From contig JAKPOP010000028.1 in assembly GCA_029547805.1 (NCBI GenBank), positions 1 to 64,000 of the forward strand: a stretch of 64,000 nucleotides of DNA, in the 5' to 3' direction. How positions within the stretch are numbered: position 1 is the stretch's first letter; each line of letters begins with the position of its first letter. The position numbers and the translations under genes are program-made. Positions 1 to 64,000 of the stretch are shown here, in pieces. The stretch is from Deltaproteobacteria bacterium (lineage in GTDB: Bacteria > Myxococcota_A > UBA9042 > DTJE01). The notes under the pieces were generated by a model that had not been told where the DNA came from, ran no database searches, and saw only the letters and a program-made list of their open reading frames with translations.

Positions 1-474
1 GTGAAATACCGTCTCCGCCACCTCCTGCAGCGACATGCCCATGCCCTGCCAGGCCAGGATGGCGTAGCCGCGTTCCAGGTCCGTGTAGGTCTTTCGGGCC
101 TCGTTCTCCAGCACCGAGACCTTCCATGCCTGCGCGTCCGAAAGGTCGTCCAGCACCAGCGCGTTCACCGTGGGCCACCCGATCTTCCGGATGGCCGCGA
201 TTCGCCGGAATCCCGACACCACCTGGAGTTTCGGCCGATCGGGCTGCCGACGCAGGATGACCGGCATCTGCTGTCCGTGTCGCCGGATGCTCTCCACCAG
301 GTCCGCCACCCGGAGGGTGACCCGGAACTGGAACCGGGTGTCCTCGAGGTCGATGTCCGCGAGGTTCACCGACTCCACGGTCCGGCGGGTGCCCAGGGCC
401 TCCACCGGTCCCGGGACCTCTCGAACCCTGGCGCCCCTCGTCGTGCCCCGTCTCTTCTGCGATTGCTTCGCCAT
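1..474 (-). CDS. ParB N-terminal domain protein, 3' end outside window
   Basis: The visible 158 residues start at an ATG preceded by AGGAAAGG. After a basic tail (residues 1-20) comes a ParB/RepB-type N-terminal domain (about 32-110) with the phosphate-binding box as VSGFRRIAAIRK (86-97). Then follows the start of the KorB-like helix-turn-helix region (about 128-158, LERGYAILAW then MSLQEVAETV). The box reads GFRRIAA rather than the GERRxRA of chromosomal ParB, so CTP binding is uncertain. No parA or canonical parS (TGTTTCACGTGAAACA) is visible. It may be a DNA-binding regulator or a plasmid/prophage-type partition protein rather than the chromosome-segregation ParB. It is transcribed away from a palindrome-containing intergenic region. 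The C-terminus lies beyond base 1. Confidence 0.82.
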   Translation of the reverse strand, partial: MAKQSQKRRGTTRGARVREVPGPVEALGTRRTVESVNLADIDLEDTRFQFRVTLRVADLVESIRRHGQQMPVILRRQPDRPKLQVVSGFRRIAAIRKIGWPTVNALVLDDLSDAQAWKVSVLENEARKTYTDLERGYAILAWQGMGMSLQEVAETVFH

Positions 475-549
475 CCTTTCCTCCCTTGCCGGCAGGATCG
501 CATCCCGACCGTCGGTACGAGACCTTGCCGGCTGGTACCAATGAAAGCG

Positions 550-579
550 ATGAAAATCCGGAACACGCCCGGCTGTCAA
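550..579 (-). promoter_or_regulatory. Predicted sigma70 promoter of ParB-like gene
   Basis: On the minus strand a perfect -35 TTGACA (579-574) is followed after 18 bp by TTTCAT (555-550, 4/6 match to TATAAT). Transcription would start near 543, leaving a leader of about 70 nt before the ATG at 474. The -10 overlaps one arm of a CGATGAAA...TTTCATCG inverted repeat (548-555 and 585-592). Confidence 0.45.
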
Positions 580-598
580 GGTCATTTCATCGGGGTAG

Positions 599-620
599 GA
601 TGGGACATCGATGTCCCATC
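599..620. repeat. Perfect 22-bp palindrome, candidate operator
   Basis: The half-site GATGGGACATC (599-609) is followed immediately by its exact reverse complement GATGTCCCATC (610-620), so all 22 bases are symmetric with no spacer. It lies between two divergent predicted promoters: 5 bp from the -35 of the plus-strand promoter (626) and 19 bp from the -35 of the minus-strand promoter (579). That is a position expected for a dimeric regulator acting on both genes. Confidence 0.7.
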
Positions 621-625
621 GACGG

Positions 626-654
626 TTGACCAGGGTTGGCCGGAAGCCGATACT
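626..654 (+). promoter_or_regulatory. Predicted sigma70 promoter of DUF6788-like gene
   Basis: TTGACC (626-631), a 17-bp spacer and GATACT (649-654) give 5/6 and 4/6 matches. The expected start near 661 falls within a hairpin (655-677), so the mRNA 5' end would carry part of this structure ahead of the TTG start at 686. Confidence 0.45.
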
Positions 655-677
655 CTGTAAGTTCCTGTAACTTACAG
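655..677 (+). repeat. Inverted repeat at transcript 5' end
   Basis: CTGTAAGTT (655-663) and AACTTACAG (669-677) are exact reverse complements separated by CCTGT. An overlapping alternative pairing, CCTGTAA-C-TTACAGG (664-678), is also possible. The repeat lies just before the weak TTG start codon of the downstream gene and could be an operator or an RNA structure affecting initiation. Confidence 0.6.
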
Positions 678-685
678 GGTGAATC

Positions 686-1135
686 TTGACGAAAGAGCAC
701 GGCAAGGCGGAGGTCCTGCGGGAGCGACGGAAGGCGCTGTTGCGCCAGATGGACCGGATCGGGGACCTGCGGCCGGGGTCCCTGGTCGAGATGTACCGCA
801 AGTGCGGGAAGCCCAACTGCCGATGCGCCAGGCCCGGTGAGCGGGGACACGGGCCGACCTTCATCCTGACCCGCAAGAAGGGCGGAAAGACCGTCACCCG
901 TGCGATCCCGGACGATGCGGTGCAGAGGACGCGTGAGCAACTGGCGGAGTACCGACGGTTCCAGGAAGTGGTCCGGGAATTCGTGGAGGTCAGCGAGGCC
1001 ATTTGCGACGCGGAGTTGCGGGAAAGAGGGCCTGGGGGCCGGATCGCCGGGAAAGACGTCGCCTCCAGGCGACCTTCGCCCCGGAGGTCCACCCCGGAAG
1101 GGCCCCGCCGGGCCGAGACACCGCCCCGGTCCTGA
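686..1135 (+). CDS. DUF6788-like protein
   Basis: This is a 149-residue basic protein. Residues 1-40 are Arg/Lys-rich, then comes the diagnostic stretch MYRKCGKPNCRCA (about 37-49), then GHGPTFILTRKKGGKTVTR (about 54-72), then a helical segment ending EFVEVSEAICDAEL. From memory this is the DUF6788 family, whose members often occur next to transposases. No transposase is visible here. The C-terminal 35 residues are Arg/Pro/Gly-rich and probably disordered. The only in-frame start near the family's N-terminus is TTG at 686, because TGA precedes it at 680. An internal ATG at 749 is the alternative. The Cys pattern CGKPNCRC might bind metal. Molecular function is unknown. Confidence 0.7.
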   Translation: MTKEHGKAEVLRERRKALLRQMDRIGDLRPGSLVEMYRKCGKPNCRCARPGERGHGPTFILTRKKGGKTVTRAIPDDAVQRTREQLAEYRRFQEVVREFVEVSEAICDAELRERGPGGRIAGKDVASRRPSPRRSTPEGPRRAETPPRS

Positions 1136-1163
1136 GGATCCGAGGACCGATCGACGGGATACA

Positions 1164-2186
1164 ATGATGCGCCCTCTTGGAGAACCCTCGGTGCCCCGAA
1201 ACGAAACACCCCCCACGGTCCCGCGGCCATCGGAGGCCCGGGACGCTCCCTGGATCGGCCTGACGCTGGGAGACCCGGCGGGAGTCGGTCCCGAACTGGC
1301 CCGGGCCGCCCTGGAGTCGTTGCCCGAGGTCCGGCCCCTGCGCCTCTACGGACCCGCGCCGCTGGTCGAGGCCATCGCCCGGGTCGCCGGGCGGTGCGAT
1401 CCATGCCCCACGACCGACTCCCTGGAAGGGATCCGACCGGGGTGCTACTCCCCCGCCTCGGGCCGGGCCGCCCTGGCCGCCCTGGACCGGGCCGCCCGGG
1501 ACCTCGCCGCCGGGGCCATCGGGGCCCTGGTGACCGGGCCCCTGGACAAGCGGGCCTTCCGAGACGCCGGTGACGCCTCTCCCGGCCAGACGGAGTTCGT
1601 GGCCCGGGCCTGCGGGGTGCGCCGATTCGCGATGCTCCTCGCCGGACCCCGCCTCCGGGTGGCCCTGGTGACCCGCCACCTGGCCCTCCGGGAGGTCCCC
1701 GACGCCATCACCGCCGAGGCCATCGTCGAGACGACCCGCCTCACCGCGGATCACCTGCGTCGATTCGAGGGGATCGACCGGCCCCGGGTCGCGGTGCTGG
1801 GGGTCAATCCCCACGCCTCGGACGAGGGGCGCTTCGGCAACGAGGAGGCCCGGGTGCTGGTCCCGGCGCTGGACCTTCTCCGGGCCGATGACCTGGCCCT
1901 GGAGGGCCCCCTCCCGGCCGACACGGCCTTTCACCGGGCCTGGGAGGGAGATTTCGACGCCGTGGTGGCGATGTACCACGACCAGGGACTGGGGCCTCTC
2001 AAACTCGTGCACTTCCGGGAGGCGGTGAACGTCACGCTGGGCCTGCCGCGCCTCCGGGTCTCGCCGGACCACGGTCCCGCCTTCGACCGGGCCGGACGGG
2101 GCACCGCCGACCCGGGCAGTCTCCGGGAGGCCCTGCGGCTGGCTGCCCGTTCCGCCTCTCGATCCCCGGGACTTTCGGGGTCTTGA
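1164..2186 (+). CDS. pdxA: 4-hydroxythreonine-4-phosphate dehydrogenase PdxA
   Basis: This enzyme oxidises 4-phosphohydroxy-L-threonine in the DXP-dependent branch of pyridoxal 5'-phosphate synthesis. The 340-residue product has the expected family length. It carries the N-terminal GDPAGVGPE motif, VTGPLDKRAF, and the three metal-binding histidines H172 (TRHLAL), H217 (NPHASDEG) and H272 (YHDQGLGPLK), each offset by six from the E. coli numbering. Translation can start at either of two adjacent ATGs (1164, 1167); residues 1-25 before WIGLTLGDP are an extension. The gene begins 28 bp after the DUF6788-like gene. PdxJ is not in the window. Confidence 0.95.
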   Translation: MMRPLGEPSVPRNETPPTVPRPSEARDAPWIGLTLGDPAGVGPELARAALESLPEVRPLRLYGPAPLVEAIARVAGRCDPCPTTDSLEGIRPGCYSPASGRAALAALDRAARDLAAGAIGALVTGPLDKRAFRDAGDASPGQTEFVARACGVRRFAMLLAGPRLRVALVTRHLALREVPDAITAEAIVETTRLTADHLRRFEGIDRPRVAVLGVNPHASDEGRFGNEEARVLVPALDLLRADDLALEGPLPADTAFHRAWEGDFDAVVAMYHDQGLGPLKLVHFREAVNVTLGLPRLRVSPDHGPAFDRAGRGTADPGSLREALRLAARSASRSPGLSGS

Positions 2187-2211
2187 CACCGCCCCGAATC
2201 TCCGCGATATC
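2183..2211 (+). promoter_or_regulatory. Possible promoter of etfBA
   Basis: A consensus TTGACA (2183-2188) overlaps the pdxA stop codon. It is followed after 17 bp by GATATC (2206-2211, only 3/6). It would give a leader of about 65 nt before etfB. Confidence 0.35.
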
Positions 2212-2282
2212 GTCGTTCAGATTTCGTTGGCCGCCCCCATCGGCGGACCGCCGGCAAGGGCTTTCTGCAACAAGGAGGGACC

Positions 2283-3032
2283 GTGAAGATTCTCGTCACT
2301 GCGAAGCGGGTCACCGACCCCGACGCCAAGATCCGGGTGAAACCGGACGGCACCGGCATCGAGACTGCCGGACTGGAGTACAAGCTGAACCCCTTCTGCG
2401 AGAATGCCATCGAGGCCGCCGTCTCCCTGGTGGAGAAGCACGGTGGCGAGGCCGTCGCGGTGACCATCGGCGGCCCGGAGGTGGAACAGAATCTCCGGAC
2501 GGCGCTGGCGATGGGCTGCGAGCGGGCCATCCGCGTGGACCTCTCCGACGAGGCCCTGGACTCGGACCTGGCGGCCCGCATCCTGGCCAAGGTCTTCGAG
2601 GCCGAGAAGCCGGACCTCTTCCTGCTGGGCAAGCAGGCCGTGGACGGCGACTCGAACCAGGTGACCCAGTTGCTGGCGGAGTACCTGGGCCTGCCCCAGG
2701 CCTGCTTCATCTCGAAGATCGCCATCGAGGGGTCCGAGGCGGTGGTGACCCGAGAGGTGGACGGCGGCCTGGAGTCCATCGCCGTGACGCTGCCGGCCAT
2801 CGTCTCGGCGGACCTCCGGCTCAACACCCCGCGGCTGCCCACGCTGCCGAACGTCCTGAAGGCCAAGCGGAAGCCGATTCAGGTCCTGGCCCCCGGGGCC
2901 CTGGGCGTGGACGTCTCCCTGAAGGTGGTGACGGAGCGCTACGAGGCTCCGCCCCAGCGGAAGGGCGGCATCCAGGTGAAGACCGTCGAGGAGCTGGTGG
3001 ACAAGCTCGTCAACGAGGCCAAGGCGATCTGA
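2283..3032 (+). CDS. etfB: Electron transfer flavoprotein beta subunit
   Basis: This is the small subunit of the ETF heterodimer, which passes electrons from acyl-CoA and related dehydrogenases to an ETF:quinone oxidoreductase. The 249-residue product starts at a GTG six bases after AAGGAGG. Family features include the N-terminus MKILVTAKRV, the early segment GLEYKLNPFCENAIEAA, LLGKQAVDGDSNQV and the C-terminal KVVTERYEAPPQRKGG stretch. etfA follows 27 bp later with its own strong ribosome-binding site. No dehydrogenase partner is adjacent. Confidence 0.96.
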   Translation: MKILVTAKRVTDPDAKIRVKPDGTGIETAGLEYKLNPFCENAIEAAVSLVEKHGGEAVAVTIGGPEVEQNLRTALAMGCERAIRVDLSDEALDSDLAARILAKVFEAEKPDLFLLGKQAVDGDSNQVTQLLAEYLGLPQACFISKIAIEGSEAVVTREVDGGLESIAVTLPAIVSADLRLNTPRLPTLPNVLKAKRKPIQVLAPGALGVDVSLKVVTERYEAPPQRKGGIQVKTVEELVDKLVNEAKAI

Positions 3033-3059
3033 CCGCCGGGGACGGCAAGGAGGTTTCTC

Positions 3060-4037
3060 ATGGGTACCACGCTCGTGATCGCCGAGACCTTCGGCGGCAA
3101 GCTTCGCAAGTCCAACCTGAACGCCATCACCTTCGCCCGCACGCTGGCGGCGAAGACCGGTGGCGACTTCGCCATCGCCCTGCTGGGCTCCGGGGTCTCG
3201 GGACTCGCCGGGGAACTGGCCGGATACGGGGCCAAGGCCATCCACGTGGTGGACCACCCGGACCTGGCCCAGTACCTGGCGGCCCCCTGGGCCCAGGTCG
3301 TCGCCACGCTCGCGGACACGGTGGGAGCCACGGCGGTCGCCGCCACCTCCACCACCTTCTCCCGGGACCTGCTGCCCCGCGTCGCGGCGCGGCTGGGCGC
3401 CGGCATGGTCAGCGAGGTCCTCTCGGTGGTCGGCGAGGGGGCGGGAGTCCGCTTCACCCGGCCGATGTGGGCCGGCAACGTGATTGCGACGGTACAGGTC
3501 AAGACCCCGAAGATGGTCTTCGGAGTCCGGGGCACCGAGTTCGACGCGGCGCAGCCCACCGGCGGCGCCTCCCCGGTCCAGACCCACGCCATCGCCCCCC
3601 AGAACAACGGGAAGCAGCGCTACATCCAGTTCAGCCCGGTCGTGTCGTCCCGCCCGGACCTCGGGGAGGCCGCGGTGGTGGTCGCCGGGGGCCGGGGCCT
3701 CAAGGACGCCCAGGGCTTCGCCATCCTGGACCCCCTGGCGGACCTGTTGAAGGCCGCCATCGGAGCCACCCGTGCCGTCGTCGATGCGGGCATCGCCCCG
3801 AACGACCTCCAGATCGGCCAGACGGGCAAGGTGATCGCGCCGCAGCTCTACATCGGCGTGGCCCTCTCCGGCGCAATCCAGCACCTGGCCGGCATGAAGA
3901 ACTCGAAGGTCATCGTGGCGATCAACAAGGACTCCGAGGCCCCCATCTTCTCCATCGCGGACTACGGACTGGTGGCCGACGCCTTCAAGGCCGTGCCCGA
4001 ACTGGTGGAGCAGATCCGCAAGGTGAAGGGTCTCTGA
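3060..4037 (+). CDS. etfA: Electron transfer flavoprotein alpha subunit
   Basis: This is the FAD-binding large subunit of ETF, 325 residues, starting at an ATG seven bases after AAGGAGG. The N-terminal domain begins [13 protein letters not shown]. The C-terminal FAD domain has [11 protein letters not shown] and the signature around [20 protein letters not shown], followed by [17 protein letters not shown] and [10 protein letters not shown]. Length and order match canonical EtfA. With etfB it forms a two-gene operon. Confidence 0.96.
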
Positions 4038-4081
4038 CCGCCGCCCCCGATCCCCGCATATCTCGTTTCATTTCGATGCCA

Positions 4082-4143
4082 TCAGGGGCCGGAAGGCCGA
4101 GACCCGAAAGGTGGACACCCAGACCGGGGCCGTGATCCCCTGA
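4082..4143. terminator. Stem-loop region between convergent genes
   Basis: The etfA end and the minus-strand gene ending at 4160 converge over 122 bp. TCAGGGG (4082-4088) pairs with CCCCTGA (4137-4143), and a small GGCC-GGAA-GGCC hairpin (4087-4098) lies inside. There is no T-tract, so terminator function is only suggested by position. Confidence 0.3.
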
Positions 4144-4159
4144 CCCCGTCCGCGGGACC

Positions 4160-4831
4160 TCAGGGAGCCGGAGCCATCCGCTTCCAGACCGTGTCCCCGG
4201 CCACGAACCGCTGGGGGTTGCCGTCGGGCCCCACCTCGACCCGGAAGGAACCGCAATCGCCCGAGACCTCCCACGCCTCGGTCGCCTCGATCCCCTCGCC
4301 GGAGGCCTTCCGGACGATCCCCTTCCCGATGCCCTGGGACCGGCTTCCGACGCAGAGGAACTCTCCCTCGTGTCGATCCCGGACCAGCACCCAGGCCAGC
4401 ACCGGCTGGTCCTCTTCCAGGGGACGGACCGCCTCACCCCGCCCCAGGGAGGTCACCTTCGGCTTCGCATTCCCGACCCCCTCGTGGCGCAGTCGGACCT
4501 CCCCGTCGACCACGAAGGCGAACCAGTAGAGCGCCCCGCCCTTGCCGACGTTCTTCCAGCGCTTGTACTTGCCCAGCGCCCCCCTCGGGTCCAGTTCGGC
4601 GTGACACCGCACCGCGGGCGATCCTGGACGGGGGCTCTTGAGGGCCTTCGGTCCGTCGTAGGACGCTGCCACGGCGAAGATGCCTTGCGGGTCTGCCACG
4701 ATGTTGCAGTCATAGCGCCCGACGGCACGTCCCTTCTTCTGGACCTCGAACGCCCAGGGTTTCGGAGACTGTGCCCGGGCCGGCGTCCCCATCCCGATCC
4801 CGATCAGGGCTCCCAGCAGCCAGCGCCTCAT
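4160..4831 (-). CDS. Secreted protein of unknown function
   Basis: The 223-residue product begins MRRWLLGALIGIGMG and has a probable signal peptide cleaved after PARAQ (about residue 20). The start at 4831 is chosen because GGAGGGAT lies upstream and the signal peptide begins there; the open frame extends 60 codons further but with no such support. The mature part looks beta-rich: alternating Tyr/Trp/Val segments such as LYWFAFVVDGEVRLRHEG and PVLAWVLVRDRHEGEF, with a few Cys residues. I do not recognise a catalytic motif. It may be a periplasmic domain of the DUF3108 kind, but that is a guess. Confidence 0.65.
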   Translation of the reverse strand: MRRWLLGALIGIGMGTPARAQSPKPWAFEVQKKGRAVGRYDCNIVADPQGIFAVAASYDGPKALKSPRPGSPAVRCHAELDPRGALGKYKRWKNVGKGGALYWFAFVVDGEVRLRHEGVGNAKPKVTSLGRGEAVRPLEEDQPVLAWVLVRDRHEGEFLCVGSRSQGIGKGIVRKASGEGIEATEAWEVSGDCGSFRVEVGPDGNPQRFVAGDTVWKRMAPAP

Positions 4832-5010
4832 CCCGGATCCCTCCCTGCCGCACCCAGTCGCCGATTCTAGAGGGAACCGCCGGGTCCGGCCAGTTCCTGC
4901 GAACCCCCGCGCCTCGATGCCGGGAAGGCCCCGCGGTTGCAGCAGGAGCCGAGGCCCGGGAGGTGCCCTCGACGCTGGTCCGACGGGACGCACCGGGCGC
5001 AGAATCGACA

Positions 5011-5039
5011 TTGACGAGCGGGGAAGCCCCTTCTAGGAT
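5011..5039 (+). promoter_or_regulatory. Predicted promoter placing the start of transcription at the pssA ATG
   Basis: TTGACG (5011-5016), a 17-bp spacer and TAGGAT (5034-5039) match sigma70 at 5/6 and 4/6. The predicted start of transcription (about 5046) is next to the ATG at 5047, which would make the mRNA leaderless or nearly so. Confidence 0.5.
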
Positions 5040-5046
5040 CGCGTCG

Positions 5047-5796
5047 ATGAGGACGACCTTCCCCCTCAAGGCCCTGATTCCCTTCGCCGCCACCGCCGGA
5101 AACCTGGTCTTCGGTCTCGTGTCCTTGGTGCTGGCGGCCTCGGGACGGTTCGAGGGAGCCGCCTGGTGCATCGTCTATTCGGCCATCCTGGACAAGGCCG
5201 ATGGGACCCTGGCCAGGGCCCTGAAGGTCGAGGGGGCCTTCGGCATGGAGATGGACTCCTTCGCGGACTACACCGCCTTCGGCATCGCCCCCGGGGCATT
5301 GACGTGGTTCCTGGCCGCCGCGCACCTGGAGGGCTTTGCGCTGGTGCTGGCGGCCCTGGGGGGCCTCGCGATGCCCCTGGCCGCCGCGACCCGGCTGGCC
5401 CGGTTCAACGCGGTGACCCACGAGGACCACCGCTTTTTCGAGGGGGTCCCGACCACGCTGATCGGGGGCCTGGTGGCGACCTTCCTCCTGAGCCTCCTGG
5501 ACCTCTCGGTGGCCCCGGGGATCTCGGCCCAGTGGATGATCCCCGCCTGCCTCGCCGGAGGCTGGCTCATGGTGAGCCGTGTCCGCATCCCCAAGATCCA
5601 GCGACAGCAGCGACGATGGAAGGATGTCGGACAGTCGGTGGTCATCGGCGGTCTGTCGATCCTGGCGGTGTTCCAGAAGGCCCCCGAGGCCCACTTCCTG
5701 CTGGGATCCGCCTTCGTGGTGGTCTCCTTCCTGCGCCACGGTCGGTTCGGAAAGGAGGCCCCCCCGGTCTCCGGTACGGGAGGAGGTGAGCGGTGA
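5047..5796 (+). CDS. pssA: CDP-diacylglycerol-serine O-phosphatidyltransferase
   Basis: This inner-membrane CDP-alcohol phosphatidyltransferase makes phosphatidylserine, the precursor of phosphatidylethanolamine. Its 249 residues contain the family signature DGxxAR...GxxxDxxxD, seen as DKADGTLAR, then GAFGMEMDSFADYTAFGIAP (residues about 56-90). About eight hydrophobic helices follow, as in the Bacillus-type (not E. coli-type) PssA. The ATG at 5047 starts a hydrophobic N-terminus (KALIPFAATAGNLVFG). AGGA lies eight bases upstream, but the predicted promoter is so close that it may not be in the mRNA. The stop overlaps the next gene's GTG (GTGA), so the two are translationally coupled. Confidence 0.92.
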   Translation: MRTTFPLKALIPFAATAGNLVFGLVSLVLAASGRFEGAAWCIVYSAILDKADGTLARALKVEGAFGMEMDSFADYTAFGIAPGALTWFLAAAHLEGFALVLAALGGLAMPLAAATRLARFNAVTHEDHRFFEGVPTTLIGGLVATFLLSLLDLSVAPGISAQWMIPACLAGGWLMVSRVRIPKIQRQQRRWKDVGQSVVIGGLSILAVFQKAPEAHFLLGSAFVVVSFLRHGRFGKEAPPVSGTGGGER

Positions 5797-7121
5797 GTGC
5801 AGCGGAAGCCCGTGGCGCCAGGGGAACGGCACTGGTGATCGAGGACCAGAGCGGCGACCTTGCGGCCCTCCGGGAGGTCCTCCAGCAACTGGGCTACGAC
5901 CCCGTTGCCCTGGAGGAGCCGGCCAGGTCGGCCCTGGATGCCTGGGATCACCGGGCCCGCCTGGTCGTGCTGTGCGCCGATGTCCGAAACGGCTTCAACC
6001 TCTGCCTGAAACTGAAGAAGCACCCGGTCTGGAAGCGGACCCCCCTGATCCTGACCACCGGCAAGGCCAGTCCCGAGGTGATCCGAAAGCACCGGTTGCT
6101 GCCCACGCGGGCCGATGCCTACCTGTTCAAGCCCCTGAAGGTCGAGGAACTCATCCAGGCAATCCGGGAGGTCCTCCCGGAGGACTTCGAGCCCGCCCCC
6201 TCGGATCACGAGGCGGAACTCCCGGTGGGCGCGGTGGCGGAGCGGACCCTGGTCTCCCCCGGGCAACTGGAGAATGCGGTCGTCAACTACGTCGAGGACG
6301 AGGTCCGGACCATCCGGTCCACGTTGGAACGGCTGATCAGTGAGAAGCCTCCCACGGGGCCCGTCCCGGTCCAGGGAATCGACCCGGTCGAGTTCCAGAC
6401 CCGCCTGGAGGAGGTCCGGGCACTGGCCCGCCAGCAGGCCGAGGCGGCCTTCGCCGTCGAGCGGGAGCGGCTCCGGACCGAACTGCTGCAGCAGCAGGCG
6501 CTGGTGATCGAGGCCCAGGGACAGGCCGAGGAGGTGCGCCGGGACCTGGCGGACGCTCGGCGAAGACAGGCGGAGGCCGAGGCCCGGGCCGAGGAGGCCC
6601 GCCGGGAGACGGCGGAGGTTCGAGGCCACCTGGCCGAGGCCCTGGCGCGGCAGGAGGAACTCCGAGCCGAGTTGGACCAGACCACGCTGCTCTTCGAGCG
6701 CCTGGAGGCCGGTTACAAGGACGCTCAGCGGAAGATCGAGGCGGAGCGGGACGCCGCCCTGGAAGAGGCCGCCCGCCTCGAGGCGGAACTGGCAGCGGCC
6801 CGGGAGGAGGTGGAGGCGCAGTGGAGGACCGCCCTGGAAGAGGCCAGGGGGGCCGAGGCCGCCAGCCGGCAGGAGGTCGAGAGGGTCAACAAGGAACTGC
6901 AGGGAATGAAGAGGCGCCTGGAGGCCGCGACGGCCGCCGGGGCCCGGGTGGCCGAACTGGAGGGCGAGGTGGACGTCCTGACCCAGCAACTGGAGACGGC
7001 CCGCCAGGCCCTCCTGGAGACCGAATCGATCCGACAGGCCGAGGCCGACGCCCGGCGGGAGATCGAGGCCCTGCGGGCCCGGATCGATCAGGCCCGAAAG
7101 GTCCTGGAGGAGGATGCATGA
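5793..7121 (+). CDS. Pseudo-receiver/coiled-coil protein, FrzS/AglZ-like architecture
   Basis: The 442-residue product has a CheY-like receiver fold (about 11-128) followed by a long coiled coil (about 200-440, rich in Glu/Ala/Arg heptads). The acidic pair E17-D18 and the conserved Thr (T88/T89) and Lys (K113, LFKPLK) of receivers are present. The phospho-acceptor position at the end of strand 3 reads LVVLCADVRNG, with Cys61 where Asp is expected, so it is probably not phosphorylated. Myxococcus FrzS and AglZ, which control polarity and gliding motility, have the same order of a receiver-like domain then a coiled coil. The gene is coupled to pssA upstream (GTGA) and to a lipoprotein gene downstream (ATGA). 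A motility or polarity role is inferred from architecture only. Confidence 0.75.
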   Translation: MSAAEARGARGTALVIEDQSGDLAALREVLQQLGYDPVALEEPARSALDAWDHRARLVVLCADVRNGFNLCLKLKKHPVWKRTPLILTTGKASPEVIRKHRLLPTRADAYLFKPLKVEELIQAIREVLPEDFEPAPSDHEAELPVGAVAERTLVSPGQLENAVVNYVEDEVRTIRSTLERLISEKPPTGPVPVQGIDPVEFQTRLEEVRALARQQAEAAFAVERERLRTELLQQQALVIEAQGQAEEVRRDLADARRRQAEAEARAEEARRETAEVRGHLAEALARQEELRAELDQTTLLFERLEAGYKDAQRKIEAERDAALEEAARLEAELAAAREEVEAQWRTALEEARGAEAASRQEVERVNKELQGMKRRLEAATAAGARVAELEGEVDVLTQQLETARQALLETESIRQAEADARREIEALRARIDQARKVLEEDA

Positions 7122-7501
7122 GGATCCCCTCCCGCGTGCTGATTCCCGGCCTGGCCCTGCTGTGCGCCGCGTGCTCCCCGGGGGTCGGGGACTCCTGTGC
7201 CAGCAACTCCGACTGTGGCACCGAGTTGACCTGCGACCGGTCCCAGCCCGGAGGCTACTGCACCCGGACCCCCTGCGTCCGGTCCGGCTGCCCGTCCAAT
7301 GCGGTCTGCGTTCTCTACGGTGACCAGGTCTCCTATTGCATGGCCCGGTGCGGCCCCTTCGCCTTCTGTCGCCCCGAGTACACCTGCCTCGAAGGCCACC
7401 CCCGACCCGACGGGGAGGACGAGACCTATCCGGCCTTCTGCTCCCCGGCCCCCGGGCCGGTCCTCGATTCCGGGGACGTCCCGCCTGCCGACGCCCCGTG
7501 A
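7118..7501 (+). CDS. Small Cys-rich lipoprotein
   Basis: This is a 127-residue protein with a lipoprotein signal (LALLCAAC, lipidated Cys19). Its mature part has 12 further cysteines, enough for six disulfides, spaced in pairs such as SCASNSDCG, LTCDRSQPGGYC and CVRSGCPSNAVC. This Cys/Asp-rich style is frequent in Myxococcota surface proteins. The start is an ATG overlapping the previous stop. The last 20 residues are Pro/Asp-rich. No function can be assigned. It should be exported and anchored to a membrane, unlike its cytoplasmic coiled-coil neighbour. Confidence 0.8.
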   Translation: MRIPSRVLIPGLALLCAACSPGVGDSCASNSDCGTELTCDRSQPGGYCTRTPCVRSGCPSNAVCVLYGDQVSYCMARCGPFAFCRPEYTCLEGHPRPDGEDETYPAFCSPAPGPVLDSGDVPPADAP

Positions 7502-7563
7502 CACCGTCCTTCGGGATGGAACGGTTCCCGATCTCCAATCGATCTCAGGGAGGGTGCCGACGT

Positions 7564-7592
7564 TTGACCCATGCCCTGGAAAGACCTAGACT
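7564..7592 (+). promoter_or_regulatory. Predicted promoter of rsfS-comF
   Basis: TTGACC (7564-7569), a 17-bp spacer and TAGACT (7587-7592) form a good sigma70 promoter. The leader would be about 60 nt. It lies in the 157-bp gap after the Cys-rich lipoprotein gene, so rsfS starts a new transcription unit. Confidence 0.5.
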
Positions 7593-7658
7593 CCGCCTGC
7601 GTGTCGTCCCTTGTGCCCGGGACGTCCCAGGGGGACGCCCCCGGCCCGCAGGAGGTCC

Positions 7659-8120
7659 ATGGAACCGAAGACCCTGGCGAAGGCCCCCCAACGACCCGGC
7701 AAGGCGCCGCCTCTTCCCGAGGCCTTTTTGGAACCCCGGGCCCTCGCGGCGGCGATCCTGGAGGCGGCCTGGTCCAAGAATGCCTACCAGACCCGGGCGA
7801 TCGAGGTCGGGAGCCTGGTGGACTATACGGACATCTTCCTGATCCTGACCGGGAGGTCGGACCGTCATGTCCGGGCCATTGCCGACGAGATCGAGTCCCG
7901 GATGAAGCAGCAGGGAGTCCTCCCGCTGGGGATCGAGGGAAGGCAGGCGAACACCTGGATCCTGCTGGACTACGGGGACGTGGTGGTCCATGTCTTCGAG
8001 AAGACGGCCCGGGACTACTACGACCTGGACCATCTCTGGGGCGAGGCCCCGACGATTCCCTTCGAGGAGCCCGTCTGGGTCCAGGAGTTCGCCCGTTCCG
8101 AGGACTCGTCCGACTGGTAG
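7659..8120 (+). CDS. rsfS: Ribosome silencing factor RsfS
   Basis: RsfS (YbeB/Iojap) binds ribosomal protein L14 and blocks subunit joining when nutrients are scarce. The 153-residue product has an N-terminal extension of about 25 residues. The family core then follows: AAWSKNAYQTRAIEVGSL, YTDIFLILTGRSDRHVRA, WILLDYGDVVVHVFEKTARD and a YYDLDHLWG C-terminal motif. The ATG at 7659 has AGGAGGT five bases upstream. The usual neighbours nadD and rlmH are absent; a ComF-type gene overlaps its 3' end. Confidence 0.93.
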   Translation: MEPKTLAKAPQRPGKAPPLPEAFLEPRALAAAILEAAWSKNAYQTRAIEVGSLVDYTDIFLILTGRSDRHVRAIADEIESRMKQQGVLPLGIEGRQANTWILLDYGDVVVHVFEKTARDYYDLDHLWGEAPTIPFEEPVWVQEFARSEDSSDW

Positions 8121-8863
8121 CCTCGCTGCACCCGCTCCCGTTCCTCCGACAACGGATCAGGGACCTCGCCGCGGCCTGCTTCCCGGCCTCCTGCGGTGCC
8201 TGCGGTGCACCGGTCTCCCAGGGAGACGTGACCCCGGGCCTCGTGGCCCTCTGCCCACCGTGCCGGGAGGCCCTGGTGGCCTCCGATGATGGTTGCCCCG
8301 GTTGTGGTCGGCCCCTGTCCGACCCTGGTACGCCGTGTCCCCGATGCCAGGCGCACCCGCCACCCTATCGCAGCCTCTCGGCGGTGATGGTGTATGGCGG
8401 CACGGGCCGGGACCTGGTGATCCGCCTGAAGCACGGCCACCGGCCCGATCTGGCCCGGTCCCTGGGGACCTGGATGGCCGTCGTGGCCCATCGCCGGAGA
8501 CTGGTGGGTCCTGACACGGTGGTGGTCCCGGTGGGGCCCTGGCCTGCCCACACCGTCCAGCGGGGCTACTCGGCGCCGGTACTGCTGGCCCGGGAGGTCG
8601 CCCGGCGCACGGGAGCCCCGTGGATCCCCGACCTCCTGGTCCGGGTCCGTTCACCCGGGGATCCCCACGGCAGCCGCCAGGCCCGGGCGGAGGTCGTGCA
8701 GGGGGCCTGGGACCTGCGACGGCCCCGGCGCGTGCTGGGCCGATCGGTCCTCCTGGTGGACGACGTGATGACCACCGGGGCCACGGTCTCCGAGGTGTCC
8801 CGACGGCTGACACACGCCGGGGCCCGGCAGGTGGACGTGCTGGTCCTGGCCCGGGTCGATTGA
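8114..8863 (+). CDS. ComF-family phosphoribosyltransferase-like protein
   Basis: The C-terminal half has a type I phosphoribosyltransferase fold with the PRPP loop VLLVDDVMTTGATVSEV and the upstream RGYSAPVLLAREVARRTG. The N-terminal half has a zinc-ribbon: CGACGAPV, CPPC, CPGCGRP and CPRC (about residues 33-80). ComF-type proteins aid DNA uptake in competent bacteria, though many homologues have no proven role. The start is unclear: no in-frame ATG, GTG or TTG lies upstream of the first CxxC. A CTG (8114) overlaps the rsfS stop region and is used here. The first GTG (8228) would delete part of the zinc-ribbon. Confidence 0.78.
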   Translation: MVASLHPLPFLRQRIRDLAAACFPASCGACGAPVSQGDVTPGLVALCPPCREALVASDDGCPGCGRPLSDPGTPCPRCQAHPPPYRSLSAVMVYGGTGRDLVIRLKHGHRPDLARSLGTWMAVVAHRRRLVGPDTVVVPVGPWPAHTVQRGYSAPVLLAREVARRTGAPWIPDLLVRVRSPGDPHGSRQARAEVVQGAWDLRRPRRVLGRSVLLVDDVMTTGATVSEVSRRLTHAGARQVDVLVLARVD

Positions 8864-8945
8864 CCGGAGGGCCCGGGAGCCATAGGGTTCGCCGTGGTCG
8901 GAGCCTGGAAGGGGCCGGCCTGGGACCGAGACGACAGGGGGACCG

Positions 8946-10208
8946 ATGACCTGGAATCTGGCATGGGGACTGGGGCTGGTGGTGGTGGCGCTGGCGTTGG
9001 GGGCCCTTCGGGCGGACCTGGGGACCCTCTCTCGGGCCGGCCGGGCCTGGAAGGCCGTCCGGGTGCTGCTGCTGGCCCTGGGCCTCGCGGTGGCCCTGAA
9101 TCTGGTGCCGATCCCCCATCCTGCAGGCGAGGCCCCACCGCTTTCATGGCGCACCGACGTGGAAAACGCCCTGGCCGAGGCCCGGGCCCAGGGCCGGATG
9201 GCGATCCTGGACGCCGGGGCCGAGTGGTGCGCCGCCTGCAAGGAACTCGAACACCGGACGTTCCAGGACCCGGCGGTCGTCGAGGCCCTGAGGGACTTCG
9301 TGACGATCCGGATCGACATGACCGACTTCGACGCGGGCCAGCGGCGTCTGGAGGCGCTGGGCATCGAGGTCTCGTCGCTGCCCTACGTGGCCTTCTTCCT
9401 CCCCGACGGCCGCCGGAATCCGGGGGTCACGCTGCGGGACTACGAGGCCCCGTCGGCATTCCTGCGCCGGGTCTCCCAGGCGGGGACCTGGCAGGAGGAG
9501 GGCGGCGGCCCGGTGGCGCGCTGGCTGGCCGAAAAAGGGATTCTGTGGGCGATGCTGCTGGCGTTCCTGGCGGGCATCGGGGTCAGCCTGACCCCCTGCG
9601 TCTACCCGATGATTCCGGTCACACTGGGAGTCCTGGGGGCCCGCGGCACCACCGAGGGGCCATCGCCGTCGCCGGGATACCGGGTGGGACGGGCCGCGGT
9701 CTTCGTCCTCGGCATGGTGATCACCTACGCGACGCTGGGGGTCGTTTCGGCATTGCTGGGCAAGGGGTTCGGGTCCTGGATCCAGCATCCCGTCGTGACC
9801 CTGGCGATGGCGACCCTGTTCGCGGCGCTGGCCCTGTCCTACCTGGGCTTCTTCTCCCTGGACCTCCCGGAGGGGATCAAGGCCCGCCTCGGGGCCCGGC
9901 GGGGAGGCTTGCTGGGACTGGCGCTGGTGGGGGGAACCACGGGCCTCCTGGCGGCACCGTGCGCCGGGCCGGTGGTGGTGGGAATCCTGGCGGTGGTGAG
10001 CGCCACCCAGTCCGTGGGCCTCGGCTTCGCCTTGATGCTGGCGTTCGGCACGGGACTGGGACTCCTCTTCTTCGTACTGGGCGTCTCGAGCGTCCTGGTG
10101 GCCCGACGGCCCCGGAGCGGCCCCTGGATGGAGCGCATCGAACTGGGCCTGGCCACGGGCCTCCTCGTGGTGGCCCTCTACTACGGGAGACTGGGCCTGG
10201 GCCTCTGA
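8946..10208 (+). CDS. DsbD-like thiol-disulfide transporter with permuted domains
   Basis: The 420-residue membrane protein has two N-terminal helices (about 5-22, 38-56), then a thioredoxin domain (about 65-185) with W94-C95-A-A-C98. A six-helix CcdA/DsbD-type domain follows (about 197-418), with the redox cysteines C218 (LTPCVYPMIPVT) and C339 (LAAPCAGPVV). Canonical DsbD is alpha domain, eight helices, then thioredoxin. Here the thioredoxin precedes the main membrane domain, and the two N-terminal helices could be the last two of the eight. There is no DsbD-alpha domain. It should carry electrons from cytoplasmic thioredoxin to the periplasm. The ATG has GGGGGA four bases upstream. Partner proteins are unknown. 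Confidence 0.85.
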   Translation: MTWNLAWGLGLVVVALALGALRADLGTLSRAGRAWKAVRVLLLALGLAVALNLVPIPHPAGEAPPLSWRTDVENALAEARAQGRMAILDAGAEWCAACKELEHRTFQDPAVVEALRDFVTIRIDMTDFDAGQRRLEALGIEVSSLPYVAFFLPDGRRNPGVTLRDYEAPSAFLRRVSQAGTWQEEGGGPVARWLAEKGILWAMLLAFLAGIGVSLTPCVYPMIPVTLGVLGARGTTEGPSPSPGYRVGRAAVFVLGMVITYATLGVVSALLGKGFGSWIQHPVVTLAMATLFAALALSYLGFFSLDLPEGIKARLGARRGGLLGLALVGGTTGLLAAPCAGPVVVGILAVVSATQSVGLGFALMLAFGTGLGLLFFVLGVSSVLVARRPRSGPWMERIELGLATGLLVVALYYGRLGLGL

Positions 10209-10304
10209 GGGGATCGGACTTCGCCCCCCCTCCGGCCCCTCTCGGGTCTTTCCTTGGAACGCGTTTCCTGCTACCGTTGCGCCGCCTTCACGCGAACATG
10301 CACG

Positions 10305-10952
10305 ATGGACCACAGGACTCCCATTCAAGCGGCCGTCTTCGACTTCGATGGCACCTTGGTGGACACGATGGGCGGCTTTGCCGACATTGCCGCCGGAATT
10401 CTCCAGCGCATGTACGGCCTCGACCCCCAGGAGGCCCGCCGGCAGTACCTCCTGACCTCCGGTCTGCCCTTCAACCAGCAGATGGAGATCATCCGCCCCG
10501 GAGACCCGAGGAATCCGGAGGCCGTCGCGGAGTTCGAAGCCACGAAGCAGGAAGGCTTCTTCCGGGAGCGCTTTTCCGAGGATGTCCGGAAGGCCATCCG
10601 AGGCCTCCGGAGTCGGGGATACCGCTGCATCGTCTCGTCGAACAACTTCCAGCACCTGATCGACCGCTTCGTGGCACGGGAGGCCGACTGCCCATTCGAT
10701 CTGGTGCTGGGGGCCGCCCCCGGCTTCTACAAGGGACGGGACCACTTCCTCCGGGTCCAGGAGGTCTTCGGCCTCAGACCCGACCAGTTGCTCTTCGTGG
10801 GGGATTCCCTGAAGGACGCAGAGAAGGCCCTCGCCAACGGGGTCGCCTTCATTGCCCGCCTGGGGACCTTCCGCCGGGAGGACTTCGAGGCCCGCTACCC
10901 GGGCGTTCGAACCATCGAATCCCTCTCCCAACTGCTGGATGTCCTGCCATGA
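10305..10952 (+). CDS. HAD-superfamily hydrolase (phosphatase)
   Basis: The 215-residue product has all four HAD motifs: FDFDGTLVDT (nucleophile Asp, about residues 12-21), VSSNN (motif II), a Lys in GFYKGRD (motif III) and LLFVGDSLKDAEKA (motif IV). A C1-type cap lies between motifs I and II. It should dephosphorylate a small molecule. The ATG at 10305 is preferred because HAD motif I starts shortly after; an upstream TTG (10254) is less likely. The stop overlaps the next gene's ATG, so its substrate may be linked to the nucleotidyltransferase it is coupled to. Confidence 0.85.
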   Translation: MDHRTPIQAAVFDFDGTLVDTMGGFADIAAGILQRMYGLDPQEARRQYLLTSGLPFNQQMEIIRPGDPRNPEAVAEFEATKQEGFFRERFSEDVRKAIRGLRSRGYRCIVSSNNFQHLIDRFVAREADCPFDLVLGAAPGFYKGRDHFLRVQEVFGLRPDQLLFVGDSLKDAEKALANGVAFIARLGTFRREDFEARYPGVRTIESLSQLLDVLP

Positions 10953-11707
10953 ATCGACCCTCGTCCGTGATCCTGCTCGCAGCAGGGCTGGGAAACCGGC
11001 TCCGCCCCCTGACCGAGTCCCTGCCCAAGGCCCTGGTCCCCTGCGGCGGCTGGCCGCTTCTGGCCTACGACCTGGAGTTCGCCCGGCGGGCCCTGGCCCC
11101 CGGGGGCCGGCTCGTCGTCGTCACGGGCCATCACCGGGAACTGGTCGAGGAGTACCTCGCCCAGGCGGCCCCCGAGGCCATCCCGGTCCACAACCCCGAC
11201 TACGAGAAGGCGAACCTGCTGTCGGTGGCCGCGGGGCTCCGGGAGGTGACCCACGACTTCCTGCTCATGAACGTCGATCACATCTACCCCCTGGCCTTCG
11301 CCGATCGTCTGGTCCAGAGCCACGGGGACGTCGTGTGCGCCGTGGACCACGATCGCCCCCTCGGTCCCGACGACATGAAGGTCGGGCTGGATCCCCAGGG
11401 ACGAGTGGCCCGGATCAGCAAGCGCCTCCCGACCTGGGACCTGGGCTACATCGGCATGACCCTGGTCCGTCCGACAGGACTGCCCCGGTGGCGGGAATGC
11501 TTCGATCGCCTGCTGTCGGCGCGGCCCGACTCCGCGGTGGCCGAGGAGGTCATCCAGGCCCTGGCGGACCAGGGCACGCCCGCCGAGGTCTGCGACCTTT
11601 CGGGACTGTCCTGGCTGGAGGTGGACACCCTGGAGGACCTGGAGGCCGCCGAGGCCCGGCTGGCCGAGTGCCCCGACCTGATCCACCGGCAGTGGAACGC
11701 CCCGTGA
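10949..11707 (+). CDS. Sugar/alcohol-phosphate nucleotidyltransferase
   Basis: The 252-residue product has the NTP-transferase signature LAAGLGNRLRPLTESLPKAL near the N-terminus. The metal-binding segment reads MNVDHIYP, followed by VDHDRPLGPDDMKV and GRVARISKRL. The DH-Y and 'KI/RISKxL' features resemble inositol-1-phosphate or phosphocholine cytidylyltransferases (IPCT/LicC type) more than glucose-1-phosphate enzymes. That is from memory of the families. The C-terminal WLEVDTLEDLEAAEARL is typical. It overlaps both neighbours: ATGA with the HAD gene, and TGATG with the ROK kinase. Confidence 0.82.
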   Translation: MNRPSSVILLAAGLGNRLRPLTESLPKALVPCGGWPLLAYDLEFARRALAPGGRLVVVTGHHRELVEEYLAQAAPEAIPVHNPDYEKANLLSVAAGLREVTHDFLLMNVDHIYPLAFADRLVQSHGDVVCAVDHDRPLGPDDMKVGLDPQGRVARISKRLPTWDLGYIGMTLVRPTGLPRWRECFDRLLSARPDSAVAEEVIQALADQGTPAEVCDLSGLSWLEVDTLEDLEAAEARLAECPDLIHRQWNAP

Positions 11708-12756
11708 TGACTGGCCCCCGACCGGTTCCAACCCGGGCCTCCGGGGCGAACCCGGCCCCCTCCGACCGGCCGATCCTGGGGTTCGACCTGGGCGGCTCCC
11801 GCCTGAAGGCGGGGATCGTGGTCCAGGGAGGCGTGGTCCGGATGGAGGTCCGGGACCTGCCCCGGACCGGGCGATCGCCCCAGGTCACGCTCGACTTCCT
11901 GGTGGAAGGCCTGCGGGACCTCATGGCCCGAGAGGGAGTCCGGGAGTCGGACCTCCTGGGCCTCGGAGGAGGCATGGCCGGGGCCATCCGGTTTCCCGGC
12001 GGCGTGGTCGTCCAGTCCCCCCACCACCCCGAATGGCGCGGGTTTCCGCTGCGACGGACGCTGGCGAGTCGCCTGGGGATCCGGCGGGTGATGATCGACA
12101 ACGACGCAAACGTGGTGGCCCTGGGAGAGGCCCGGCACGGGGCGGCCATCGGCTCCCCGGACTTCCTGTGCATCACCCTGGGAAGCGGCATCGGCGGTGC
12201 GGTGGTGCTCGGGGGTGCGCTCTGGCGGGGAATCCGGGGCATGGCCGGGGAGTTCGGCCACATCCCGGCCCGACCCGGGGGCCGGCGATGCGCCTGCGGG
12301 AGCCGTGGCTGCCTGGAACAGTATGCGTCGGCCGAGTCCCTGCGCCGGTTCGCCCGGGAGCACCGGCTCGTCGCCCGAGGCGTGATCCCCCCGGGCCCCG
12401 ACGCACCCCGATCCCTCGTGGAGGCGGCCCGTTCCGGAAACCCCGAGGCCCTTCGGGCCTTCGACGAGATGGGCCGCTGGCTCGCCGTGGGCATCGCGAC
12501 CCTGGTCCAGGCCCTGGACCTGCCTCTCGTGGTGATCGCCGGGGGTCTGGCCGCCGCATTTCCGCTCTTCGAGGACCGACTGCGACAGGACGTGGGAGGA
12601 CACGGACTGGCACCGCTGCTCCAGGGAATCCGGGTCCGACCAGGAACCCTCGGGGATGCCGCAGGCGTCCTGGGCGCCGCGTCCCTCCTGGTCGGGGTTC
12701 CGCCTCGACACGGGAGGCCTGTCGCCGATTTGCCCCTGGCTTCCGGTGACCGCTAG
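11707..12756 (+). CDS. ROK-family sugar kinase
   Basis: The 349-residue product is a ROK (repressor, ORF, kinase) protein without an N-terminal helix-turn-helix, so a kinase. It shows LGFDLGGSRLKAGIV (ATP phosphate loop), DNDANVVALGEA (catalytic Asp), LGSGIGGAVVLGG, GEFGHIP and the zinc motif CACGSRGCLEQYAS. Glucose or N-acetylated hexosamines are usual substrates. The first 20 residues are a Pro-rich extension. The start ATG shares its A with the preceding stop; GTG at 11704 is an alternative. Confidence 0.88.
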   Translation: MTGPRPVPTRASGANPAPSDRPILGFDLGGSRLKAGIVVQGGVVRMEVRDLPRTGRSPQVTLDFLVEGLRDLMAREGVRESDLLGLGGGMAGAIRFPGGVVVQSPHHPEWRGFPLRRTLASRLGIRRVMIDNDANVVALGEARHGAAIGSPDFLCITLGSGIGGAVVLGGALWRGIRGMAGEFGHIPARPGGRRCACGSRGCLEQYASAESLRRFAREHRLVARGVIPPGPDAPRSLVEAARSGNPEALRAFDEMGRWLAVGIATLVQALDLPLVVIAGGLAAAFPLFEDRLRQDVGGHGLAPLLQGIRVRPGTLGDAAGVLGAASLLVGVPPRHGRPVADLPLASGDR

Positions 12757-12759
12757 CAT
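12730..12759 (+). promoter_or_regulatory. Possible internal promoter before the 435-residue gene
   Basis: TTGCCC (12730-12735), an 18-bp spacer and TAGCAT (12754-12759) overlap the 3' end of the ROK gene. Both boxes match 4/6. This would let the downstream gene be transcribed separately. Confidence 0.35.
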
Positions 12760-12787
12760 CGGGGGTGGTTCCCCCGGAGGTGGATCG

Positions 12788-14095
12788 ATGGAAGGCAACG
12801 CACCGGGTGCCGCGGAGGTCCGCCGGATCGACCCCAGGCAACTTCTGGAAATCCATGCCTTCCTGGCCTGCCAGGGACCCGAGGCGTTCCAGCCGTCGGT
12901 GGCCTGGTTCCGCCTGATGCCCGATGCCCGCCAGGGGGCCCTGGTGGACTGGCTCCTGGACCCGGCGCACCGGCAGGAGGCATCGGCCCTGCTGGGGGCG
13001 GAGTGGGGCCGGGTGCTGGAGGGTTCGGACCGGGACGGCTTCGCGCGGATGGGAGGCCTGCTCCCCTGCCTGGCGGCCTGCGACGCGGCGCTGGGGTTCC
13101 GGGTCCTGGAGGCCACGGCCCGGGCGGTGGGGCCATCGGCCCAGAAGGCCTTCGGAGAGGCCCTGCTGGCCCTGGCCCTATCCCAGGCAACGGCCCGGGG
13201 GTGCAAGGAGGCCGCACCGGGGTCCGAGCAGGACCTGCTGGCGGTCCTGTTCGGAGCGATGGCATGTCTGCCCCAGGACGCCGAGGGCCAGGCCCGGCGC
13301 TTCCTGGCCCTGACCCAGGAAGCCCCGGAGGCCATCGGAGAGGCCCTGGTCCGAGGAGACCTGTTCCCCAGGACTCCCGAGGCCCTGGCGCTGATTCTCC
13401 GCGACGGACATCCCAGGGCGATCGAGTGGCTCCTCCGGGGAGTGACGGTGCGTCCGGGGGGAAGGTCGGACCTCTTCCAGGCCTGCCGCTCGTTGCTGGC
13501 CCGGAGCCTGGAGACGGCAATCCCGGCCCTGGGTCGAGCCGTCGATGGCCTGGTCCGGCACTCCCAGGCGCTCGAGCCCCTCGAGGCCCTGTTCCGGGCC
13601 GCCCTGCTGCCGGCCCTGGAACGGGCTCCCGTCGAGGTCCTTTGCGCCCTGGTCCCGGAACCGGCGACCCCCGGAACCCTCCGACTGGTCTCCCAGGTCC
13701 TGCCGGGCCTGCCGCCGGACCGACGATCGCTCCTCTGCGACGTGCTGTTCGATCGGTGCGACCACCTGCTTCGGGAGGGACGAGTCGGCACCCCGGAGGG
13801 ATCCCTCTTCGTGGACGCGGTGGTCCAGGCGGCGGTGCTGCACCCCGACCCGGGGCGGGCGACGGAGCGGGTCCGGCGGATGCTGCTGGACGGAGCCGCC
13901 CTGTTCCGGGTCCAGTTGTTCGGCAGCGCCCGGCCCCGGGAGGAGCTCTTCGACGCGGCGATGGCCTTCGAGCAGGTGGTCGCCGATCTCGACGAGGAGT
14001 TCCGACGCCGGAGGTCCCTGGCCTACTCGCTGGACAGCGTGATGCCGATGGTCCGGTCGCTGGCGAACCCGCCACAGGTCACCTGGGCCGAGTAG
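12788..14095 (+). CDS. Large helical protein of unknown function
   Basis: The 435-residue product starts at an ATG with GGAGGTG upstream. It has no signal peptide and no membrane helix. The composition (Leu, Ala, Arg, Glu) and spacing of hydrophobic residues suggest an all-helical, perhaps HEAT-like repeat protein. Recognisable stretches such as QLLEIHAFLACQGPEAFQP and SLAYSLDSVMPMVRSLA carry no known motif. From the codon use it is clearly coding. It follows the ROK kinase by 31 bp. I cannot assign a function. Confidence 0.7.
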   Translation: MEGNAPGAAEVRRIDPRQLLEIHAFLACQGPEAFQPSVAWFRLMPDARQGALVDWLLDPAHRQEASALLGAEWGRVLEGSDRDGFARMGGLLPCLAACDAALGFRVLEATARAVGPSAQKAFGEALLALALSQATARGCKEAAPGSEQDLLAVLFGAMACLPQDAEGQARRFLALTQEAPEAIGEALVRGDLFPRTPEALALILRDGHPRAIEWLLRGVTVRPGGRSDLFQACRSLLARSLETAIPALGRAVDGLVRHSQALEPLEALFRAALLPALERAPVEVLCALVPEPATPGTLRLVSQVLPGLPPDRRSLLCDVLFDRCDHLLREGRVGTPEGSLFVDAVVQAAVLHPDPGRATERVRRMLLDGAALFRVQLFGSARPREELFDAAMAFEQVVADLDEEFRRRRSLAYSLDSVMPMVRSLANPPQVTWAE

Positions 14096-14127
14096 CCCTC
14101 CCCGCTGCGGGCCGACCGGTCGCTCCT

Positions 14128-14151
14128 CCCGGGTGGCGGCAACCACCGGGG
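14128..14151. terminator. Stem-loop between convergent genes
   Basis: CCCGGGTGG (14128-14136), loop CGGCAA and CCACCGGGG (14143-14151) form a nine-pair stem with one mismatch. It sits midway between two converging genes (stops at 14095 and 14160). No T-tract follows, so a bidirectional terminator role is inferred from position. Confidence 0.45.
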
Positions 14152-14159
14152 CGGGATCG

Positions 14160-14645
14160 TCACTTCTTCGAGGCGGCCGACGCGGCCTTGCCCGAGGCCG
14201 GGGCCCTGGACTGGACCTTCCGGAGGGCGATCCGCAACTCCTTCACCTCGACGGTGAGTTCCTTGAGGGACTCCTCGATCGCCTCGACCTGATCGGTGGT
14301 CGCGACCCGCAGGAAGGCAACGGCCTCCTCCCGCAGGAGGGCCAGCGGCCGGGCCAGTTCGGGCGCCCGGAGCCTCTCCATCAACTCGGGCAGGGGCAAC
14401 TTGCCGTACTGGTCCAGCAGCCCCTTCAGGTGCAGGCCCGAGAAGGCCTGCGCCACCCGCTGCCGGCGCTCCTCGAGGATCTGGCGACCCGCCTCCAGGG
14501 CCTTCTGTCCCTCGCTGAGGGCCTGGCGCCCCCGGGAGGCCACCTGATCCTTCACCTGTCTCCCCTTCGACGTCAGTCCCGAGAGCCGCTCGGCGGACTG
14601 GTCCAGCAGCCCCTTCACCTGGGAACCGATTGCCTTGGCGGTCAT
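14160..14645 (-). CDS. Coiled-coil (phasin-like) protein
   Basis: The 161-residue product has no signal peptide and is almost entirely amphipathic helix. A basic N-terminal half (KGLLDQSAERLSGL, GRQALSEGQKALEAGRQI) precedes a C-terminal coiled coil (VEAIEESLKELTVEVKELRIAL) and an Ala/Ser/Lys tail ending SKK. Overall it resembles phasins or phasin-like structural proteins, but I cannot place it in a family. The ATG has AGGAGG five bases upstream, and an unusually good promoter sits close by, suggesting high expression. Confidence 0.7.
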   Translation of the reverse strand: MTAKAIGSQVKGLLDQSAERLSGLTSKGRQVKDQVASRGRQALSEGQKALEAGRQILEERRQRVAQAFSGLHLKGLLDQYGKLPLPELMERLRAPELARPLALLREEAVAFLRVATTDQVEAIEESLKELTVEVKELRIALRKVQSRAPASGKAASAASKK

Positions 14646-14677
14646 GGAATCCTCCTGGAAATCCAGAGTGCAACGGG

Positions 14678-14706
14678 AAGATAACGCACTGCGTCATTCC
14701 TGTCAA
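14678..14706 (-). promoter_or_regulatory. Strong sigma70 promoter of the coiled-coil gene
   Basis: On the minus strand a perfect TTGACA (14706-14701), a 17-bp spacer and TATCTT (14683-14678) are seen. The leader would be about 25 nt, with the Shine-Dalgarno site directly within it. Confidence 0.65.
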
Positions 14707-14842
14707 CCCCGGCAGGTCCGCCGCCCGGGAGCCTCCGGACCTCCAGGGCCCCCGCAGGGCCGGACCTCCGCGGAGGTCCGCCGCTGGAAGACCGTCATCA
14801 GGACTGCAGAGAGACGGGTGGTGGCGGGGGGACGATTCGGGG

Positions 14843-15433
14843 TCAGAGACCCAGGAGTTCCTTGCGCCGGGCCTCGGAGGCCGCCAGGACCTCCCGGTGC
14901 AGGCTCCCGCCCCTGGCATCCATCGTCACGACCACCGGGAAGTCCTCCACCTCCAGCACCCAGAAGGCCTCGGGCACCCCGAACTCCTGGAGCATCCGGA
15001 CCTCCCGGACCCGGCGCACCCGCCGGGCCAGCAGGGTGCCGGCACCTCCCACGGCGTGGAGGTACACCGCCCCATGCTGCTGCAGCGCCCGGCTGGTCTT
15101 CTCCCCCATGCCCCCCTTGCCGATCACCCCGGCGATCCGGTACCGGGCGATCACCTCGGCCTGGTAGGGCTCCTCCCGGTTCGAGGTGGTGGGACCTGCG
15201 GAGACGACCCTCCAGCCCTCCCCCTCCCGGACCATGATGGGTCCACAGTGATACACGAAGGCCCCCTGGAGCAGGTCCGCGAAGTCCGGGCGGAACGCCT
15301 CCACCAGGAACTTGTGCCCCATGTCCCGGGCCGTCACGACGGTCCCCGACAGCAGCAACTCCTGCCCGATGGTCAGGCCCCGAAGGACCTCCTCGGACAC
15401 TGGCATCCGCAGGCGCAGCGGTTCGTTGGCCAT
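14843..15433 (-). CDS. Class I fumarate hydratase, beta (C-terminal) subunit
   Basis: The 196-residue protein is the swivelling C-terminal domain of Fe-S class I hydro-lyases. Family features are LLSGTVVTARDMGHK, VYHCGPIMV, VVSAGPTTSNREEPY, IAGVIGKGGMGEKT and the C-terminal VEDFPVVVTMDARG segment. With the alpha subunit 12 bp upstream it interconverts fumarate and malate. L-tartrate dehydratase (TtdAB) is the main alternative and cannot be fully excluded by sequence alone. Separate alpha and beta subunits rather than one fused chain are common in anaerobes and thermophiles. Confidence 0.92.
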   Translation of the reverse strand: MANEPLRLRMPVSEEVLRGLTIGQELLLSGTVVTARDMGHKFLVEAFRPDFADLLQGAFVYHCGPIMVREGEGWRVVSAGPTTSNREEPYQAEVIARYRIAGVIGKGGMGEKTSRALQQHGAVYLHAVGGAGTLLARRVRRVREVRMLQEFGVPEAFWVLEVEDFPVVVTMDARGGSLHREVLAASEARRKELLGL

Positions 15434-15445
15434 CCTCGTCCCCCT

Positions 15446-16315
15446 CTAGAAGACCTTCCCGACGCCGTTCCGGACCTCCAGCCGACGATGGCGGTCCGCC
15501 CAGCAACTGTAGGCGATGGACACGAAGAACGATGCCGGGTGGCGATGCTTCCATCCCACCTTGACCGCCAGCACCGTCGTCCGACCGCCGAACCCCATGG
15601 GACCCACCCCGAGGCGGTTGCAGTCCCGGATCAGCCGCTCCTCCAGCTCCGCCAGTGCGGGGTCGGGGTTCGTGTCGTCCAGGGGCCGCAGCAGTTGCCG
15701 CTTGGCCCCGGCATATCCCCCGGCCCGATCGCCGCCGATGCAGACCCCCAGGATTCCGGGGGCGCACCCGTGGCCCTGGGCGTGGTGCACGGCGTCCACC
15801 ACGCAACGATAGACTCCCTCCAGGTCCCGCCCCGCCTTGAGGCCCGCATCGGGAAGCCGGTACTGGGCGCCGGTGTTCTCGCTCCCGCCCCCCTTCAGCA
15901 GCAGGTCGATCACGAGCCCGTCGTCCGGCGACGGCTCGAACTCGATGTGAGGCAGGTCCACGCCCAGGTTGTCCCCGGTGTTCTTCCCGGTGATCGGGTG
16001 AACCGAGTTGGGCCGCAGGGACCCCTCCTGGGTCGCCAGGCGGATGGCCTGCTGGAGCGCCTCCCGGATCGCCTCGGGATCGGTCCCCCGGGGCACCTGG
16101 ACGAAGAAGGTTGTCAGGCCCGTGTCCTGGCAGATGGGGGTCCCCGCCTCCCGGGACATCTCCACGTTGCGGATCATCGCATCCAGGACGTTCCAGGCGG
16201 TGCCGCCCTCGGCCTCCTCCTCCCGGGCCCGCCGCAGCCACCGTTCCACGTCCGGGGACAGGTCCGTCGAGGTCTTCCGGATCAACTCCAGGGCCCAGTT
16301 CACCAGGGGGTCCAT
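15446..16315 (-). CDS. Class I fumarate hydratase, alpha (N-terminal) subunit
   Basis: The 289-residue subunit holds the [4Fe-4S] cluster. The three cluster cysteines are seen as PICQDTG (about residue 65), LGVCIGGDR and AYSCWADRHRR. NSVHPITGKNTGDN and SENTGAQYRL are typical of the family. The start at 16315 has AGGAGGAGGG immediately upstream and removes 12 weakly supported residues from the open frame. It is first in the two-gene operon with the beta subunit. Confidence 0.93.
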   Translation of the reverse strand: MDPLVNWALELIRKTSTDLSPDVERWLRRAREEEAEGGTAWNVLDAMIRNVEMSREAGTPICQDTGLTTFFVQVPRGTDPEAIREALQQAIRLATQEGSLRPNSVHPITGKNTGDNLGVDLPHIEFEPSPDDGLVIDLLLKGGGSENTGAQYRLPDAGLKAGRDLEGVYRCVVDAVHHAQGHGCAPGILGVCIGGDRAGGYAGAKRQLLRPLDDTNPDPALAELEERLIRDCNRLGVGPMGFGGRTTVLAVKVGWKHRHPASFFVSIAYSCWADRHRRLEVRNGVGKVF

Positions 16316-16466
16316 TCCCTCCTCCTTCGTGTGTCCCGTCGAAACTCTCACAAGGCCGCCCCGGCGTCAACGCCGAATCCGAAGGCCACGCCTGCCTCTT
16401 CCGGCGGAAACGGCGACTGGAGCCCCCCGTTGTGGTATGCATTCGGCTCGCTGCGGAGATGGGACG

Positions 16467-18410
16467 ATGCGAATCCTGCTGGTGGCCCCGGGCGGTCGGG
16501 AGGACCTGCTGGCCTCTGTGATGAGGGAGATCCCCTACCTCGACAGCCCCGCGTTCTTCGCCCCCCATGCCCTGGCCGCGGTGGCGGCCGTGACCCCGGC
16601 GGAACACGAGGTCCGCATCCACGACGAGAACCTGCGGGGCCCCGTGGACGGCCTGATCTCCCGGGAATCCTTCGACATCCTCGGGGTCACGCTGACCACC
16701 AACCAGTTGCACCGGGCCAGCGAGATCCTGGAGCTGGCCCGGGGCTCCGGTGCCCACCGGGTGATCGGGGGCATCGGCGCCGGGGCGATGCTCCCGGTGC
16801 TCCAGTCAAAGGCCGACACCCTGTTCCTGGGCGAGGTGGAGGACACCTGGCCCCGGTTCCTCGGGGACTTCCAGGCGGGACGGCCGCTGCCGGTCTATCA
16901 GACCCTGGTGCGCCCGGAGATGGCCCGGACCCCGGCCCCCCGGTGGGACCTGCTGGGGAACGACCTCGCGCGCTATGGGGCCGTGTCGGTCCAGACCGCC
17001 AGGGGATGCCCCTTCGACTGCGACTTCTGCGACGTGCTGTTCACCTATGGCCGCAAGGTTCGCCAGAAGCCCCTGGAACGGGTGCTCCAGGAGGTGGCCC
17101 TCCTGGAACGCCGTGGGGCCAAGATGGTCCTCTTCGCCGACGACTGCTTCGCCGCCGACCGGGCCTATGTGAAGGACCTGCTGCGACGGCTGGCGCCGCT
17201 GAACAACTCGTTCCGGGTGCCCCTGGGGTTTCTGACCCAGGTCGACCTGACCGTGGCCGACGACGAGGAACTGCTGGAACTGATGGCCGATGCGAACTTC
17301 CAGGAGGTCCAGATCGGGGTCGAGTCCACCCACCCGGCCTCCCTGGAGGACCTGGGCAAGCGCCAGAACCTGCGCCGGGACCCCATCGAGGCGGTGCGGC
17401 GCATCCAGTCCTACGGCATCTCGGTGATGGCCCACTGGATTGTCGGCACCGATGCCGATGACGGGACGGCCTTCCAACGCCTCCGGGACTTCCTGCGGGA
17501 GGCCCGGATCACCCACCATCATGCCCATCCCTTGATCGCCCCTCCCGGAACCCGCCTCTGGTACCGTCTGCGGCGCCAGGGACGCATCGTGACCTTCACC
17601 GACGAGATGAGGGACCGCCTGGACGTCGCGACCAACGTGATCCCGCTCCGGATGACGCGCCTGGAACTGATGGAGGGACTCGCGGCCCACTGGGAGAGCC
17701 AGGAGGACCCGGATTTCGCCCTGGAACGGATCCTGGGCTTCCTGCACGAGGTCCGGCGGATGCCCCGGGTGCGGGAGGCCCGCCTCGCCTCCCTCTGGCG
17801 GGACCGGGGCGTGATGGCCAAGGCCACGGCCTGGTACACCTGGAAGGCCCCCAGGTCCTTCCGCAAGGTCTTCTTCGCCACCCTCGACGAGACCCGGCGC
17901 CACGCCCCATCCCTGATGCCCCGGATGATGTTCGTGGTGACCTCGTGGGTGATGGACGTGCTGCGATCCCGCAAGGCCGCCAGGATGGCCAGACTGCAGG
18001 CGGACTTCGAGCGGGCCCACCCCGAGGCGGTCCGGCCTCTGCCCCGGGAGACCCCCATTGCCGCCTCCTTGAGGGACCACGGCCCCCAGGTCGTGGGAGA
18101 GGCCTGGAACCGGCTCCGGCCGGCAGCCCGGGACCTGGAGCACCTGACCTGGGGCATCGTGGAGGCCCTGACGGACTTCAACGACCGCTTCGGGACCTCC
18201 CTGACGTCGTTCGACGAGGCGGCCCAGGATGCCCTGCGCCTCGCCTGCGACCGGGCCGCCGGTCGCATGGCCTCCCGCGCCTCCGCGGCGACGGCAGCCC
18301 CCGGGAGCCTGCCGCCCACGATGCCCGGAGGCTTTCCCCGAGACGTGCTGGACGCCCTGGAGCGCACCCTCCAGGTCACCCGGGGGTCCGACGACGTCGC
18401 CGCCCCGTAG
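16467..18410 (+). CDS. B12-binding-type radical SAM protein
   Basis: The 647-residue product has an N-terminal cobalamin-binding-like domain (about 1-140, starting MRILLVAPGGREDL). The radical SAM core binds a [4Fe-4S] cluster through C181-x3-C185-x2-C188 (ARGCPFDCDFCDVLFTYG). Later core features are VLFADDCFAADRAYV and QIGVESTHPASLEDLGKR. The C-terminal 280 residues resemble the DUF4070-type extension. The usual DxHxxG cobalamin-binding motif is not obvious, so B12 may not be bound. Homologues with this layout include methylases and ring-forming enzymes; the substrate is unknown. It starts at an ATG with GGAGATGGG upstream and is divergent from the fumarase operon. Confidence 0.85.
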   Translation: MRILLVAPGGREDLLASVMREIPYLDSPAFFAPHALAAVAAVTPAEHEVRIHDENLRGPVDGLISRESFDILGVTLTTNQLHRASEILELARGSGAHRVIGGIGAGAMLPVLQSKADTLFLGEVEDTWPRFLGDFQAGRPLPVYQTLVRPEMARTPAPRWDLLGNDLARYGAVSVQTARGCPFDCDFCDVLFTYGRKVRQKPLERVLQEVALLERRGAKMVLFADDCFAADRAYVKDLLRRLAPLNNSFRVPLGFLTQVDLTVADDEELLELMADANFQEVQIGVESTHPASLEDLGKRQNLRRDPIEAVRRIQSYGISVMAHWIVGTDADDGTAFQRLRDFLREARITHHHAHPLIAPPGTRLWYRLRRQGRIVTFTDEMRDRLDVATNVIPLRMTRLELMEGLAAHWESQEDPDFALERILGFLHEVRRMPRVREARLASLWRDRGVMAKATAWYTWKAPRSFRKVFFATLDETRRHAPSLMPRMMFVVTSWVMDVLRSRKAARMARLQADFERAHPEAVRPLPRETPIAASLRDHGPQVVGEAWNRLRPAARDLEHLTWGIVEALTDFNDRFGTSLTSFDEAAQDALRLACDRAAGRMASRASAATAAPGSLPPTMPGGFPRDVLDALERTLQVTRGSDDVAAP

Positions 18411-18461
18411 TCCGACAGGGACCGGCCCCTCGATGGCCGAGGCGCCCGGTGGAACTGCGAT

Positions 18462-19634
18462 TCATGGTGAGGCGGGACTGCCGTTCTTCAGGCAGTTGCG
18501 TCCACGGCGGCAGAGGCGACTGCACTCGAAGCCCCGGATCACGTAGTCCTCGCGGTAGAGCAGCGAGGCGATGACCTCCATGAGGGCCAGGGCGTCCTTG
18601 TAGTGGATCGACCGCCGCAGCAGGTCGTCCGAGAGGCCCAGGGGCGCGAAGGTCTCCCGGAAGTACAGGAGTTCCTGCTCGTTCTGGGCATGGAACTGGG
18701 AGTCCTCGTGATGGAGCCGATGGTCGTACTTCCGGACGATGCCGTGAAAGATGGTCCAGAGGGGCGCACCGGGAGCCATGCGCCCCTCCTCGACCCGCCA
18801 CAGGCCCTGGACCTCCAGCACGAACTTCCGGAGCGCCACCGCCAGGTAGGTCAGCAGCGGGAACAGGGGCTCCTCGATGTCCACGTCGTGGGCCATCCGC
18901 AGCATGGCCTGGAAGGTGGCCTTGCCGCTCTTCTTGAACAGTTTGTGCAGGGTGGCCTCGAGCCGCGGATCGGCCCTCCGGGCCCGGACCTCGGCCATCA
19001 ACTGCTTGGCATTGTTCAGGATGAAGAGGTTCTTGAAGCACTGGTAGAGTTTCTCTTCGTCGGGGTAGTTCTCGATGGTCTGGATGTTGTGCATCCGGTC
19101 GGCCAGTTTCACCAGCGTCGCGGCGACCCGAATGTCCGGGTCCGGGTGGGTGAAGATCCCCGAGATGGACTTGTAGTAGAGGTCCGCCTTGTGCCGCGTC
19201 AGCACCCAGACGACCTCCACGACCCGCTCGGCGATGTCCCGGGGGAAGTGGGACCGCTCGGTCAGGCGCACCACCTCGGTGGCCAGCCGGGAACGGCAGC
19301 CGGCCTCCACCTCGGGACCACTGCGCCCGCAGGCCTTTTCCTGGTCGATCGCGTCCTCCATCACGTCGTGGAGCAGGCCCGCGACGATCACGTAGGGCTG
19401 GGAGACCGCCTGCTTCAGGATCCAGGCCACGTTGGTCGGGTGGGTGAAGGCCGCCTCGTGGTTCTTCCGAGGCGGCATGTCCTGGTAGAGCCGTTCCGAC
19501 AGGCTGTAGGCCAGTTGCACGAACCGCAGGTCCGGATCCGCCAGCCCCTGGACCAGCACCTCCCGGGGCACCGGTTCCCGGAAGGGACGCCAGATCTCGA
19601 CCTCCTCGAAGACCGCTCGGGCCGTACCGGCCAT
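18462..19634 (-). CDS. HD-domain protein related to (p)ppGpp hydrolases
   Basis: In this 390-residue protein the HD metal-binding residues are H65 (FTHPTNVAWILKQA), H89-D90 (AGLLHDVMED) and D179 (LVKLADRMHNIQT), with E93-D94 as in RelA/SpoT hydrolase domains. The synthetase, TGS and ACT domains of Rel proteins are absent, and there is a Cys-containing insertion around residues 100-115. It may be a small (p)ppGpp hydrolase (SAH/MESH1-like), although about 200 extra helical residues follow. The C-terminus has a Cys-rich tail (GFECSRLCRRGRNCL), possibly metal-binding. Confidence 0.8.
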   Translation of the reverse strand: MAGTARAVFEEVEIWRPFREPVPREVLVQGLADPDLRFVQLAYSLSERLYQDMPPRKNHEAAFTHPTNVAWILKQAVSQPYVIVAGLLHDVMEDAIDQEKACGRSGPEVEAGCRSRLATEVVRLTERSHFPRDIAERVVEVVWVLTRHKADLYYKSISGIFTHPDPDIRVAATLVKLADRMHNIQTIENYPDEEKLYQCFKNLFILNNAKQLMAEVRARRADPRLEATLHKLFKKSGKATFQAMLRMAHDVDIEEPLFPLLTYLAVALRKFVLEVQGLWRVEEGRMAPGAPLWTIFHGIVRKYDHRLHHEDSQFHAQNEQELLYFRETFAPLGLSDDLLRRSIHYKDALALMEVIASLLYREDYVIRGFECSRLCRRGRNCLKNGSPASP

Positions 19635-19661
19635 GACCCCCTCCGGGATCCGCCCGGGGGC

Positions 19662-19691
19662 ATCTTGTCAAAAACCGCCATCGAATGCCAA
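19662..19691 (-). promoter_or_regulatory. Possible promoter of HD-domain gene
   Basis: On the minus strand TTGGCA (19691-19686), an 18-bp spacer and CAAGAT (19667-19662) are seen. The remainder of the 158-bp gap up to the GGDEF gene stop has no further recognisable signal. Confidence 0.35.
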
Positions 19692-19792
19692 GGGGAAACC
19701 GCCAGTCCGTAGTCGGTCCGCGGATCGTTCCGGGGCGTCCCGATCCGCGGCCCCGGAGGGTCGCTCCCCCCGCCCCGAGGCGCCCCGACCCC

Positions 19793-21229
19793 TCACCGGC
19801 GGCAGACGACCCGGTTGCGCCCCTCGGCCTTGGCCCGGTAGAGGGCCTCGTCTGCCTGGCCGACCAGGTCCTCGGGGCGGCGCATTCCCGGTTTCAGTGT
19901 CGTGACCCCGATGGACACCGTCACGGCCAGCGGTCCCGTGGGGAGGGGCAGGTGGACGCCCTCGCACCCCCTCCGAATCCGCTCGGCGACCTGCCGAGCC
20001 CCCTCCAGGTCCGTGTGGGGCAGCACCACCGCGAACTCCTCCCCTCCGTAGCGCCCGGCCAGGTCCGACTCCCGCAGGGTGGCCCGGACCGTGTCGGCGA
20101 TCATCCGGAGCACCCGGTCCCCCACGGGATGGCCATGCCGGTCATTGACGGCCTTGAAATGGTCCGCGTCGATCATCAGCAGCGCCAGGGGCACCCGGTG
20201 GCGGACCGCGAAGGCCGTCCACTCGGACAGCAGGCTCATGAGGGCCTTCCGGTTGTAGAGACCCGTGAGCCCGTCCCGGAGGGCATCCAGGGCCACCTGG
20301 TCCCGAAGGCGGAACTGCCGGACCAGCAAGGCCGCGACGTCGCACAGCGTCCGGATGCCGTGCATCGAGGCCCCCCACCGGAAGACCCCCCGGGCCAGCA
20401 CCAGGGCTCCCAGGGACTCGGGGGAGCCGATGGGCATCACCATGAGGGCGTCCCCCGGATCGAGGTCCAGGTCCCGATCGCCCCCCAGCACCTCCCGGTC
20501 CCGGGACCCCGATCGGGTCAGGCTCGTGGGCACCACCGTCCCGGATCGGAGGGCGACCCCCACGAGGCCCCGGTCCAACGGAAATCGCACTCCCGACAAG
20601 GCCTCGGCCCCGATCTGGGCCCGGACGATCCCCTCCTCGTCGGAGGGCCCGACCGTGCACACGAGGGCGAGGGAGGCCCCGGTCAGTCTGGCGGCCGCCT
20701 CGGCCAGCAGACGCAGGCAGGTCTCCTCGGAGTGGGCCGCCAGGAGCGCCCGGGCCCCCTCCACGGTCTGGCCGAGCCCCTCGGCGACCCGCCGGGACTC
20801 GGCCAGGTCCCGGGTCAGGCCCCGGAGCCCCGCCAACCCCAGAGCCCCGTCCACCAGGGCCTCGAGGTCCCGATCCGACAGCGAGGCCTCCCGCCGATCC
20901 GCCCAGAAGAGGCCCCCCTCGATGGGGATGGCCGCCGCCCCTGCCAGCGGCACGGCCCGGGGATTCCCCGGGACCCGCAGGGCGCGAGGGGGGTTCGGAT
21001 CGAGTCGGAGGGCCCGCTTCTGGGTCATGGCGGCGGCGGCCACCCCCAGGTCCTCGGTGACCTCCCCCTCGGCCGGGTCCCCGGGCCGGGCCTCGCCTTC
21101 CCGGGCCACCAGGCGCCAGCGCCCGACCCCCGCCTCCTCCCACCAGGTCAGCGTCGACAGGCCGAGTGCCTTGCGGATGGCCGCCAGCAGGGACCTGCCC
21201 GTCCCACCGGGGTCCCCGTCCTCCCCCAC
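19793..21229 (-). CDS. Diguanylate cyclase (GGDEF) with N-terminal sensor region
   Basis: The 478-residue product makes cyclic di-GMP. Residues about 315-475 form the GGDEF domain: DGLTGLYNRKAL, LLMIDADHFKAVNDRHGH, then the active site GGEEF preceded five residues upstream by the inhibitory site RESD, so product inhibition is likely. SIGVTTLKPG and ADEALYRAKAEGRNRV close the domain. The N-terminal 300 residues look like one or two GAF-like sensor domains without membrane segments, so the protein is probably cytoplasmic. The start is GTG with GGAGGGA six bases upstream. A TATAAT (minus strand, 21267-21262) lies about 33 bp upstream but lacks a clear -35. Confidence 0.92.
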   Translation of the reverse strand: MGEDGDPGGTGRSLLAAIRKALGLSTLTWWEEAGVGRWRLVAREGEARPGDPAEGEVTEDLGVAAAAMTQKRALRLDPNPPRALRVPGNPRAVPLAGAAAIPIEGGLFWADRREASLSDRDLEALVDGALGLAGLRGLTRDLAESRRVAEGLGQTVEGARALLAAHSEETCLRLLAEAAARLTGASLALVCTVGPSDEEGIVRAQIGAEALSGVRFPLDRGLVGVALRSGTVVPTSLTRSGSRDREVLGGDRDLDLDPGDALMVMPIGSPESLGALVLARGVFRWGASMHGIRTLCDVAALLVRQFRLRDQVALDALRDGLTGLYNRKALMSLLSEWTAFAVRHRVPLALLMIDADHFKAVNDRHGHPVGDRVLRMIADTVRATLRESDLAGRYGGEEFAVVLPHTDLEGARQVAERIRRGCEGVHLPLPTGPLAVTVSIGVTTLKPGMRRPEDLVGQADEALYRAKAEGRNRVVCRR

Positions 21230-21308
21230 GTCTCCCTCCTTGCGTCCGGTGGTCCGTTGGGATTATAGCCCCTTCCCCCTCCGGGCGGCCGGGGTCGCCA
21301 ACGGGCCT

Positions 21309-21337
21309 TTGACTCCCAGGCGCCTGCGATGGAAGAT
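21309..21337 (+). promoter_or_regulatory. Possible promoter of outer-membrane protein gene
   Basis: TTGACT (21309-21314), a 17-bp spacer and GAAGAT (21332-21337) lie 30 bp upstream of the ATG at 21368. The -10 is weak (3/6). Confidence 0.35.
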
Positions 21338-21367
21338 TGGTCAACTCCAGGCCGGAGCCCAGAGGTC

Positions 21368-22705
21368 ATGGACACCGGGACGCGACCGTTCATCGGGATC
21401 CTCGCGGGGGGACTGCTGGCCGCATTGGCCACCGTGCCGATTCCCCTCCGGGCGGCGGAGCCCACCTCGGTGCTGTCCTCGGGAGACCCCGGGGACCCCT
21501 TCGACGGGACTCTCACGCTCCGCTACGGCTGGGACACGCGGCGGGGAAGAGTGAGCCGCGAGTTCCTCTGCACCCCCGGACTGCCCGGGTGCCCCGGGTC
21601 CCCGTCCCTGGTCTACCGGTCGGAACTGGCCACCGAGCGCACCCGCCACCGGATGGACATCGACGTCCGACTGGGCCTGTGGCACGACCTGGAGTTCTTC
21701 GTCTCCCTGCCGCTGGTCCTGGGGGACCGGACCGACGTCTCCTATGCCCCGGGGGTGACGCCCCTGAACTCCACCGTGGACCCCGCCTCGGGGACCTCGC
21801 TGCTCGATGCCGGCGCACCGGGACACTCCCGAAGCGGCTTCGGGGACATGACCCTCGGACTTCGCTATGCGCCCCTCTGCCAGTGGCGACACCCCGAGCA
21901 GCCGAACCTGGCACTCGCCCTGGCCTACACGGCCCCCACGGGACGCCTCAAGACCGCCCAGAACGGGCAGGTGGGAATGGGGCTCCATGGCCTCCGGCTG
22001 GACATCGCCGGAAGCCGGCGGTTCGGGTTCGTGGAGCCCTACCTGGGCCTCTTCGGACAGGTCTGGATCCCCGGTGGCAGCACGCTGTTCCGGAACTGGA
22101 ACCCCGGTACCCAGGGGCGGGTGTCCCCGGGGCCCTCGGGGGGACTGTGGGCCGGGACCGAGTGGTTCCCCTGGATCCGGGTCCGGGAGGACGGCCGACC
22201 TGAGCGGTTCGTGGCCATCGACGTGGGAATCCAGGCCACCTACACCTTTGCCGGAAGGGAACAGACGGACCTCTTCGAGGCCCTGGGCAACTCCCCTTGC
22301 CGGTCAAATCCGGCCTGCGTGTCCTCGTTGGCGGCGAAGCCCCTGATGGCCTACGACCGGACGCTCGATGGCAAGTCCCAGGCCATCTCCTTCATGGACG
22401 GCGTCACCGACGTGAGCCCCTATGGCACCGTGGGCGTCCACCTTGGGGTCACGGCCCAGCCGGTGCGCTACACCGCCCTGTCCCTGTCGTTCCAGTACGC
22501 CCGGGAGACCTCCCACTTCCTGACATGGGCCAACACCGGCGTGAACAGCGACGCGACCAACCGCACCATCGAACTGTCGAACAACCAGGGGGTCAACGAG
22601 TACAACCCGGTGTACAACAGCGACGTGGACGAGCCCGGCCGCCGCCTGCGTTCCGACGGCGTGAACGTCTTCCAGGTGCTTCTCACGATCTCGGGACGGC
22701 TCTGA
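21368..22705 (+). CDS. Predicted outer-membrane beta-barrel protein
   Basis: The 445-residue product has a signal peptide (GILAGGLLAALATVPIPLRAAE, cleavage around residue 30). Many alternating beta-strand segments with Tyr/Trp/Phe caps follow, for example LTLRYGWDT, MDIDVRLGLWHDLEFFVSLPL, FGDMTLGLRYAPL and GIQATYTFAG. The C-terminus ends in a strand-like VFQVLLTISGRL, which lacks the terminal Phe typical of BamA substrates. Four cysteines occur in two loop regions (CTPGLPGC, CRSNPAC). The start at 21368 has AGAGGT upstream; the open frame begins 13 codons earlier. No specific transport family is recognised. Confidence 0.75.
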   Translation: MDTGTRPFIGILAGGLLAALATVPIPLRAAEPTSVLSSGDPGDPFDGTLTLRYGWDTRRGRVSREFLCTPGLPGCPGSPSLVYRSELATERTRHRMDIDVRLGLWHDLEFFVSLPLVLGDRTDVSYAPGVTPLNSTVDPASGTSLLDAGAPGHSRSGFGDMTLGLRYAPLCQWRHPEQPNLALALAYTAPTGRLKTAQNGQVGMGLHGLRLDIAGSRRFGFVEPYLGLFGQVWIPGGSTLFRNWNPGTQGRVSPGPSGGLWAGTEWFPWIRVREDGRPERFVAIDVGIQATYTFAGREQTDLFEALGNSPCRSNPACVSSLAAKPLMAYDRTLDGKSQAISFMDGVTDVSPYGTVGVHLGVTAQPVRYTALSLSFQYARETSHFLTWANTGVNSDATNRTIELSNNQGVNEYNPVYNSDVDEPGRRLRSDGVNVFQVLLTISGRL

Positions 22706-22711
22706 CCCGGT

Positions 22712-23200
22712 TCAGGTCCTGGGACGGGAGAAGCGATCCCGGAGGCGCCGGGCGACGCCGGGGGGCACGAACTGCTCGACGCTCCCGCCGAAGCAGGCCA
22801 CCTCCTTCACGGCCGTGCTGCTGATGAAGAACTCCTCGGACCCGGCCACCAGGAAGACCGTCTCCACTCCGGGGCGCAACTGCCGGTTCATGTGGGCCAT
22901 CTGGAACTCGAACTCGTAGTCCGACACCGCCCGGACTCCACGGATCACCACCCGGGCCCGGGTCCGATCCAGGTAGTCCACCAGCAGCCCATCGAAGGAG
23001 TCCACGACGACCCCCGGGATCTCCTCCAGGGCCTCTTGAAGCATCTCCACCCGCTCCTCGGGGGTGAAGAGGCTCGCCTTCCGGACATTGCTGGCCACCG
23101 CCACGACGACGCGGCCGAAGATGCTCGCAGCCCGCCGGACGATGTCCACGTGGCCGTTGGTCACCGGGTCGAAGGAGCCGGGATAGACCACCTCGGTCAT
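22712..23200 (-). CDS. coaD: Phosphopantetheine adenylyltransferase
   Basis: CoaD catalyses the fourth step of coenzyme A synthesis. The 162-residue product starts VVYPGSFDPVTNGHVDIV (nucleotide-binding TxGH region), includes RKASLFTPEERVEML and VIRGVRAVSDYEFEF, and ends with the ISSTAVKEVACFGG motif. The ATG at 23200 overlaps the rsmD stop (ATGA) and has AGGAGG seven bases upstream. The rsmD-coaD pair is a widespread arrangement. Confidence 0.96.
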   Translation of the reverse strand: MTEVVYPGSFDPVTNGHVDIVRRAASIFGRVVVAVASNVRKASLFTPEERVEMLQEALEEIPGVVVDSFDGLLVDYLDRTRARVVIRGVRAVSDYEFEFQMAHMNRQLRPGVETVFLVAGSEEFFISSTAVKEVACFGGSVEQFVPPGVARRLRDRFSRPRT

Positions 23201-23766
23201 CGGGATGCCTCCTGACAACGAAAATAGGACACCCGGGTGTCGCCATACTGGCGCTCCCGATCCTTCCGGAGGGCCCCGTACACCGGGGAGACGTCCAGAT
23301 GGCGCGAGTGCTCGACGATCACCCAGGCCCCGGGGGCCACCAGTCCCGGTGCGAGGGACAGCGACAGCAGCGTCTCGTCGTAGAAGCCGCCCTCCCAGGG
23401 GGGGTCCAGGAAGATCAGGTCGAAGGACTCGCCCCGCTGGTGCAGCCGAGAGATGGCCTGGAGGGCCGGCAGGTGCAGGACCTGATCCGGGTCCAGGCGG
23501 ACGTCGAGGCGGCGGGCATTCTCCCGGAGGGCCTCCAGGGCCCGGAGTTCCACATCGACGAAGACAACTCGGGAAGCGCCCCGGGAGAGGGCCTCGAGAC
23601 CCAGGGCCCCGGACCCGGCAAAGAGGTCCAGCACCCGGGCTCCCTCCACCCGGGACTGGAGGACGTCGAAGATCGCCTCCCGGACCCGTTCCAGGGTCGG
23701 GCGGATGCCCCGCCCCCGAGGGGCGGCGAGGCGACGTCCGCCGAGACGGCCGGAGACGATGCGCAT
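23197..23766 (-). CDS. rsmD: 16S rRNA (guanine(966)-N(2))-methyltransferase RsmD
   Basis: The 189-residue SAM-dependent methyltransferase begins MRIVSGRLGGRRL and RPTLERVREAIFDVL. It has the SAM site LDLFAGSGALGLEALSRGA and the catalytic motif as FLDPPW, where most RsmD proteins have DPPY. Length is normal. It is translationally coupled to coaD and starts 17 bp after the TPR gene. Confidence 0.94.
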   Translation of the reverse strand: MRIVSGRLGGRRLAAPRGRGIRPTLERVREAIFDVLQSRVEGARVLDLFAGSGALGLEALSRGASRVVFVDVELRALEALRENARRLDVRLDPDQVLHLPALQAISRLHQRGESFDLIFLDPPWEGGFYDETLLSLSLAPGLVAPGAWVIVEHSRHLDVSPVYGALRKDRERQYGDTRVSYFRCQEASR

Positions 23767-23783
23767 GCGCTCCCCCGGGCAGG

Positions 23784-25214
23784 TCAGGAACCGGCCTCGA
23801 TCAGGATCCGGTAGCGCTCGAGGATGGGCAGGTCCCCTCCGCGGCGCCGGATGTCCTCCAGCAGGGTCGCGGCCTCCTCGTAGAGCCCCGCATCGACCAG
23901 GAATTCCAGGTTCTGGACGTCGTCCTGCAACTCGGGCGGCACCGAGGCCAGATCCATCCCGTCCCCGGGGCCTTGCAGGAAGGGGGCCACCGGTTCCACG
24001 ACCGTGGCCTGGTCCAGGGCATCCATGCCCACCGACGCCGAGTCCTCACGAACCACCAGGGGGACCGATCCGGGGGCCTCGCCGGGCCGGGAGGCCTGGA
24101 CCGTGAGGGCGGGCCGCTGCGGCGGAGCCATGGGGGGAGGCTCCTCGGGCTCCTCGATGACCTCCACCGCCGAGACCTCCGGGTTCGTGTCCTCGCCCAT
24201 CTCGTCGATGGGGATCTCCTCGTCCAGGTGGACCTTCTCCGCCTCCAGGATCTCCCCCCGGGACTCCCCGTGGCCGTCCAGCACCAGTTCCTGTCCCAGG
24301 GGGACCGCGGGCACCGGAACGTACTGCAGCGCCGCAGCGGCCGACTGGTCCTGGGGATTGAGCCGGAGGACCCGCTGGAAGACCTCGTCCCGATCCCGAA
24401 TCAACCCGCTGCGGTCGTATTCCCGGGCCAGGGCCTTGAGGACCGCCGCCGCCTTCTGGGGCTGCCCCAGGAACTCGAAGACCCCGGCCAGCAGGTCCAG
24501 CACCTCCGGGTCGGTGGGACGCAGGCGGTAGCAGACCTGGAGACGGGTGAGGGCCTTCAGGGCATCCTTCTGGGCGATGTAGCGCTGGGCCAGGGCCTTG
24601 CAGATCTCGAAGTCGTCGGGCTGGTGGTAGAGGAGGCGTTCCGCGACCAGGATGGCCTCTTCCTCGAGGCCGGCCCGGTTCAGGATCTCGTAGGCGGCCC
24701 GGAACTCGTGCACCGCCTCCTCGATCATCCCCTCCTTGCTGAACTCCTCCCCGAGTTCGATCCGCAGGCGGGCGTTGTCCGGGTCCAGTTCCAGCATCTT
24801 CTGGGCGGTCCGCAATCGCTCCAGCGTTTGCCCCTGGCGACCCAGCAGCGCAATGGCCTCCCGATACTGGGCCACCGCCTCGGCCGTGAGCCCGATCTGC
24901 TGGTAGAGGGCCGCCAGGGCCAGGTAGACCGAGACGTCCTCGGGCTTCAGGCGCTGGACCTGCTTGTAGACCGCCACCGCCTTGAGCAGGAAGCCCTGGC
25001 CGGCGTAGAACCGGGCGACCTCGAGGAAGACCGCGGTGGATCGGTCCTTGTCCCCCAGGCGGAAGAGCAGATCGGCGACCTTCAGCTTGGTCCGGATGTC
25101 CGAGGGGTCGTCACGGAGGACCCGCTCGTATTCCCGGATGGCCTTCTTGAGGTTCCCCTTGGCCAGGTACTTGTGGGCCGCCGCGATGGCCTTCGTTCGA
25201 TTGACGGTGCTCAA
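23784..25214 (-). CDS. Tetratricopeptide-repeat protein
   Basis: The 476-residue cytoplasmic protein has about eight TPR units over residues 5-320, for example KYLAKGNLKKAIREYERVL, VYLALAALYQQIGLTAEAV and DLLAGVFEFLGQPQKAAAV. A Pro/Glu-rich linker (about 340-410) and a final helical pair (EFLVDAGLYEEAATLLEDI) follow. There is no signal peptide. Proteins of this size and layout are common in Myxococcota, but without known function. A small gene lies 12 bp upstream and probably shares its mRNA. Confidence 0.82.
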   Translation of the reverse strand: MSTVNRTKAIAAAHKYLAKGNLKKAIREYERVLRDDPSDIRTKLKVADLLFRLGDKDRSTAVFLEVARFYAGQGFLLKAVAVYKQVQRLKPEDVSVYLALAALYQQIGLTAEAVAQYREAIALLGRQGQTLERLRTAQKMLELDPDNARLRIELGEEFSKEGMIEEAVHEFRAAYEILNRAGLEEEAILVAERLLYHQPDDFEICKALAQRYIAQKDALKALTRLQVCYRLRPTDPEVLDLLAGVFEFLGQPQKAAAVLKALAREYDRSGLIRDRDEVFQRVLRLNPQDQSAAAALQYVPVPAVPLGQELVLDGHGESRGEILEAEKVHLDEEIPIDEMGEDTNPEVSAVEVIEEPEEPPPMAPPQRPALTVQASRPGEAPGSVPLVVREDSASVGMDALDQATVVEPVAPFLQGPGDGMDLASVPPELQDDVQNLEFLVDAGLYEEAATLLEDIRRRGGDLPILERYRILIEAGS

Positions 25215-25226
25215 GACGGACCTCGC

Positions 25227-25448
25227 TCATGCCTCCCGGGCCATCCGGCGTCGCCGGACCCGACGCAGCAGGCGTTTCAGCGTCCTCACCCGGGCCTCGC
25301 ACCGGACCCCCCGGGCCCGGGCGTCCCACAGGTCCCGCAGTTCCTGGGAGAGTCGCCCTTCCTGTTCCAGCGCCTCCATCATCGACCGGGCCCTCGCCAG
25401 GTAGCCCTGGAGGATGTGAATCCGTACCAGGGTGGGCGTGGGTCGCAT
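25227..25448 (-). CDS. Small basic helical protein
   Basis: The 73-residue product has an N-terminal helix region (VRIHILQGYLARARSMMEAL) and a very Arg-rich C-terminus (KRLLRRVRRRRMAREA). It starts at an ATG with GGGAG about ten bases upstream and a good promoter behind it. It is first in the operon with the TPR gene. Function is unknown; nucleic-acid or acidic-protein binding is possible from charge. Confidence 0.55.
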   Translation of the reverse strand: MRPTPTLVRIHILQGYLARARSMMEALEQEGRLSQELRDLWDARARGVRCEARVRTLKRLLRRVRRRRMAREA

Positions 25449-25480
25449 CGGGTCTGGACTCCCGGGGCTCCTCCCGGCCT

Positions 25481-25509
25481 GTTATGGCCGAGATTGCCCC
25501 GTCCGTCAA
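25481..25509 (-). promoter_or_regulatory. Predicted promoter of small basic protein/TPR operon
   Basis: On the minus strand TTGACG (25509-25504), a 17-bp spacer and CATAAC (25486-25481) match 5/6 and 4/6. A GGCGGG-CCC-CCCGCC hairpin lies just upstream, toward hemE. Confidence 0.45.
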
Positions 25510-25597
25510 GGTTCGGCGGGCCCCCCGCCCTCGATGCGGTGAGACCTTTCGGGCGTTTTGTGCTACAGGAACAGGCCCACGGTGCTGGAGGACCACG

Positions 25598-26620
25598 ATG
25601 CGCCTGATCGATGCCTGCCGGGGACGACCCGTGGACACGACGCCGGTCTGGGTGATGCGCCAGGCGGGACGCTACCTCCCGGAATATCAGGAACTGCGAC
25701 GGGGCCTGGACTTCCTGGACTTCTGCAAGCGCCCGGACCTCCTGCTCGAGGCGGCCCTGCAGCCCCTCCGGCGCTTCGACCTCGACGCGGCGATCCTCTT
25801 CTCCGACATCCTGCTGCCGCTGGAGCCGATGGGAATCGCGGTGCACTTCCAGCCCGAGCCCCGGATCCCGGATCCCCTGCGAACGCCAGGGGATCTGGCC
25901 CGCCTCCGGGACCTGCATCCCGAGCGGGACCTTCCGTACGTGCTCCAGGCCGTGGCCGACCTCCGGGCCGCCCTGCCCCGCGACAAGGCCCTCTTCGGCT
26001 TCTGCGGCGCCCCCCTGACCCTGGCCCTCTACCTGGTCGAGGGCGGTGGGTCCCGGGACTTCCTGCAGGCCAAGGCCCTGTTGTTCCGGGAACCGGACTT
26101 CTTCCGGCGTCTCCTGGACCTCCTGGCCGACGCGATGGGGGAGTATCTGGCGGCCCAGGTCCGGGCCGGGGCCGACGTGGTCCAGGTCTTCGACTCCTGG
26201 GCGGGGGTCCTGACGCCGGACGACTACGAGGCCGTCGCCCTCCCGGCGGTCCGGCGGCTCATCGCACGGGCCCGAGCGGCCGGGGCCCCGGTGGTCTACT
26301 TCGTGAATGGGGTCGCGCCGCTGATCGAGGCTGCCGGGACCGCCGGGGCCGACGTGCTTGGAGTGGACCACCGGGTCCGGCTCCAGGAGGTCGTGGCGCG
26401 ACTGGGTCCCGGGGCGGTCGTCCAGGGCAATCTGGACCCGGCGGTGCTCCTGGGCCCGGCCCAGGCCATCCGGGACCGTGCCGCGGCCATCGTGGAACAG
26501 GGCAAGGCCGCCGCAGGACACGTCTTCAACCTGGGCCACGGCATCACCCGGGAGACCCCTCCCGAACACGTGGCCGTGCTGGTCGAGGCCGTGCACGAGG
26601 CCGGCCGGCGGAGGGACTGA
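25598..26620 (+). CDS. hemE: Uroporphyrinogen decarboxylase
   Basis: HemE removes four carboxylates from uroporphyrinogen III to give coproporphyrinogen III in haem synthesis. The 340-residue product carries TPVWVMRQAGRYLPEY, the catalytic-Asp segment AILFSDILLPLEPMG, GFCGAPLTLALYLVEGG, QVFDSWAGVLTP and the C-terminal FNLGHGITRETPPEHV. The ATG has GGAGG seven bases upstream. It is followed 4 bp later by hemH. Confidence 0.96.
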   Translation: MRLIDACRGRPVDTTPVWVMRQAGRYLPEYQELRRGLDFLDFCKRPDLLLEAALQPLRRFDLDAAILFSDILLPLEPMGIAVHFQPEPRIPDPLRTPGDLARLRDLHPERDLPYVLQAVADLRAALPRDKALFGFCGAPLTLALYLVEGGGSRDFLQAKALLFREPDFFRRLLDLLADAMGEYLAAQVRAGADVVQVFDSWAGVLTPDDYEAVALPAVRRLIARARAAGAPVVYFVNGVAPLIEAAGTAGADVLGVDHRVRLQEVVARLGPGAVVQGNLDPAVLLGPAQAIRDRAAAIVEQGKAAAGHVFNLGHGITRETPPEHVAVLVEAVHEAGRRRD

Positions 26621-26624
26621 CCCC

Positions 26625-27599
26625 ATGACGCCGACCCTGGTGGTGCTGCTCCAGATGGGGGGCCCGGCATCGCTGGACCAGGTGCGCCCCTTCCTGGAGG
26701 CCCTCCTCTCGGACCCGGCGATCCTGCGGATGCCCGGGGTGTTCCGGCGCCCCCTGGCCCGTTGGATCGCCCGCCGCCGGGCACCGGCGGTCACGGAGGT
26801 CTACCGGAGGCTCGGGGGGGGATCGCCGATCGGCCCCCTCACCGAGGCCCAGGCCCGGGGACTGCAGCAGGAGATGGCCCGACGGGGGATCGATGTGCCG
26901 GTGCGGGTCGCGATGCGCTACGTGTCACCCCGGGCCGAGGAGGTGCTCCAGGAGGCCGTCCACCTCAGGGTCCGCCGTCTGGTCCTGCTGCCCCTCTATC
27001 CCCAGTTCTCGACCACCACGACCGGGTCCTCCCGGGCGGAGTTCCGGGCCCTGGCGTCCCGGGTCTGCCCTGAGGTCGAGGTCCGGGAGGTCGAGGACTA
27101 TCCCGATCACCCCCGCTACGTGGAGGCCCTGGCGGAGCAGGTCCGGCGGACCCTGGATTCGGTGCCCCGGGACCTCCGGGACCGGACCCGGATCCTCTGG
27201 TCCGCCCACGGCCTGCCCATGCGCCATGTCCGGTCCGGAGACCCCTACCCCGAGCGAATCCACCGGACCGTCGCTGCGGTGGAGGCCCTGCTGGCCCAGG
27301 AAGGACCGATTCCCCCAGGAAGGATCGGATGGCAGAGCCGGGTGGGGCCGGTCCAGTGGTTGGGGCCCTCCACCGAGGAGGTGGTCCGGGAGGAAGGACG
27401 ACGGGGTACCGGGGCCCTGGTCGTGGTCCCTGTCTCCTTCGTGAGCGAACACCTGGAGACCCTCTACGAACTGGACGTCCTGGTCCGTCAGGTGGCCGCC
27501 GATGTCGGGATCATGTCCTATCACAGGGTCCCGGCCCTCAACGACCATCCCCGGTTCCTGCAGGCCCTCGCGGACCTGGTCCAGGGGGCCCTGGCCTAG
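26625..27599 (+). CDS. hemH: Ferrochelatase
   Basis: The 324-residue product inserts Fe(II) into the porphyrin ring. It shows VVLLQMGGPASLDQV, the core YPQFSTTTTGSS, the signature SAHGLPMRHVRSGDPYP (catalytic His), WQSRVGPVQWLGPSTE and the second acidic site FVSEHLETLYELDV. Length is typical. With hemE it forms a two-gene haem unit; hemG/hemY is not in the window. Confidence 0.95.
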   Translation: MTPTLVVLLQMGGPASLDQVRPFLEALLSDPAILRMPGVFRRPLARWIARRRAPAVTEVYRRLGGGSPIGPLTEAQARGLQQEMARRGIDVPVRVAMRYVSPRAEEVLQEAVHLRVRRLVLLPLYPQFSTTTTGSSRAEFRALASRVCPEVEVREVEDYPDHPRYVEALAEQVRRTLDSVPRDLRDRTRILWSAHGLPMRHVRSGDPYPERIHRTVAAVEALLAQEGPIPPGRIGWQSRVGPVQWLGPSTEEVVREEGRRGTGALVVVPVSFVSEHLETLYELDVLVRQVAADVGIMSYHRVPALNDHPRFLQALADLVQGALA

Positions 27600-27653
27600 G
27601 AGCCTGTCGGCAAGGGGCGGTCCGTTGCGGATCCGGAGGCCGCCGCAGGCGGG

Positions 27654-28136
27654 TCACTGGCAGCCGCAGGCGCAGGAATCGTCGTGGTCGTGGAGGTCGC
27701 AGTCCTCGGCGGCATGCTCCTCGACCTTCAGGCAGGAGACCTCGAAGTCCAGGGGCTGGCCCGCCAGAGGGTGGTTGAAGTCGCACCGCACCGACTCCCC
27801 GTCGGCCTCCAGCACCTGGAGCATCCCGTCGCCCTGCTCCGTCTCGAAGGAGATCGTCGCGCCGGGTTTCAATTCCATGTCGGGCGGGAACATCTCCCGG
27901 GGCAAGTCCTGGACCAGCCCCTCGTCCCGGAGGCCGAAGCCCTTTTCCGGGGGGACCGTGAACCGGAGGGTCTCCCCGGCCACCATGCCCTGGACGGCCT
28001 CCTCGAAGCCCTCGGGAACCTGCCCCGCGTCCAGGTGCAGCACCATGGGCTCTCCGGGCTCGCTGCGGTCCATCACCTCACCTGAGGGGTCCCGGAGAAT
28101 GTAGTCCAGCGTCAAGACCTTGTGGGGAACGGCCAT
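27654..28136 (-). CDS. slyD: SlyD-like FKBP-type peptidyl-prolyl isomerase
   Basis: The 160-residue protein is a cytoplasmic prolyl isomerase/chaperone with an inserted IF domain. The FKBP part is seen as VLTLDYILRDPSGEVMDRS, PEGFEEAVQGMVAGE and FTVPPEKGFG. The IF domain contains MFPPDMELKPGATISF. The C-terminal tail HAAEDCDLHDHDDSCACGC is a short His/Cys/Asp metal-binding stretch like that of SlyD, which delivers nickel. The start at 28136 has AGGAG upstream; the frame extends 21 codons further without support. Confidence 0.92.
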   Translation of the reverse strand: MAVPHKVLTLDYILRDPSGEVMDRSEPGEPMVLHLDAGQVPEGFEEAVQGMVAGETLRFTVPPEKGFGLRDEGLVQDLPREMFPPDMELKPGATISFETEQGDGMLQVLEADGESVRCDFNHPLAGQPLDFEVSCLKVEEHAAEDCDLHDHDDSCACGCQ

Positions 28137-28220
28137 CGGGCACTCCTGCGAAGAAAGATGCGTTCGCGGGACCCCTGCCGCCCCGTCGGAGCGCGCCATC
28201 CCGAGCGATCGCCGGCGCCA

Positions 28221-28249
28221 TTCCTACCGGATTCCCGCTCCCTTGGCAA
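28221..28249 (-). promoter_or_regulatory. Possible promoter of slyD
   Basis: On the minus strand TTGCCA (28249-28244), a 17-bp spacer and TAGGAA (28226-28221) are seen in the 136-bp gap between aroB and slyD. The leader would be about 80 nt. Confidence 0.35.
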
Positions 28250-28272
28250 GCACGACCTGGAAAACGCGCCCA

Positions 28273-29289
28273 TTACAGGCGCAGGGCCGGGACCTCCGAG
28301 AGGGGAACCGGCTGGACCAGGGGGCGGCCCGGACCCGCCAGCAGCACCCAGTGAATCTCCCCCCGGCGGCGCTTCTTGTCCTGCACCAGCACCGAGAGCA
28401 GGGCCTCGGTGGACGCCGAGAGGCGCGTGGGCAACCCGAATCCCCGCAACAGCGACTCGACCCGATCCCGCCACGAGGGGTCCAGGAGGCCCAGATGCAC
28501 CGACAGGTCGCAGGCCGCCACGATCCCGGCGGCCACCGCCTCACCGTGGGACCGCCCCAGGACGACCTCCCAGGCATGGCCCAGGGTGTGGCCCAGGTTC
28601 AGGATGCGCCGGCGATCCGCCTCCTGGGGGTCCGCCTGGACCACCAAGGCCTTGAAGGCCGCACAGCGATGGACCACCTCGGCCAGCACCTCCGGGTCCC
28701 GGTGCCGCAGGAGCCCCTGCCAGTCCTCCAGTCGCTCGAAGAACGCCGCCCCGTCCAGCAGCGCCGTCTTCACCACCTCCGCGAGTCCCCCCCGGTAGTC
28801 CTCGGGGGACAACGACGACAGGAAGCCGGGGTCACAGACGACGAATCGGGGCTGCCGGATGGTCCCCACCTGGTTCTTGGCCCCGCCCCAGTCGAGGCCG
28901 TTCTTGCCCCCCACCGCCGCGTCCACCTGGCCCAGCAGGGTCGTCGCGATGAAGGCGCAGGGGATGCCCCGGTGCCAGGTCGCCGTCGCGAATCCCACCA
29001 GGTCCGTCACGGTGCCGCCCCCCACCCCGAGGACCAGGGTGCCCCGGTCCGCGCCGACCTCCTTGAGAAAGGACCAGACCTTCTCCAGATTTCGGACCGT
29101 CTTGAGCGACTCGCCGCCCCGGACCTCCAGCGTGGGCCCCGAAGGCAGCCGCTCCCGGTGCCACCGGGCCACCCGTCGGTCCACCACCACGCACAGGGGC
29201 CCCTCCCAGGGCAGGGGGTCCAGGCTCCCGACCCGGATCCGGCAAGAGGCCCCGTCCCCGGGCACTTCCAGCAGGATCTCCCGGTCCAT
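28273..29289 (-). CDS. aroB: 3-dehydroquinate synthase family protein
   Basis: The 338-residue product is of the NAD-dependent AroB family, second step of the shikimate pathway. Seen are LVLGVGGGTVTDLVGFATA (NAD loop), ATTLLGQVDAAVGGKNGLD, EDYRGGLAEVVKTALL and the zinc-binding ILNLGHTLGHAWE and SHGEAV. Some positions differ from common AroB: GGGTVTD for GGGVVGD, and KNQVGTIRQP for KNLIGAFxQP. Related sugar-phosphate cyclases exist, so a different substrate is possible though less likely. It is eight bases downstream of priA. Confidence 0.87.
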   Translation of the reverse strand: MDREILLEVPGDGASCRIRVGSLDPLPWEGPLCVVVDRRVARWHRERLPSGPTLEVRGGESLKTVRNLEKVWSFLKEVGADRGTLVLGVGGGTVTDLVGFATATWHRGIPCAFIATTLLGQVDAAVGGKNGLDWGGAKNQVGTIRQPRFVVCDPGFLSSLSPEDYRGGLAEVVKTALLDGAAFFERLEDWQGLLRHRDPEVLAEVVHRCAAFKALVVQADPQEADRRRILNLGHTLGHAWEVVLGRSHGEAVAAGIVAACDLSVHLGLLDPSWRDRVESLLRGFGLPTRLSASTEALLSVLVQDKKRRRGEIHWVLLAGPGRPLVQPVPLSEVPALRL

Positions 29290-29296
29290 CCCTCCC

Positions 29297-31525
29297 TCAC
29301 AGCAGATAGTAGGGGTCCACGTCCAGCGTCACCCGGAGGGCCCCGCGGCCGTCCCCGAAGACGTTCTGGACCTGGCGAAGCAGGTCATGGAGCACCTTCC
29401 GGCGGCCCGCCTTCACGAGCACCTGGCTCCGGGTCCGCCCCCGGAGGCGCTCGATGGCCGCCGCCGCGGGCCCCAGCACGGTGACCTGCCGCCCCTCGGG
29501 CCCGGCGGCCATCACGCACTGGTCCAGCACCTCGCGGATCTCGTCGGCGGTCCGCTGCACCTCCACCCCGTCGGGCCCAGAGACCTCGATGGCCGCAAGG
29601 TGGGCATGGGGGGGATACCCCCGTTCCCGGCGGATCCGGTTCTCGGTCACCGCGAACCCCAGGTAGTCATGGTTCGCGGCATGGCGCAGGGCCTCATGGG
29701 TGGGATCGAAGGTCTGGATCAGCACCTGCCCCGGGCGATCCCCTCGCCCGGCCCGCCCGGCCACCTGGGTCAGCAACTGGAAGGTCCGCTCGGAAGCCCG
29801 AAAGTCGGGGAAGGCCAGGGACTGCTCGGCCAGCAGCACCCCCACCAGCGTCACCTGGGGAAAGTCGTGCCCCTTCACCACGATCTGGGTTCCGACCAGC
29901 ACGTTGAGGCGCCCCTCCCGGAAGTCCGCCAGCACCCGGCCCAGGGCCCCCACCTGGCTCACCTCGCTGTCCAGGCGGCCGCACCGGGCCTTCGGGAACA
30001 GCCGCTGCACCTCCTCCTCCAGCCGCTCGGTGCCGAACCCGACCACCTCCACCTCGGGGCTGTTGCAGCCGGGGCAGCGGTCCGGAACAGGCATGTGGTG
30101 GTCGCAGTAGTGGCACTGGAGCCGCTCGGGCCTCCGGTGGTGCGTGAGCGTGATGCTGCAGTTGGGGCACTGGAGGCTCCGGCCGCAGGACCGGCAGACC
30201 AGGAACCTCCCGAACCCCCGACGGTTCAGGAACAGGATCGCCGACTCGCCCCGATCCAGGGTCGCCTGGAGGGCCACCCGCAACGGTTCCGAGAAGAGCC
30301 GCTCGCCGCCCTGGGGCCGCTCGTAGCGCAGGTCCACGAGCGTCACCTGGGGCAGGGGCCGCTCCATCACCCGCCGGGGCATCGACAGGAAGGTCAGTTT
30401 CCCGATGTGGGCGTTCTGGAAACTTTCCAGGGAGGGGGTCGCGGACCCCAGCACGACGGGGCAGCCCGCCAGGGACCCCCGGACCAGGGCCAGGTCCCGG
30501 GCATGGTAGCGCAGGCCGTCCTGCTGCTTGTAGGTGACCTCGTGCTCCTCATCCACGATCACGAGCCCCAGGCGAGGCATCGGGGCGAAGACCGCCGACC
30601 GGGCCCCCACCACGACCCGGACCTGCCCCGCCAGGACCCGGTCCCAGGCCCGGACCCGCCGCCCCTGGGACATGGCGCTGTGGAGCACCTCCGCCAGGTC
30701 GCCGAACCGGTCGTGGAACTGCCGCTGGAGTTCCACCGTGAGGGCGATCTCAGGGACCAGCACCACGGCCCCCCGACCCAGGGCCAGGCACTCCTCGATG
30801 GCCCGCAGATAGACCTCCGTCTTGCCGGAGCCGGTCACACCGTGGAGCAGGAAGCCCTGGTAGCGCGGCTTCCGGACCGCCTCCAGGATGCGGTCGATGG
30901 CCTCGGTCTGGTGCTCGGTGGGGGTGACCCGAGATGCCTGCGGCGGCGGCGGAACCGGCCCCGGGACCTCCGGGACCTCCTCCCGCTCGGTCATGCGCAG
31001 GCAACCGGCGGCAAGCAGGCGCTTCACCGAGACGGCCCCCTGGGGAACCGCCTGACGGGCCTCGTTGAGGTCCATCTCGCCGGCGGCCTCCAGAAGGGCC
31101 AGGAGGGCCCGATCCCGGAGGCTCCGGGGCGGCACCTCCGGGCGCCGGACGAAGACCACCAGCGGGTCCTTCTTCGGGGGATGCCTTGAAAAGAGCCCCG
31201 GCATCGCCGTCCGGGCCACGACTCCCACCGGCACCAGGTAGTAGTTCGCGGTCCACTCCACCAGGTCCAGCAGGTCTCCGGGCCACGGGGGACGGGAGGT
31301 GACGACATCCCCGATCGGTTGCAGGGACATCACGTCCTGGTCGCTCCGGGGCCGCACCCGGATCACGAGTCCCGGGACCTGCCGCCCCCGGACCGGGCAC
31401 CGGACCTGCCGACCCCGCTGGAGACGGTCCTCCAGGGCCTCGGGGACCAGGTAGGTGTAGGTCCGGGCCAGGGGCAGCAGCAGCAGGACGTCCGCGACCG
31501 TCTGTTCCCCCGACATGGGACTCAA
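29297..31525 (-). CDS. priA: Primosomal protein N' (replication restart helicase)
   Basis: PriA binds stalled forks and reloads the replisome. The 742-residue product has the N-terminal DNA-binding domain (ARTYTYLVPEAL). The SF2 helicase core has LLHGVTGSGKTEVYLRAI (Walker A), IVDEEHE (DEAH-type) and LGSATPSLES, and eight zinc cysteines appear from CRSCGRSLQCPNC to CDHHMPVPDRCPGC. C-terminal motifs include GTQIVVKGHDFPQVTLVGV and QVAGRAGRGDRPG. The TTG at 31525 overlaps the stop of the previous gene (TTGA). An ATG three codons later (31516) is an equally plausible start. Confidence 0.95.
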   Translation of the reverse strand: MSPMSGEQTVADVLLLLPLARTYTYLVPEALEDRLQRGRQVRCPVRGRQVPGLVIRVRPRSDQDVMSLQPIGDVVTSRPPWPGDLLDLVEWTANYYLVPVGVVARTAMPGLFSRHPPKKDPLVVFVRRPEVPPRSLRDRALLALLEAAGEMDLNEARQAVPQGAVSVKRLLAAGCLRMTEREEVPEVPGPVPPPPQASRVTPTEHQTEAIDRILEAVRKPRYQGFLLHGVTGSGKTEVYLRAIEECLALGRGAVVLVPEIALTVELQRQFHDRFGDLAEVLHSAMSQGRRVRAWDRVLAGQVRVVVGARSAVFAPMPRLGLVIVDEEHEVTYKQQDGLRYHARDLALVRGSLAGCPVVLGSATPSLESFQNAHIGKLTFLSMPRRVMERPLPQVTLVDLRYERPQGGERLFSEPLRVALQATLDRGESAILFLNRRGFGRFLVCRSCGRSLQCPNCSITLTHHRRPERLQCHYCDHHMPVPDRCPGCNSPEVEVVGFGTERLEEEVQRLFPKARCGRLDSEVSQVGALGRVLADFREGRLNVLVGTQIVVKGHDFPQVTLVGVLLAEQSLAFPDFRASERTFQLLTQVAGRAGRGDRPGQVLIQTFDPTHEALRHAANHDYLGFAVTENRIRRERGYPPHAHLAAIEVSGPDGVEVQRTADEIREVLDQCVMAAGPEGRQVTVLGPAAAAIERLRGRTRSQVLVKAGRRKVLHDLLRQVQNVFGDGRGALRVTLDVDPYYLL

Positions 31526-32343
31526 CCGACCTCGAAGGGGACATCTTGACGCAGGGCGTGAGTCATCAGGACCAGGCGCCCCCCCTGGATCTCCAGTTCA
31601 ATCTCGTAGAAGGCCACCCGACGCACCAGACCCTGGACGGCCTGGCCGTTCCGGAGCCGGAACCGGACCGGACGGCGCTGGCGGACCCAGGCCAGGGCAT
31701 CCGACAGGGTCGGCCGCCAGCGGTCCTCCCGGTATCGGGATCGACCCAGGTCCTCCAGTCCCGCATCCGACGCAAAGAACTGCCGGACCGTCGCCAGGTC
31801 CTCGGCCCGGCAGTAGGCCACCACCTGGTCCTTCGGAATCGGGACGACCCCCTCGGGTCCCTCGACCAGCAGGTCGTACCGCTCGACGCTCCGCAGGCGG
31901 ACCTCGAAGGGGTCCCGGCCGTAACAGAACAACCCCACGGCCGTGTCCGGGGGCCACTCCTTCCAGCGCTGCACCTTCCACCCGGCCTGCTGGAAGTTCC
32001 AGAGTTCCTGGACCTGGAGCGCCCTCTCGGGCGGAAGACGGCCGCAGACGACCTGACCCGCCAGGTCGCATCGGAGCCCCTCCTTCACGAGCCGGCCGAC
32101 CCGCTGTCTCAGGAACATCCGCTCCAGGACCTCGTTCAGCGTGACCCGTCCCCGGACCACCCGGAGGGCATCGGCGGCCGCGATCCCCGATCGCTGGACC
32201 ATGACCGCCACCTTCTCCTTCTCGGCTGCCGTCGGACCCGGCGCGCCCCGTCGGCCTCTGGCGGGTTTGCGGGGGCGCCCTCCCCTCCCGGAGGGACCGC
32301 CGGCCCCAACGGGTCCCCTGCCGACCTTCGGCACCTTGATCAT
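31522..32343 (-). CDS. Protein with two Sm/Hfq-like segments
   Basis: The 273-residue product has a Gly/Arg/Lys-rich N-terminal tail (1-40), a helical segment (about 45-110) and two beta-rich segments. The second (about 215-270) resembles the Hfq Sm fold: RPVRFRLRNGQAVQGLVRRV (compare LxNGxxxxG of Sm1), then YEIELEIQGGRLVLMTHALR (compare the KHA ending of Hfq Sm2). The first (about 120-175) shows a similar pattern, TAVGLFCYGRDPFEVRLRSV then YDLLVEGPEGVVPIPKDQVV. A tandem RNA-binding Sm-like protein is inferred from pattern. It overlaps priA by four bases. Confidence 0.6.
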   Translation of the reverse strand: MIKVPKVGRGPVGAGGPSGRGGRPRKPARGRRGAPGPTAAEKEKVAVMVQRSGIAAADALRVVRGRVTLNEVLERMFLRQRVGRLVKEGLRCDLAGQVVCGRLPPERALQVQELWNFQQAGWKVQRWKEWPPDTAVGLFCYGRDPFEVRLRSVERYDLLVEGPEGVVPIPKDQVVAYCRAEDLATVRQFFASDAGLEDLGRSRYREDRWRPTLSDALAWVRQRRPVRFRLRNGQAVQGLVRRVAFYEIELEIQGGRLVLMTHALRQDVPFEVG

Positions 32344-32397
32344 GGCCCTCCTCCGAACAGAAACTGCCAGAGGGCGCCTCTGGTTCCCACTCGCCAG

Positions 32398-32403
32398 AAG
32401 ATA
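32398..32403 (-). promoter_or_regulatory. Isolated -10 box (TATCTT) before Sm-like/priA operon
   Basis: The same -10 hexamer, TATCTT, seen at two better promoters in this window occurs 55 bp upstream of the gene start. The -35 region is poor (CTGTGC), so this is only a candidate. Confidence 0.25.
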
Positions 32404-32440
32404 TCACCGACCCGGGACCCGCACAGCACCTGTCCCACGG

Positions 32441-33001
32441 TCAGAACCGGGCGACCGGAAGTTGCAGGACCCAGGAGCGTGGGAGGGCCGTCCGGCCCCG
32501 AAGGCCCCCGCTCGCCTCCGGTCGCAACCACTCCAGGCGCCGTTCCTGCCAGTCCCGGATCAGGGACCGCTCGGCCTCCGAGGGAGTCGCCATCACGGCA
32601 ACCCCCGGAACGAACAGCACGAATCCCGCCCCTCCCAGGGCCCCCCAGACCGCGATGGCCGGAAGGTGGTCATCGATCCCGAACCACAGGGGGGTCCCGA
32701 CCAGCACCGAGAGGAGCATGAAACTGACCCCCAGGCCCACCATCGCCCGGCCACCGGCCAGACGCTTCCGGGATGCCACGAGGTACTCGTCGGCCAGTTG
32801 CCGGAAGTCCCCGTCCCGCTCCAGGCGCTCCCGGACGAGGTCCGGATCGTCCTTGAGGAGGCGGATCACCTGCTGGACGGTGCGCCGGTCCAGACCCCGG
32901 GCGGCGTCTCGGGCCATTCCTGTTCCGGGGATCGCCAGCAGGACCCCCACCAGGACCCCTGCCACCCCCCGGCGAAGCCAGTCCGCAGCCGATCCCGTCA
33001 T
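32441..33001 (-). CDS. Membrane protein of unknown function
   Basis: The 186-residue product begins with an N-terminal hydrophobic segment (GVAGVLVGVLLAIPGTGMA, signal or anchor). A helical soluble stretch (DRRTVQQVIRLLKDDPDLV) and two transmembrane helices (about 95-118 and 128-150) follow, then an Arg-rich cytoplasmic tail. The start at 33001 has GGAGGA six bases upstream. The frame remains open for 140 further codons, but these overlap a plus-strand gene and have no support. No family is recognised. Confidence 0.6.
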   Translation of the reverse strand: MTGSAADWLRRGVAGVLVGVLLAIPGTGMARDAARGLDRRTVQQVIRLLKDDPDLVRERLERDGDFRQLADEYLVASRKRLAGGRAMVGLGVSFMLLSVLVGTPLWFGIDDHLPAIAVWGALGGAGFVLFVPGVAVMATPSEAERSLIRDWQERRLEWLRPEASGGLRGRTALPRSWVLQLPVARF

Positions 33002-33176
33002 GGCGACTCCTCCAGGGGTCCCCTCCGGCCCGATTCCCCGAGGCGAGGCCCGGGAACCCCGTCGTGTCCTGAGGTCGAGGCCAAGAATACCAGAACGGGA
33101 GGATCCCGGGACTCCTTCCGAAGGCCCTGGACCCGAAGATCGGATCGGAAACCCGATCCCGGGACCGGAGGGCCGC

Positions 33177-33204
33177 TTGCCCCGGATCCCCATTGCGATA
33201 GACT
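33177..33204 (+). promoter_or_regulatory. Possible promoter of TPR/beta-helix gene
   Basis: TTGCCC (33177-33182), a 16-bp spacer and TAGACT (33199-33204) lie in the 266-bp divergent gap. The leader would be about 57 nt. Confidence 0.35.
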
Positions 33205-33267
33205 TGCCCCACGATGCGGATGCCGAAGGGTCCCTGCCGGGACCCTGGACAGGAGCCAGGGGGAGAC

Positions 33268-34563
33268 ATGGGAGACCACCGTCGATCGGCAACCATCCTG
33301 CTGACCCTGTCCCTCGTGGCGGCCCCGGCCTGGCCCCAGACATCCAACCTCCAGAAGGCCGCCCGGTCCCTCTACGAGAAGGGGCGCGCCCGCTACGACG
33401 CCGGGGACTTCCAGGCCGCACAGGAACTCTTCGACCAGTCCCTGCGCCTCTACGCCACCCCCCATGCGCGCCTCTACCGGAGCGCGAGCCTGGCCCGAAC
33501 CGGGAACTGCCCCCTCGCCCTCGAGGGACTGGCCACCTTCTCGGTCACCGACCTCCCGCCGAAGGCCCGGGAGAAGGGCAGCCGCCTCCGAGAGGAGGTG
33601 CTGCGCCTCTGCCCGGCGGCCTCCCAGGAACCGCCGCCCCAGGTCCCGGCCGCCGAGGCATCCCCGGCTCCCGGTTCGACGGCCGGCGAGGCCGCGCCCA
33701 AGGAGCCGGTCTCCCAGGCGACCCCGGCCCTCCCGGAGGTCACCCGCGGAGCCCCCGAGGCCACTGCCCAGGGCCCCGAGGCCGCATCTCCGGAACCTCC
33801 CGCAACCTCCCGGAACCCGGGACGACCCCGGGGCTCGGCCACCGAGTTCCAGGTCGCCCGGGACGGCGGGGACTTCCCGGACCTGGCCCAGGCCGTCGCC
33901 CAGGCACCCGATGGGGCCCGCATCGTCCTGGGACCCGGACGGCATCGCCTGGAACACCCCCTGCGAATCACCCGCCCGGTGCACATCGTGGGCGCCGGGC
34001 CGGACCAGACCACCCTCGTCTGTGACGGGGAGGACTTCGTGCTGCGGTTCGAGGGGTCGGGGCCCTTCGCGCTGTCGGACCTCGCGGTCGAGCACGATGG
34101 GGTGCGTACCGCCGCGGTGATCCAGGTGCTGTCGGGCGAGGTGGATTTCCGGAGAATCCTGGCCACGGGGGCCATCCGCCACCCGGCGACCCGTCGGGGG
34201 GGCCAGGGCCTCCTGGTCGGCGGCGACGCCCGGGGGCAGGTCCTCTCGTCGGTCTTTCGCCGCAACGCCCTCCACGGCATCCAGGTGACCGGAAAGGCCG
34301 TGCTGCGCATCGAGGCCTGCCAGTGCCTCGAAAACGGCCAGACGGGCATCTCGTGGTTCGAGTCGGCCTCCGGGTCCGCCCGGGACAACGTGATGGAGAA
34401 GAACGATCGCTACGGCCTGGCCGTCGTCCCGCCGGCCCGTCCCCAGATCAGCGGCAATGTCTGCCGCGAGAACCGGAGGGGAGGACTCTACCTGGAGGAA
34501 CCCCTTCCCCTGGGGCCGGGAAACGACTGCCCCCTGTTCCAGCCCCGGAGGCCCGGGAAGTAG
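33268..34563 (+). CDS. Secreted TPR/right-handed beta-helix protein
   Basis: The 431-residue product has a signal peptide (TILLTLSLVAAPAWPQ). Residues 30-110 form a TPR-like pair (SLYEKGRARYDAGDFQAAQELF), followed by a Pro/Ala/Glu-rich linker (about 115-190). The C-terminal region (about 195-420) has the repeats of pectate-lyase-like beta-helices, such as DFPDLAQAVAQAPDGARIVL, VHIVGAGPDQTTLVC, NALHGIQVTGKAVLRIEAC and NGQTGISWF. Such domains often bind or cut carbohydrate, but no catalytic triad is evident. The ATG has GGGGGAG upstream. Confidence 0.8.
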   Translation: MGDHRRSATILLTLSLVAAPAWPQTSNLQKAARSLYEKGRARYDAGDFQAAQELFDQSLRLYATPHARLYRSASLARTGNCPLALEGLATFSVTDLPPKAREKGSRLREEVLRLCPAASQEPPPQVPAAEASPAPGSTAGEAAPKEPVSQATPALPEVTRGAPEATAQGPEAASPEPPATSRNPGRPRGSATEFQVARDGGDFPDLAQAVAQAPDGARIVLGPGRHRLEHPLRITRPVHIVGAGPDQTTLVCDGEDFVLRFEGSGPFALSDLAVEHDGVRTAAVIQVLSGEVDFRRILATGAIRHPATRRGGQGLLVGGDARGQVLSSVFRRNALHGIQVTGKAVLRIEACQCLENGQTGISWFESASGSARDNVMEKNDRYGLAVVPPARPQISGNVCRENRRGGLYLEEPLPLGPGNDCPLFQPRRPGK

Positions 34564-34588
34564 GCCCAGAGGACGGAGCACCGGGCCG

Positions 34589-36349
34589 TCAGAGTTCCCA
34601 GTCGTCGGTCGGAGACTCCCGGCCAGGAGGCCTCCGTTCCAGGCGGACCGACTGTTCGGACTGCTGCCGGGCCCCTTCCCAGTCGATCTCCAGGTCCAGC
34701 GGACGGAAGCCGCGCGCCTCGACCCGCAGGCGGTGGTGCTGGCCTGGCGACACCACGAGGTCCAGGGGCAGGACCCCCAGCACCGCGCCGTCCCCCTGGC
34801 GCCGGACCACCGCGCCGGCGGGGGTTCCGACGATCCGGACCGTGACCGGTTCCCGGGCGGGCTGGGACGGGCCTCCGGGGTCCTCCGGGGCCGACCTGGC
34901 GTCGGCCGGGGCCGGCGTCGCCGGGACGCCGACGTCCCTCCCGGCGTCCCCCGGAAGGTCCGCCGCCTCCCGGGGAACCGGGGCCCCGGCCAGGACCTCG
35001 TCCCCGGGCCCTCCGACCGACGCCGACCCGGCGTCCCCAAGCCACCACCAGGCCCCGGCGCCGGCCAGGGCCAGCGGGACCAGCAACCACCAGACCCGCC
35101 GCCGGGGGGTCCCGGGGACCGGCAGGTCTCCAACGGGGGTCGACGACGGTCTCTGTCCCCGGGACCGCGGCCCCTCGTTCCAGGAGGGCCCTCCGTCCTT
35201 CCGGACCGGGGCGACCGTGAGGTCTGGCGACAGGGTCCGGGTCCCCAGCAACGTCCCGGCCTCGTGGAAGGCCGGCCCCGGTCCCGAGGGGGGGGCCTGC
35301 ATCGCCCCGATGGGGGTCGTCGGGGAGTCGGCCGATGCCAGTTGCTCCAGGAAGGCCACGTCGGTCCCCCGGCGAGGAGTCGGAGCGACCTCCCCGGACC
35401 CCACCACCCCGAACCCGGATCCCCGGATCGTCGCGATGCGCCGGAGCACCTGTTCCGCGTCCCGAGGCCGGGTCTCGGGGTCCTTCCCCAGGAGGTCCAT
35501 CACCAGTTCCTCGAACTCCCGGGACAGCCCCTCGACCCGCAGTTCCGACAGACGTGGCGGGGGGTCGTGAAGGTGCTTCAACAGCAGTTGCATCGGGGTC
35601 CCGGAGGTGAAGGGAGGCACCCCCGCCGCCAGTTCGAAGAGCATCACGCCCAGGCTGTAGAGGTCCGACCGCCCGTCGACCTTCTCGCCCCGGGCCTGCT
35701 CCGGGCTCATGTAGGCCGGAGTCCCGATCGCCATGCCGGTGCGGGTCATCGTGTCCCCGGCCAGGTTTCGGGCGATGCCGAAATCGAGCACCTTCACGAA
35801 GTCAGGTGCCCCGAGCATCTGGAGCAGGAAGACGTTCTCGGGCTTCACGTCCCGATGCACGATGCCCTTCTGGTGCGCCTCCCCCAGCGACGAGGCCACC
35901 TGCTCGGCGATCCGCAGGAGCCGTTCCTCCGGGAACATGCCGACCCGCTGCATCTCGGTCCGGAGGGAGACGCCCTCCAGGTATTCCATCGCCAGGAACA
36001 TCTGGCCGTCCTCGCTCTGCCCGAAGTCGAAGACGCGGATCGTGTTCGGATGTTTCAGGCGACTGGCCGCCCGGGCCTCGCGGTAGAAGCGCTCGATGGC
36101 CTCGAGGTTCTGCCCTGCATCCCTCCGAAGCACCTTCAGGGCGACGATGGCGTCCATCGCCAGGTGGCGCGCCCGATAGACGGCACCCATGCCCCCCTGG
36201 CCCAGCAGCCCCAGCACCTCGTAGCGCTCCATGAAGACCCGGCCGACCAGGTCCTCCCCGCTCAGGGCCGCCTCGTCCACGGTCGTGATCCGGCATGTGG
36301 GACAGGTCCGGGCCTCGGTCCGGGTGCGACACTCGGGGCAGACACGCAT
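34589..36349 (-). CDS. Hanks-type Ser/Thr protein kinase with PEGA domain
   Basis: The 586-residue product begins with a zinc ribbon (C4, C7, C16, C19). The kinase domain (about 42-305) has the glycine loop LLGQGGMGAVYRA (48-60), K72, E91, the catalytic loop H165-R166-D167 (VHRDVKPEN) and D189-F-G, so it should be active. A disordered Pro-rich linker, one transmembrane helix (about 432-450, WWLLVPLALAGAGAWWW) and an extracytoplasmic PEGA domain (about 505-570, VVRRQGDGAVLGVLPL) follow. The zinc-ribbon/kinase/TM/PEGA order is typical of Myxococcota. TAAGAT 30 bp upstream may be a -10 box. Confidence 0.93.
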   Translation of the reverse strand: MRVCPECRTRTEARTCPTCRITTVDEAALSGEDLVGRVFMERYEVLGLLGQGGMGAVYRARHLAMDAIVALKVLRRDAGQNLEAIERFYREARAASRLKHPNTIRVFDFGQSEDGQMFLAMEYLEGVSLRTEMQRVGMFPEERLLRIAEQVASSLGEAHQKGIVHRDVKPENVFLLQMLGAPDFVKVLDFGIARNLAGDTMTRTGMAIGTPAYMSPEQARGEKVDGRSDLYSLGVMLFELAAGVPPFTSGTPMQLLLKHLHDPPPRLSELRVEGLSREFEELVMDLLGKDPETRPRDAEQVLRRIATIRGSGFGVVGSGEVAPTPRRGTDVAFLEQLASADSPTTPIGAMQAPPSGPGPAFHEAGTLLGTRTLSPDLTVAPVRKDGGPSWNEGPRSRGQRPSSTPVGDLPVPGTPRRRVWWLLVPLALAGAGAWWWLGDAGSASVGGPGDEVLAGAPVPREAADLPGDAGRDVGVPATPAPADARSAPEDPGGPSQPAREPVTVRIVGTPAGAVVRRQGDGAVLGVLPLDLVVSPGQHHRLRVEARGFRPLDLEIDWEGARQQSEQSVRLERRPPGRESPTDDWEL

Positions 36350-36436
36350 GCCGGTCCCATCCTCGGAGTCGGGCCTATCTTACCCCGGGACGGCTCCTAC
36401 GGGTCGGGTTTCGGGCAAGGTCCCGCGGATCACCGA

Positions 36437-36466
36437 TTGTCAGCCGGCCCCGCCTCGCTCTACGAT
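36437..36466 (+). promoter_or_regulatory. Predicted promoter of galM
   Basis: TTGTCA (36437-36442, 5/6), an 18-bp spacer and TACGAT (36461-36466, 4/6) lie 30 bp before the ATG. The leader would be about 24 nt and contain the GGAGG site. Confidence 0.5.
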
Positions 36467-36496
36467 GCCCACGCCTTGACTCCCGACGGAGGAACG

Positions 36497-37648
36497 ATGC
36501 GGGTTCAACTGCGGTCTTGCCCGTGGATGCTCGCCCTGGTGCTGATGATCGCCTGCGCCACGACCCGCCCGGGGCCCGGCGACGCCCCGCCCCGGGAAGG
36601 CCCCGTGACCGTCCGTTCATCCCCCTTCGGGACCCTGCCCGACGGGACCGAAATCATCCGCTACACCCTCCGGAACCCCCACGGCATGACGGCCCGGATC
36701 ATCACCTACGGCGCCACGCTGACGGAGTTGTGGGTGCCCGACCGCGACGGCGTGTTGGGGGACGTCGTGCTGGGATTCGACGACCTGGAGGGATACCGTA
36801 CCCGGAGTCCCTACTTCGGGGCCATCGTGGGCCGGGTCGCGAACCGGATCGCCGGGGGACGATTCCGGCTCGATGGCGTGGAGTATCGCCTCGCGACCAA
36901 CAATGGACCGAACTTCCTCCACGGGGGACAGCGGGGATTCGACAAGGTGGTGTGGTCCGCCCGGACGGCCACCGGGGAACACGACGCCTCGGTGCGCCTC
37001 ACCTACGTCAGTCCCGACGGCGAGGAGGGCTTCCCGGGCACCCTGACCGTCCAGGTGGTCTATACCCTGACCGACGATGACGTGCTGCGACTGGACTACA
37101 CGGCCACGACGGACCGGCCGACCCCCGTGAACCTGAGCAACCACACCTACTGGAACCTCCGGGGCGAGGGGGACATCCTGGGCCACGTCCTCTGGATGGA
37201 TGCGGACGCCTACACCCCCGTGGACGAGACGCTGATCCCGACGGGCCAGATCGCCCCCGTGCGTGGAACCCCGATGGACTTCACGACCCCGACGCCGGTC
37301 GGGGCCCGGATCGATCAGGTCCCCGGAATCCCGGTGGGCTACGACCACAACTTCGTGCTGCGGAGCGGTGGTGGGAGACTGGCCCTGGCCTTGCGCCTGT
37401 CCGAGCCGACGACGGGCCGCTTGATGGAGATGTGGACCACCGAGCCCGGGATCCAGTTCTACAGCGGCAACTTCCTGGACGGGACCCTGGTGGGCAAGCG
37501 CGGAATCCCCTATCCCTTCCACGGGGCGATCGTGCTCGAGGCCCAGCACTTCCCCGACTCGGTGAACCAGCCCGGGTTCCCCTCGATCGTCCTCCGGCCG
37601 GGGCAGACCTACACCCAGACCACGCTCTACCGATTCACGGCGAAGTGA
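36497..37648 (+). CDS. galM: Aldose 1-epimerase, exported lipoprotein form
   Basis: GalM interconverts alpha and beta anomers of hexoses. The 383-residue product has an N-terminal export signal ending LVLMIAC at residue 20, which looks like a lipobox, though Met at -3 is unusual. The family core has YGATLTELWVPDRDG, NNGPNFLHGGQRGFD (first catalytic His), VNLSNHTYWNLRG (second His) and VLEAQHFPDSVNQPG (catalytic Glu). Export suggests it acts on sugars in the periplasm or at the surface, consistent with the glycoside hydrolase gene that converges on it 20 bp away. Confidence 0.93.
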   Translation: MRVQLRSCPWMLALVLMIACATTRPGPGDAPPREGPVTVRSSPFGTLPDGTEIIRYTLRNPHGMTARIITYGATLTELWVPDRDGVLGDVVLGFDDLEGYRTRSPYFGAIVGRVANRIAGGRFRLDGVEYRLATNNGPNFLHGGQRGFDKVVWSARTATGEHDASVRLTYVSPDGEEGFPGTLTVQVVYTLTDDDVLRLDYTATTDRPTPVNLSNHTYWNLRGEGDILGHVLWMDADAYTPVDETLIPTGQIAPVRGTPMDFTTPTPVGARIDQVPGIPVGYDHNFVLRSGGGRLALALRLSEPTTGRLMEMWTTEPGIQFYSGNFLDGTLVGKRGIPYPFHGAIVLEAQHFPDSVNQPGFPSIVLRPGQTYTQTTLYRFTAK

Positions 37649-37667
37649 CATCCTCCGAACGACCCGG

Positions 37668-39860
37668 CTACCGGCTGACGACCTGATCCCCCTGGATGAA
37701 GTAGCGCCACCCGGTGCGGGAAGCACCGTCCTGGGGACGTCGGATCGTGACCACGTGCTCGAACCCCGGGTCGTCCACGTCGGGATGGTGGTAGAGGATC
37801 TGCCGCTCGGGGTCCCACTGGCAACGGCCGTCGCTGACCCAGACGAAGAATCCGTCGGGATACTGGAGCCGAGGCACGAACACCTCGGTGGGTGCCAGGG
37901 TCGCCCGCCCCCGATAGACCAGCTCGAACTCGCCGTAGGCAGGCACCTCGCCCTTGTCGGGGTCGAAGTAGTGCACATCGGACCAGTAGTGCATCGACAC
38001 CAGCCGACCGGCCAGTGCGTTCGGGTGCGGCCGGTGCCAGCCGTCCACGCCGCGCCAGTTCCCGTCGGGGTCGATGATCGACAGGTCCTCGTGGTTCCAC
38101 AGGTCCCCCCACTCCCAGTCGTTCTCCGGGTTGTAGTTCCAGAGCAGGCGGCTCACGCCGATGCGGTCCAGGGCCTCGAAGTAGTTGTTCAGCAGCATCG
38201 TCGTGACGATGTAGTCCTGGGCCCGGGCGACCTCGATCCCGTTGAAGTCGAAGAACATCCCGAACTCGCCGAAGACCGCCGGCATGTTCCCCAGGGAGTG
38301 CCTGGCCGGGGCCAGGACCTGCTCGATGGCCGGCTGGTAGTCCCGGAACCGGACCTCCTCGGGACGGAAGGACCGGGGCGTCCGCACGAACGACGGGTAG
38401 GGATACATGTCGGGATACCAGTGCGGTGCGAAGACCACCAGGTCCGATCGCGGCAGGTTCGGGGCCTTCATGGACTGGTCCCACATCCCCTGGGTCAGGC
38501 TGTCGACCCCTCCCAGGAAGGTCTGGATGGAGAGGACGGGCTCGATCCAGATCATCGCGTCGGGGTCCGCCTGCTGGATGACCGTCCCCATCCGCTCCCA
38601 GAAGGGGCGCATGTGGGTCTCCTCGAAGGCGATGTTCACCGAGAGGGCGGCCCCGAGGTCCAGGGTGTCCAGTCCCCAGGCGTGCAGCGTCCGGGGGTCC
38701 GTGTCCGGAGGCAGGACGCGGAAACCGACCAGCAGGTCGTAGAACCGCGCCCCCTGGTCCTTGCCCAGGACTCCCTGGAGCAACCCTCTGGCCCCCTCGA
38801 TCGCACCGGCCTGCACCGCCGCGGCCACCGCCGCCAGGACCAGGAAGTTCCCGTTGGGTTCGTTGTGCACGTCGTAGCCCGCCACGTTGGGCAGGTCCGC
38901 CACGGCCAGGGCCAGGGCCCGCCAGGCCTCGGCGAAGGCGTCCTGCAGGTAGTCCTGGACGTTCTTTCCGTCACGGGTCACCCCGGGAAACAGGGTCCGG
39001 CCCGCGAAGAAACTCCCGAAGCACCGGGCCATGTCGATGGAGAGGGCCGCCGAGAGGCCCCAGGAGGACAGGGGCAGGAAGTCCGACGTCTCCTCGATCG
39101 CAAAGGGCCCTGGCAGGTGGTCCTGGAAATACTGCAGAAACTCCGGGGAGAGGGGAGCGTCGGTGCTGCCGGTCAGCATGCGGACCGCCTCGACGAAGGC
39201 CGTGACATCCCCGGTCCTGAGGCCGCTGACGAGGCGGGGAATGCCCCAGCCCGGGGAGGACAGGTCGCGCTCGGGCAGCGCGGCCTCCACGGCCCACCGG
39301 GGGGCTCCGTTCCCCGACACCACGTCATCGTATGGCGGCAGGAGGGCCGCCAGCGTGTTCTCCAGGGACCCCGGGACCCCGACCGTGGGGTGCTGGTTGT
39401 AGCGGGCCCGCAGGAAACGGCTGAAGTCGTCCTGGTGCATCTCCAGCAGGACCCGGATGCCATGCCGACCGGCGGCCTTCACGATCTCCCGCAGGTAGTC
39501 CACGTAGGCCGTGTCCACGGTGTCGGGACCGGTGGGCTGCAACCCCTCCCAGAGGATCAGCAAGCGGATGGTGTTGAACCCCATCGACTGCATGGTTGCG
39601 AAGTGCCAGTCCGCCTGGTCCAGCGGAAAGGGGCGGCCGACGTAGGACGGGACGCCCCGGGCGTCGATGGACACCGGGACCTTGTCGGCACCGCTGGTGT
39701 TGATCCCGTTCAGGAAGACGTAGCGGCCATCGCCGTCCTTGAGATGATTCCGCTCGGTCGTGAGGGGAGTCGGGGGGTAGGGAACCGGGACCGGTGCCCC
39801 TCCGCCACACGCAACGAGACCCATCGCCCCCACCAGGACTCCCAGCACTGCCCGTCGCAC
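37668..39860 (-). CDS. GH5 glycoside hydrolase lipoprotein, endoglycoceramidase-like
   Basis: The 730-residue product begins MRRAVLGVLVGAMGLVACGG, a clear lipoprotein signal. The GTG at 39860 is preferred because GAGGAGGGA precedes it; an upstream GTG (39887) would spoil the signal. GH5 features are GFNTIRLLILWEGLQP, LEMHQDDFSRFL, the acid/base Glu in VAGYDVHNEPNG and the nucleophile Glu in AVFGEFGMFF. The 'HQDxxSR' motif is characteristic of endoglycoceramidases and related GH5 enzymes that cut the glycan-lipid bond of glycosphingolipids or steryl glucosides. Family length is usually about 450-500 residues. Here an insertion (about 165-260) and a C-terminal beta domain are extra. Confidence 0.85.
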   Translation of the reverse strand: MRRAVLGVLVGAMGLVACGGGAPVPVPYPPTPLTTERNHLKDGDGRYVFLNGINTSGADKVPVSIDARGVPSYVGRPFPLDQADWHFATMQSMGFNTIRLLILWEGLQPTGPDTVDTAYVDYLREIVKAAGRHGIRVLLEMHQDDFSRFLRARYNQHPTVGVPGSLENTLAALLPPYDDVVSGNGAPRWAVEAALPERDLSSPGWGIPRLVSGLRTGDVTAFVEAVRMLTGSTDAPLSPEFLQYFQDHLPGPFAIEETSDFLPLSSWGLSAALSIDMARCFGSFFAGRTLFPGVTRDGKNVQDYLQDAFAEAWRALALAVADLPNVAGYDVHNEPNGNFLVLAAVAAAVQAGAIEGARGLLQGVLGKDQGARFYDLLVGFRVLPPDTDPRTLHAWGLDTLDLGAALSVNIAFEETHMRPFWERMGTVIQQADPDAMIWIEPVLSIQTFLGGVDSLTQGMWDQSMKAPNLPRSDLVVFAPHWYPDMYPYPSFVRTPRSFRPEEVRFRDYQPAIEQVLAPARHSLGNMPAVFGEFGMFFDFNGIEVARAQDYIVTTMLLNNYFEALDRIGVSRLLWNYNPENDWEWGDLWNHEDLSIIDPDGNWRGVDGWHRPHPNALAGRLVSMHYWSDVHYFDPDKGEVPAYGEFELVYRGRATLAPTEVFVPRLQYPDGFFVWVSDGRCQWDPERQILYHHPDVDDPGFEHVVTIRRPQDGASRTGWRYFIQGDQVVSR

Positions 39861-39948
39861 GACTCCCTCCTCGGCATTCCCGTGCACCGGGCCGAGTATC
39901 GGTCACCCACCGGAAGACCGGAACAGGAAAAGCCCCCCGGGACCCCCA

Positions 39949-42900
39949 TCAGGGGTTCGGCAGTGGAACGGACCTCGCCCGGTCCCAGGCCATGGCGTCG
40001 AGGCCGATGGTGCCGGTCAGGGACGCGGGAAAGGCGGGGTCTTCCACCTCGACGAGCCGGGCCTCGACGGCCTGGAGCCGCTCCAGGGCCACGGACCGGG
40101 CCTCGGGGGTGCAGGCGGTGCACTGTCGGACGAAGTCCCGCAGGGCCTCCCGTCCCCGGCGAAGGTGGTCCCGCTCCCGGTCCCGATAGCGGACCAGCCT
40201 CTCCTGGTACCAGTCCGAGGAGAGCACCCGCTCCCGGTCGAAGAGGCCCCGGAAGGAGGGGTCCTGCCACTCCTCCTGGGAGAACCGGCCTGCCGCGAGG
40301 AGGTCCAGCAGGGCCCGCAGCGGGGGAATCGCCCCCTCGGCGCTGCCGTCCTGAAACCACTGCCGCGCGACCTGCTGCTGCATCTCCACGATGTGCCAGA
40401 CCCCGTCCGCGAAGTGGTCCAGGTCCTGCTTCTCGGGCCGCAGGACCTCTTCGGGAAAGACCGCCGTGGGATTGTCGAAGAGGCGCCCCAGGACCTCGGC
40501 CGCGAAGAGGGCCGTGATCCTCCACCCCAGTCGGCTCGCCGGAACCACCCGCCCCCGATGCTCGAAATCCTGCAGGGGTTCCAGGTACCCCCGGGCAATC
40601 ATCCGGCGAGGATCCTGCTCCTCCGGGTCCATCCGGCACCACAGTTCCGGGATGAGCAGGGAGAGGTCGTGATCGACCCGATAGCGGGGACCGACGAATC
40701 CGGCGGCCGTCGTGAACCCGCCATGACCGGTCAGGATCCAGGACAGCAAGGCATTGTTCATGTCCGCGACGGGGGGCAGGGCGTTGAAGGGGCCCGTGGT
40801 CAAGGCCCCCTCGCTGCCGGCGCCGGTCGTCGAGGGACTCTTGCCCGACAGAGAGCACAGGAAGTCCGCAAACAGCTCCGGGAGCTCCTGGTAGTGGATC
40901 GGTCCGTAGACGGCCAGCGGCCGGATGGCACTCCCGGGCTCTCGGGGATTCAGTCGCCGACCGGGCAGAATGGCCCCCACGGGATGCAGCACCGGCTCGG
41001 GCCAGGGGATGCGCCGGGCCAGTCGAGGTCCCAGGTCTGCCAGGAGCCGTGTCAAGGGGTCCCGATGGCTGGGGTCCGGCTGGAGGTACCGGGGATTCTG
41101 GGAGGGGCGGCCATCGACGACCCGGGGACGGTCGCTGGCAACGAACCACTCGAATCGGTCCTCCCGGGCCGTCTCCCGCACCCACTGCTGCATCGGCAGC
41201 GTGTAGCGGTCCAAGTCCACGACCCGATCGGCCATCTCCCGGGCCTCCTGGATCGGCAATGGCTCGAAATTGCTGATGAAGTTCCCGGGGCGGGCCAGGT
41301 CGCGCTCGGCCTGACGGTCCACTCCCCGGTGGATCGCATCATCGGGACGCTGGAAGAAGTGTCGCTCCAGATTGTGGCAGAACTTCACCGAGAGGCCAGG
41401 AAGTCCCCGGGGCAGATGGTTCGCGCAACGGGAGGCCGGCAGCGTGACGCTCGCGGTGATGTCGTCCTCCAGCTGCACCTTCCGGGCAGGCATCACGTCC
41501 TGGCGCATCTTGAAGACCCACCGGCGCCCCTCCGGGGTGAATCCCACCCGGAGGTAGGTCCCCAGGAGGGGCCTTCCCTCGAACAGGAAGAGATTGCCCG
41601 TGGTGCCGTTCATCACGTCCACGCCGAAGTGGGACTCCCAGTCCTCGCCCCAGTCGGGCAGGTAGAACCGTTTCACGAGGTAGACCAGGGCCTTGATCCG
41701 CTCCGGGATCCCCCGGATCCAGGCGTTGTACTCGTCCGTGTACTCTGGCGACGGAGACAGCAGCGCGATGACGCTCCCCAGGGAGCGGTCCAGCGACAAG
41801 AGGGGCCGACTGGCGGCTCCGGACCGACGCGCCGGGTCCCGAAAGCGGTCGCCATAGCACCGCCCGATGATCTCCCGGACCCGGGCCAGGTCCGCCTCGT
41901 AGTCCCCCACGACGACCGGGGCGAAATGACACTGGTTCCAGAGGGACTTCGAGATCTCGGACTTGCCTCCCCCCGAGACCGTGCAGGGCTTGTGGCAGAA
42001 GAGGCCCTCGGCGGCGGTCCCGATCAGGCGCCAGGCCCCGGACCCCCGGTGTCGCTCCATGTGGACCCGATATCCCGAGGGGTGGACATAGACCTCGTCG
42101 GGGCGCAGGGGAATCACCCGCTCCTCTCCCGCCACCTGGAAGCGGGCCGCCTGGTCCTCGAGGCCCAGCACCGCATCCTCGGGCAGGAGCACCACCGCCG
42201 GGTGGTCCCGGAGCCGGGCATGCCCCTCCGGTTGCCGGACCGCCCGGTCCCCCAGCAGCGTCAGGGCCTCCTCCAGCGTGTGTCCCCCCCCGCGCAACGA
42301 CAGGTCCGGCACGAAGCGTGTCCCGTGGTTGTACGCCGGAAAGACCAGGGCCCCGCCGGCGTGTTCCTCCTCCACGAGCCCCGCCAGGTTCGCCGCGAAG
42401 GAGACCTGGCTCTTGACCTCCTTCTTCGCGTATCCGAAGTAGCTGTCCGCAATCAACGTCACGATGCATCCCCGGGGCCCCCGCAAGGTGACCTTGAAGG
42501 GACGGCCGTCGTTGTAGCGTTCCTCGGGGTCCGCCCAGCACATCCCGTCCCGCCGCTGCCGCTCCGAGGCCTCCTCGATCCGGGGCAGTCCCAGGTCCCG
42601 CTTCCGCAGTCCCGAGAGGTGGGGAGCCAGCACCACCAACCCACTGTGACCCGTCCACCCCAGGGGGTCCAGGGCCGCGTCGTTGATGGCGATCCAGGGG
42701 TCTCCGGCATTGCCGAAGATGTGCTCCAGGAAGTCCAGGCTCGCCACCAGGGACCCCGGGGCCAGGACGTGGACCTCCATCGTCCGTTCCGGGCAGCACC
42801 CGGGAACCGCCGGCTGGACCACCGGGCGGAGGTAGAGCGACACGAACACCCGGGCCGGGGGCTCCTCGCCTGCGGTGAAGGGCAGTTCCAGCCGTTCCGT

Positions 42901-43398
42901 GTCGGGCCTCAGGGCCGTCTCCAGCAGCCGCCGGAACGTCTCCCGCGAGACGGCCTTCTTGTCGCCGGGGACCGGAAATCCGACATCGACGACGTGAAAG
43001 ACCCCCTCGGTGGTCCGCCGGTCCCGGTCGGGATTGTGGAGGATGCCGTTCCGAACCCGGAAGGACTCCAGGTCCGGAGTCCGGTGCCGATGGCGGTCCG
43101 GGGGCAGCGACATCTCCCGGGCCATGCCGGGACGGTCCAGCACGAAGGTCTCCCCCGGGAGCCTCGGAACCGGTCGGCCCAGGTCCCCCAGGATCTCGTC
43201 CAGGAAGGCCTGGATCCGGGCATCCACCGGGGGCAGGCGGCCAGCCAGCAACCGCCCCCGCTCCCGGTGATGTTCCAGCATCTCCCGGGCCATCTCCACC
43301 AGGGCGGTGCCCTCCCCTCGAAAGATGGGCAGGCCCATCGCCGCCAGTTTCAGGTTGATGTAGGCGATCCGTCGTCCTCGGTCCGGGTCGGTGATCAT
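39949..43398 (-). CDS. PPi-dependent phosphoenolpyruvate carboxykinase
   Basis: The 1149-residue product matches, in length and many motifs, the PPi-type PEPCK (EC 4.1.1.38) known from Propionibacterium and Entamoeba, which uses pyrophosphate instead of ATP or GTP. Recognised stretches are GDPWIAINDAALDPLGWTGH, TLIADSYFGYAKKEVKSQVS, EEEHAGGALVFPAYN, CHKPCTVSGGGKSEISKS (about residues 470-487), YNAWIRGIPE, RPDDAIHRGVDRQAE and GKSPSTTGAGSEGALT (about 850). Identification is from memory of the family. The ATG has GGAGG five bases upstream and overlaps the stop of the membrane-protein gene (ATGA). The larger open frame upstream is not real. Confidence 0.9.
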   Translation of the reverse strand: MITDPDRGRRIAYINLKLAAMGLPIFRGEGTALVEMAREMLEHHRERGRLLAGRLPPVDARIQAFLDEILGDLGRPVPRLPGETFVLDRPGMAREMSLPPDRHRHRTPDLESFRVRNGILHNPDRDRRTTEGVFHVVDVGFPVPGDKKAVSRETFRRLLETALRPDTERLELPFTAGEEPPARVFVSLYLRPVVQPAVPGCCPERTMEVHVLAPGSLVASLDFLEHIFGNAGDPWIAINDAALDPLGWTGHSGLVVLAPHLSGLRKRDLGLPRIEEASERQRRDGMCWADPEERYNDGRPFKVTLRGPRGCIVTLIADSYFGYAKKEVKSQVSFAANLAGLVEEEHAGGALVFPAYNHGTRFVPDLSLRGGGHTLEEALTLLGDRAVRQPEGHARLRDHPAVVLLPEDAVLGLEDQAARFQVAGEERVIPLRPDEVYVHPSGYRVHMERHRGSGAWRLIGTAAEGLFCHKPCTVSGGGKSEISKSLWNQCHFAPVVVGDYEADLARVREIIGRCYGDRFRDPARRSGAASRPLLSLDRSLGSVIALLSPSPEYTDEYNAWIRGIPERIKALVYLVKRFYLPDWGEDWESHFGVDVMNGTTGNLFLFEGRPLLGTYLRVGFTPEGRRWVFKMRQDVMPARKVQLEDDITASVTLPASRCANHLPRGLPGLSVKFCHNLERHFFQRPDDAIHRGVDRQAERDLARPGNFISNFEPLPIQEAREMADRVVDLDRYTLPMQQWVRETAREDRFEWFVASDRPRVVDGRPSQNPRYLQPDPSHRDPLTRLLADLGPRLARRIPWPEPVLHPVGAILPGRRLNPREPGSAIRPLAVYGPIHYQELPELFADFLCSLSGKSPSTTGAGSEGALTTGPFNALPPVADMNNALLSWILTGHGGFTTAAGFVGPRYRVDHDLSLLIPELWCRMDPEEQDPRRMIARGYLEPLQDFEHRGRVVPASRLGWRITALFAAEVLGRLFDNPTAVFPEEVLRPEKQDLDHFADGVWHIVEMQQQVARQWFQDGSAEGAIPPLRALLDLLAAGRFSQEEWQDPSFRGLFDRERVLSSDWYQERLVRYRDRERDHLRRGREALRDFVRQCTACTPEARSVALERLQAVEARLVEVEDPAFPASLTGTIGLDAMAWDRARSVPLPNP

Positions 43399-44933
43399 CG
43401 ATCCTCCGTTTCCAGGGGGGGAGCCCGTCGATAAAGCCTCCATCGTCCCGACTCGCAGACGGGCTCCGGCAAGACGGGAATGCCGGCCAGCAGCAGCCGA
43501 TCCAGCACGACCGGATCCCCTCCCGGAGGCCGTACCTGCCTGGGACCATGGATGAGAAAGTACTCCACGGGGGCGGCCATGGCGGGGTCCTCCAGGGGCC
43601 TCGGGGACCACAGGAAGACCGGCGGCGGAGTCCCCAGGCCCCGGGGGTCCTTCCACCGGACCATCGACGTGGGCAGCGCCTCGATCCAGTCCCCGAAGAC
43701 CCGTCCCCGGTTCCGATAGGCATGCCAGGCCCCGGCATGCAGGAAAAGGGGATAGCGCAGGTCGGGGTCGTCCCGCTCGAACGAGAAGGGCATCAGGATG
43801 CTCCCGGGCCGGCTCCGGGCCAGGCACTCCCAGGCCCCCGCCGACCGTTCCGAGAAACGGGCCGAGGCCACCGCGGCCAGAGAGACCGCCACCAGTCCCA
43901 GCGCCGTGGCTCCCACCAGGAAGGCCCTGTGGAACCGGATCCGTCCCGCCAGGGCCAGCAGCAGGAAGACCCCTGCGAAGACCAGGAACCTGGGATAGAC
44001 GAAACTCAGTTCCGCGACGTCCTGGGGCAGGACCCAGTAGGCCAGGAACATCCCGATCGCAAGCCCGCCCCACCGGACGACCCGCCGGCGTCGGTCCGGC
44101 GAGGGGACCAGATGAGGGGCCTCCGGGATGGCCAGGCCGACCAGTCCCGACCACCCGAGGGTCAGCACCGCCTCCCAGGTGGGCGAGAGGGCCGGGAAGG
44201 CGTGGTGGGCCCACCGGGACGCCTTGTAGAGGAGGCTGTGGGTGGCCGGGGCCTGGGTAATCCCCTCGAGGCCCGCCGAGGCCTTCCAGATCAGGAAGAG
44301 CCCCAGGGGGACGACCATCGCCGTGGCGCCGCCCAGCACCCGTCGCCGGTGCCCGGCCTCGGTGACCAGGACCCAGAGACTCCAGGCCGCCCAGAGGGCC
44401 CAGGCGGTCGCATGGGCCACGAAGATCGCCCCCGAGGCGAGATGGACCCAGATCAGGGAGCATCGTCCCCCCTCCCGGGCGAACCGCAGCACCGGCAACA
44501 GGCCCATCACCGCGAGGCAGGCCGAGACGTAGAACGGCTCGAAGCCCCAGTAGTAGTTGAAGCCGAACAGCAGCGGGAAGGCCCCCAGGGCCACCCGGGG
44601 GTCTGCCCCCTCCCGCCGGGCCACCAGGAACACCGCCACCGGCAGGCAGACCAGGGCTCCGAAGATCACGAGGCGGGCCGCCAGGTCCAGAGGCACTGCC
44701 TGGGCCAGCAGCAGCGTCGGTCCGTAGAAGCCCCAGTACGGCTGCCAGGGCCGGACCTCCATGGCCTGGGAAAACGCCTCGGGGTGATCCAGGGCATCGG
44801 CCAGGTGGCGCAGGATCGCCAGATGGCTCGGGAGGTCGGCTCCCGGGACCCGATCAACGGCGAAGACCGGGACCGCGCAGGCGACCACCAGCAAACCGAA
44901 GACGCCCCAGAAAGCCCGATCTCCCCGTCCCAT
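43395..44933 (-). CDS. Polytopic membrane protein, GT-C-like
   Basis: The 512-residue product has about ten transmembrane helices, starting GVFGLLVVACAVPVFAV. The first external loop has DRVPGADLPSHLAILRHLAD, similar to the Asp/His loop of GT-C glycosyltransferases. The C-terminal 110 residues are soluble, with LRYPLFLHAGAWHAYRNRG and VEYFLIHGPRQVRPPGG. A lipid-linked sugar transferase is possible but unproven. The ATG has GAGGAGGGG upstream; the frame extends 92 codons further without support. It is coupled (ATGA) to the PPi-PEPCK gene, although no functional link is obvious. Confidence 0.72.
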   Translation of the reverse strand: MGRGDRAFWGVFGLLVVACAVPVFAVDRVPGADLPSHLAILRHLADALDHPEAFSQAMEVRPWQPYWGFYGPTLLLAQAVPLDLAARLVIFGALVCLPVAVFLVARREGADPRVALGAFPLLFGFNYYWGFEPFYVSACLAVMGLLPVLRFAREGGRCSLIWVHLASGAIFVAHATAWALWAAWSLWVLVTEAGHRRRVLGGATAMVVPLGLFLIWKASAGLEGITQAPATHSLLYKASRWAHHAFPALSPTWEAVLTLGWSGLVGLAIPEAPHLVPSPDRRRRVVRWGGLAIGMFLAYWVLPQDVAELSFVYPRFLVFAGVFLLLALAGRIRFHRAFLVGATALGLVAVSLAAVASARFSERSAGAWECLARSRPGSILMPFSFERDDPDLRYPLFLHAGAWHAYRNRGRVFGDWIEALPTSMVRWKDPRGLGTPPPVFLWSPRPLEDPAMAAPVEYFLIHGPRQVRPPGGDPVVLDRLLLAGIPVLPEPVCESGRWRLYRRAPPLETEDR

Positions 44934-44982
44934 GCCCCTCCTCGCGGCCAAGGATGCCACGGGGCCGTGGCAGGTGCCAGAC

Positions 44983-45000
44983 CCGGGGGCGCAACCCCGG
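44983..45000 (-). terminator. Hairpin after aminotransferase gene
   Basis: CCGGGG (44983-44988), loop GCGCAA and CCCCGG (44995-45000) form a six-pair GC stem in the 148-bp gap between the aminotransferase stop and the membrane-protein start. It may end or attenuate the upstream operon. No T-tract is present. Confidence 0.3.
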
Positions 45001-45081
45001 TCCGTGACGAGAGACCCGCTGTGGAAGCCCCGTCGGGCCACCCCCGGGACGACGGGAGACATGCCCTTCCGGGGCACACGG

Positions 45082-46311
45082 TCATGGACCCGGGACCGGG
45101 CGATCCCGTCGATGGACCTTGCCACCGAACTCGCAGGTCTCCGGGGCCGCGGGGTCCAGGGCCCACCGGATGCGCCGTGCTCCCTCCACCAGGTCCTCCT
45201 CGGTCCCACAGAAGGAGATCCGCAGGCGCCCCTCGGCCCCGAAGTCCACCCCGGGGACGGTCACCACCCGGGCCTGCTCCAGCAGGTACTCCGAGAGGGC
45301 CGCGCTGTCCCGGCAGAAGGCCGAGAAATCCGGCAGGCAGTAGAAGGTCCCCTGCGGTACCGGGACCCGCAATCCCGTCAGCCCCGACAGCGATCCCACC
45401 AGGATGTCCCGCCGACGCTGCAGGGCGATTCGGAGATTCTCGATGAAGGCCTCCTCGGTCTCCAGGGCCGCCAGGGTCGCCGCCTGGCTCAGGGGAGAGG
45501 CGCACGAGAGGACCTGCCCGGTGTACCGGTTCATCGCGTCGATGACCGCCGGGGACGCCACCGCCCAGCCGATGCGGAACCCGGTCATCCCGAACATCTT
45601 CGAGACCCCGTCCACCAGGATCACCGGGCAGTCGTCCATGGCCCCGTCCCAGAGCGTGAACGGAGAAACGGCCTGCACGCCGTCGAAGACCAGGCAGCGG
45701 TAGATCTCGTCGGAGATCAGGAAGAGGTCCCGCTCCCGGCAGAGGTCCACGAGACCGGCCGCCAGGTCCCGGGGATAGATGGCCCCGGAGGGATTGTTGG
45801 GACTGTTGTAGAGGATCGCCCGGGTCCGATCGGTGACCGCCCCCCGAAGATCCTCGATCCGAGGAATCACCTCCCCCTCCGGCGCCGGGACGATCACCGG
45901 GGAGCCCCCCACCATCCGGACCATCTCGGGATAGGAGACCCAGTAGGGTGCCGGGACGATCACCTCGTCGCCCGGGTCCACCACCGACGCCAGGGCCGCC
46001 ATCAGCACCGGCTTCGCGCCGGCCGAGACGAGGACGTTCCGGGCCTCCACCGGACGCCCGTACTGCCGCTCGGTCCACCGGGCCACCGCCTGGCGCAGGG
46101 CCGGGATCCCCGGGGTCGCCGTGTACTTGACCTCCCCCCGTTCCAGCACCTTCCGGGCCGCCTCCAGGGCCGCCGCCGGCGCCGGTCCTGCGGGCTCGCC
46201 GCCCCCCAGGTGGATGACCGCCTCCCCCGCCGCCTTGAGTCGCGCCGCCTCGGCATTGAGGCGCAGGGTCGCCGGCTCCTTGAGGGTGGCCGCCAGACGG
46301 GACAGTCTCAT
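45082..46311 (-). CDS. Class I pyridoxal-phosphate aminotransferase
   Basis: The 409-residue fold type I aminotransferase is close to the aspartate/aromatic Ib group. Seen are VIHLGGGEPAGP, YTATPGIPALRQAVARW, YNSPNNPSGAIYP (Asn binding PLP), LISDEIYRCLVFDG (Asp-Tyr) and the Schiff-base lysine in DGVSKMFGMTGFRIGW, with C-terminal Arg in RLRISFCG. The usual Ib motif is GEPDFDTP; here it is GEPAGPAP, so substrate preference is uncertain. The ATG has GAGGAGG upstream and overlaps the stop of the radical SAM gene. Confidence 0.9.
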   Translation of the reverse strand: MRLSRLAATLKEPATLRLNAEAARLKAAGEAVIHLGGGEPAGPAPAAALEAARKVLERGEVKYTATPGIPALRQAVARWTERQYGRPVEARNVLVSAGAKPVLMAALASVVDPGDEVIVPAPYWVSYPEMVRMVGGSPVIVPAPEGEVIPRIEDLRGAVTDRTRAILYNSPNNPSGAIYPRDLAAGLVDLCRERDLFLISDEIYRCLVFDGVQAVSPFTLWDGAMDDCPVILVDGVSKMFGMTGFRIGWAVASPAVIDAMNRYTGQVLSCASPLSQAATLAALETEEAFIENLRIALQRRRDILVGSLSGLTGLRVPVPQGTFYCLPDFSAFCRDSAALSEYLLEQARVVTVPGVDFGAEGRLRISFCGTEEDLVEGARRIRWALDPAAPETCEFGGKVHRRDRPVPGP

Positions 46312-47594
46312 CCGTTCCTCCTCTTCCGCCTCCGGCGCAGCACCAGCGTGCGCACCGGCGGATTGAAGTAGCCGAACCGCAGGCCCGCTCTTGCCTCCCG
46401 CATGCGGACCATGGCCGCCCGCAACCCCATCACCGGCCCCAGGTCCATGGTCCCCAGCCGCTCCCGGTAGACGTCCGGATCGATGTTGAGGTTGCGCATC
46501 TGGATCAGGTCGGCCCGACACTCCCGGATCCCCCCCAGGGTCGCCTCCACCTCCGCCTCGGCATCGGTGACCCCCGGGAAGGCCAGCAGGTTCACCGACA
46601 CGAAGCCCCCGCTGGCCGCCACGACCCGCCCCGACTCCAGCACGTCGTCGAGGGTGTAGCCCCTGGGGGCGAAGTAGGCCCCGTAGGCCTCTGGCCGGAA
46701 GGAGTTGATCGAGAGGCGGATGGAGTCCAGGCCGGCCTCGCAGAGGGCCGCAACGGACCCAGGGCGGCTCCCGTTCGTGTTCAGGTGGATGGTCCCGGCC
46801 CGGGTCCGTCGACGGATCAGTCGGATCGCCTCCACCAGCACCGGGGCCACCAGCAGGGGCTCCCCCTCGCAGCCCTGGCCGAAGGAGACCACGGGCCGGG
46901 GCACCCGGGAGATGTGCAGAAGTGCCACCTCGGCGATCTCCTCGGGGTCCGGCACGAAGGCGATGCGCTGGTGGGGTGCCGGGACATCCCCGGCCGGGTC
47001 CAGGGAGAGGCATCCGGCGCAGCCGCTGTTGCACGTCGGCGAGGTCGGCAGCGGACATTCCTCCCGGGCCAGGAAGAAGTTCTGGGCCGCCCGGCAGCCA
47101 TAGACCCTGGCGCAGTGATCCAGGTGCTCCACCAGGCGGTTGTGGGGCATCCGCCGCCGAAGCGCTCGGCTGGCCGCGGCGATCTCCCGCATCCGGAAGC
47201 GCCTCGGGTCCTGGCGATTCGATCGGTCCACCCGGAGTGCCGTCGTGACCAGCCGCCCGTTCCGCCAGCCCAGGGGGGCATAGGCGAACAGGGGCAGCAC
47301 CGGGGCATCGGCCTCCCGGTCGCAGGCGGGCAACGCCAGGCGCAGCCAGGCCGGACTCGCGAATCCGGCCACCGCCTCGAGGCCGCCGAGGGTCTCGGGC
47401 CCGCCGGTCTCGGGGTTGATGCCCACCGGCAGGCGCCCGGGCATGCGCCAGAGGTCGCTTCCCGGGGGCAGCGGGGCCAACTCGTCCTCCCGGGGCGGTC
47501 GGACCTCCCGCCCATCGAAGACCGCCATCCGGTAGAAAGGGTGCACGATCAGGTGCCCCCGGCGGTCCGTCGCCACCATCGCAGGCGTCGTCAC
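46308..47594 (-). CDS. Radical SAM protein of unknown specificity
   Basis: The 428-residue product has an N-terminal domain of about 170 residues of unknown fold, then the cluster motif C188-x3-C192-x2-C195 (TCNSGCAGC), with an extra Cys eight residues ahead. The radical SAM barrel features are VVSFGQGCEGEPLL, IHLNTNGSRPGSVAAL, LDSIRLSINSFRPEAY and QMRNLNIDPDVY. The start is GTG with GGAGG six bases upstream, overlapping the rlmB stop (GTGA). Family specificity cannot be told. Its tight coupling to rlmB and an aminotransferase gives no clear pathway. Confidence 0.85.
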   Translation of the reverse strand: MTTPAMVATDRRGHLIVHPFYRMAVFDGREVRPPREDELAPLPPGSDLWRMPGRLPVGINPETGGPETLGGLEAVAGFASPAWLRLALPACDREADAPVLPLFAYAPLGWRNGRLVTTALRVDRSNRQDPRRFRMREIAAASRALRRRMPHNRLVEHLDHCARVYGCRAAQNFFLAREECPLPTSPTCNSGCAGCLSLDPAGDVPAPHQRIAFVPDPEEIAEVALLHISRVPRPVVSFGQGCEGEPLLVAPVLVEAIRLIRRRTRAGTIHLNTNGSRPGSVAALCEAGLDSIRLSINSFRPEAYGAYFAPRGYTLDDVLESGRVVAASGGFVSVNLLAFPGVTDAEAEVEATLGGIRECRADLIQMRNLNIDPDVYRERLGTMDLGPVMGLRAAMVRMREARAGLRFGYFNPPVRTLVLRRRRKRRNG

Positions 47595-48364
47595 TCCGAT
47601 CCTCCCCGGATCCCGCCGGCCAGCCACTCCAGCAGGACCCCCGTCGCCACGCCAACGTTCAGGGACTCGAAGCCCCCCGGAGACGGCAGGGTCACCCGGG
47701 TGTCGCAGGCCTCCAGGACCAGGCGCCTCAGCCCCGCACCCTCGGCCCCCATCACCAGGACCCGGGGTCCCTGCCGGGGCACCTCCTCCGGCCGCACGCC
47801 CCCGTGGGCCACGGCGCCAATGACCCGCCAGCCGGCATCCCGGGACTCCCGGAGGGCCCGGGCCAGATTCACGACCCGGGCCACGGGGACCCGGGTCACG
47901 GCCCCGGCCGAGGACCGGATCACCGCCCCCGTCACCCCGACGGCCCGGTCCTTCGGAATCACCACCCCCATCACGCCATAGAAGGCCGCCGTCCGGAGAA
48001 TCGACCCCAGGTTCTGGGGGTCCTGGATGCTGTCCAGGGCCAGGACCAGGGACGAGGCCTTCCTGGCCTCCAGCCACTCGGCGAAGTCCGCGTACGGATA
48101 GGATCGCAACCGGGCCGCGATGCCCTGGAAGTTGCGCCCCCGGGACCACGACCGGATCGCCTCGGAGGACACGGACCGCACGGGAACCCCCAGGGACCGG
48201 GCCTCCTCCGCCAGGGCCCGGGCGGGCCGCGTCGCCTGGCCCTCCAGCAGGACCTCCTGGACCAGGTCCCGGGCCTCCCGCAGCAGCGCCTCGATGGCGT
48301 GCAGCCCCCCCGCGATCTCCCCCTCCCGATCGGGCCTCGGCTCTCTGCCGGAATCGTTTCTCAC
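47591..48364 (-). CDS. rlmB: 23S rRNA 2'-O-methyltransferase of the RlmB/TrmH (SPOUT) family
   Basis: The 257-residue product has the substrate-binding N-terminal domain (IAGGLHAIEALLREA, RGRNFQGIAARL) and the SPOUT methyltransferase with motif 1 DSIQDPQNLGSILRTA, motif 2 VLVMGAEGAGLRRLV and motif 3 SLNVGVATGVLLEWL. It probably methylates a guanosine ribose of 23S rRNA, as RlmB does at G2251. The GTG at 48364 overlaps the pyrF stop (GTGA). Confidence 0.9.
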   Translation of the reverse strand: MRNDSGREPRPDREGEIAGGLHAIEALLREARDLVQEVLLEGQATRPARALAEEARSLGVPVRSVSSEAIRSWSRGRNFQGIAARLRSYPYADFAEWLEARKASSLVLALDSIQDPQNLGSILRTAAFYGVMGVVIPKDRAVGVTGAVIRSSAGAVTRVPVARVVNLARALRESRDAGWRVIGAVAHGGVRPEEVPRQGPRVLVMGAEGAGLRRLVLEACDTRVTLPSPGGFESLNVGVATGVLLEWLAGGIRGGSE

Positions 48365-49068
48365 CCGCACCCCCGGAGGTCCCGAAGGGCCTGGACCGGG
48401 TCCCGCGCCCCGGTGACCGGGCGACCGATCACCAGCAGGTCGGCCCCGGCCTGGAGGGCCCCCCGGGGAGTCGCCGTCCGGGCCTGATCGTCGACGGACC
48501 CGATGCTCCCGGCCGGCCGGATGCCCGGCGACACGAGCCAGAAGTCCCTGGGCACGGAGGCCCGGACGTCGGCCACCTCCCGTGGCGACAGCACGATCCC
48601 GTCCAGGCCCGACCGCACTGCCAGGGCCGCCAGCCGCCCGGCCAGCCCCGCCGCCGTCTGCCCGGGCCAGAGGTCCCCGACGTCGGAATCCGAGAGGGAC
48701 GTCAGCACCGTCACCGCGACCAGTCGCATCGGGCCCCGACGGGCCTCCGCCGCCGCCCGCAGCATCGCCGCGCCCCCGGAGGCGTGGATCGTCAGAAGGT
48801 CCGCCCCGACCTCCCCTGCGGCGGCCACCGCCCCCTGGACCTGGGCCGGGATGTCGTGGAGTTTCAGATCCAGAAAGACCCGACCGGCTCCCTCCCCGGC
48901 GATGCGTTCCACCACTGAGGGGCCGTGACGCACGAACAGCGTCAGGCCGACCTTGAACCACCCGGCCTGCCCCCGGAGAGCCCGGCACCAGTCCAGGGCC
49001 TGCCCCAGGTCCGGCGTGTCCAGGGCGATGCACAGGCGATCCGGCGGGATGGGCTCCGGAACCGTCAT
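48361..49068 (-). CDS. pyrF: Orotidine 5'-phosphate decarboxylase
   Basis: The 235-residue product catalyses the last step of UMP synthesis. Visible are LCIALDTPDL, WFKVGLTLFVRHGP, the catalytic array VFLDLKLHDIPAQV (Asp-Lys-Asp), TIHASGGAAML, VTVLTSLSDSD and LVSPGIRP plus LLVIGRPVTGARDP. Length is typical of the short bacterial group. The ATG at 49068 overlaps the preceding stop; GGAG is immediately adjacent to the start, so initiation probably depends on coupling. Confidence 0.95.
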   Translation of the reverse strand: MTVPEPIPPDRLCIALDTPDLGQALDWCRALRGQAGWFKVGLTLFVRHGPSVVERIAGEGAGRVFLDLKLHDIPAQVQGAVAAAGEVGADLLTIHASGGAAMLRAAAEARRGPMRLVAVTVLTSLSDSDVGDLWPGQTAAGLAGRLAALAVRSGLDGIVLSPREVADVRASVPRDFWLVSPGIRPAGSIGSVDDQARTATPRGALQAGADLLVIGRPVTGARDPVQALRDLRGCG

Positions 49069-49598
49069 CTCCAGGTACCCCGGCTCTTCCGGGCCTGGAG
49101 GGCGACCACCTCCGTGATCTCCCGGTGGGCCTCCGACGGCTCCACCAGGACGACCTCCGGCTCGACCTCGCCCCCGAAGGCCCGGGCCATCTCCTCCAGG
49201 AAGGTCTCCACCCGATTTCGCAGCGGGAAGGCCGCCCGGGGCGACCCCGGCAGGGACAGCAGAAAGGAGGAGGTCCGCAGCCTCGCCAGGATCTCCCCGA
49301 TGTAGTAGCACGACTCCTGATAACGCTTCGGCGTGAATTCCTCCCGAGACCCCAGGCCAAAGACGCAGATGCGCTGGGCGGGAAGCCGCCCATAGGTCGG
49401 CAGCAGGATCGACTCCCGGTAGGTCCCGAGGCACCTCTGCTGGACCACCAGATTCCCGATCCTTCCCAGCAGGCGCCAGTCCAGCAGGCCCGCCAGCCCC
49501 CGCGGAGGCCGGTCCTCCCGGAAGATGTGCAGCACCACCGTGTCCACCGTCACGTGGTCCAGCAGGTGGAGGTCCGGTTTGACCAGTTGGATCTTCAT
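49065..49598 (-). CDS. Stand-alone M17 aminopeptidase N-terminal-like domain
   Basis: The 177-residue product resembles only the non-catalytic, macro-like N-terminal domain of leucyl aminopeptidases (M17): TVDTVVLHIFREDRPPRG, LLPTYGRLPAQRICVFGLGS, YYIGEILARLRTSSFLLSLP. The zinc-binding catalytic domain is absent. Family assignment is by pattern and moderately sure. In M17 enzymes this domain affects oligomerisation or DNA binding. The ATG has GGGGAGG upstream and overlaps the nusB stop. Confidence 0.7.
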   Translation of the reverse strand: MKIQLVKPDLHLLDHVTVDTVVLHIFREDRPPRGLAGLLDWRLLGRIGNLVVQQRCLGTYRESILLPTYGRLPAQRICVFGLGSREEFTPKRYQESCYYIGEILARLRTSSFLLSLPGSPRAAFPLRNRVETFLEEMARAFGGEVEPEVVLVEPSEAHREITEVVALQARKSRGTWR

Positions 49599-50041
49599 GC
49601 CTCCCCGCGAACCTCCGGCTTCTGCTGGGGTCTCACCAGGGAACCCACCTTGTCCAGCACGCCGTTCACGAAGGCGCCGGAGTCCTCGGTCCCGAAGCGC
49701 TTCGAGAGCTCGATGGCCTCGTTGAGCACCACCTTGATGGGGGTGTCCAGGACCTCCATCAACTCGAAGGTGGCCAGTCGCAGGATGTTGCGATCCACCA
49801 TCGCCATGCGATCGATCCGCCAGTTCAGCGAGGCCTGCCGGATCAACTCGTCCACCTCCGCCAGTCGCCGGATCACCCCGGACACCAGCAGCATCGCGAA
49901 GTCCCGGGCCTCCTGGCCCCCCGGTTCCCTCTCCACCGACTCCCAGAAGGCCCGCACGCCCGGGTGATCCAGGGTTCGATGGTACTCCCACATGTACATC
50001 AACTGCAGCGCGCATTCCCGAGCGCGACGCCGACTGCCCAT
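49595..50041 (-). CDS. nusB: Transcription antitermination factor NusB
   Basis: The 148-residue helical RNA-binding protein acts with NusE at boxA in rRNA antitermination. Features: RRRARECALQLMYMWEYH, FAMLLVSGVIRRLAEVD, NWRIDRMAMVDRNILRLATFE, IKVVLNEAIELSKRFGTEDSGAFVNGVLD (the C-terminal signature, quoted here as family pattern around residues 103-131). ribH lies 5 bp upstream, the widespread ribH-nusB order. Confidence 0.95.
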   Translation of the reverse strand: MGSRRRARECALQLMYMWEYHRTLDHPGVRAFWESVEREPGGQEARDFAMLLVSGVIRRLAEVDELIRQASLNWRIDRMAMVDRNILRLATFELMEVLDTPIKVVLNEAIELSKRFGTEDSGAFVNGVLDKVGSLVRPQQKPEVRGEA

Positions 50042-50046
50042 GGCCG

Positions 50047-50529
50047 TTACTTGCCCCCCGCGGTCCGCCCCTGGCGCAGCAGGTTGGCCATCTCGATGGC
50101 GCTGACCGCCGCGTCGGCCCCCTTGTTGCCTCCCTTGGACCCGGCCCGCTCGACGGCCTGCTCGATGTTGTCGGTGGTCAGGACCCCGAAGGCCACCGGA
50201 ACCCCGGTCTCCAGCATCGTGACGGCGATCCCCTTCGCCATCTCCCCCGCCACGTAGTCGAAGTGGGGGGTCGCGCCCCGGACCACGCACCCCAGGGCGA
50301 TCACGGCGTCGTACTTCCCCGAGGCGGCGCAGTTCTTCACGACCAGGGGCATCTCGAAGGCCCCGGGGACGCGCCAGATGTCAATCGCCTCCGGGTCGGC
50401 CCCATGGCGGATCAGGGCATCCATCGCCCCCTCTTCCAGGCGCGCCGTGATGAACTGGTTGAACCGACTGATCACCAGGGCGAAGCGGAGGCCACCGGCC
50501 TCCAGGTGCCCGACGTATTCCCGTCCCAT
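50047..50529 (-). CDS. ribH: 6,7-dimethyl-8-ribityllumazine synthase
   Basis: The 160-residue product makes the penultimate intermediate of riboflavin synthesis. Features: [56 protein letters not shown] and [20 protein letters not shown], with K/G-rich end. It is the first gene of a seven-gene operon. GGGAG lies eight bases before the ATG. Confidence 0.96.
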
Positions 50530-50556
50530 GACCCGGCTCCCGGAGAAGGCCCGGAG

Positions 50557-50585
50557 AAGATATCCCACGGCCCGGCTTCTGACAA
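50557..50585 (-). promoter_or_regulatory. Predicted promoter of ribH-nusB-...-aminotransferase operon
   Basis: On the minus strand TTGTCA (50585-50580, 5/6), a 17-bp spacer and TATCTT (50562-50557, 4/6) lie 28 bp upstream of ribH. The leader of about 20 nt leaves no room for an FMN riboswitch, and none is seen. Confidence 0.6.
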
Positions 50586-50715
50586 GGATTCCTTGCGGGT
50601 TCCCGGGACCCGCCACGCAGGACGGGGGCCGCCTTCGCGATCCGGGCGCCCGCGGCATCGGCGCAGGGCCATTCCACGGATCGGCGCCAACCCCCTGGGG
50701 TCGACCGGCCCCGAC

Positions 50716-50745
50716 TTGGCTTCCGGCCGACCGCTGGGAAATAAT
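50716..50745 (+). promoter_or_regulatory. Predicted promoter of TPR-kinase gene
   Basis: TTGGCT (50716-50721), an 18-bp spacer and AATAAT (50740-50745, 5/6) lie 37 bp ahead of the ATG at 50782. Confidence 0.45.
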
Positions 50746-50781
50746 GGCAGCGTCCTGCGACCACCGGGCGGCTCCGTGGGG

Positions 50782-52851
50782 ATGTGGATCTCGATCGTGG
50801 CCTTCCTGGGGGCCCTGGTTCTGGCCGCGGCGGCCCTGTGGGTCCGCCGGTCCGGGTCCCGGGTCCCGGACGCCCCCGCGCCGGATCCCCGAAACCACCC
50901 GACCCCGGGGCGCCCGATCTCGGTCGAGGCCCGCCTGCTGGTCCAGGCAGGCCAGCCCCAGGAGGCCCTGGACCTCCTGCTGCAGCAGGGGGATTTCCGG
51001 CAGGCCGGACGGGTGGCCCTCAAGATGCAGCGGTACCAGCGGGCCGCCGAACTCTTTGAACGGGCAGGAGATTTCGAGGCAGCCGGCAACGCCCTGCTCC
51101 GGGTCCCGGACCTCCGCCGAGCCGCCGAGTTCTTCTCCCGGGCGGGCAATCCCGAGAAGGCCGCCGAGATCCTCTCCCAGGTCGGGGACCTCTGGGGAGC
51201 GGCCGAGGCCCTGGTGACCGCCGGTCGGCTGGAACAGGCTGCGCGGGTCTACCGGGTCCTGGGACGGGAGTCCGAGGCCCACCGCCTCTCGGCCCAGGTC
51301 CTGCGGCGCCAGGGTCGGCACCAGCAGGCGGCGGAACTCTACGAGTCCCTCGGGGACTACCTGAACGCCGCCGAGTGCTATGCCCAGCAGGGCCAGGCCC
51401 GGGAGGCGGCCCACTGCTACCTTCGGGCCGGGCGGGCCGACCTGGGCGGGGCGGTGCTGGAGCAGGCGGGCCTCGGTTCCGAGGCCGCGGCGCTCTACGA
51501 GGAGGCCGGGCTGCACGAACGGGCCGCGGCGCTCTACGCCCAGGTCCAGGACCCCGACCGGGAGATCCGGGCGCTTGCCGCCGCAGGACGCTACCTGGAG
51601 GCCGGCCGGATGGCCTGGGATCTGGGTCGGGTGGACCAGGCCGAGGAGATCCTGCGCCTCGCCTCCCCGGCGGACCGGGGATATGCCCGGGCCTGCTACC
51701 TCCTGGGACGCATCCTGACCCGGAAGGGGCAGACCGACGAGGCGGTCCGCTACTACCTCCAGTTCGTGGAACGGGTCACGCCAACCGCGGCCACCCAGGA
51801 GGCCTTCGAGCATCTGGTGGGCTTCTTCACCCGCTCCCAGGCCCTGGATGCCGCGCTCAAGACGCTCCGGAAACTGGAGGCGGCGAACCTGCTCCGGGAC
51901 GCCCTCCGGTTCGAGTTGCAGCGCCTGGAGGACGCCCGGCGTCTGGCCGAGGTCCAGGACACCTCTGCGACGGGCAGGCCCGCGGCTCCCCCGGCGATCC
52001 CTCCGGGCCTCCCGGAACGTTATCAGGTGGTCCGGCGCCTGGGCGAGGGTGGCACGGCGATCGTCTACCTGGCCCGGGACCAGGTCCTGGACCGGGACGT
52101 CGTCCTGAAGTTCCTCTCCAATCCCCACCTCCCGGAAAACCTTGCCGAGGAGTACTTCCTGCGGGAGGCCCGGATCCTGGCGAGCCTGTCCCATCCCCAC
52201 ATCGTCCAGGTCTACGACATGGGGCAGGTCTCGGGACGGCAATACCTGGTGATGGAGTACCTGGACGGGTCCTCCCTGGCCGACCTGCTGGATCGGGTTC
52301 CCCAGCACCGCCTCCCCCTGCCCCGGGTGGCCGTGATGGCCCGGGAACTGGCCGAGGCCCTGGACTTCGCGCACCAGCACCGGGTGATCCACCGGGACAT
52401 CAAGCCGGGCAACGTGATGGTGCTCCAGGACGGGCGGTGCAAACTGATGGACTTCGGCATGGCGAAGGCCCTGGAGGTCCACCGGGACCGGAGCCTCTTC
52501 ATCTGTGGCACCCCGGACTACATGTCGCCGGAACAGGAGGCGGGCCACGACCTGACCCCCGCCACGGACCTCTATTCCTTCGGCCTGCTGCTCATGGAGG
52601 CGCTCCTCGGTCCCCTGCCCTCGGGACCCACGGCTCGAAACGCCCGGGATGCCCGCCTCCAGTTCCTGGACCAGTCTTCGCTGCCCCGGGAACTGGGGGA
52701 GGTGCTCCGGCGCTGCCTGGACCTGGATCCCACGGCTCGCCCGGCCACCTCCCGGGAAGTGGCCGATGCCCTGCAGCGCGCGGTCGTGTCTGAAGGGCCT
52801 TCGCCATCCGAGGACGGCGACGAGGAAGAGCCGCCGCCGCTGATGCGATGA
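50782..52851 (+). CDS. Membrane-anchored TPR-Ser/Thr kinase fusion
   Basis: The 689-residue product has one N-terminal transmembrane helix (2-22, [20 protein letters not shown]) followed by positive charge, so the rest should be cytoplasmic. Residues 50-395 form about ten TPR-like helical pairs, rich in repeats like [19 protein letters not shown]. The kinase domain (about 412-670) has [14 protein letters not shown]443, H537-R538-D539 (IHRDIKPGN) and D557-F-G, so it looks active. TPR before kinase is the reverse of the usual kinase-TPR order. The ATG at 50782 is chosen for the membrane helix; GTG at 50776 is an alternative. Confidence 0.88.
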
Positions 52852-52857
52852 ACGATC

Positions 52858-53403
52858 CTAGGGCAGGCTCGGCAGGGAGGCCTCCTCGAACTCGAGGGTC
52901 TTCGAGAAGGGGCCCAGTTTCCCACTGATGGCGATCTTGCCGGGACGGGAACGGGACATCGCGGTGATCGTGGCGCTGCCCTTCGTGACCCCCGAGAGCC
53001 CGCTGAAGGATCCGGGCTTCAGGACGCCCGAGATCGTCCGGTCGAAGGTGACCGTGTTCTCCTCGTCGAACTTCTTGCTGAAGCCGCTCTTGAGGGTGAT
53101 CGTCAGTGCCCCCGAGGACGGGTCGTGGCGGAAGTCCACCACGTTGGTCGGGACCAGTTTCTCGGGGAGGTTGTTTTCCCGGAACAGGCGCCGCAACTCC
53201 TCCACCGGATCCTTGTTCTCCGGGGCGGCCGGCAGGCGTGGCTTGGATTCCTGTTGGGCCCGGGGCGAGGCCTTTCGGCTCTGCTCGGCGAACCCGCCCG
53301 CCGGGACCTCCCGCTTCTTCGGGTCCTTCACCGGCTCCCGAGCGGCCTCCTCCTTCATCTTCTTCGCCTCGGCGGCCTTGGCCGGTTCCTTCTCGATAAA
53401 CAT
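52858..53403 (-). CDS. Small protein with charged N-terminus, unknown
   Basis: The 181-residue product has a Lys/Glu/Ala-rich, probably disordered or coiled N-terminus (KEPAKAAEAKKMKEEAAR). A compact beta-rich C-terminal domain (about 85-181) follows, with NVVDFRHDPSSGALTITLKS, TVTFDRTISGVLKPG and KIAISGKLGPFSKTLEF. There is no signal peptide. It starts at an ATG with GGGGGTGACC upstream and a TATAAT promoter behind it. I do not recognise the family. Confidence 0.65.
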   Translation of the reverse strand: MFIEKEPAKAAEAKKMKEEAAREPVKDPKKREVPAGGFAEQSRKASPRAQQESKPRLPAAPENKDPVEELRRLFRENNLPEKLVPTNVVDFRHDPSSGALTITLKSGFSKKFDEENTVTFDRTISGVLKPGSFSGLSGVTKGSATITAMSRSRPGKIAISGKLGPFSKTLEFEEASLPSLP

Positions 53404-53430
53404 GGTCACCCCCTTGATGTGGCAGGCCTC

Positions 53431-53460
53431 ATTATAGGAGAACGTCGCGCCGTGGTTCAA
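53431..53460 (-). promoter_or_regulatory. Promoter with consensus TATAAT
   Basis: On the minus strand TTGAAC (53460-53455), an 18-bp spacer and a perfect TATAAT (53436-53431) fill the gap between the hisC stop and the next gene. The leader is about 20 nt. Confidence 0.6.
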
Positions 53461-54611
53461 GGAGCCGCGAGCAAATCCGGCTCCCGTTCGAGCAGGAGGT
53501 CGATCCGCTCCACCAGGTCGTTCATCTGGGACAGCGTCCCGATCGTGATGCGGATGTACCCCTCGAACCCCTCCAGATGGCTCCGGTCCCGGACGAAGAC
53601 CGCCACGGACTCCAGGGCCTGGACCAGCCGTCGAGGGTCCCGGACCCGGACGTTGATGAAGTTGGCCTCGCTGTTTCGCACCTCGGCTCCCCGGCGACGC
53701 AGTTCGGTGACCAGGAAGGCCCGGGCACCCCGGACCTGGGCGATGTAGGCCTCCCGGGCGTCCACGTCGGCCAGCGCCGCCCGGGCGCCGACCTGGGCCA
53801 GGGCATTCACGCTCTTCGGGTTGTAGGGCTTCCGCAGGTGGCCCATCAGGTAGGGCCCGGCCATCAGGTAGCCCACCCGAAGGCCGGCGATACCGAAGCA
53901 CTTGCTGAAGGTCCGGGTCACGGCCAGGTTGGGCAGGTGCTGGACCAGGGGCGCCGAGGTGATCCCGGCGAACTCGTAGTATGCCTCGTCCACGACGAAG
54001 AGGGTCGCCGGGAAGGCCCGACACAGGGAGGCCACGTCCTGGGGCGAGGTCAGCACGCCCGTCGGGTTGGCCGGCGAGGGAAGATAGACCATGCGGGTCG
54101 CCGGGGTCAGTGTCTCCAGCAGGGTCGCGACCGCATCCTGGAAGGGGTCCGGGGGCATCGCCTTTCGGGGCTCCACGCCCCGCCCCCGGGCGAAGATCAG
54201 GAAGTGCCCGTAGGTCGGCCAGACCACCACCACGTCGTCGCCGGGATCGATGAAGGTGCGGCAGAGGAGGTCCAGGGCATCGTCGGACCCGTTGGTGACC
54301 AGGATCCCCTCGGCGGGAACGCCGGTGTAGCGCGCCAGGTCCTCCCGGAGCCCCGCCGCCCCCAGTTCGGGATACCAGTTCAGGTGATGCCCGTTGGCCA
54401 GAAATCCGGTAATGGCCTCGATCACCTTGGGTGTCGGGGGGATCGACGACTCGTTCCAGTCCAGTTTCAGGGGCACGGCACCCCGGGGGAGCCTCCGGAT
54501 CACCGACAGCGAGGAGACAGCGTCGTAAGGAGCCAGGGACTCCGTCGCCCGGGACGGCGCCGGGACCGGTGGCGACTGGACCGTCGGGTGTTTCGGTGTT
54601 TCCTGGATCAC
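53457..54611 (-). CDS. hisC: Histidinol-phosphate aminotransferase family protein
   Basis: The 384-residue fold type I aminotransferase probably acts in histidine synthesis. Motifs are LKLDWNESSIPPTPKV, NWYPELGAAGLREDLA, VTNGSDDALDLL, YLPSPANPTGVL, VVDEAYYEFAG and the PLP lysine in RTFSKCFGIAGLRVGY. The N-terminal 35 residues are Pro/Ser-rich and not conserved. GTG at 54611 is preferred (GGGGGGAA upstream); an earlier GTG (54674) falls next to a promoter-like element. No other his gene is nearby, so a related amino acid substrate cannot be excluded. Confidence 0.85.
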   Translation of the reverse strand: MIQETPKHPTVQSPPVPAPSRATESLAPYDAVSSLSVIRRLPRGAVPLKLDWNESSIPPTPKVIEAITGFLANGHHLNWYPELGAAGLREDLARYTGVPAEGILVTNGSDDALDLLCRTFIDPGDDVVVVWPTYGHFLIFARGRGVEPRKAMPPDPFQDAVATLLETLTPATRMVYLPSPANPTGVLTSPQDVASLCRAFPATLFVVDEAYYEFAGITSAPLVQHLPNLAVTRTFSKCFGIAGLRVGYLMAGPYLMGHLRKPYNPKSVNALAQVGARAALADVDAREAYIAQVRGARAFLVTELRRRGAEVRNSEANFINVRVRDPRRLVQALESVAVFVRDRSHLEGFEGYIRITIGTLSQMNDLVERIDLLLEREPDLLAAP

Positions 54612-54656
54612 GCTTCCCCCCTGCCTGCTCGCGGGCACCCCACCGGGAATCCCGAC

Positions 54657-54673
54657 AAGCAGGTTTTGTGCCA
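54657..54673 (-). promoter_or_regulatory. Sigma54-like -24/-12 element upstream of hisC
   Basis: Read on the minus strand the element is TGGCAC-AAAAC-CTGCTT. The invariant GG and GC are separated by exactly 10 bp, as in RpoN promoters; the -12 box is CTGC instead of TTGC. The start of transcription would be about 36 nt upstream of the GTG at 54611. Confidence 0.4.
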
Positions 54674-55014
54674 CCGTCGCGCCGGAATGTCAATTTCTTG
54701 ACAGTCCCGTGACTTGCGTGCCGCCGGGGGACCCGGGTGCCTTCCTCCGGTCCTGATCGCCCACCCGCCGGTGGAGGATCCTTACTCCAATCCCTGGACA
54801 GCCCTCCGCCGACGCGGCACCTCGACAAGGGGAGGAGGTCCGCTCCCCCCCCCGTGCCGCGCCCGCCTTCCCCGGGATCCGCTCGGAGCCCTCGGGCCGC
54901 TGCGCTCAGCGGTCCGCCTCTCCGGGCGGGCCACGATTTCGCCAGGGCCACGACGACGCCCTCCCTCCTGCCGGGTGACAGGGAATGCCCCGGTGCAATC
55001 GAGGCGACGTTTCT

Positions 55015-55042
55015 TTGACTGTCACGGGGGGTTCGGCATACC
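55015..55042 (+). promoter_or_regulatory. Possible promoter of pilQ-like gene
   Basis: TTGACT (55015-55020), a 16-bp spacer and CATACC (55037-55042, 3/6) lie upstream of the GGAGG and ATG at 55081, with a leader of about 32 nt. One arm of an inverted repeat overlaps the -35. Confidence 0.35.
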
Positions 55043-55080
55043 ATCGCAGCGAGAGTGGCTCCCTTCGGCCGGAGGTTCGA

Positions 55081-58000
55081 ATGTCACGCTCCCGACTTGT
55101 GCCGATGGTGGTGATGGGCGGACTGCTGGCGACGGCTCCCCTGCTGGGCCAGGTCCCCGCGACCAACCCGATCCAGGGCATCTCGGTCACCGAGGAGGCC
55201 CAGGAGACGGTCGTCACGATCACCACCTCGCAGACCCCGACATTTACGGTCTTCCGCCTGGAGGACCCGGTGCGTCTGTTCATCGATGTGAACCGGGGCG
55301 ACATCTCGGCCGCCGCGGAGCCCATCGTGGTGGACAACGGGGTCGTGGATCAGGTGGGCACGCTCCAGTTCAAGTCCTCGGGCGTGCCGATGGGGCGTGT
55401 GATCATCGGGCTGCGGGAGGAGGCGGGGTACGACGTCCGAACCGAGGGCAACCGGATCGTCGTGCGCATCGACGCGAGCCGGCGGCGACCGTCGGGAGCC
55501 GAGACAGGGGCGCTGGCCCGCAAGGCCCAGGAGGTCCGGGACCAGATCGCGCGGGAACAGGCGGTGCTGGACCAGTTGCGGGCCGCCCGGGAACGGGAGT
55601 CCGCCCTGCGGGCCGAGGAGGAAAAGAGCCGGAAGGAGGCGGAGCGGCTGCGACAGGAGGCCGAGCGACTGGCCCGGGAGTCGCGGCAGCAGGCCGAACG
55701 GGCCTCGGAGGATGCCCGGCAGGAGCAGGCCCGGCTCGCGGAGTTGCGTCGACAGGCCGATGCCCAGTCCCGGGAACTGGCCGAACGGACCCGGGCCGCG
55801 GAGGCCCAGTTGAAGGACCTTCAGGCCCAGGCCGCGGCCCTGGAACGCCAGCGCCAGGAGATCGATGCGCGGACCCGGAGGCTCGCGGACCAGCGAACCA
55901 CCGAAGCGGAGCAGGCCATCCGGTCCCTGGAGCAGCAGCGCGCGGACCTGGAGCGGAAGACCCAGGATGCGGCCCAGAAGGCTCGGGAGGCCGAGCAGCG
56001 CCTGGAGGCGCTCCGGAGCGAGGCGACGAAGGCCGCGACCCAGCGGGATGCCCTGACGGAGGCCCAGCGGCTGGAGGCGGCTCGGCTCGAGGTCCTCAAG
56101 AAGGAGCAGGAGGCCGCCCGGGCCGAGAGCCAGGCCCTGGAACGGGCCAGGTCCGCTGAGGCCGAGATGGTCCGCCAGGCAGCCGCGCGTCGGGAGGCCG
56201 AGGAGCGAGCGGCCGAGCAGGCCCGGGAGGCCCGACGGGCAGCCGAGGAGGCGGTCCGGGCCGAGGAGGCCCGGCTGGCCGCGGCCCGGAAGGCCCGGGA
56301 GGCCGAGGAGGCCCACCGCAAGTCCCTCCAGGACCTGGCCGCCAGCGAGGCCGAGAAGGCCCGGCAGGCACGGCAGGCACGGGAACAGGAGGAGCGACTG
56401 CAGGCCGAGATCGCCCAGGCAAGGACCCGGGCCGAGACGACCAGGGTCCGGGAACTGGAGGAGCAACTGGCGGCGAACCAGGCCCGGGCCCGGCAGGCGG
56501 CGGAACAGCTGGCCGGGCGACTCGCGGATGCCGAGGCGGCAGCCCGTGCCCGGGAGCAGGAACTGGCCGCGGCGACGACCCAGGCCCGGGATCTGGAGCA
56601 GCGCCTGGCCCAGCTGCAGCGGGAGAGGGACACCCTGGCCCAGCAGGCCCGCAACGCGGAGCAGGAGGCCCGGGAGGCGGCCCGCCGAGCGGACGAGGCC
56701 ATCGCGGCCCGGGCGGCCGTCGAGACCCAGCGGCAGGAGGCCGAGCGGCTGGCCCAGGCCCTGAAGGCCCAGCGGGAGGAACTGGCCCGGCTGGAGGGCC
56801 AGGCCCGGGCGAAGGCCGCCGAGCTGGAGGCCGTGGCCTCCCGGGCGGAACGGACCTCCGCAGAGGTGACCGAACTGGAGAGCCGGAGGGCACAGGCCGC
56901 TGAAGAGCGGGCCCGGGCCGAGGCGGCCCTGGCGGCGGAGGAGGCACGGCTGGCCCAACTGGCCCAGGAACGGAACGCGGCCCGGAAGGAACTGGAGGAC
57001 CTGAGACGGCAGACGATGGAGCTCCAGGCCCAGCGGGAGCAGGAACTGGCCCGACTCCGGGAGGACCTGCAACGGGAGCGACAGCGGGCCGAGGGGGTCG
57101 AGACGGAGCGCAGCGAGGCCCTGGCCCAGGAACTGCGTCAGAAGGAACAGGAGATGGCGACCCTCCGGGAGTCGCTCCAGGCCCTGCGGGCCGACGTGGA
57201 GGCGACCCGGGCCGAGATGCAGACGAAGGAAGAGACGATCCGGGAACTGACGGACCGGATGGCGAAGGCCCGGGAGGAGGTCGCCCGGGCCCAGCAGGAG
57301 GCGACGCGACGAGAACGGGAGGTCCAGGAACTGCGCCGGGACCTCGCGGCAGCCCAGGCCCGCCAGGACGCCGGGCAGGCCTCGGAGGTCGCCCGGCTCC
57401 AGAAGGCCCTGGGGGAGCGGGAGGCGGCCCTGGAGAGCACCCGGCAGGACCTCGACCGGCGGCTGCAGCAGGCCGACGAACTGGCCCGGCGCCGCGAAGA
57501 GGAAGTCCGGCGACTGACCGCGGACCTGGAGCGGGCCCGGACTGCCCAGCAGCAGGAGCGGGAACAGCGTGCCCAGGAGGTGGAGTCCCTCCGGGGACGC
57601 CTCCAGACGCGGGAGGCAGAACTCCAGGTGATCCGGAAGGCCTACGACGACGCCCGGAAGGCGGCAGGCCGGGACCGGGGCGAGCAGCAGCGAGCCGAGA
57701 CGCTCCGGAAGCGCCTGGAGGCCCAGCAGCAGGAACTGAAGGAACTGCGGGCGCGCTACCAGAAGGAGTCCCAGTCGGTCCGACAGGAACTGCAGTCCCG
57801 GGACCGGCGCATTGCGGAACTGGAGCGACAGATCCAGGCGCTCCGGGCCGACGACGCCGCACGGGAATCAGCAGAGGTGGCGCGGCTCCGGCGGCTCGTC
57901 TCCCAGAAGGAGTCGGAACTGGCCGAGGCCCAGCGCCGGGAGGCCGAGGCCCGGAAGGCCGGGGAGGCCCGGGAGACCACCGCATCCAGGCAGTGGCGGG

Positions 58001-60117
58001 AGGACCTGGCCCGGACCCAGCGGGAACTGGACCGAGCCCGGGCCGAGATGGCGGCGGCCCAGGCCCGGGAGAAGGAGGCCCGGGAACGGGAGGCCCGGGT
58101 CGCGAGCCGGATCGATGAACTCACGGCGGCCCAGGCCCGGGCGGAACAGGAGGCCCAGGCGGCCCGGGCGGCCGCCGACGAGGTGACCCGGCGCCTCCGG
58201 GAGCAGGAGACCGAGGTGGCCCGGCTGCAGCGGGAGCTGGACGCGGCGCGAAGGGCCCAGGCGGCACCGCCGGCGAGGGCCCAGGCGCCCGAGAAGAAGG
58301 CCACCCTGCGCAACGTGGACTTCCGGGCCGGTCGCAGCGGGCCGTCCCTGATCCTGGACGTGGAGGGCAGCCCCCGATACGAGGTGGTCGAGGGGAACCG
58401 CCAGTGGGTCCTGACGCTCCAGGACACCGTGGTGCCCAAGGCCCTGGAACGGAAGATGGACGTGACGGCCTTCGAGTCCCGGGTGACGACGATCAGCGTG
58501 TTCCAGGACGCCCAGGGAAGCGCCCGGATCGTCGCGGACCTGTCGCAGCCCGTGGGACAGTCCCTGGTCCAGGATGGCAACCGCCTGCTGTGGACCTTCA
58601 CCGGGACCTCCGGTGACCGCATGGTGGCCGGCGAGACCGGCGGTCCGGCAGAGGCCCGCACCGGTCCACCCCCGGCCCGGGTCGTGGCCCGGGCGACCCC
58701 CGCGGCGCCCCCGCCGCCCCCGGCCTACGCGCCTCCTGCGGCTCCGGCTCCCGGAGCGGGGCAGGGAGCGACCGTGACCGTGCCGACGGGCGAAGGCCGG
58801 GAGTACCTGAAGCCCGCGATGGTCCCGAAGCGCAAGAAATACAAGGGGAAGCGCATCAACCTGACGGTGAAGGACGCCGACATCCAGAACGTCCTGACCT
58901 TCCTGGCCCGGGAGGGCAAGGTCAACATCGTGACCTCCGAGGACGTCAAGGGGAAGGTCACCTTCCACCTGGAGGACGTGCCGTGGGACCTGGCCCTGGA
59001 CACCGTGCTGCGGGCCAAGGGGCTGGACTACGTCATCGAGCAGGGCATCTACCGGGTGGCCCCGGTGGAGCAGATCCAGAAGGAATACGAGGCCCAGGTC
59101 GAGAAGCAGAAGAAGCAGCAGGCCCTGAAGCCCATCATCGTGCGCCTGATCCCCATCAACTACGGGGACGGGACCGAGATGATGGCCCGGGTCCGGTCGG
59201 TGCTGTCGCCCCAGGGGACCTGCGAGGTGGACCTGCGGACCAACACCCTCGTGATCAAGGACACCGAGGACTTCCTGGAGGCCGCCGAGGACCTGGTCCG
59301 GCGCCTGGACCAGCAGACCTCCCAGATCCTGATCGAGGCCCGGATCGTCGAGGCCCGGACCACGTTCAAGGAGGACATCGGCATCCAGTGGGGCGGCCAC
59401 TTCGCGATGAACTCGGCCTTCGGAAACGAGACGGGGCTCGTCTTCCCCAGCAGCATCGGCCTGGCCGGCGGCGTCGAGCCCTCGGACCCCAAGGGCGGCA
59501 TCGGCTTCCAGAACCCGAACTGGGTGGTGAACCTCCCGGCGGCGGTCGGTCAAGGCACCGGCGGTGCCATCGGAATCCAGCTGGGGTCCATCGGCGGCGC
59601 GGGCAACCTCTCGCTCCGGCTCTCGGCGGCCGAGGAGAACGGGGACGTCAAGATCATCTCGTCGCCCCGGATCTCGACGCTGGACAACCGGACCGCGGTG
59701 ATCTCCCAGGGCGTCTCGATTCCCATCAGCGTCGTGTCGGCGGCGGGCGTGAACACCCAGTTCTTCGCCGCGGAACTGCGCCTGGAGGTGACGCCCCACG
59801 TGACGCGGGACGGCCACATCTCGCTGCGGCTCAACATCACCAAGAACGAGCCGGACTTCGGCAACCTCGCCGCCAATGGCAACCCGACCATCCAGAAGAA
59901 GGAGGCCCGGACCGAACTGCTGATCCGGGACGGGGACACCACGGTGATCGGCGGGATCTACACCCGGAGCACCGGCAAGTCCTACAAGAAGGTCCCCCTG
60001 CTGGGGGACATCCCGATCCTGGGCTGGATCTTCAAGTCCCGGACCCAGACCGATGACCGCAGCGAACTCTTGATCTTCATCACCCCGAAGGTCGTGAACC
60101 GGGAGGTGTCGCTATGA
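55081..60117 (+). CDS. pilQ: PilQ-family secretin with giant periplasmic coiled coil
   Basis: The 1678-residue product is about twice normal PilQ size. Order: signal peptide (1-23, VVMGGLLATAPLLG), AMIN domain (about 30-130), a coiled coil from about 145 to 1060 (Glu/Ala/Arg/Gln heptads, no prolines for long stretches), a second AMIN domain (about 1072-1170), a Pro-rich linker, the secretin N-terminal STN domain (about 1255-1320, INLTVKDADIQNVLTFLARE), an N-domain (to about 1400) and the pore-forming secretin domain ending VPLLGDIPILGWIF and LLIFITPKVVNREV. Secretins form the outer-membrane channel of type IV pili. The usual pilMNOP genes are not upstream. The stop overlaps the next ATG. Confidence 0.9.
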   Translation: MSRSRLVPMVVMGGLLATAPLLGQVPATNPIQGISVTEEAQETVVTITTSQTPTFTVFRLEDPVRLFIDVNRGDISAAAEPIVVDNGVVDQVGTLQFKSSGVPMGRVIIGLREEAGYDVRTEGNRIVVRIDASRRRPSGAETGALARKAQEVRDQIAREQAVLDQLRAARERESALRAEEEKSRKEAERLRQEAERLARESRQQAERASEDARQEQARLAELRRQADAQSRELAERTRAAEAQLKDLQAQAAALERQRQEIDARTRRLADQRTTEAEQAIRSLEQQRADLERKTQDAAQKAREAEQRLEALRSEATKAATQRDALTEAQRLEAARLEVLKKEQEAARAESQALERARSAEAEMVRQAAARREAEERAAEQAREARRAAEEAVRAEEARLAAARKAREAEEAHRKSLQDLAASEAEKARQARQAREQEERLQAEIAQARTRAETTRVRELEEQLAANQARARQAAEQLAGRLADAEAAARAREQELAAATTQARDLEQRLAQLQRERDTLAQQARNAEQEAREAARRADEAIAARAAVETQRQEAERLAQALKAQREELARLEGQARAKAAELEAVASRAERTSAEVTELESRRAQAAEERARAEAALAAEEARLAQLAQERNAARKELEDLRRQTMELQAQREQELARLREDLQRERQRAEGVETERSEALAQELRQKEQEMATLRESLQALRADVEATRAEMQTKEETIRELTDRMAKAREEVARAQQEATRREREVQELRRDLAAAQARQDAGQASEVARLQKALGEREAALESTRQDLDRRLQQADELARRREEEVRRLTADLERARTAQQQEREQRAQEVESLRGRLQTREAELQVIRKAYDDARKAAGRDRGEQQRAETLRKRLEAQQQELKELRARYQKESQSVRQELQSRDRRIAELERQIQALRADDAARESAEVARLRRLVSQKESELAEAQRREAEARKAGEARETTASRQWREDLARTQRELDRARAEMAAAQAREKEAREREARVASRIDELTAAQARAEQEAQAARAAADEVTRRLREQETEVARLQRELDAARRAQAAPPARAQAPEKKATLRNVDFRAGRSGPSLILDVEGSPRYEVVEGNRQWVLTLQDTVVPKALERKMDVTAFESRVTTISVFQDAQGSARIVADLSQPVGQSLVQDGNRLLWTFTGTSGDRMVAGETGGPAEARTGPPPARVVARATPAAPPPPPAYAPPAAPAPGAGQGATVTVPTGEGREYLKPAMVPKRKKYKGKRINLTVKDADIQNVLTFLAREGKVNIVTSEDVKGKVTFHLEDVPWDLALDTVLRAKGLDYVIEQGIYRVAPVEQIQKEYEAQVEKQKKQQALKPIIVRLIPINYGDGTEMMARVRSVLSPQGTCEVDLRTNTLVIKDTEDFLEAAEDLVRRLDQQTSQILIEARIVEARTTFKEDIGIQWGGHFAMNSAFGNETGLVFPSSIGLAGGVEPSDPKGGIGFQNPNWVVNLPAAVGQGTGGAIGIQLGSIGGAGNLSLRLSAAEENGDVKIISSPRISTLDNRTAVISQGVSIPISVVSAAGVNTQFFAAELRLEVTPHVTRDGHISLRLNITKNEPDFGNLAANGNPTIQKKEARTELLIRDGDTTVIGGIYTRSTGKSYKKVPLLGDIPILGWIFKSRTQTDDRSELLIFITPKVVNREVSL

Positions 60118-60923
60118 ACAGGCGGATCCCTGGCAAGGGGCGTGCGGCCGTCCTCGCGACGGCCATCCTGGCAGGCTGCTTCTCCTGGACTTGCGAGACG
60201 TCGAATCCCCAGGCGATCTTCGTGCTGGACGCCGCGGCGGTGACCTTCGCCACCCAGTGCACGATCCGCCCGGGACAGGCGGCCCAGGCCATCTGGCCCT
60301 ACGGGAGATTGGACCTGGCCCTGACCAACCAGTACTGGCTGTTCCCCCGGTTCCGCAACATGCTGAACCCCATCCGGACCGTCACCGGGGAGACCCTCGA
60401 GACTCCCCAGGCCGAGGCCCACTACCTCACGGTGCAGGTCGCCCGGGTCTTCCTGGACATGGGGGAGTTCTCACCGAAGGGCAGCGACAACCCGGCGACC
60501 AAGCAACTCGGTTACAAGTACATGTACGAGGGGGTCGAGTCCCAGGTGGCAGCCGGCGTCGCGCCGCTGACCGAGGGCATCGTCGCGGTGCAGGTCATCC
60601 CGCCGGAACTGGGCAACGTGCTCGACCGGAAGATGCAGGAGGCCGTTCGGAGCGTCTCCAACCCGGCGGTCTGGGTCACCGCCTACGTGACCCTCATTGC
60701 CCAGATGCAGGACGGCACCGTGGTCCAGTCCAACGAGTTCGCCTTCCCGATCCAGTTGTGCTGGGGGTGCCTGGTGGTCCCCTCCTGTCCGGACCAGATC
60801 CAGCAACTGCCCTGCAACCTGGGCCAGGACGAGTCGATTCCCGGCACCGTCTGCCAGTGCCTGGCCAATCACCCCGAGGGCTGTCCGGTCGACTGCGGCG
60901 TCGCCTGCTGGCCCGCCCCCTGA
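60114..60923 (+). CDS. Lipoprotein coupled to pilQ
   Basis: The 269-residue product has a lipoprotein signal (AVLATAILAGC, lipidated Cys22). The mature part contains FVLDAAAVTFATQC, a hydrophilic middle (LDLALTNQYWLFPRFRNML) and a Cys-rich C-terminus (CWGCLVVPSCPDQIQQLPC, CQCLANHPEGCPVDCGVAC). Its start overlaps the secretin stop (ATGA). A pilotin or assembly role for the secretin is suggested only by this coupling; it does not resemble PilF/PilW TPR pilotins. Confidence 0.75.
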   Translation: MNRRIPGKGRAAVLATAILAGCFSWTCETSNPQAIFVLDAAAVTFATQCTIRPGQAAQAIWPYGRLDLALTNQYWLFPRFRNMLNPIRTVTGETLETPQAEAHYLTVQVARVFLDMGEFSPKGSDNPATKQLGYKYMYEGVESQVAAGVAPLTEGIVAVQVIPPELGNVLDRKMQEAVRSVSNPAVWVTAYVTLIAQMQDGTVVQSNEFAFPIQLCWGCLVVPSCPDQIQQLPCNLGQDESIPGTVCQCLANHPEGCPVDCGVACWPAP

Positions 60924-60924
60924 C

Positions 60925-60939
60925 CGGGGACAGTCCCCG
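60925..60939 (+). terminator. Hairpin immediately after lipoprotein stop
   Basis: CGGGGAC-A-GTCCCCG forms a compact stem directly after the TGA at 60921-60923. The following bases are not T-rich. Confidence 0.4.
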
Positions 60940-61060
60940 AATGGCCCAAATCAACCCTTTGATCTTCCAAGGATGATCTGCATCCAGGGCGGGTTGCGCC
61001 GATCCGCGGCCGAGGCCTGGACCGCCAGATCTCTCGATGTGGGGAGTGTTCGCCCTTCCC

Positions 61061-61125
61061 CCCGGGCCGCGCCCGGGTCGCGGCGCGTCCCATTCCCCTC
61101 GCTTCGCACGCGGCCTCCCGGCCGC
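61061..61125. terminator. Two GC hairpins between convergent genes
   Basis: CCCGGGC-CGC-GCCCGGG (61061-61077) and GCGGCC-TCCC-GGCCGC (61110-61125) lie in the 254-bp gap between genes ending at 60923 and 61178. They are probably a bidirectional termination zone. No other feature is seen in this gap. Confidence 0.45.
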
Positions 61126-61177
61126 AATGCCCCCGGTGACGGCAATCCATGTCGGAGGACGGATGTTCGAGGAGGAG

Positions 61178-62314
61178 TCAGTGCTCGGGAAGGTTGCCGC
61201 ATCGCACGACGTCGTCCATCGTCCGGGCCTTCCACGCGCAGACGGAGAAATCCAGGTCGCCCGCGTTGCATCGCCGGAGGCAGATGTTCCGGATGGGATC
61301 CCTGGCCCCCTCCGAGTCCACCGCCTGCACGAAACGGTCACAGACCTTCTTGCAGTCCGGCTTCTTCGCCTCTCCTGCCGGGGACCCCGGCGTCGAGGGC
61401 TTCTCGGCTGGGGTCTGGGCCACCGGCGCAGGCTGAGGGGCCGGAGCCGGCTCAGGACTCGGGGACGCCGCAGGCTGGGGGGCCGGCTCAGGACGCGGAG
61501 ACGCTGCGGGCTGCGGCGCCGGGGCCGGCTCGGGACGCGGGGCGGGCTTGGGAGCCGGCGCCGGAGCCGGAGCGACCACCGGAGCGGGAGGCGGAGGAGC
61601 GGGCTGCCGGACGGGAACGGGGGTCTCCCGAACCACGGGAGCCGCCGGCGGCGACGAGGCCCCGACCGGAACCGAGACCAGACTCACCGCCCGGGCTGCA
61701 ACGTCCACGTCCTGTCGATACATCCAGGCCCCACTGACCAGCACGACCTCGTGGCGACCCTCGGGGACGCGCCGGAGGGTCAAGGGGGTCCGCCCGACGT
61801 ACTCCCCGTCCACCGAGATCTCGGCCCCGGTGGGCTCGGTGAGAATGGTCAGGGCTCCGGTCCCACCCTGGGTGGCCGGCCTCAGCGATACGAAGAGTTT
61901 CAGGACCTCCTCCTCCCGGAGTTCCACGGCCCCGGAGATCGTCTCCATGCCGGGGGCGGACACCTGGAGGTTCACGACCCGGTCCTCCCGCCAGCGCAGG
62001 AACACCCGTCCGCGCCCCTCCAGGGACCCCTCGATCCGGATCTCCGCCGTCTCCGGCGAGGTCTCCACAAAGAGGTAGGCGGGACGTTTGAGAGGGTTCG
62101 GGCGACGATTCTTGAGCCGGGCGTCCCCGGGAGGAATCAACACCTCGGGCCCCTGGAATTCCCCGGGGGCGGGCCCTCGAACCCGGGGTGCCGGAGCCGG
62201 CTCCGGCACGGGAGCAGGAGGCGGAGGTGCCGGGGGATCGGAGGGCCGGGGTTTCGCCTCGGCAGCCACGACCCCACAGAGAACCACCACCATGGCCAAG
62301 CACGTTCGTTTCAT
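61178..62314 (-). CDS. Secreted PEGA-domain, proline-rich protein
   Basis: The 378-residue product has a signal peptide (CLAMVVVLCGVVAAEA) and a Pro/Ala linker. Two PEGA-like beta domains follow (about 78-145, AYLFVETSPETAEIRIEGSL; and about 148-215, LTILTEPTGAEISVDGEYVG). A long Pro-Ala-rich stretch (about 220-315, PAP/PEP repeats) comes next, then a Cys-rich C-terminus with five Cys (CKKVCDRFVQAVDS, CLRRCNAGD, VCAWKARTMDDVVRC). PEGA domains occur in surface-associated proteins. The ATG has GGAGGGG upstream. Confidence 0.82.
   Translation of the reverse strand: MKRTCLAMVVVLCGVVAAEAKPRPSDPPAPPPPAPVPEPAPAPRVRGPAPGEFQGPEVLIPPGDARLKNRRPNPLKRPAYLFVETSPETAEIRIEGSLEGRGRVFLRWREDRVVNLQVSAPGMETISGAVELREEEVLKLFVSLRPATQGGTGALTILTEPTGAEISVDGEYVGRTPLTLRRVPEGRHEVVLVSGAWMYRQDVDVAARAVSLVSVPVGASSPPAAPVVRETPVPVRQPAPPPPAPVVAPAPAPAPKPAPRPEPAPAPQPAASPRPEPAPQPAASPSPEPAPAPQPAPVAQTPAEKPSTPGSPAGEAKKPDCKKVCDRFVQAVDSEGARDPIRNICLRRCNAGDLDFSVCAWKARTMDDVVRCGNLPEH
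61425..61640 (-). repeat. Low-complexity Pro/Ala-coding repeat
   Basis: Short imperfect units coding for PAPAPQPA- and RPEPAPQPAASP-like segments repeat across this stretch (for example GGAGCCGGAGCC and GGCTCAGGAC on the plus strand). They lie inside the PEGA-domain gene and encode an extended spacer. Confidence 0.6.
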
Positions 62315-62376
62315 CGTGATCCCCTCCGCGTCATCGATGGACGGACCGGTCCTCCCATCCTGCTGCGAACGGCCGC

Positions 62377-62406
62377 ATTCTGTCCCGCTCGTCCCGAGGA
62401 AGTCAA
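62377..62406 (-). promoter_or_regulatory. Predicted promoter of PEGA-domain gene
   Basis: On the minus strand TTGACT (62406-62401), an 18-bp spacer and CAGAAT (62382-62377, 4/6) are seen. The leader is about 55 nt. Confidence 0.4.
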
Positions 62407-62486
62407 TCGGTTCGATGTCCCGGCGTTCCTTCGGGGACCCGACCGTTCGACTTCCGCTACACTCTCCTGGAGCCGTGAGGAATCGG

Positions 62487-64000
62487 ATGCGCACCCCCGA
62501 ACAACGTCCCAGCCGCCCGAGGGTGCACGCTGCCGTCGCAGGAGTCATCTCCGCACTGCTGGTCTGGGTGGCCTGTGGCGGTACCCCCGGAGGGAACCCT
62601 GCGGACCGGGACCTTCCAGGGCTCGACTCGCCGGACCGGCCCGAAGCCGAGGTTTCCCCGGACCCGGGCCGGGACGACGGCGACGAAGCGGCCTTTCCAC
62701 TGGACGCCCCGGAAGTGGGAAGGGATGCCGAATTCCGTGACCCCGGAGACACTGCCCCTGGAAAGGACTCGGAAGCCCCCCAGGACGGAGAGGCCCGGGA
62801 CGTGGAGTGGCAGGACCCGGGCAGGGAGGACGTCCCGGCGGGGGAGGAGGCCCCCCCGACCGATGCGGCGCGCTGCATGCCAGACGAGGACCCCTGTCCA
62901 TGCCAGGAGGACGAGGACTGCCCTGAGGGGACCTTCTGCGCCGGAGACCGATGCAGACCCTGGGTCTGCTGGCCCGGGGCAACCACCTGCCTGGAGTCCA
63001 ACCGGATCCTGTGCGACCGCAACGGGGGCGGCTACCAGGTGCTCGAGGACTGCGACGACCACAATGCCTGCACCCTCGGAGACGGCTGCGCGGCCGGGGG
63101 ATGCCTGCCCCGCAGCGCCGTGTCCTGCGACGACGACAATCCCTGTACGGTGGACCGGTGCGAACCCACGACCGGGGAGTGTCGTTTCGAGCCGATGGAC
63201 GACCTGCCCTGCGACGACGGGGACCCCTGCACGACCGGGGACCGCTGCCAGCAGGGTGCCTGCGTTCCCCCGGGATCCCGCTTCTGTGGAGACGGGAACC
63301 CCTGCACGGACGACCTCTGCACCTCCCTGCTGGGCTGCGTGCACCTGCCCCGGGAGGGGCCCTGCACCCCCGGGGCCTCGACCCCCTGCACGGTCGGAGG
63401 ATCGTGCCGGGACGGGCGCTGCGACCCGGTGCCCCGGGACTGCGATGACCAGGACGTCTGCACGGAGGACTCCTGCGACCCGGCCTCCGGGACCTGCCGA
63501 CACCTGCCGATTCCCGGCTGCGCCTGTGTCTCTGACCGGGACTGCGACGACGAGGACCCCTGCACCGACGACCCTTGCCAGAACGGGGCCTGCAGCCACG
63601 TCCCGAAGACCGGCCTTCCCTGCTGCCTGGACGACCGGGACTGCCCCGTCGAGGACCCGTGCCTCGAGGCCCTCTGCCAGGAACGCCGGTGCACCCAACG
63701 CCCACGGACCACCCCCGAGTGCTGCCAGAACCCGGACCGGCGGTGGGACTTCGAGGCGGGTCCTGGCGACTGGACCCCCGTCCCCGACGACCAGGCGGCC
63801 CTGCGATGGCGCTGGATGGCGGCCCCAGGAGGCGGCGGTGCCCTGGGCTTCGGCCGGGAGGATGGGGCGCCTTTTGACGTGCAGACCCCGGTGACCGGAG
63901 AGGTCCGGTCGGTGCCGCTGGCGATCCCCGGTGGCGTGCAGACCCGGATCCGGTGGCGGGTCTGGCTGGACCTTGACGACGCTCCGGGAAGGGACCTCGT
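62487..64000 (+). CDS. Cys-rich repeat lipoprotein, 3' end outside window
   Basis: At least 504 codons are open to the window edge. The ATG at 62487 has GAGG six bases upstream. It encodes a lipoprotein signal (AALLVWVACGG, Cys30), an Asp/Glu/Pro-rich spacer (about 35-130), then tandem Cys repeats (about 133-415) of the form CDDxDPCTxDxCxxGxC, for example SCDDDNPCTVDRCEP and CDDEDPCTDDPCQNGAC. A domain beginning RWDFEAGPGDWTPVP and continuing GGGALGFGRED follows, resembling the start of a carbohydrate-binding or jelly-roll-like module. Such Cys/Asp arrays are typical of Myxococcota extracellular proteins and may bind calcium. Exact function is unknown. Confidence 0.85.
   Translation, partial: MRTPEQRPSRPRVHAAVAGVISALLVWVACGGTPGGNPADRDLPGLDSPDRPEAEVSPDPGRDDGDEAAFPLDAPEVGRDAEFRDPGDTAPGKDSEAPQDGEARDVEWQDPGREDVPAGEEAPPTDAARCMPDEDPCPCQEDEDCPEGTFCAGDRCRPWVCWPGATTCLESNRILCDRNGGGYQVLEDCDDHNACTLGDGCAAGGCLPRSAVSCDDDNPCTVDRCEPTTGECRFEPMDDLPCDDGDPCTTGDRCQQGACVPPGSRFCGDGNPCTDDLCTSLLGCVHLPREGPCTPGASTPCTVGGSCRDGRCDPVPRDCDDQDVCTEDSCDPASGTCRHLPIPGCACVSDRDCDDEDPCTDDPCQNGACSHVPKTGLPCCLDDRDCPVEDPCLEALCQERRCTQRPRTTPECCQNPDRRWDFEAGPGDWTPVPDDQAALRWRWMAAPGGGGALGFGREDGAPFDVQTPVTGEVRSVPLAIPGGVQTRIRWRVWLDLDDAPGRDL

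Follow-up and report, generated by a model that had tools for sequence, protein, structure and literature searches.

The 420-residue protein described here is very probably a DsbD-family transporter in which the domains run TM7-TM8-gamma-TM1-6. Its gene lies in the window, by which we mean the whole 64,000-nucleotide stretch of DNA that was analysed. Sequence comparison and structural models together establish the identity and order of its domains, the homology of its leading helices to TM7-8 of DsbD, the conservation of its redox residues and the spread of the arrangement across the clade. By analogy with the family, we infer that it functions as a membrane dithiol:disulfide electron transporter. 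To our knowledge, multi-helix membrane proteins are seldom circularly permuted in nature, and a published description of a permuted DsbD was not found in the open-access literature. As set out in PMC4460558, DsbD has eight helices, its alpha and gamma domains face the periplasm and electrons pass from thioredoxin through beta and gamma to alpha; the same text presents CcdA as the channel only. PMC8782879 splits the family into DsbD-, CcdA- and ScsB-like classes.

The open reading frame starts with ATG, three bases downstream of an AGGGGGA element (Table 1). Given that two members of the same family (L065 and L066) have an in-frame stop six codons before the homologous ATG, the start codon is secure. 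A Pfam search of the protein placed Thioredoxin_7 at residues 68-153, followed by DsbD_TM at residues 201-412 with 125 bits. The WCAAC motif spans W94 to C98, and C95, C98, C218 and C339 are invariant in 36/36 aligned sequences, as is P146, which we take to occupy the place of the thioredoxin cis-proline. The preliminary description, which was made from the sequence, had read a WCAAC thioredoxin domain followed by a six-helix channel with C218 and C339, and both the Pfam order and the invariant cysteines bear this out.

Table 1. Features of the permuted DsbD-family gene in window coordinates
Feature	Position	Strand	Basis or remark
Circularly permuted, alpha-less DsbD-family gene, 420 aa	8946..10208	+	
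Shine-Dalgarno-like AGGGGGA	8936..8942	+	read from sequence
Leading hairpin, residues 1-62, homologous to DsbD TM7-TM8; helices 3-17 and 30-50	8946..9131	+	
K/R-rich loop joining the leading helices, residues 20-38, predicted cytoplasmic	9003..9059	+	mean 4.31 K+R, 36 sequences
Gamma (thioredoxin-fold) domain, residues 65-182, predicted periplasmic	9138..9491	+	structurally closest to DsbD gamma
WCAAC redox motif, residues 94-98	9225..9239	+	
New junction (gamma-to-TM1 linker), residues 183-197	9492..9536	+	
Predicted six-helix redox channel TM1-6, residues 198-418	9537..10199	+	DsbD_TM 125 bits; best structure CcdA 5vkv
C218, TM1 channel cysteine (TPCVYP)	9597..9599	+	
C339, TM4 channel cysteine (APCAGP)	9960..9962	+	
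New C-terminus directly past TM6, residues 419-420 plus stop; canonical DsbDs continue into TM7	10200..10208	+	

Both curated DsbD-type models match the same parts of the protein in swapped order. The DsbD model NF001419 aligns residues 196-411 with profile positions 165-379 and residues 70-178 with positions 464-571, and the TsoB model NF045694 aligns residues 193-413 with positions 175-390 and residues 12-178 with positions 405-570; the two halves of the protein were also searched separately against the curated NCBIfam models. These swapped matches support the previously suggested order TM7-8, gamma, TM1-6. The protein scores 189.5 bits with NF001419, below the cut-off of 330, which shows that permuted proteins can be missed by naming rules built on the DsbD order. 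Among solved structures, the closest by sequence are DsbD gamma over residues 73-174 and, over the channel, CcdA (residues 203-399). When relatives were translated and compared with the query by BLAST, the exchanged blocks appeared in canonical proteins such as L008, where query residues 196-413 align at 236-452 and residues 3-179 follow at 462-651. The alignments thus bear the mark of a circular permutation, each half having its homologue in a relative but with the order exchanged; with TM1-6, TM7-8 and gamma all homologous to DsbD segments, the protein belongs to the DsbD family in the wide sense.

The identity of the two leading helices was evaluated in several ways. The gamma-side BLAST block starts at or before query residue 14 in 44/69 canonical proteins, so that one segment spans both leading helices. 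With a model built solely from canonical TM7-8 segments (69 rows), the query hairpin scored 27.6 bits (E 4e-8); none of 1000 shuffles of the hairpin reached 27.3 bits, the shuffle maximum being 11.2. Profile-profile comparison with hhalign gave 96.5% (E 8e-10) for the leading hairpin against TM7-8, and at most 2.9% against TM1-2, TM3-4 or TM5-6. At the profile level the hairpin is therefore judged to match TM7-8 of DsbD and no other helix pair. The TM7-8 model exceeds 10 bits on the leading hairpin in 31/44 permuted proteins and falls below 10 bits in 13/44. It is not perfectly specific, as TM5-6 segments of these proteins exceed 10 bits in 27/43, with a median score of 11.4 versus 16.8 for the leading hairpin; this cross-match perhaps arises in part from some TM7-8 training rows that begin inside TM6. 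Searched alone against NCBIfam, the hairpin gave no DsbD match. The proposal that the leading helices are the last two of DsbD is nevertheless sustained by hhalign, the shuffles, the BLAST segments and a matching inside-positive charge.

AlphaFold2, run with the 36 permuted sequences, returned a model (pLDDT 88.9, pTM 0.82) in which two helices, residues 3-17 and 30-50, precede a thioredoxin fold and the channel helices follow it. The structure nearest to the modelled gamma domain is DsbD gamma 2fwe (Z 18.2, rmsd 1.8, 114 residues aligned), with ordinary thioredoxins at about 13. Since structure searches with the whole model (Foldseek/VIA) gave mainly thioredoxin folds, TM1-6 was modelled separately (pLDDT 83.3). 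Its nearest structure is CcdA 5vkv (Z 8.5, rmsd 4.6, 190 residues aligned, 24% identity), followed by 9a52, tied at Z 8.0. Given that the CcdA Z-score is middling for a helical fold and that 9a52 is tied with it, the sequence carries the channel claim.

The distribution of positive charge fits an N-out, C-out protein with gamma outside. Over the 36 sequences, mean K+R is 4.31 in the TM7-8 loop, 2.25 in TM1-2, 3.08 in TM3-4 and 2.25 in TM5-6, and 0.39 and 0.17 in the TM2-3 and TM4-5 loops, 0.44 in the N-tail and 0.72 in the C-tail. By eye, several relatives, mostly of family f18, have a signal-peptide-like stretch ahead of TM7, which fits the N-out orientation; no signal peptide was seen in the window's own protein. 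In canonical proteins a median of 17.5 residues separates the positions that correspond to query residues 413 and 5, in the loop between TM6 and TM7. Both the original termini and the new cut in this loop would be periplasmic, so that no helix changes orientation, and as the new gamma-TM1 join is on the same side as the cut, the fold can stay while the chain is re-threaded. This shared side would explain why the permutation is tolerated.

DsbD_N (PF11412) was not found in the protein by Pfam search, nor in any of the 36 permuted sequences, of which it is one, and PF11412 had no match at E 10 elsewhere in the source genome (96.7% complete). The absence of DsbD-alpha, as initially described, thus holds for the protein, its permuted relatives and the genome, but it is not part of the permutation: DsbD_N is present in only 6/40 canonical-order Myxococcota DsbDs examined, which indicates that alpha loss is a separate matter. 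Compared with DsbD of the E. coli type (NF001419), the protein shares TM1-6 with its cysteine pair, TM7-8, a WCxxC gamma and inside-positive loops; it differs in running TM7-8-gamma-TM1-6 rather than TM1-8-gamma, and in having no alpha. The alpha-less canonical Myxococcota DsbDs (L014, L134) have the same parts in the same phylum, also without alpha and with about 40% identity over TM1-6, but in canonical order. CcdA (5vkv) has the same six-helix redox channel, but neither TM7-8 nor gamma. ScsB proteins carry a large alpha region ahead of beta. They have in common with the window protein a DsbD-family channel and a thioredoxin domain, whereas the latter has no large alpha before the channel and no gamma after it. 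One ScsB-like DsbD (L144, bases 4586-7453 of G015) has canonical order and an additional N-terminal thioredoxin ahead of alpha; the same protein, as L079/L084, had been taken as a permuted candidate and was rejected, alpha, TM1-6 and a C-terminal gamma all being present.

The survey of spread that the preliminary description had suggested was run, and the order proved not to be confined to this gene. A permuted match was found in 17/52 genomes of the window's class, and the permuted order in at least 45/377 Myxococcota genomes across 10 families (f1, f2, f3, f5, f6, f9, f18, f27, f29 and f47 among the matches listed). A protein was counted as permuted when a single collinear match ran from residue 63 or earlier to residue 292 or later, and G235, matched in two ordered pieces, was added. 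In that genome L115 (bases 5219-6784) was reassigned by hand from 'PERM2' to permuted, its match being split by a long K/S/E-rich insert in the TM1-TM2 loop. With the same query, 131/290 Bdellovibrionota genomes matched, none collinearly, as did 29/398 Pseudomonadota genomes at a stricter cut, again none collinearly. Of the Acidobacteriota genomes 184/396 matched, and one of the matches listed (G1349) was collinear within one open frame; in Planctomycetota 34/216 matched, five of them collinearly. Further Acidobacteriota rows span thioredoxin and channel with an internal stop, and the six of these that were examined (L156-L161) are separate genes. L041, L043 and L138, called permuted by the automatic rule on long gapped alignments, proved canonical on inspection.

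A segment census of 165 distinct DsbD-like open reading frames assigned 88 to the canonical order (12-34-56-78-gamma), 22 to 78-gamma-12-34-56, including L172, an Acidobacteriota sequence truncated by the end of its contig, and four to 78-gamma-12-34-56-78. Another 25 read as gamma-12-34-56: five from planctomycetes and 20 from Myxococcota, in which the hairpin is below the 8-bit threshold or missing. The rest are partial or have extra domains.

The duplication INTERMEDIATE elsewhere, in four complete Acidobacteriota proteins (L163, L169-L171), looks like the form expected of a circular-permutation intermediate, judged by sequence comparison. TM7-8 occurs twice, in the order alpha-TM7'8'-gamma-TM1-6-TM7-8, the alpha domain being shown by Pfam for L163 only. 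This 683-residue protein (G1349) has DsbD_N at 40-148 (28.4 bits versus a cut-off of 25), TM7'8' at 194-251 (30 bits), gamma at 264-369, TM1-6 at 392-604 and TM7-8 at 603-662 (26 bits); across the four proteins, the two copies score 25-31 and 26-34 bits. Their C-terminal tails score 32-39 bits as TM7-8, whereas the highest of 778 scored shuffles reached 9.8. A search of the L163 class gave a match in 61/142 genomes. G1539, G1540 and G1542 encode full-length relatives at 57-60% identity and G1543 one at 54% that is truncated by a contig end, so the arrangement is not an assembly accident; the classmates L173-L187 are canonical in 15/15 cases. Within one protein the two TM7-8 copies are 33-37% identical, which indicates an old duplication. 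In three of the four, the C-terminus is a short stub (ESGWLKK, ETGWLAPSP or ETGWLQD) that resembles the start of gamma (VELIWLNS, VKLTWIKS, VKLNWIHD) and is perhaps the trace of a lost second gamma. Like the window protein, the four have TM7-8-gamma ahead of TM1-6, but differ in their second TM7-8 past TM6, their alpha and their separate origin.

In five Planctomycetota proteins (L191-L195), gamma, with SCxNC or FCPNC, is placed between an N-terminal region, alpha-like by eye, and TM1. These proteins keep a tail beyond TM6 that scores 3.7-19.1 bits with the TM7-8 model. A hydrophobic pair ahead of gamma in L194 was considered as TM7-8 and rejected at 0.7 bits with this model.

We evaluated the origin of the permuted proteins with trees from which L077, L078, L075, L058, L017 and L059 were excluded. 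On a TM1-6 tree of 108 proteins the permuted rows need two changes, and a single clade is not rejected (p-AU 0.596); on the gamma-half tree they form one clade with support 39. With the halves concatenated (103 rows, a tree also built without the long branches L136, L074, L006, L007 and L023) they again form one clade (SH-aLRT 90), the nearest rows being Bdellovibrionota. Support for a permuted Myxococcota clade is thus moderate. Trees of 66 hand-picked rows included Acidobacteriota and Planctomycetota. For TM1-6, each of the three gamma-first groups is set apart from all other rows by a single branch (support 54, 93 and 100), and the Acidobacteriota group sits among its canonical classmates; joining the Acidobacteriota and Myxococcota groups is rejected by the TM1-6 trees (p-AU 1e-5). 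A tree of these rows from gamma alone, which has few columns, does not reject that joining (p-AU 0.277) and requires five changes for the Myxococcota permuted rows.

Given that CcdA is a channel alone, TM7-8-gamma is best regarded as a tethered module that can move. The module has probably jumped ahead of the channel at least three times, giving a full permutation in Myxococcota, a duplication intermediate in Acidobacteriota and gamma before TM1-8 in Planctomycetota. If this is true, the start, middle and end of a DsbD circular permutation are all readable in living genomes. In the window protein TM7-8-gamma, which lies C-terminal to the TM1-6 channel in canonical DsbDs, has come to lie N-terminal to it. 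The likely route is that the module was duplicated ahead of TM1 and the original copy was then lost. As the Acidobacteriota proteins are a parallel case and not an ancestor, this route is proposed for Myxococcota by analogy; TM7-8 on both sides of TM1-6 was not seen in the Myxococcota loci examined.

The same product could have come about if TM1-6 and TM7-8-gamma had been split into separate genes that changed places and fused again, or through recombination involving a second dsbD, rather than by duplication and trimming. A two-gene state exists for related thioredoxin/CcdA pairs, and the trees name no sister group firmly. We consider such a history unlikely, however, because the duplicated-TM7-8 architecture exists in Acidobacteriota, with a gamma-like stub at the end of three of the four complete copies, and because no stand-alone TM7-8-gamma gene was noticed beside a six-helix gene in the loci examined. 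It is far less probable that there was no permutation at all, and that a membrane-anchored thioredoxin with unrelated anchor helices was fused ahead of a six-helix CcdA-type protein. Such a history might be suggested by two Acidobacteriota loci (L159, L161), in which a thioredoxin gene directly precedes a six-helix CcdA-like gene, and by the source genome itself, which encodes a CcdA with a C-terminal thioredoxin (L088). However, the leading hairpin matches TM7-8 and no other helix pair at the profile level, at a score that none of the shuffles attains, and the thioredoxin domain is of the DsbD-gamma type, whereas the Acidobacteriota upstream thioredoxins carry WCGPC. Separately, the six-helix genes of four other Acidobacteriota loci (L156-L158, L160) are similar to the CcdA-like genes of L159 and L161.

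These data allow us to propose how the permuted protein would work. With no signal peptide, TM7 would enter the membrane N-out and TM8 would lead the chain back to the periplasm, where gamma would fold; TM1-6 would come after gamma and the chain would end in the periplasm. By analogy with DsbD, cytoplasmic thioredoxin would reduce the C218-C339 pair, and electrons would pass from the channel to C95-C98 of periplasmic gamma. Gamma, without alpha, would then itself reduce a separate periplasmic partner or substrate. A conserved redox partner was not seen beside the gene; the neighbours that recur in other families, as identified by eye from their sequences, include DnaK, PNPase and unnamed proteins.

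The permuted DsbD may have given up general disulfide reduction and serve one dedicated partner, leaving cytochrome c maturation to the genome's CcdA-thioredoxin protein. The second DsbD_TM gene of the genome (L088) would suit this division of labour, as would two permuted proteins (L075, L078) in which an additional thioredoxin domain separates TM8 from gamma, as if replacing alpha. Given the lack of a conserved redox partner next to the gene we regard it as somewhat unlikely, and it narrows the explanation favoured here rather than contradicting it. L088, on contig C32, encodes CcdA with a C-terminal thioredoxin-like domain and adjoins an open reading frame with a WCMPC thioredoxin motif.

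That related bacteria keep both the finished rearrangement and an apparent halfway stage illustrates how a multi-helix membrane protein can be re-threaded. It can now be tested whether the way in which channel and gamma are connected affects the hand-over of electrons from the one to the other, and the role of TM7-8, the insertion of an N-out hairpin without a signal peptide and the replacement of alpha likewise become testable.

Several proteins depart from these architectures. L075 (G030) and L078 (G027), both of family f9, are permuted and have two consecutive thioredoxin domains between the leading hairpin and TM1, with WCKPC followed by WCASC or WCTSC; the doubled thioredoxin is perhaps an in-chain substitute for alpha. 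L145 (G018) is DsbD-like with two C-terminal thioredoxin domains. L043, from a MAG record titled Klebsiella pneumoniae, groups with uncultured Gammaproteobacteria rows, and the title may be a misnomer.

Follow-up and report, generated by a model that had tools for sequence, protein, structure and literature searches.

A predicted giant coiled coil separates the two AMIN domains of the type IVa pilus secretin PilQ in a lineage of Myxococcota: a possible peptidoglycan anchor

Background

The secretin PilQ is the anchor of a motor that ranks among the strongest known in biology. The hold of its outer ring on the cell wall and the placement of the ring are still under study. PilQ proteins are typically, though not by definition, about 700-900 amino acid residues long. 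The order N0/STN, N1 and secretin is expected of them, and an AMIN domain at the N-terminus is a frequent, not universal, trait. The PilQ proteins of P. aeruginosa and Neisseria (700-760 residues) have this common core, and AMIN domains have been reported in both (PMC10653833). In M. xanthus PilQ (901 residues; PDB 3jc8), AMIN domains are likewise followed by N0, N1 and the secretin domain. Its three AMIN domains (PMC10653833) lie within the approximately 475 residues before the core; they bind peptidoglycan and are needed for the recruitment of PilQ to the poles (PMC10653833). The secretin pore is also found in GspD of the type II secretion system (T2SS).

In the present study, we examined a giant pilQ gene in the window, that is, the whole analysed stretch of 64,000 nucleotides from a bacterium of the phylum Myxococcota, and its relatives in the same class and phylum. 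We found that two AMIN domains are pushed apart by a long coiled coil in every complete PilQ frame of the class. PilQ is a known family, and the layout of AMIN, giant coil and AMIN is apparently undescribed; the literature that we searched, with most subscription journals outside its reach, gave no description of a secretin with such a long coil.

Methods

The survey of the class covered 52 genomes, including that of the window, and the counts were limited to PilQ frames that are complete on their contig. AlphaFold2 was given an alignment of 24 homologues, and the models covered the two ends of the coil. Lengths of straight arms were calculated from the rise of a coiled coil, about 0.15 nm per residue.

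Results

The features of the gene and of its downstream neighbour are as follows (residues refer to the PilQ protein).

55081..60117, + strand: pilQ, giant type IVa pilus secretin, 1,678 residues (open frame and profile matches)
55081..55152, + strand: predicted signal peptide, residues 1-24 (judged by eye)
55171..55473, + strand: AMIN1, peptidoglycan-binding-type beta-sandwich, residues 31-131 (Pfam, AlphaFold, Foldseek, phmmer)
55492..58266, + strand: coiled coil, residues 138-1062 (proline-free run, periodicity, AlphaFold, helix-break scan)
58303..58605, + strand: AMIN2, residues about 1075-1175 (Pfam, AlphaFold)
58606..58830, + strand: Pro/Ala-rich disordered linker, residues 1176-1250 (AlphaFold pLDDT about 35)
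58849..59070, + strand: N0/STN domain (Pfam, AlphaFold)
59140..59325, + strand: N1 (Secretin_N) domain (Pfam)
59626..60096, + strand: secretin pore domain (Pfam, NCBIfam)
60114..60923, + strand: predicted lipoprotein of 269 residues, its ATG overlapping the pilQ stop codon (sequence prediction)

The start at 55081 was preferred over an upstream in-frame ATG at 54985 because a signal peptide follows it and the sister species shares the MSRxRLVPM start. Pfam matched AMIN (two stretches), N0/STN, Secretin_N and Secretin in the 1,678-residue product, and the order N0/STN, N1 and secretin was seen with both Pfam and AlphaFold. The PilQ model TIGR02515 (NCBIfam) matched over positions 1-428 of 428 with 415 bits against a cutoff of 284, whereas the T2SS GspD model TIGR02517 gave 226 bits, below its cutoff of 351. 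These profiles identify the window gene as PilQ, the secretin of the type IVa pilus, in a lineage of Myxococcota. A preliminary description, made from the letters of the window, had called it a PilQ-family secretin with a coil between AMIN domains and an intact pore, and all three points were borne out. Among solved structures, M. xanthus PilQ comes nearest to the core (454 bits), and in that protein there is no room for such a coil before the core; the P. aeruginosa and Neisseria proteins are less than half as long as the window protein, and a coil of this size is impossible in them.

AMIN1 alone matched Pfam AMIN over residues 34-129 (E 7e-7), and the AMIN1 of all 24 aligned class members matched it as well. 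Its best superpositions in Foldseek were with M. xanthus PilQ and E. coli AmiC, and phmmer aligned it with residues 32-140 of M. xanthus PilQ, the first AMIN of that protein (E 4e-17).

Residues 138-1062 form a run of 925 residues with zero proline and few glycines, composed mainly of Ala, Arg, Glu, Gln and Leu. The hydrophobic period of the window coil was heptad-like, 3.53; its power was 29, and the highest value among the shuffles was 9.6. In 25 of 27 coils (the window protein and its relatives) a period of 3.46-3.60 stood above every shuffle. Periodicity of charge, of the type seen in the packing of ordered filaments, rose above the shuffles in only three of the 27. AlphaFold2 modelled the N-terminal fragment as the AMIN1 beta-sandwich (31-131) followed by an unbroken helix from 140 to 244, the end of the fragment, with pLDDT about 97. 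The second model, from the C-terminal end of the coil onward, showed helix to residue ~1060, AMIN2, the disordered linker to ~1250 and the secretin domains. In most of the coils scanned, neither a central helix break nor a hairpin loop was found. The coiled-coil and AlphaFold checks proposed in the preliminary description thus gave helix at both modelled coil ends, and, as far as sequence and models tell, a long continuous coiled coil rich in Ala, Glu, Arg and Gln lies between the two AMIN domains.

The coil could be aligned along its whole length with that of a metagenome-assembled genome (MAG) of the same genus (L033/L099, JAGOKF010000065.1), with 83-95% identity per 100 residues, 0.89 overall, and indels of 4 and 1. 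Substitutions in the coil numbered 70/44/226 over codon positions 1/2/3. In the same comparison, dN/dS was lowest in the core (0.023), followed by AMIN1 (0.065), AMIN2 (0.13) and the coil (0.17). On this codon evidence, the coil is coding and under purifying selection. The most frequent amino-acid exchanges in it were Q/R, D/E and A/S, a pattern to be expected where structure constrains a helix. No PilQ of normal length was found in the genus or the class of the window organism, and the only other secretin in the window genome was a GspD of 946 residues. Either a join in the assembly at the coil or normal-length orthologues would have spoken against the preliminary description; neither was seen. 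An artefact of assembly or a frame error that fused a coil gene to pilQ is refuted: nothing in its favour was seen, the coil recurs in the separate same-genus MAG and throughout the class, and shorter versions occur in single-contig genomes.

The search for long secretins of the same order returned the layout across the class and in at least eight other families of Myxococcota. In the class, all 28 complete PilQ frames showed the AMIN-coil-AMIN order, with 566-2036 residues from AMIN to AMIN (median 1371). Measured stop to stop, PilQ of the class spans 1,292-2,830 residues. The remaining PilQ frames of the class were interrupted by contig ends, and a few genomes gave no PilQ-type frame. One further locus (G020/L124, 3818-10462, + strand) shows the same giant layout, broken by one in-frame stop within the N-domain region; the stop divides it into parts of 1,814 and 400 residues; this is either an error of the MAG or a decaying gene.

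Outside the class, coil-filled AMIN-to-AMIN spans of 223-921 residues were found in the at least eight further families. The PilQ proteins of two Bradymonadia with single-contig genomes (G058, G174) bear the coil in the same order, with only 281-389 residues from AMIN to AMIN, about 42-58 nm if straight. Three families (f13, f37, f39) were considered as coil-bearing and rejected, their AMIN gap being without a long proline-free run. The coil was absent from several Myxococcota families, M. xanthus and a Nitrospiria bacterium. The tree of the secretin core requires two changes in the presence of the coil, which one nested clade of Myxococcota has apparently lost. In the case of M. xanthus, a loss was rejected, because this species lies outside the coil-bearing clade. 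With long deep branches in the tree, one gain and one later loss is the simplest history, which we consider probable, not proven.

Internal tandem copies occur in many coils and reach 100% identity over 42 residues, and coil lengths differ within genera (1331 and 1167 in one case; 1483, 1497, 1525 and 1701 in another). Indels of whole heptads (14, 28) between close relatives are suggestive and too few. In one locus (L141, 4125-8495, + strand), the PilQ coil is built of near-identical copies of ~103 residues and has clearly grown through tandem duplication. That the window gene itself expanded recently in tandem was considered and rejected: TRF gave only short, weak arrays, and self-similarity was 0.45 against 0.43 in shuffled sequence. 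Since lengths drift by internal duplication and differ within a genus, a precise ruler is unlikely, and the sequences fit a coil that acts as a spacer of minimum length.

The rest of the pilus machine was found in the window genome. PilM, PilN, PilO and PilP, each matching its own Pfam family, are encoded on contig C7 (208-3378), and PilB, PilT and a PilC-type protein on contig C4. A LysM protein on contig C10 resembles TsaP in layout, as judged by eye. In most of the class, giant pilQ ends a pilMNOPQ operon with aroKB next. In the family of the window, pilQ has moved away from pilMNOP (contigs C22 and C7 of the window genome, G000); the order pilMNOPQ-aroKB is preserved elsewhere in the class. 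The proposal in the preliminary description that the coil replaces missing PilMNOP contacts is therefore refuted, as the four proteins are present in the same genome and the operon elsewhere in the class; no type IVa pilus component that the coil would need to replace was found missing in the window genome.

In 22 loci of the class, homologues of the predicted 269-residue lipoprotein lie downstream of pilQ or of the aroKB that comes after it. It matched nothing in Pfam or NCBIfam, and it is a possible PilQ partner or pilotin. A PEGA-domain protein (61178-63022, - strand) is conserved beside pilQ in the family of the window. Directly 3' of pilMNOP in the window genome, a protein with FHA and TPR domains (L091, 3713-5692, + strand) may be a regulator.

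Discussion

A straight arm would be ~137 nm long in the window protein and about 84-300 nm across the class, and the periplasm is about 25-35 nm wide. The geometric point of the preliminary description, that a straight helix of ~130-140 nm is unable to stand upright in the periplasm, was upheld, and a rod of this length would thus lie along the envelope. Of the arrangements that it offered, an arm along the envelope that touches the peptidoglycan fits best; a coil that folds back or winds round as a collar is less probable, since most coils have no central break.

We propose that every subunit of the 12-15-membered ring would bear a stiff rod of ~137 nm, with AMIN2 and N0 held at the channel and AMIN1 at the far tip. 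AMIN1 would grip the peptidoglycan far from the channel, and a rod lying flat along the envelope would pay almost no bending cost. The ring of such outriggers may find septal or polar peptidoglycan, spread the load of retraction across a large area of wall and space neighbouring machines.

Several observations point to such an anchor. All 28 complete class members keep one AMIN at each end of the coil. AMIN1 is similar to the AMIN domains of AmiC and M. xanthus PilQ, and the M. xanthus domains bind peptidoglycan (PMC10653833). The hydrophobic period exceeds shuffles in 25 of the 27 coils, most of them unbroken in the centre, and the coil evolves at a dN/dS of 0.17 with Q/R, D/E and A/S exchanges dominant. 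The remaining type IVa pilus machine is present, and the range of 566-2036 residues, the internal repeats and the differences within a genus are in line with a spacer of this kind. The architecture is seen directly in the sequences and models, and the action as an outrigger and the reach of AMIN1 are what we deduce from it. A peptidoglycan anchor through AMIN1 at the rod tip is the best explanation that we can offer, held at a little under even confidence. A broader statement, which we put forward tentatively, is that Myxococcota evolved a pilus secretin with coiled-coil outriggers of 85-300 nm on its subunits, peptidoglycan-tipped and radiating across the periplasm. We know of no secretion or pilus machine in which such anchoring or spacing in the envelope has been seen.

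The coils of adjacent PilQ rings might instead pair into a polar lattice of machines, with the AMIN domains serving only for initial placement. Long coiled coils commonly associate with one another, and these are amphipathic along their whole length. However, the charge periodicity that drives ordered assembly of rods is absent, with only the three coils noted above exceeding shuffles, and the coils diverge strongly between genera and differ in length within a genus; such a scaffold seems unlikely.

The drift in length and the internal repeats would also fit a coil that was expanded by tandem duplication and is simply tolerated, so that only the separation of the AMIN domains, or nothing, matters. 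The higher dN/dS of the coil than of the core (0.17 against 0.023) and the apparent loss in the nested clade agree with this passive role. Nevertheless, at least 566 residues are kept in 28 of 28 complete class members, and a dN/dS of 0.17 is purifying and proline is near zero, which makes mere tolerance rather improbable. A cage or stalk round the vestibule, formed by a coil that folds back or wraps the channel, would fit within the size of the periplasm, an argument from dimensions that no tool result favours; the coil has no conserved central loop, its variable length would give no fixed symmetry, and wrapping at ~10 nm radius would cost tens of kT at an assumed persistence length of ~100 nm, so we regard this arrangement as distinctly improbable.

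Returning to the peptidoglycan anchor, up to ~2,000 residues of rod between two wall-binding domains amount to a natural experiment. The layout predicts visible lateral structures, which can be tested in cultured Bradymonadia, and a giant-armed PilQ could reveal how the area of anchoring or the spacing of machines is set.
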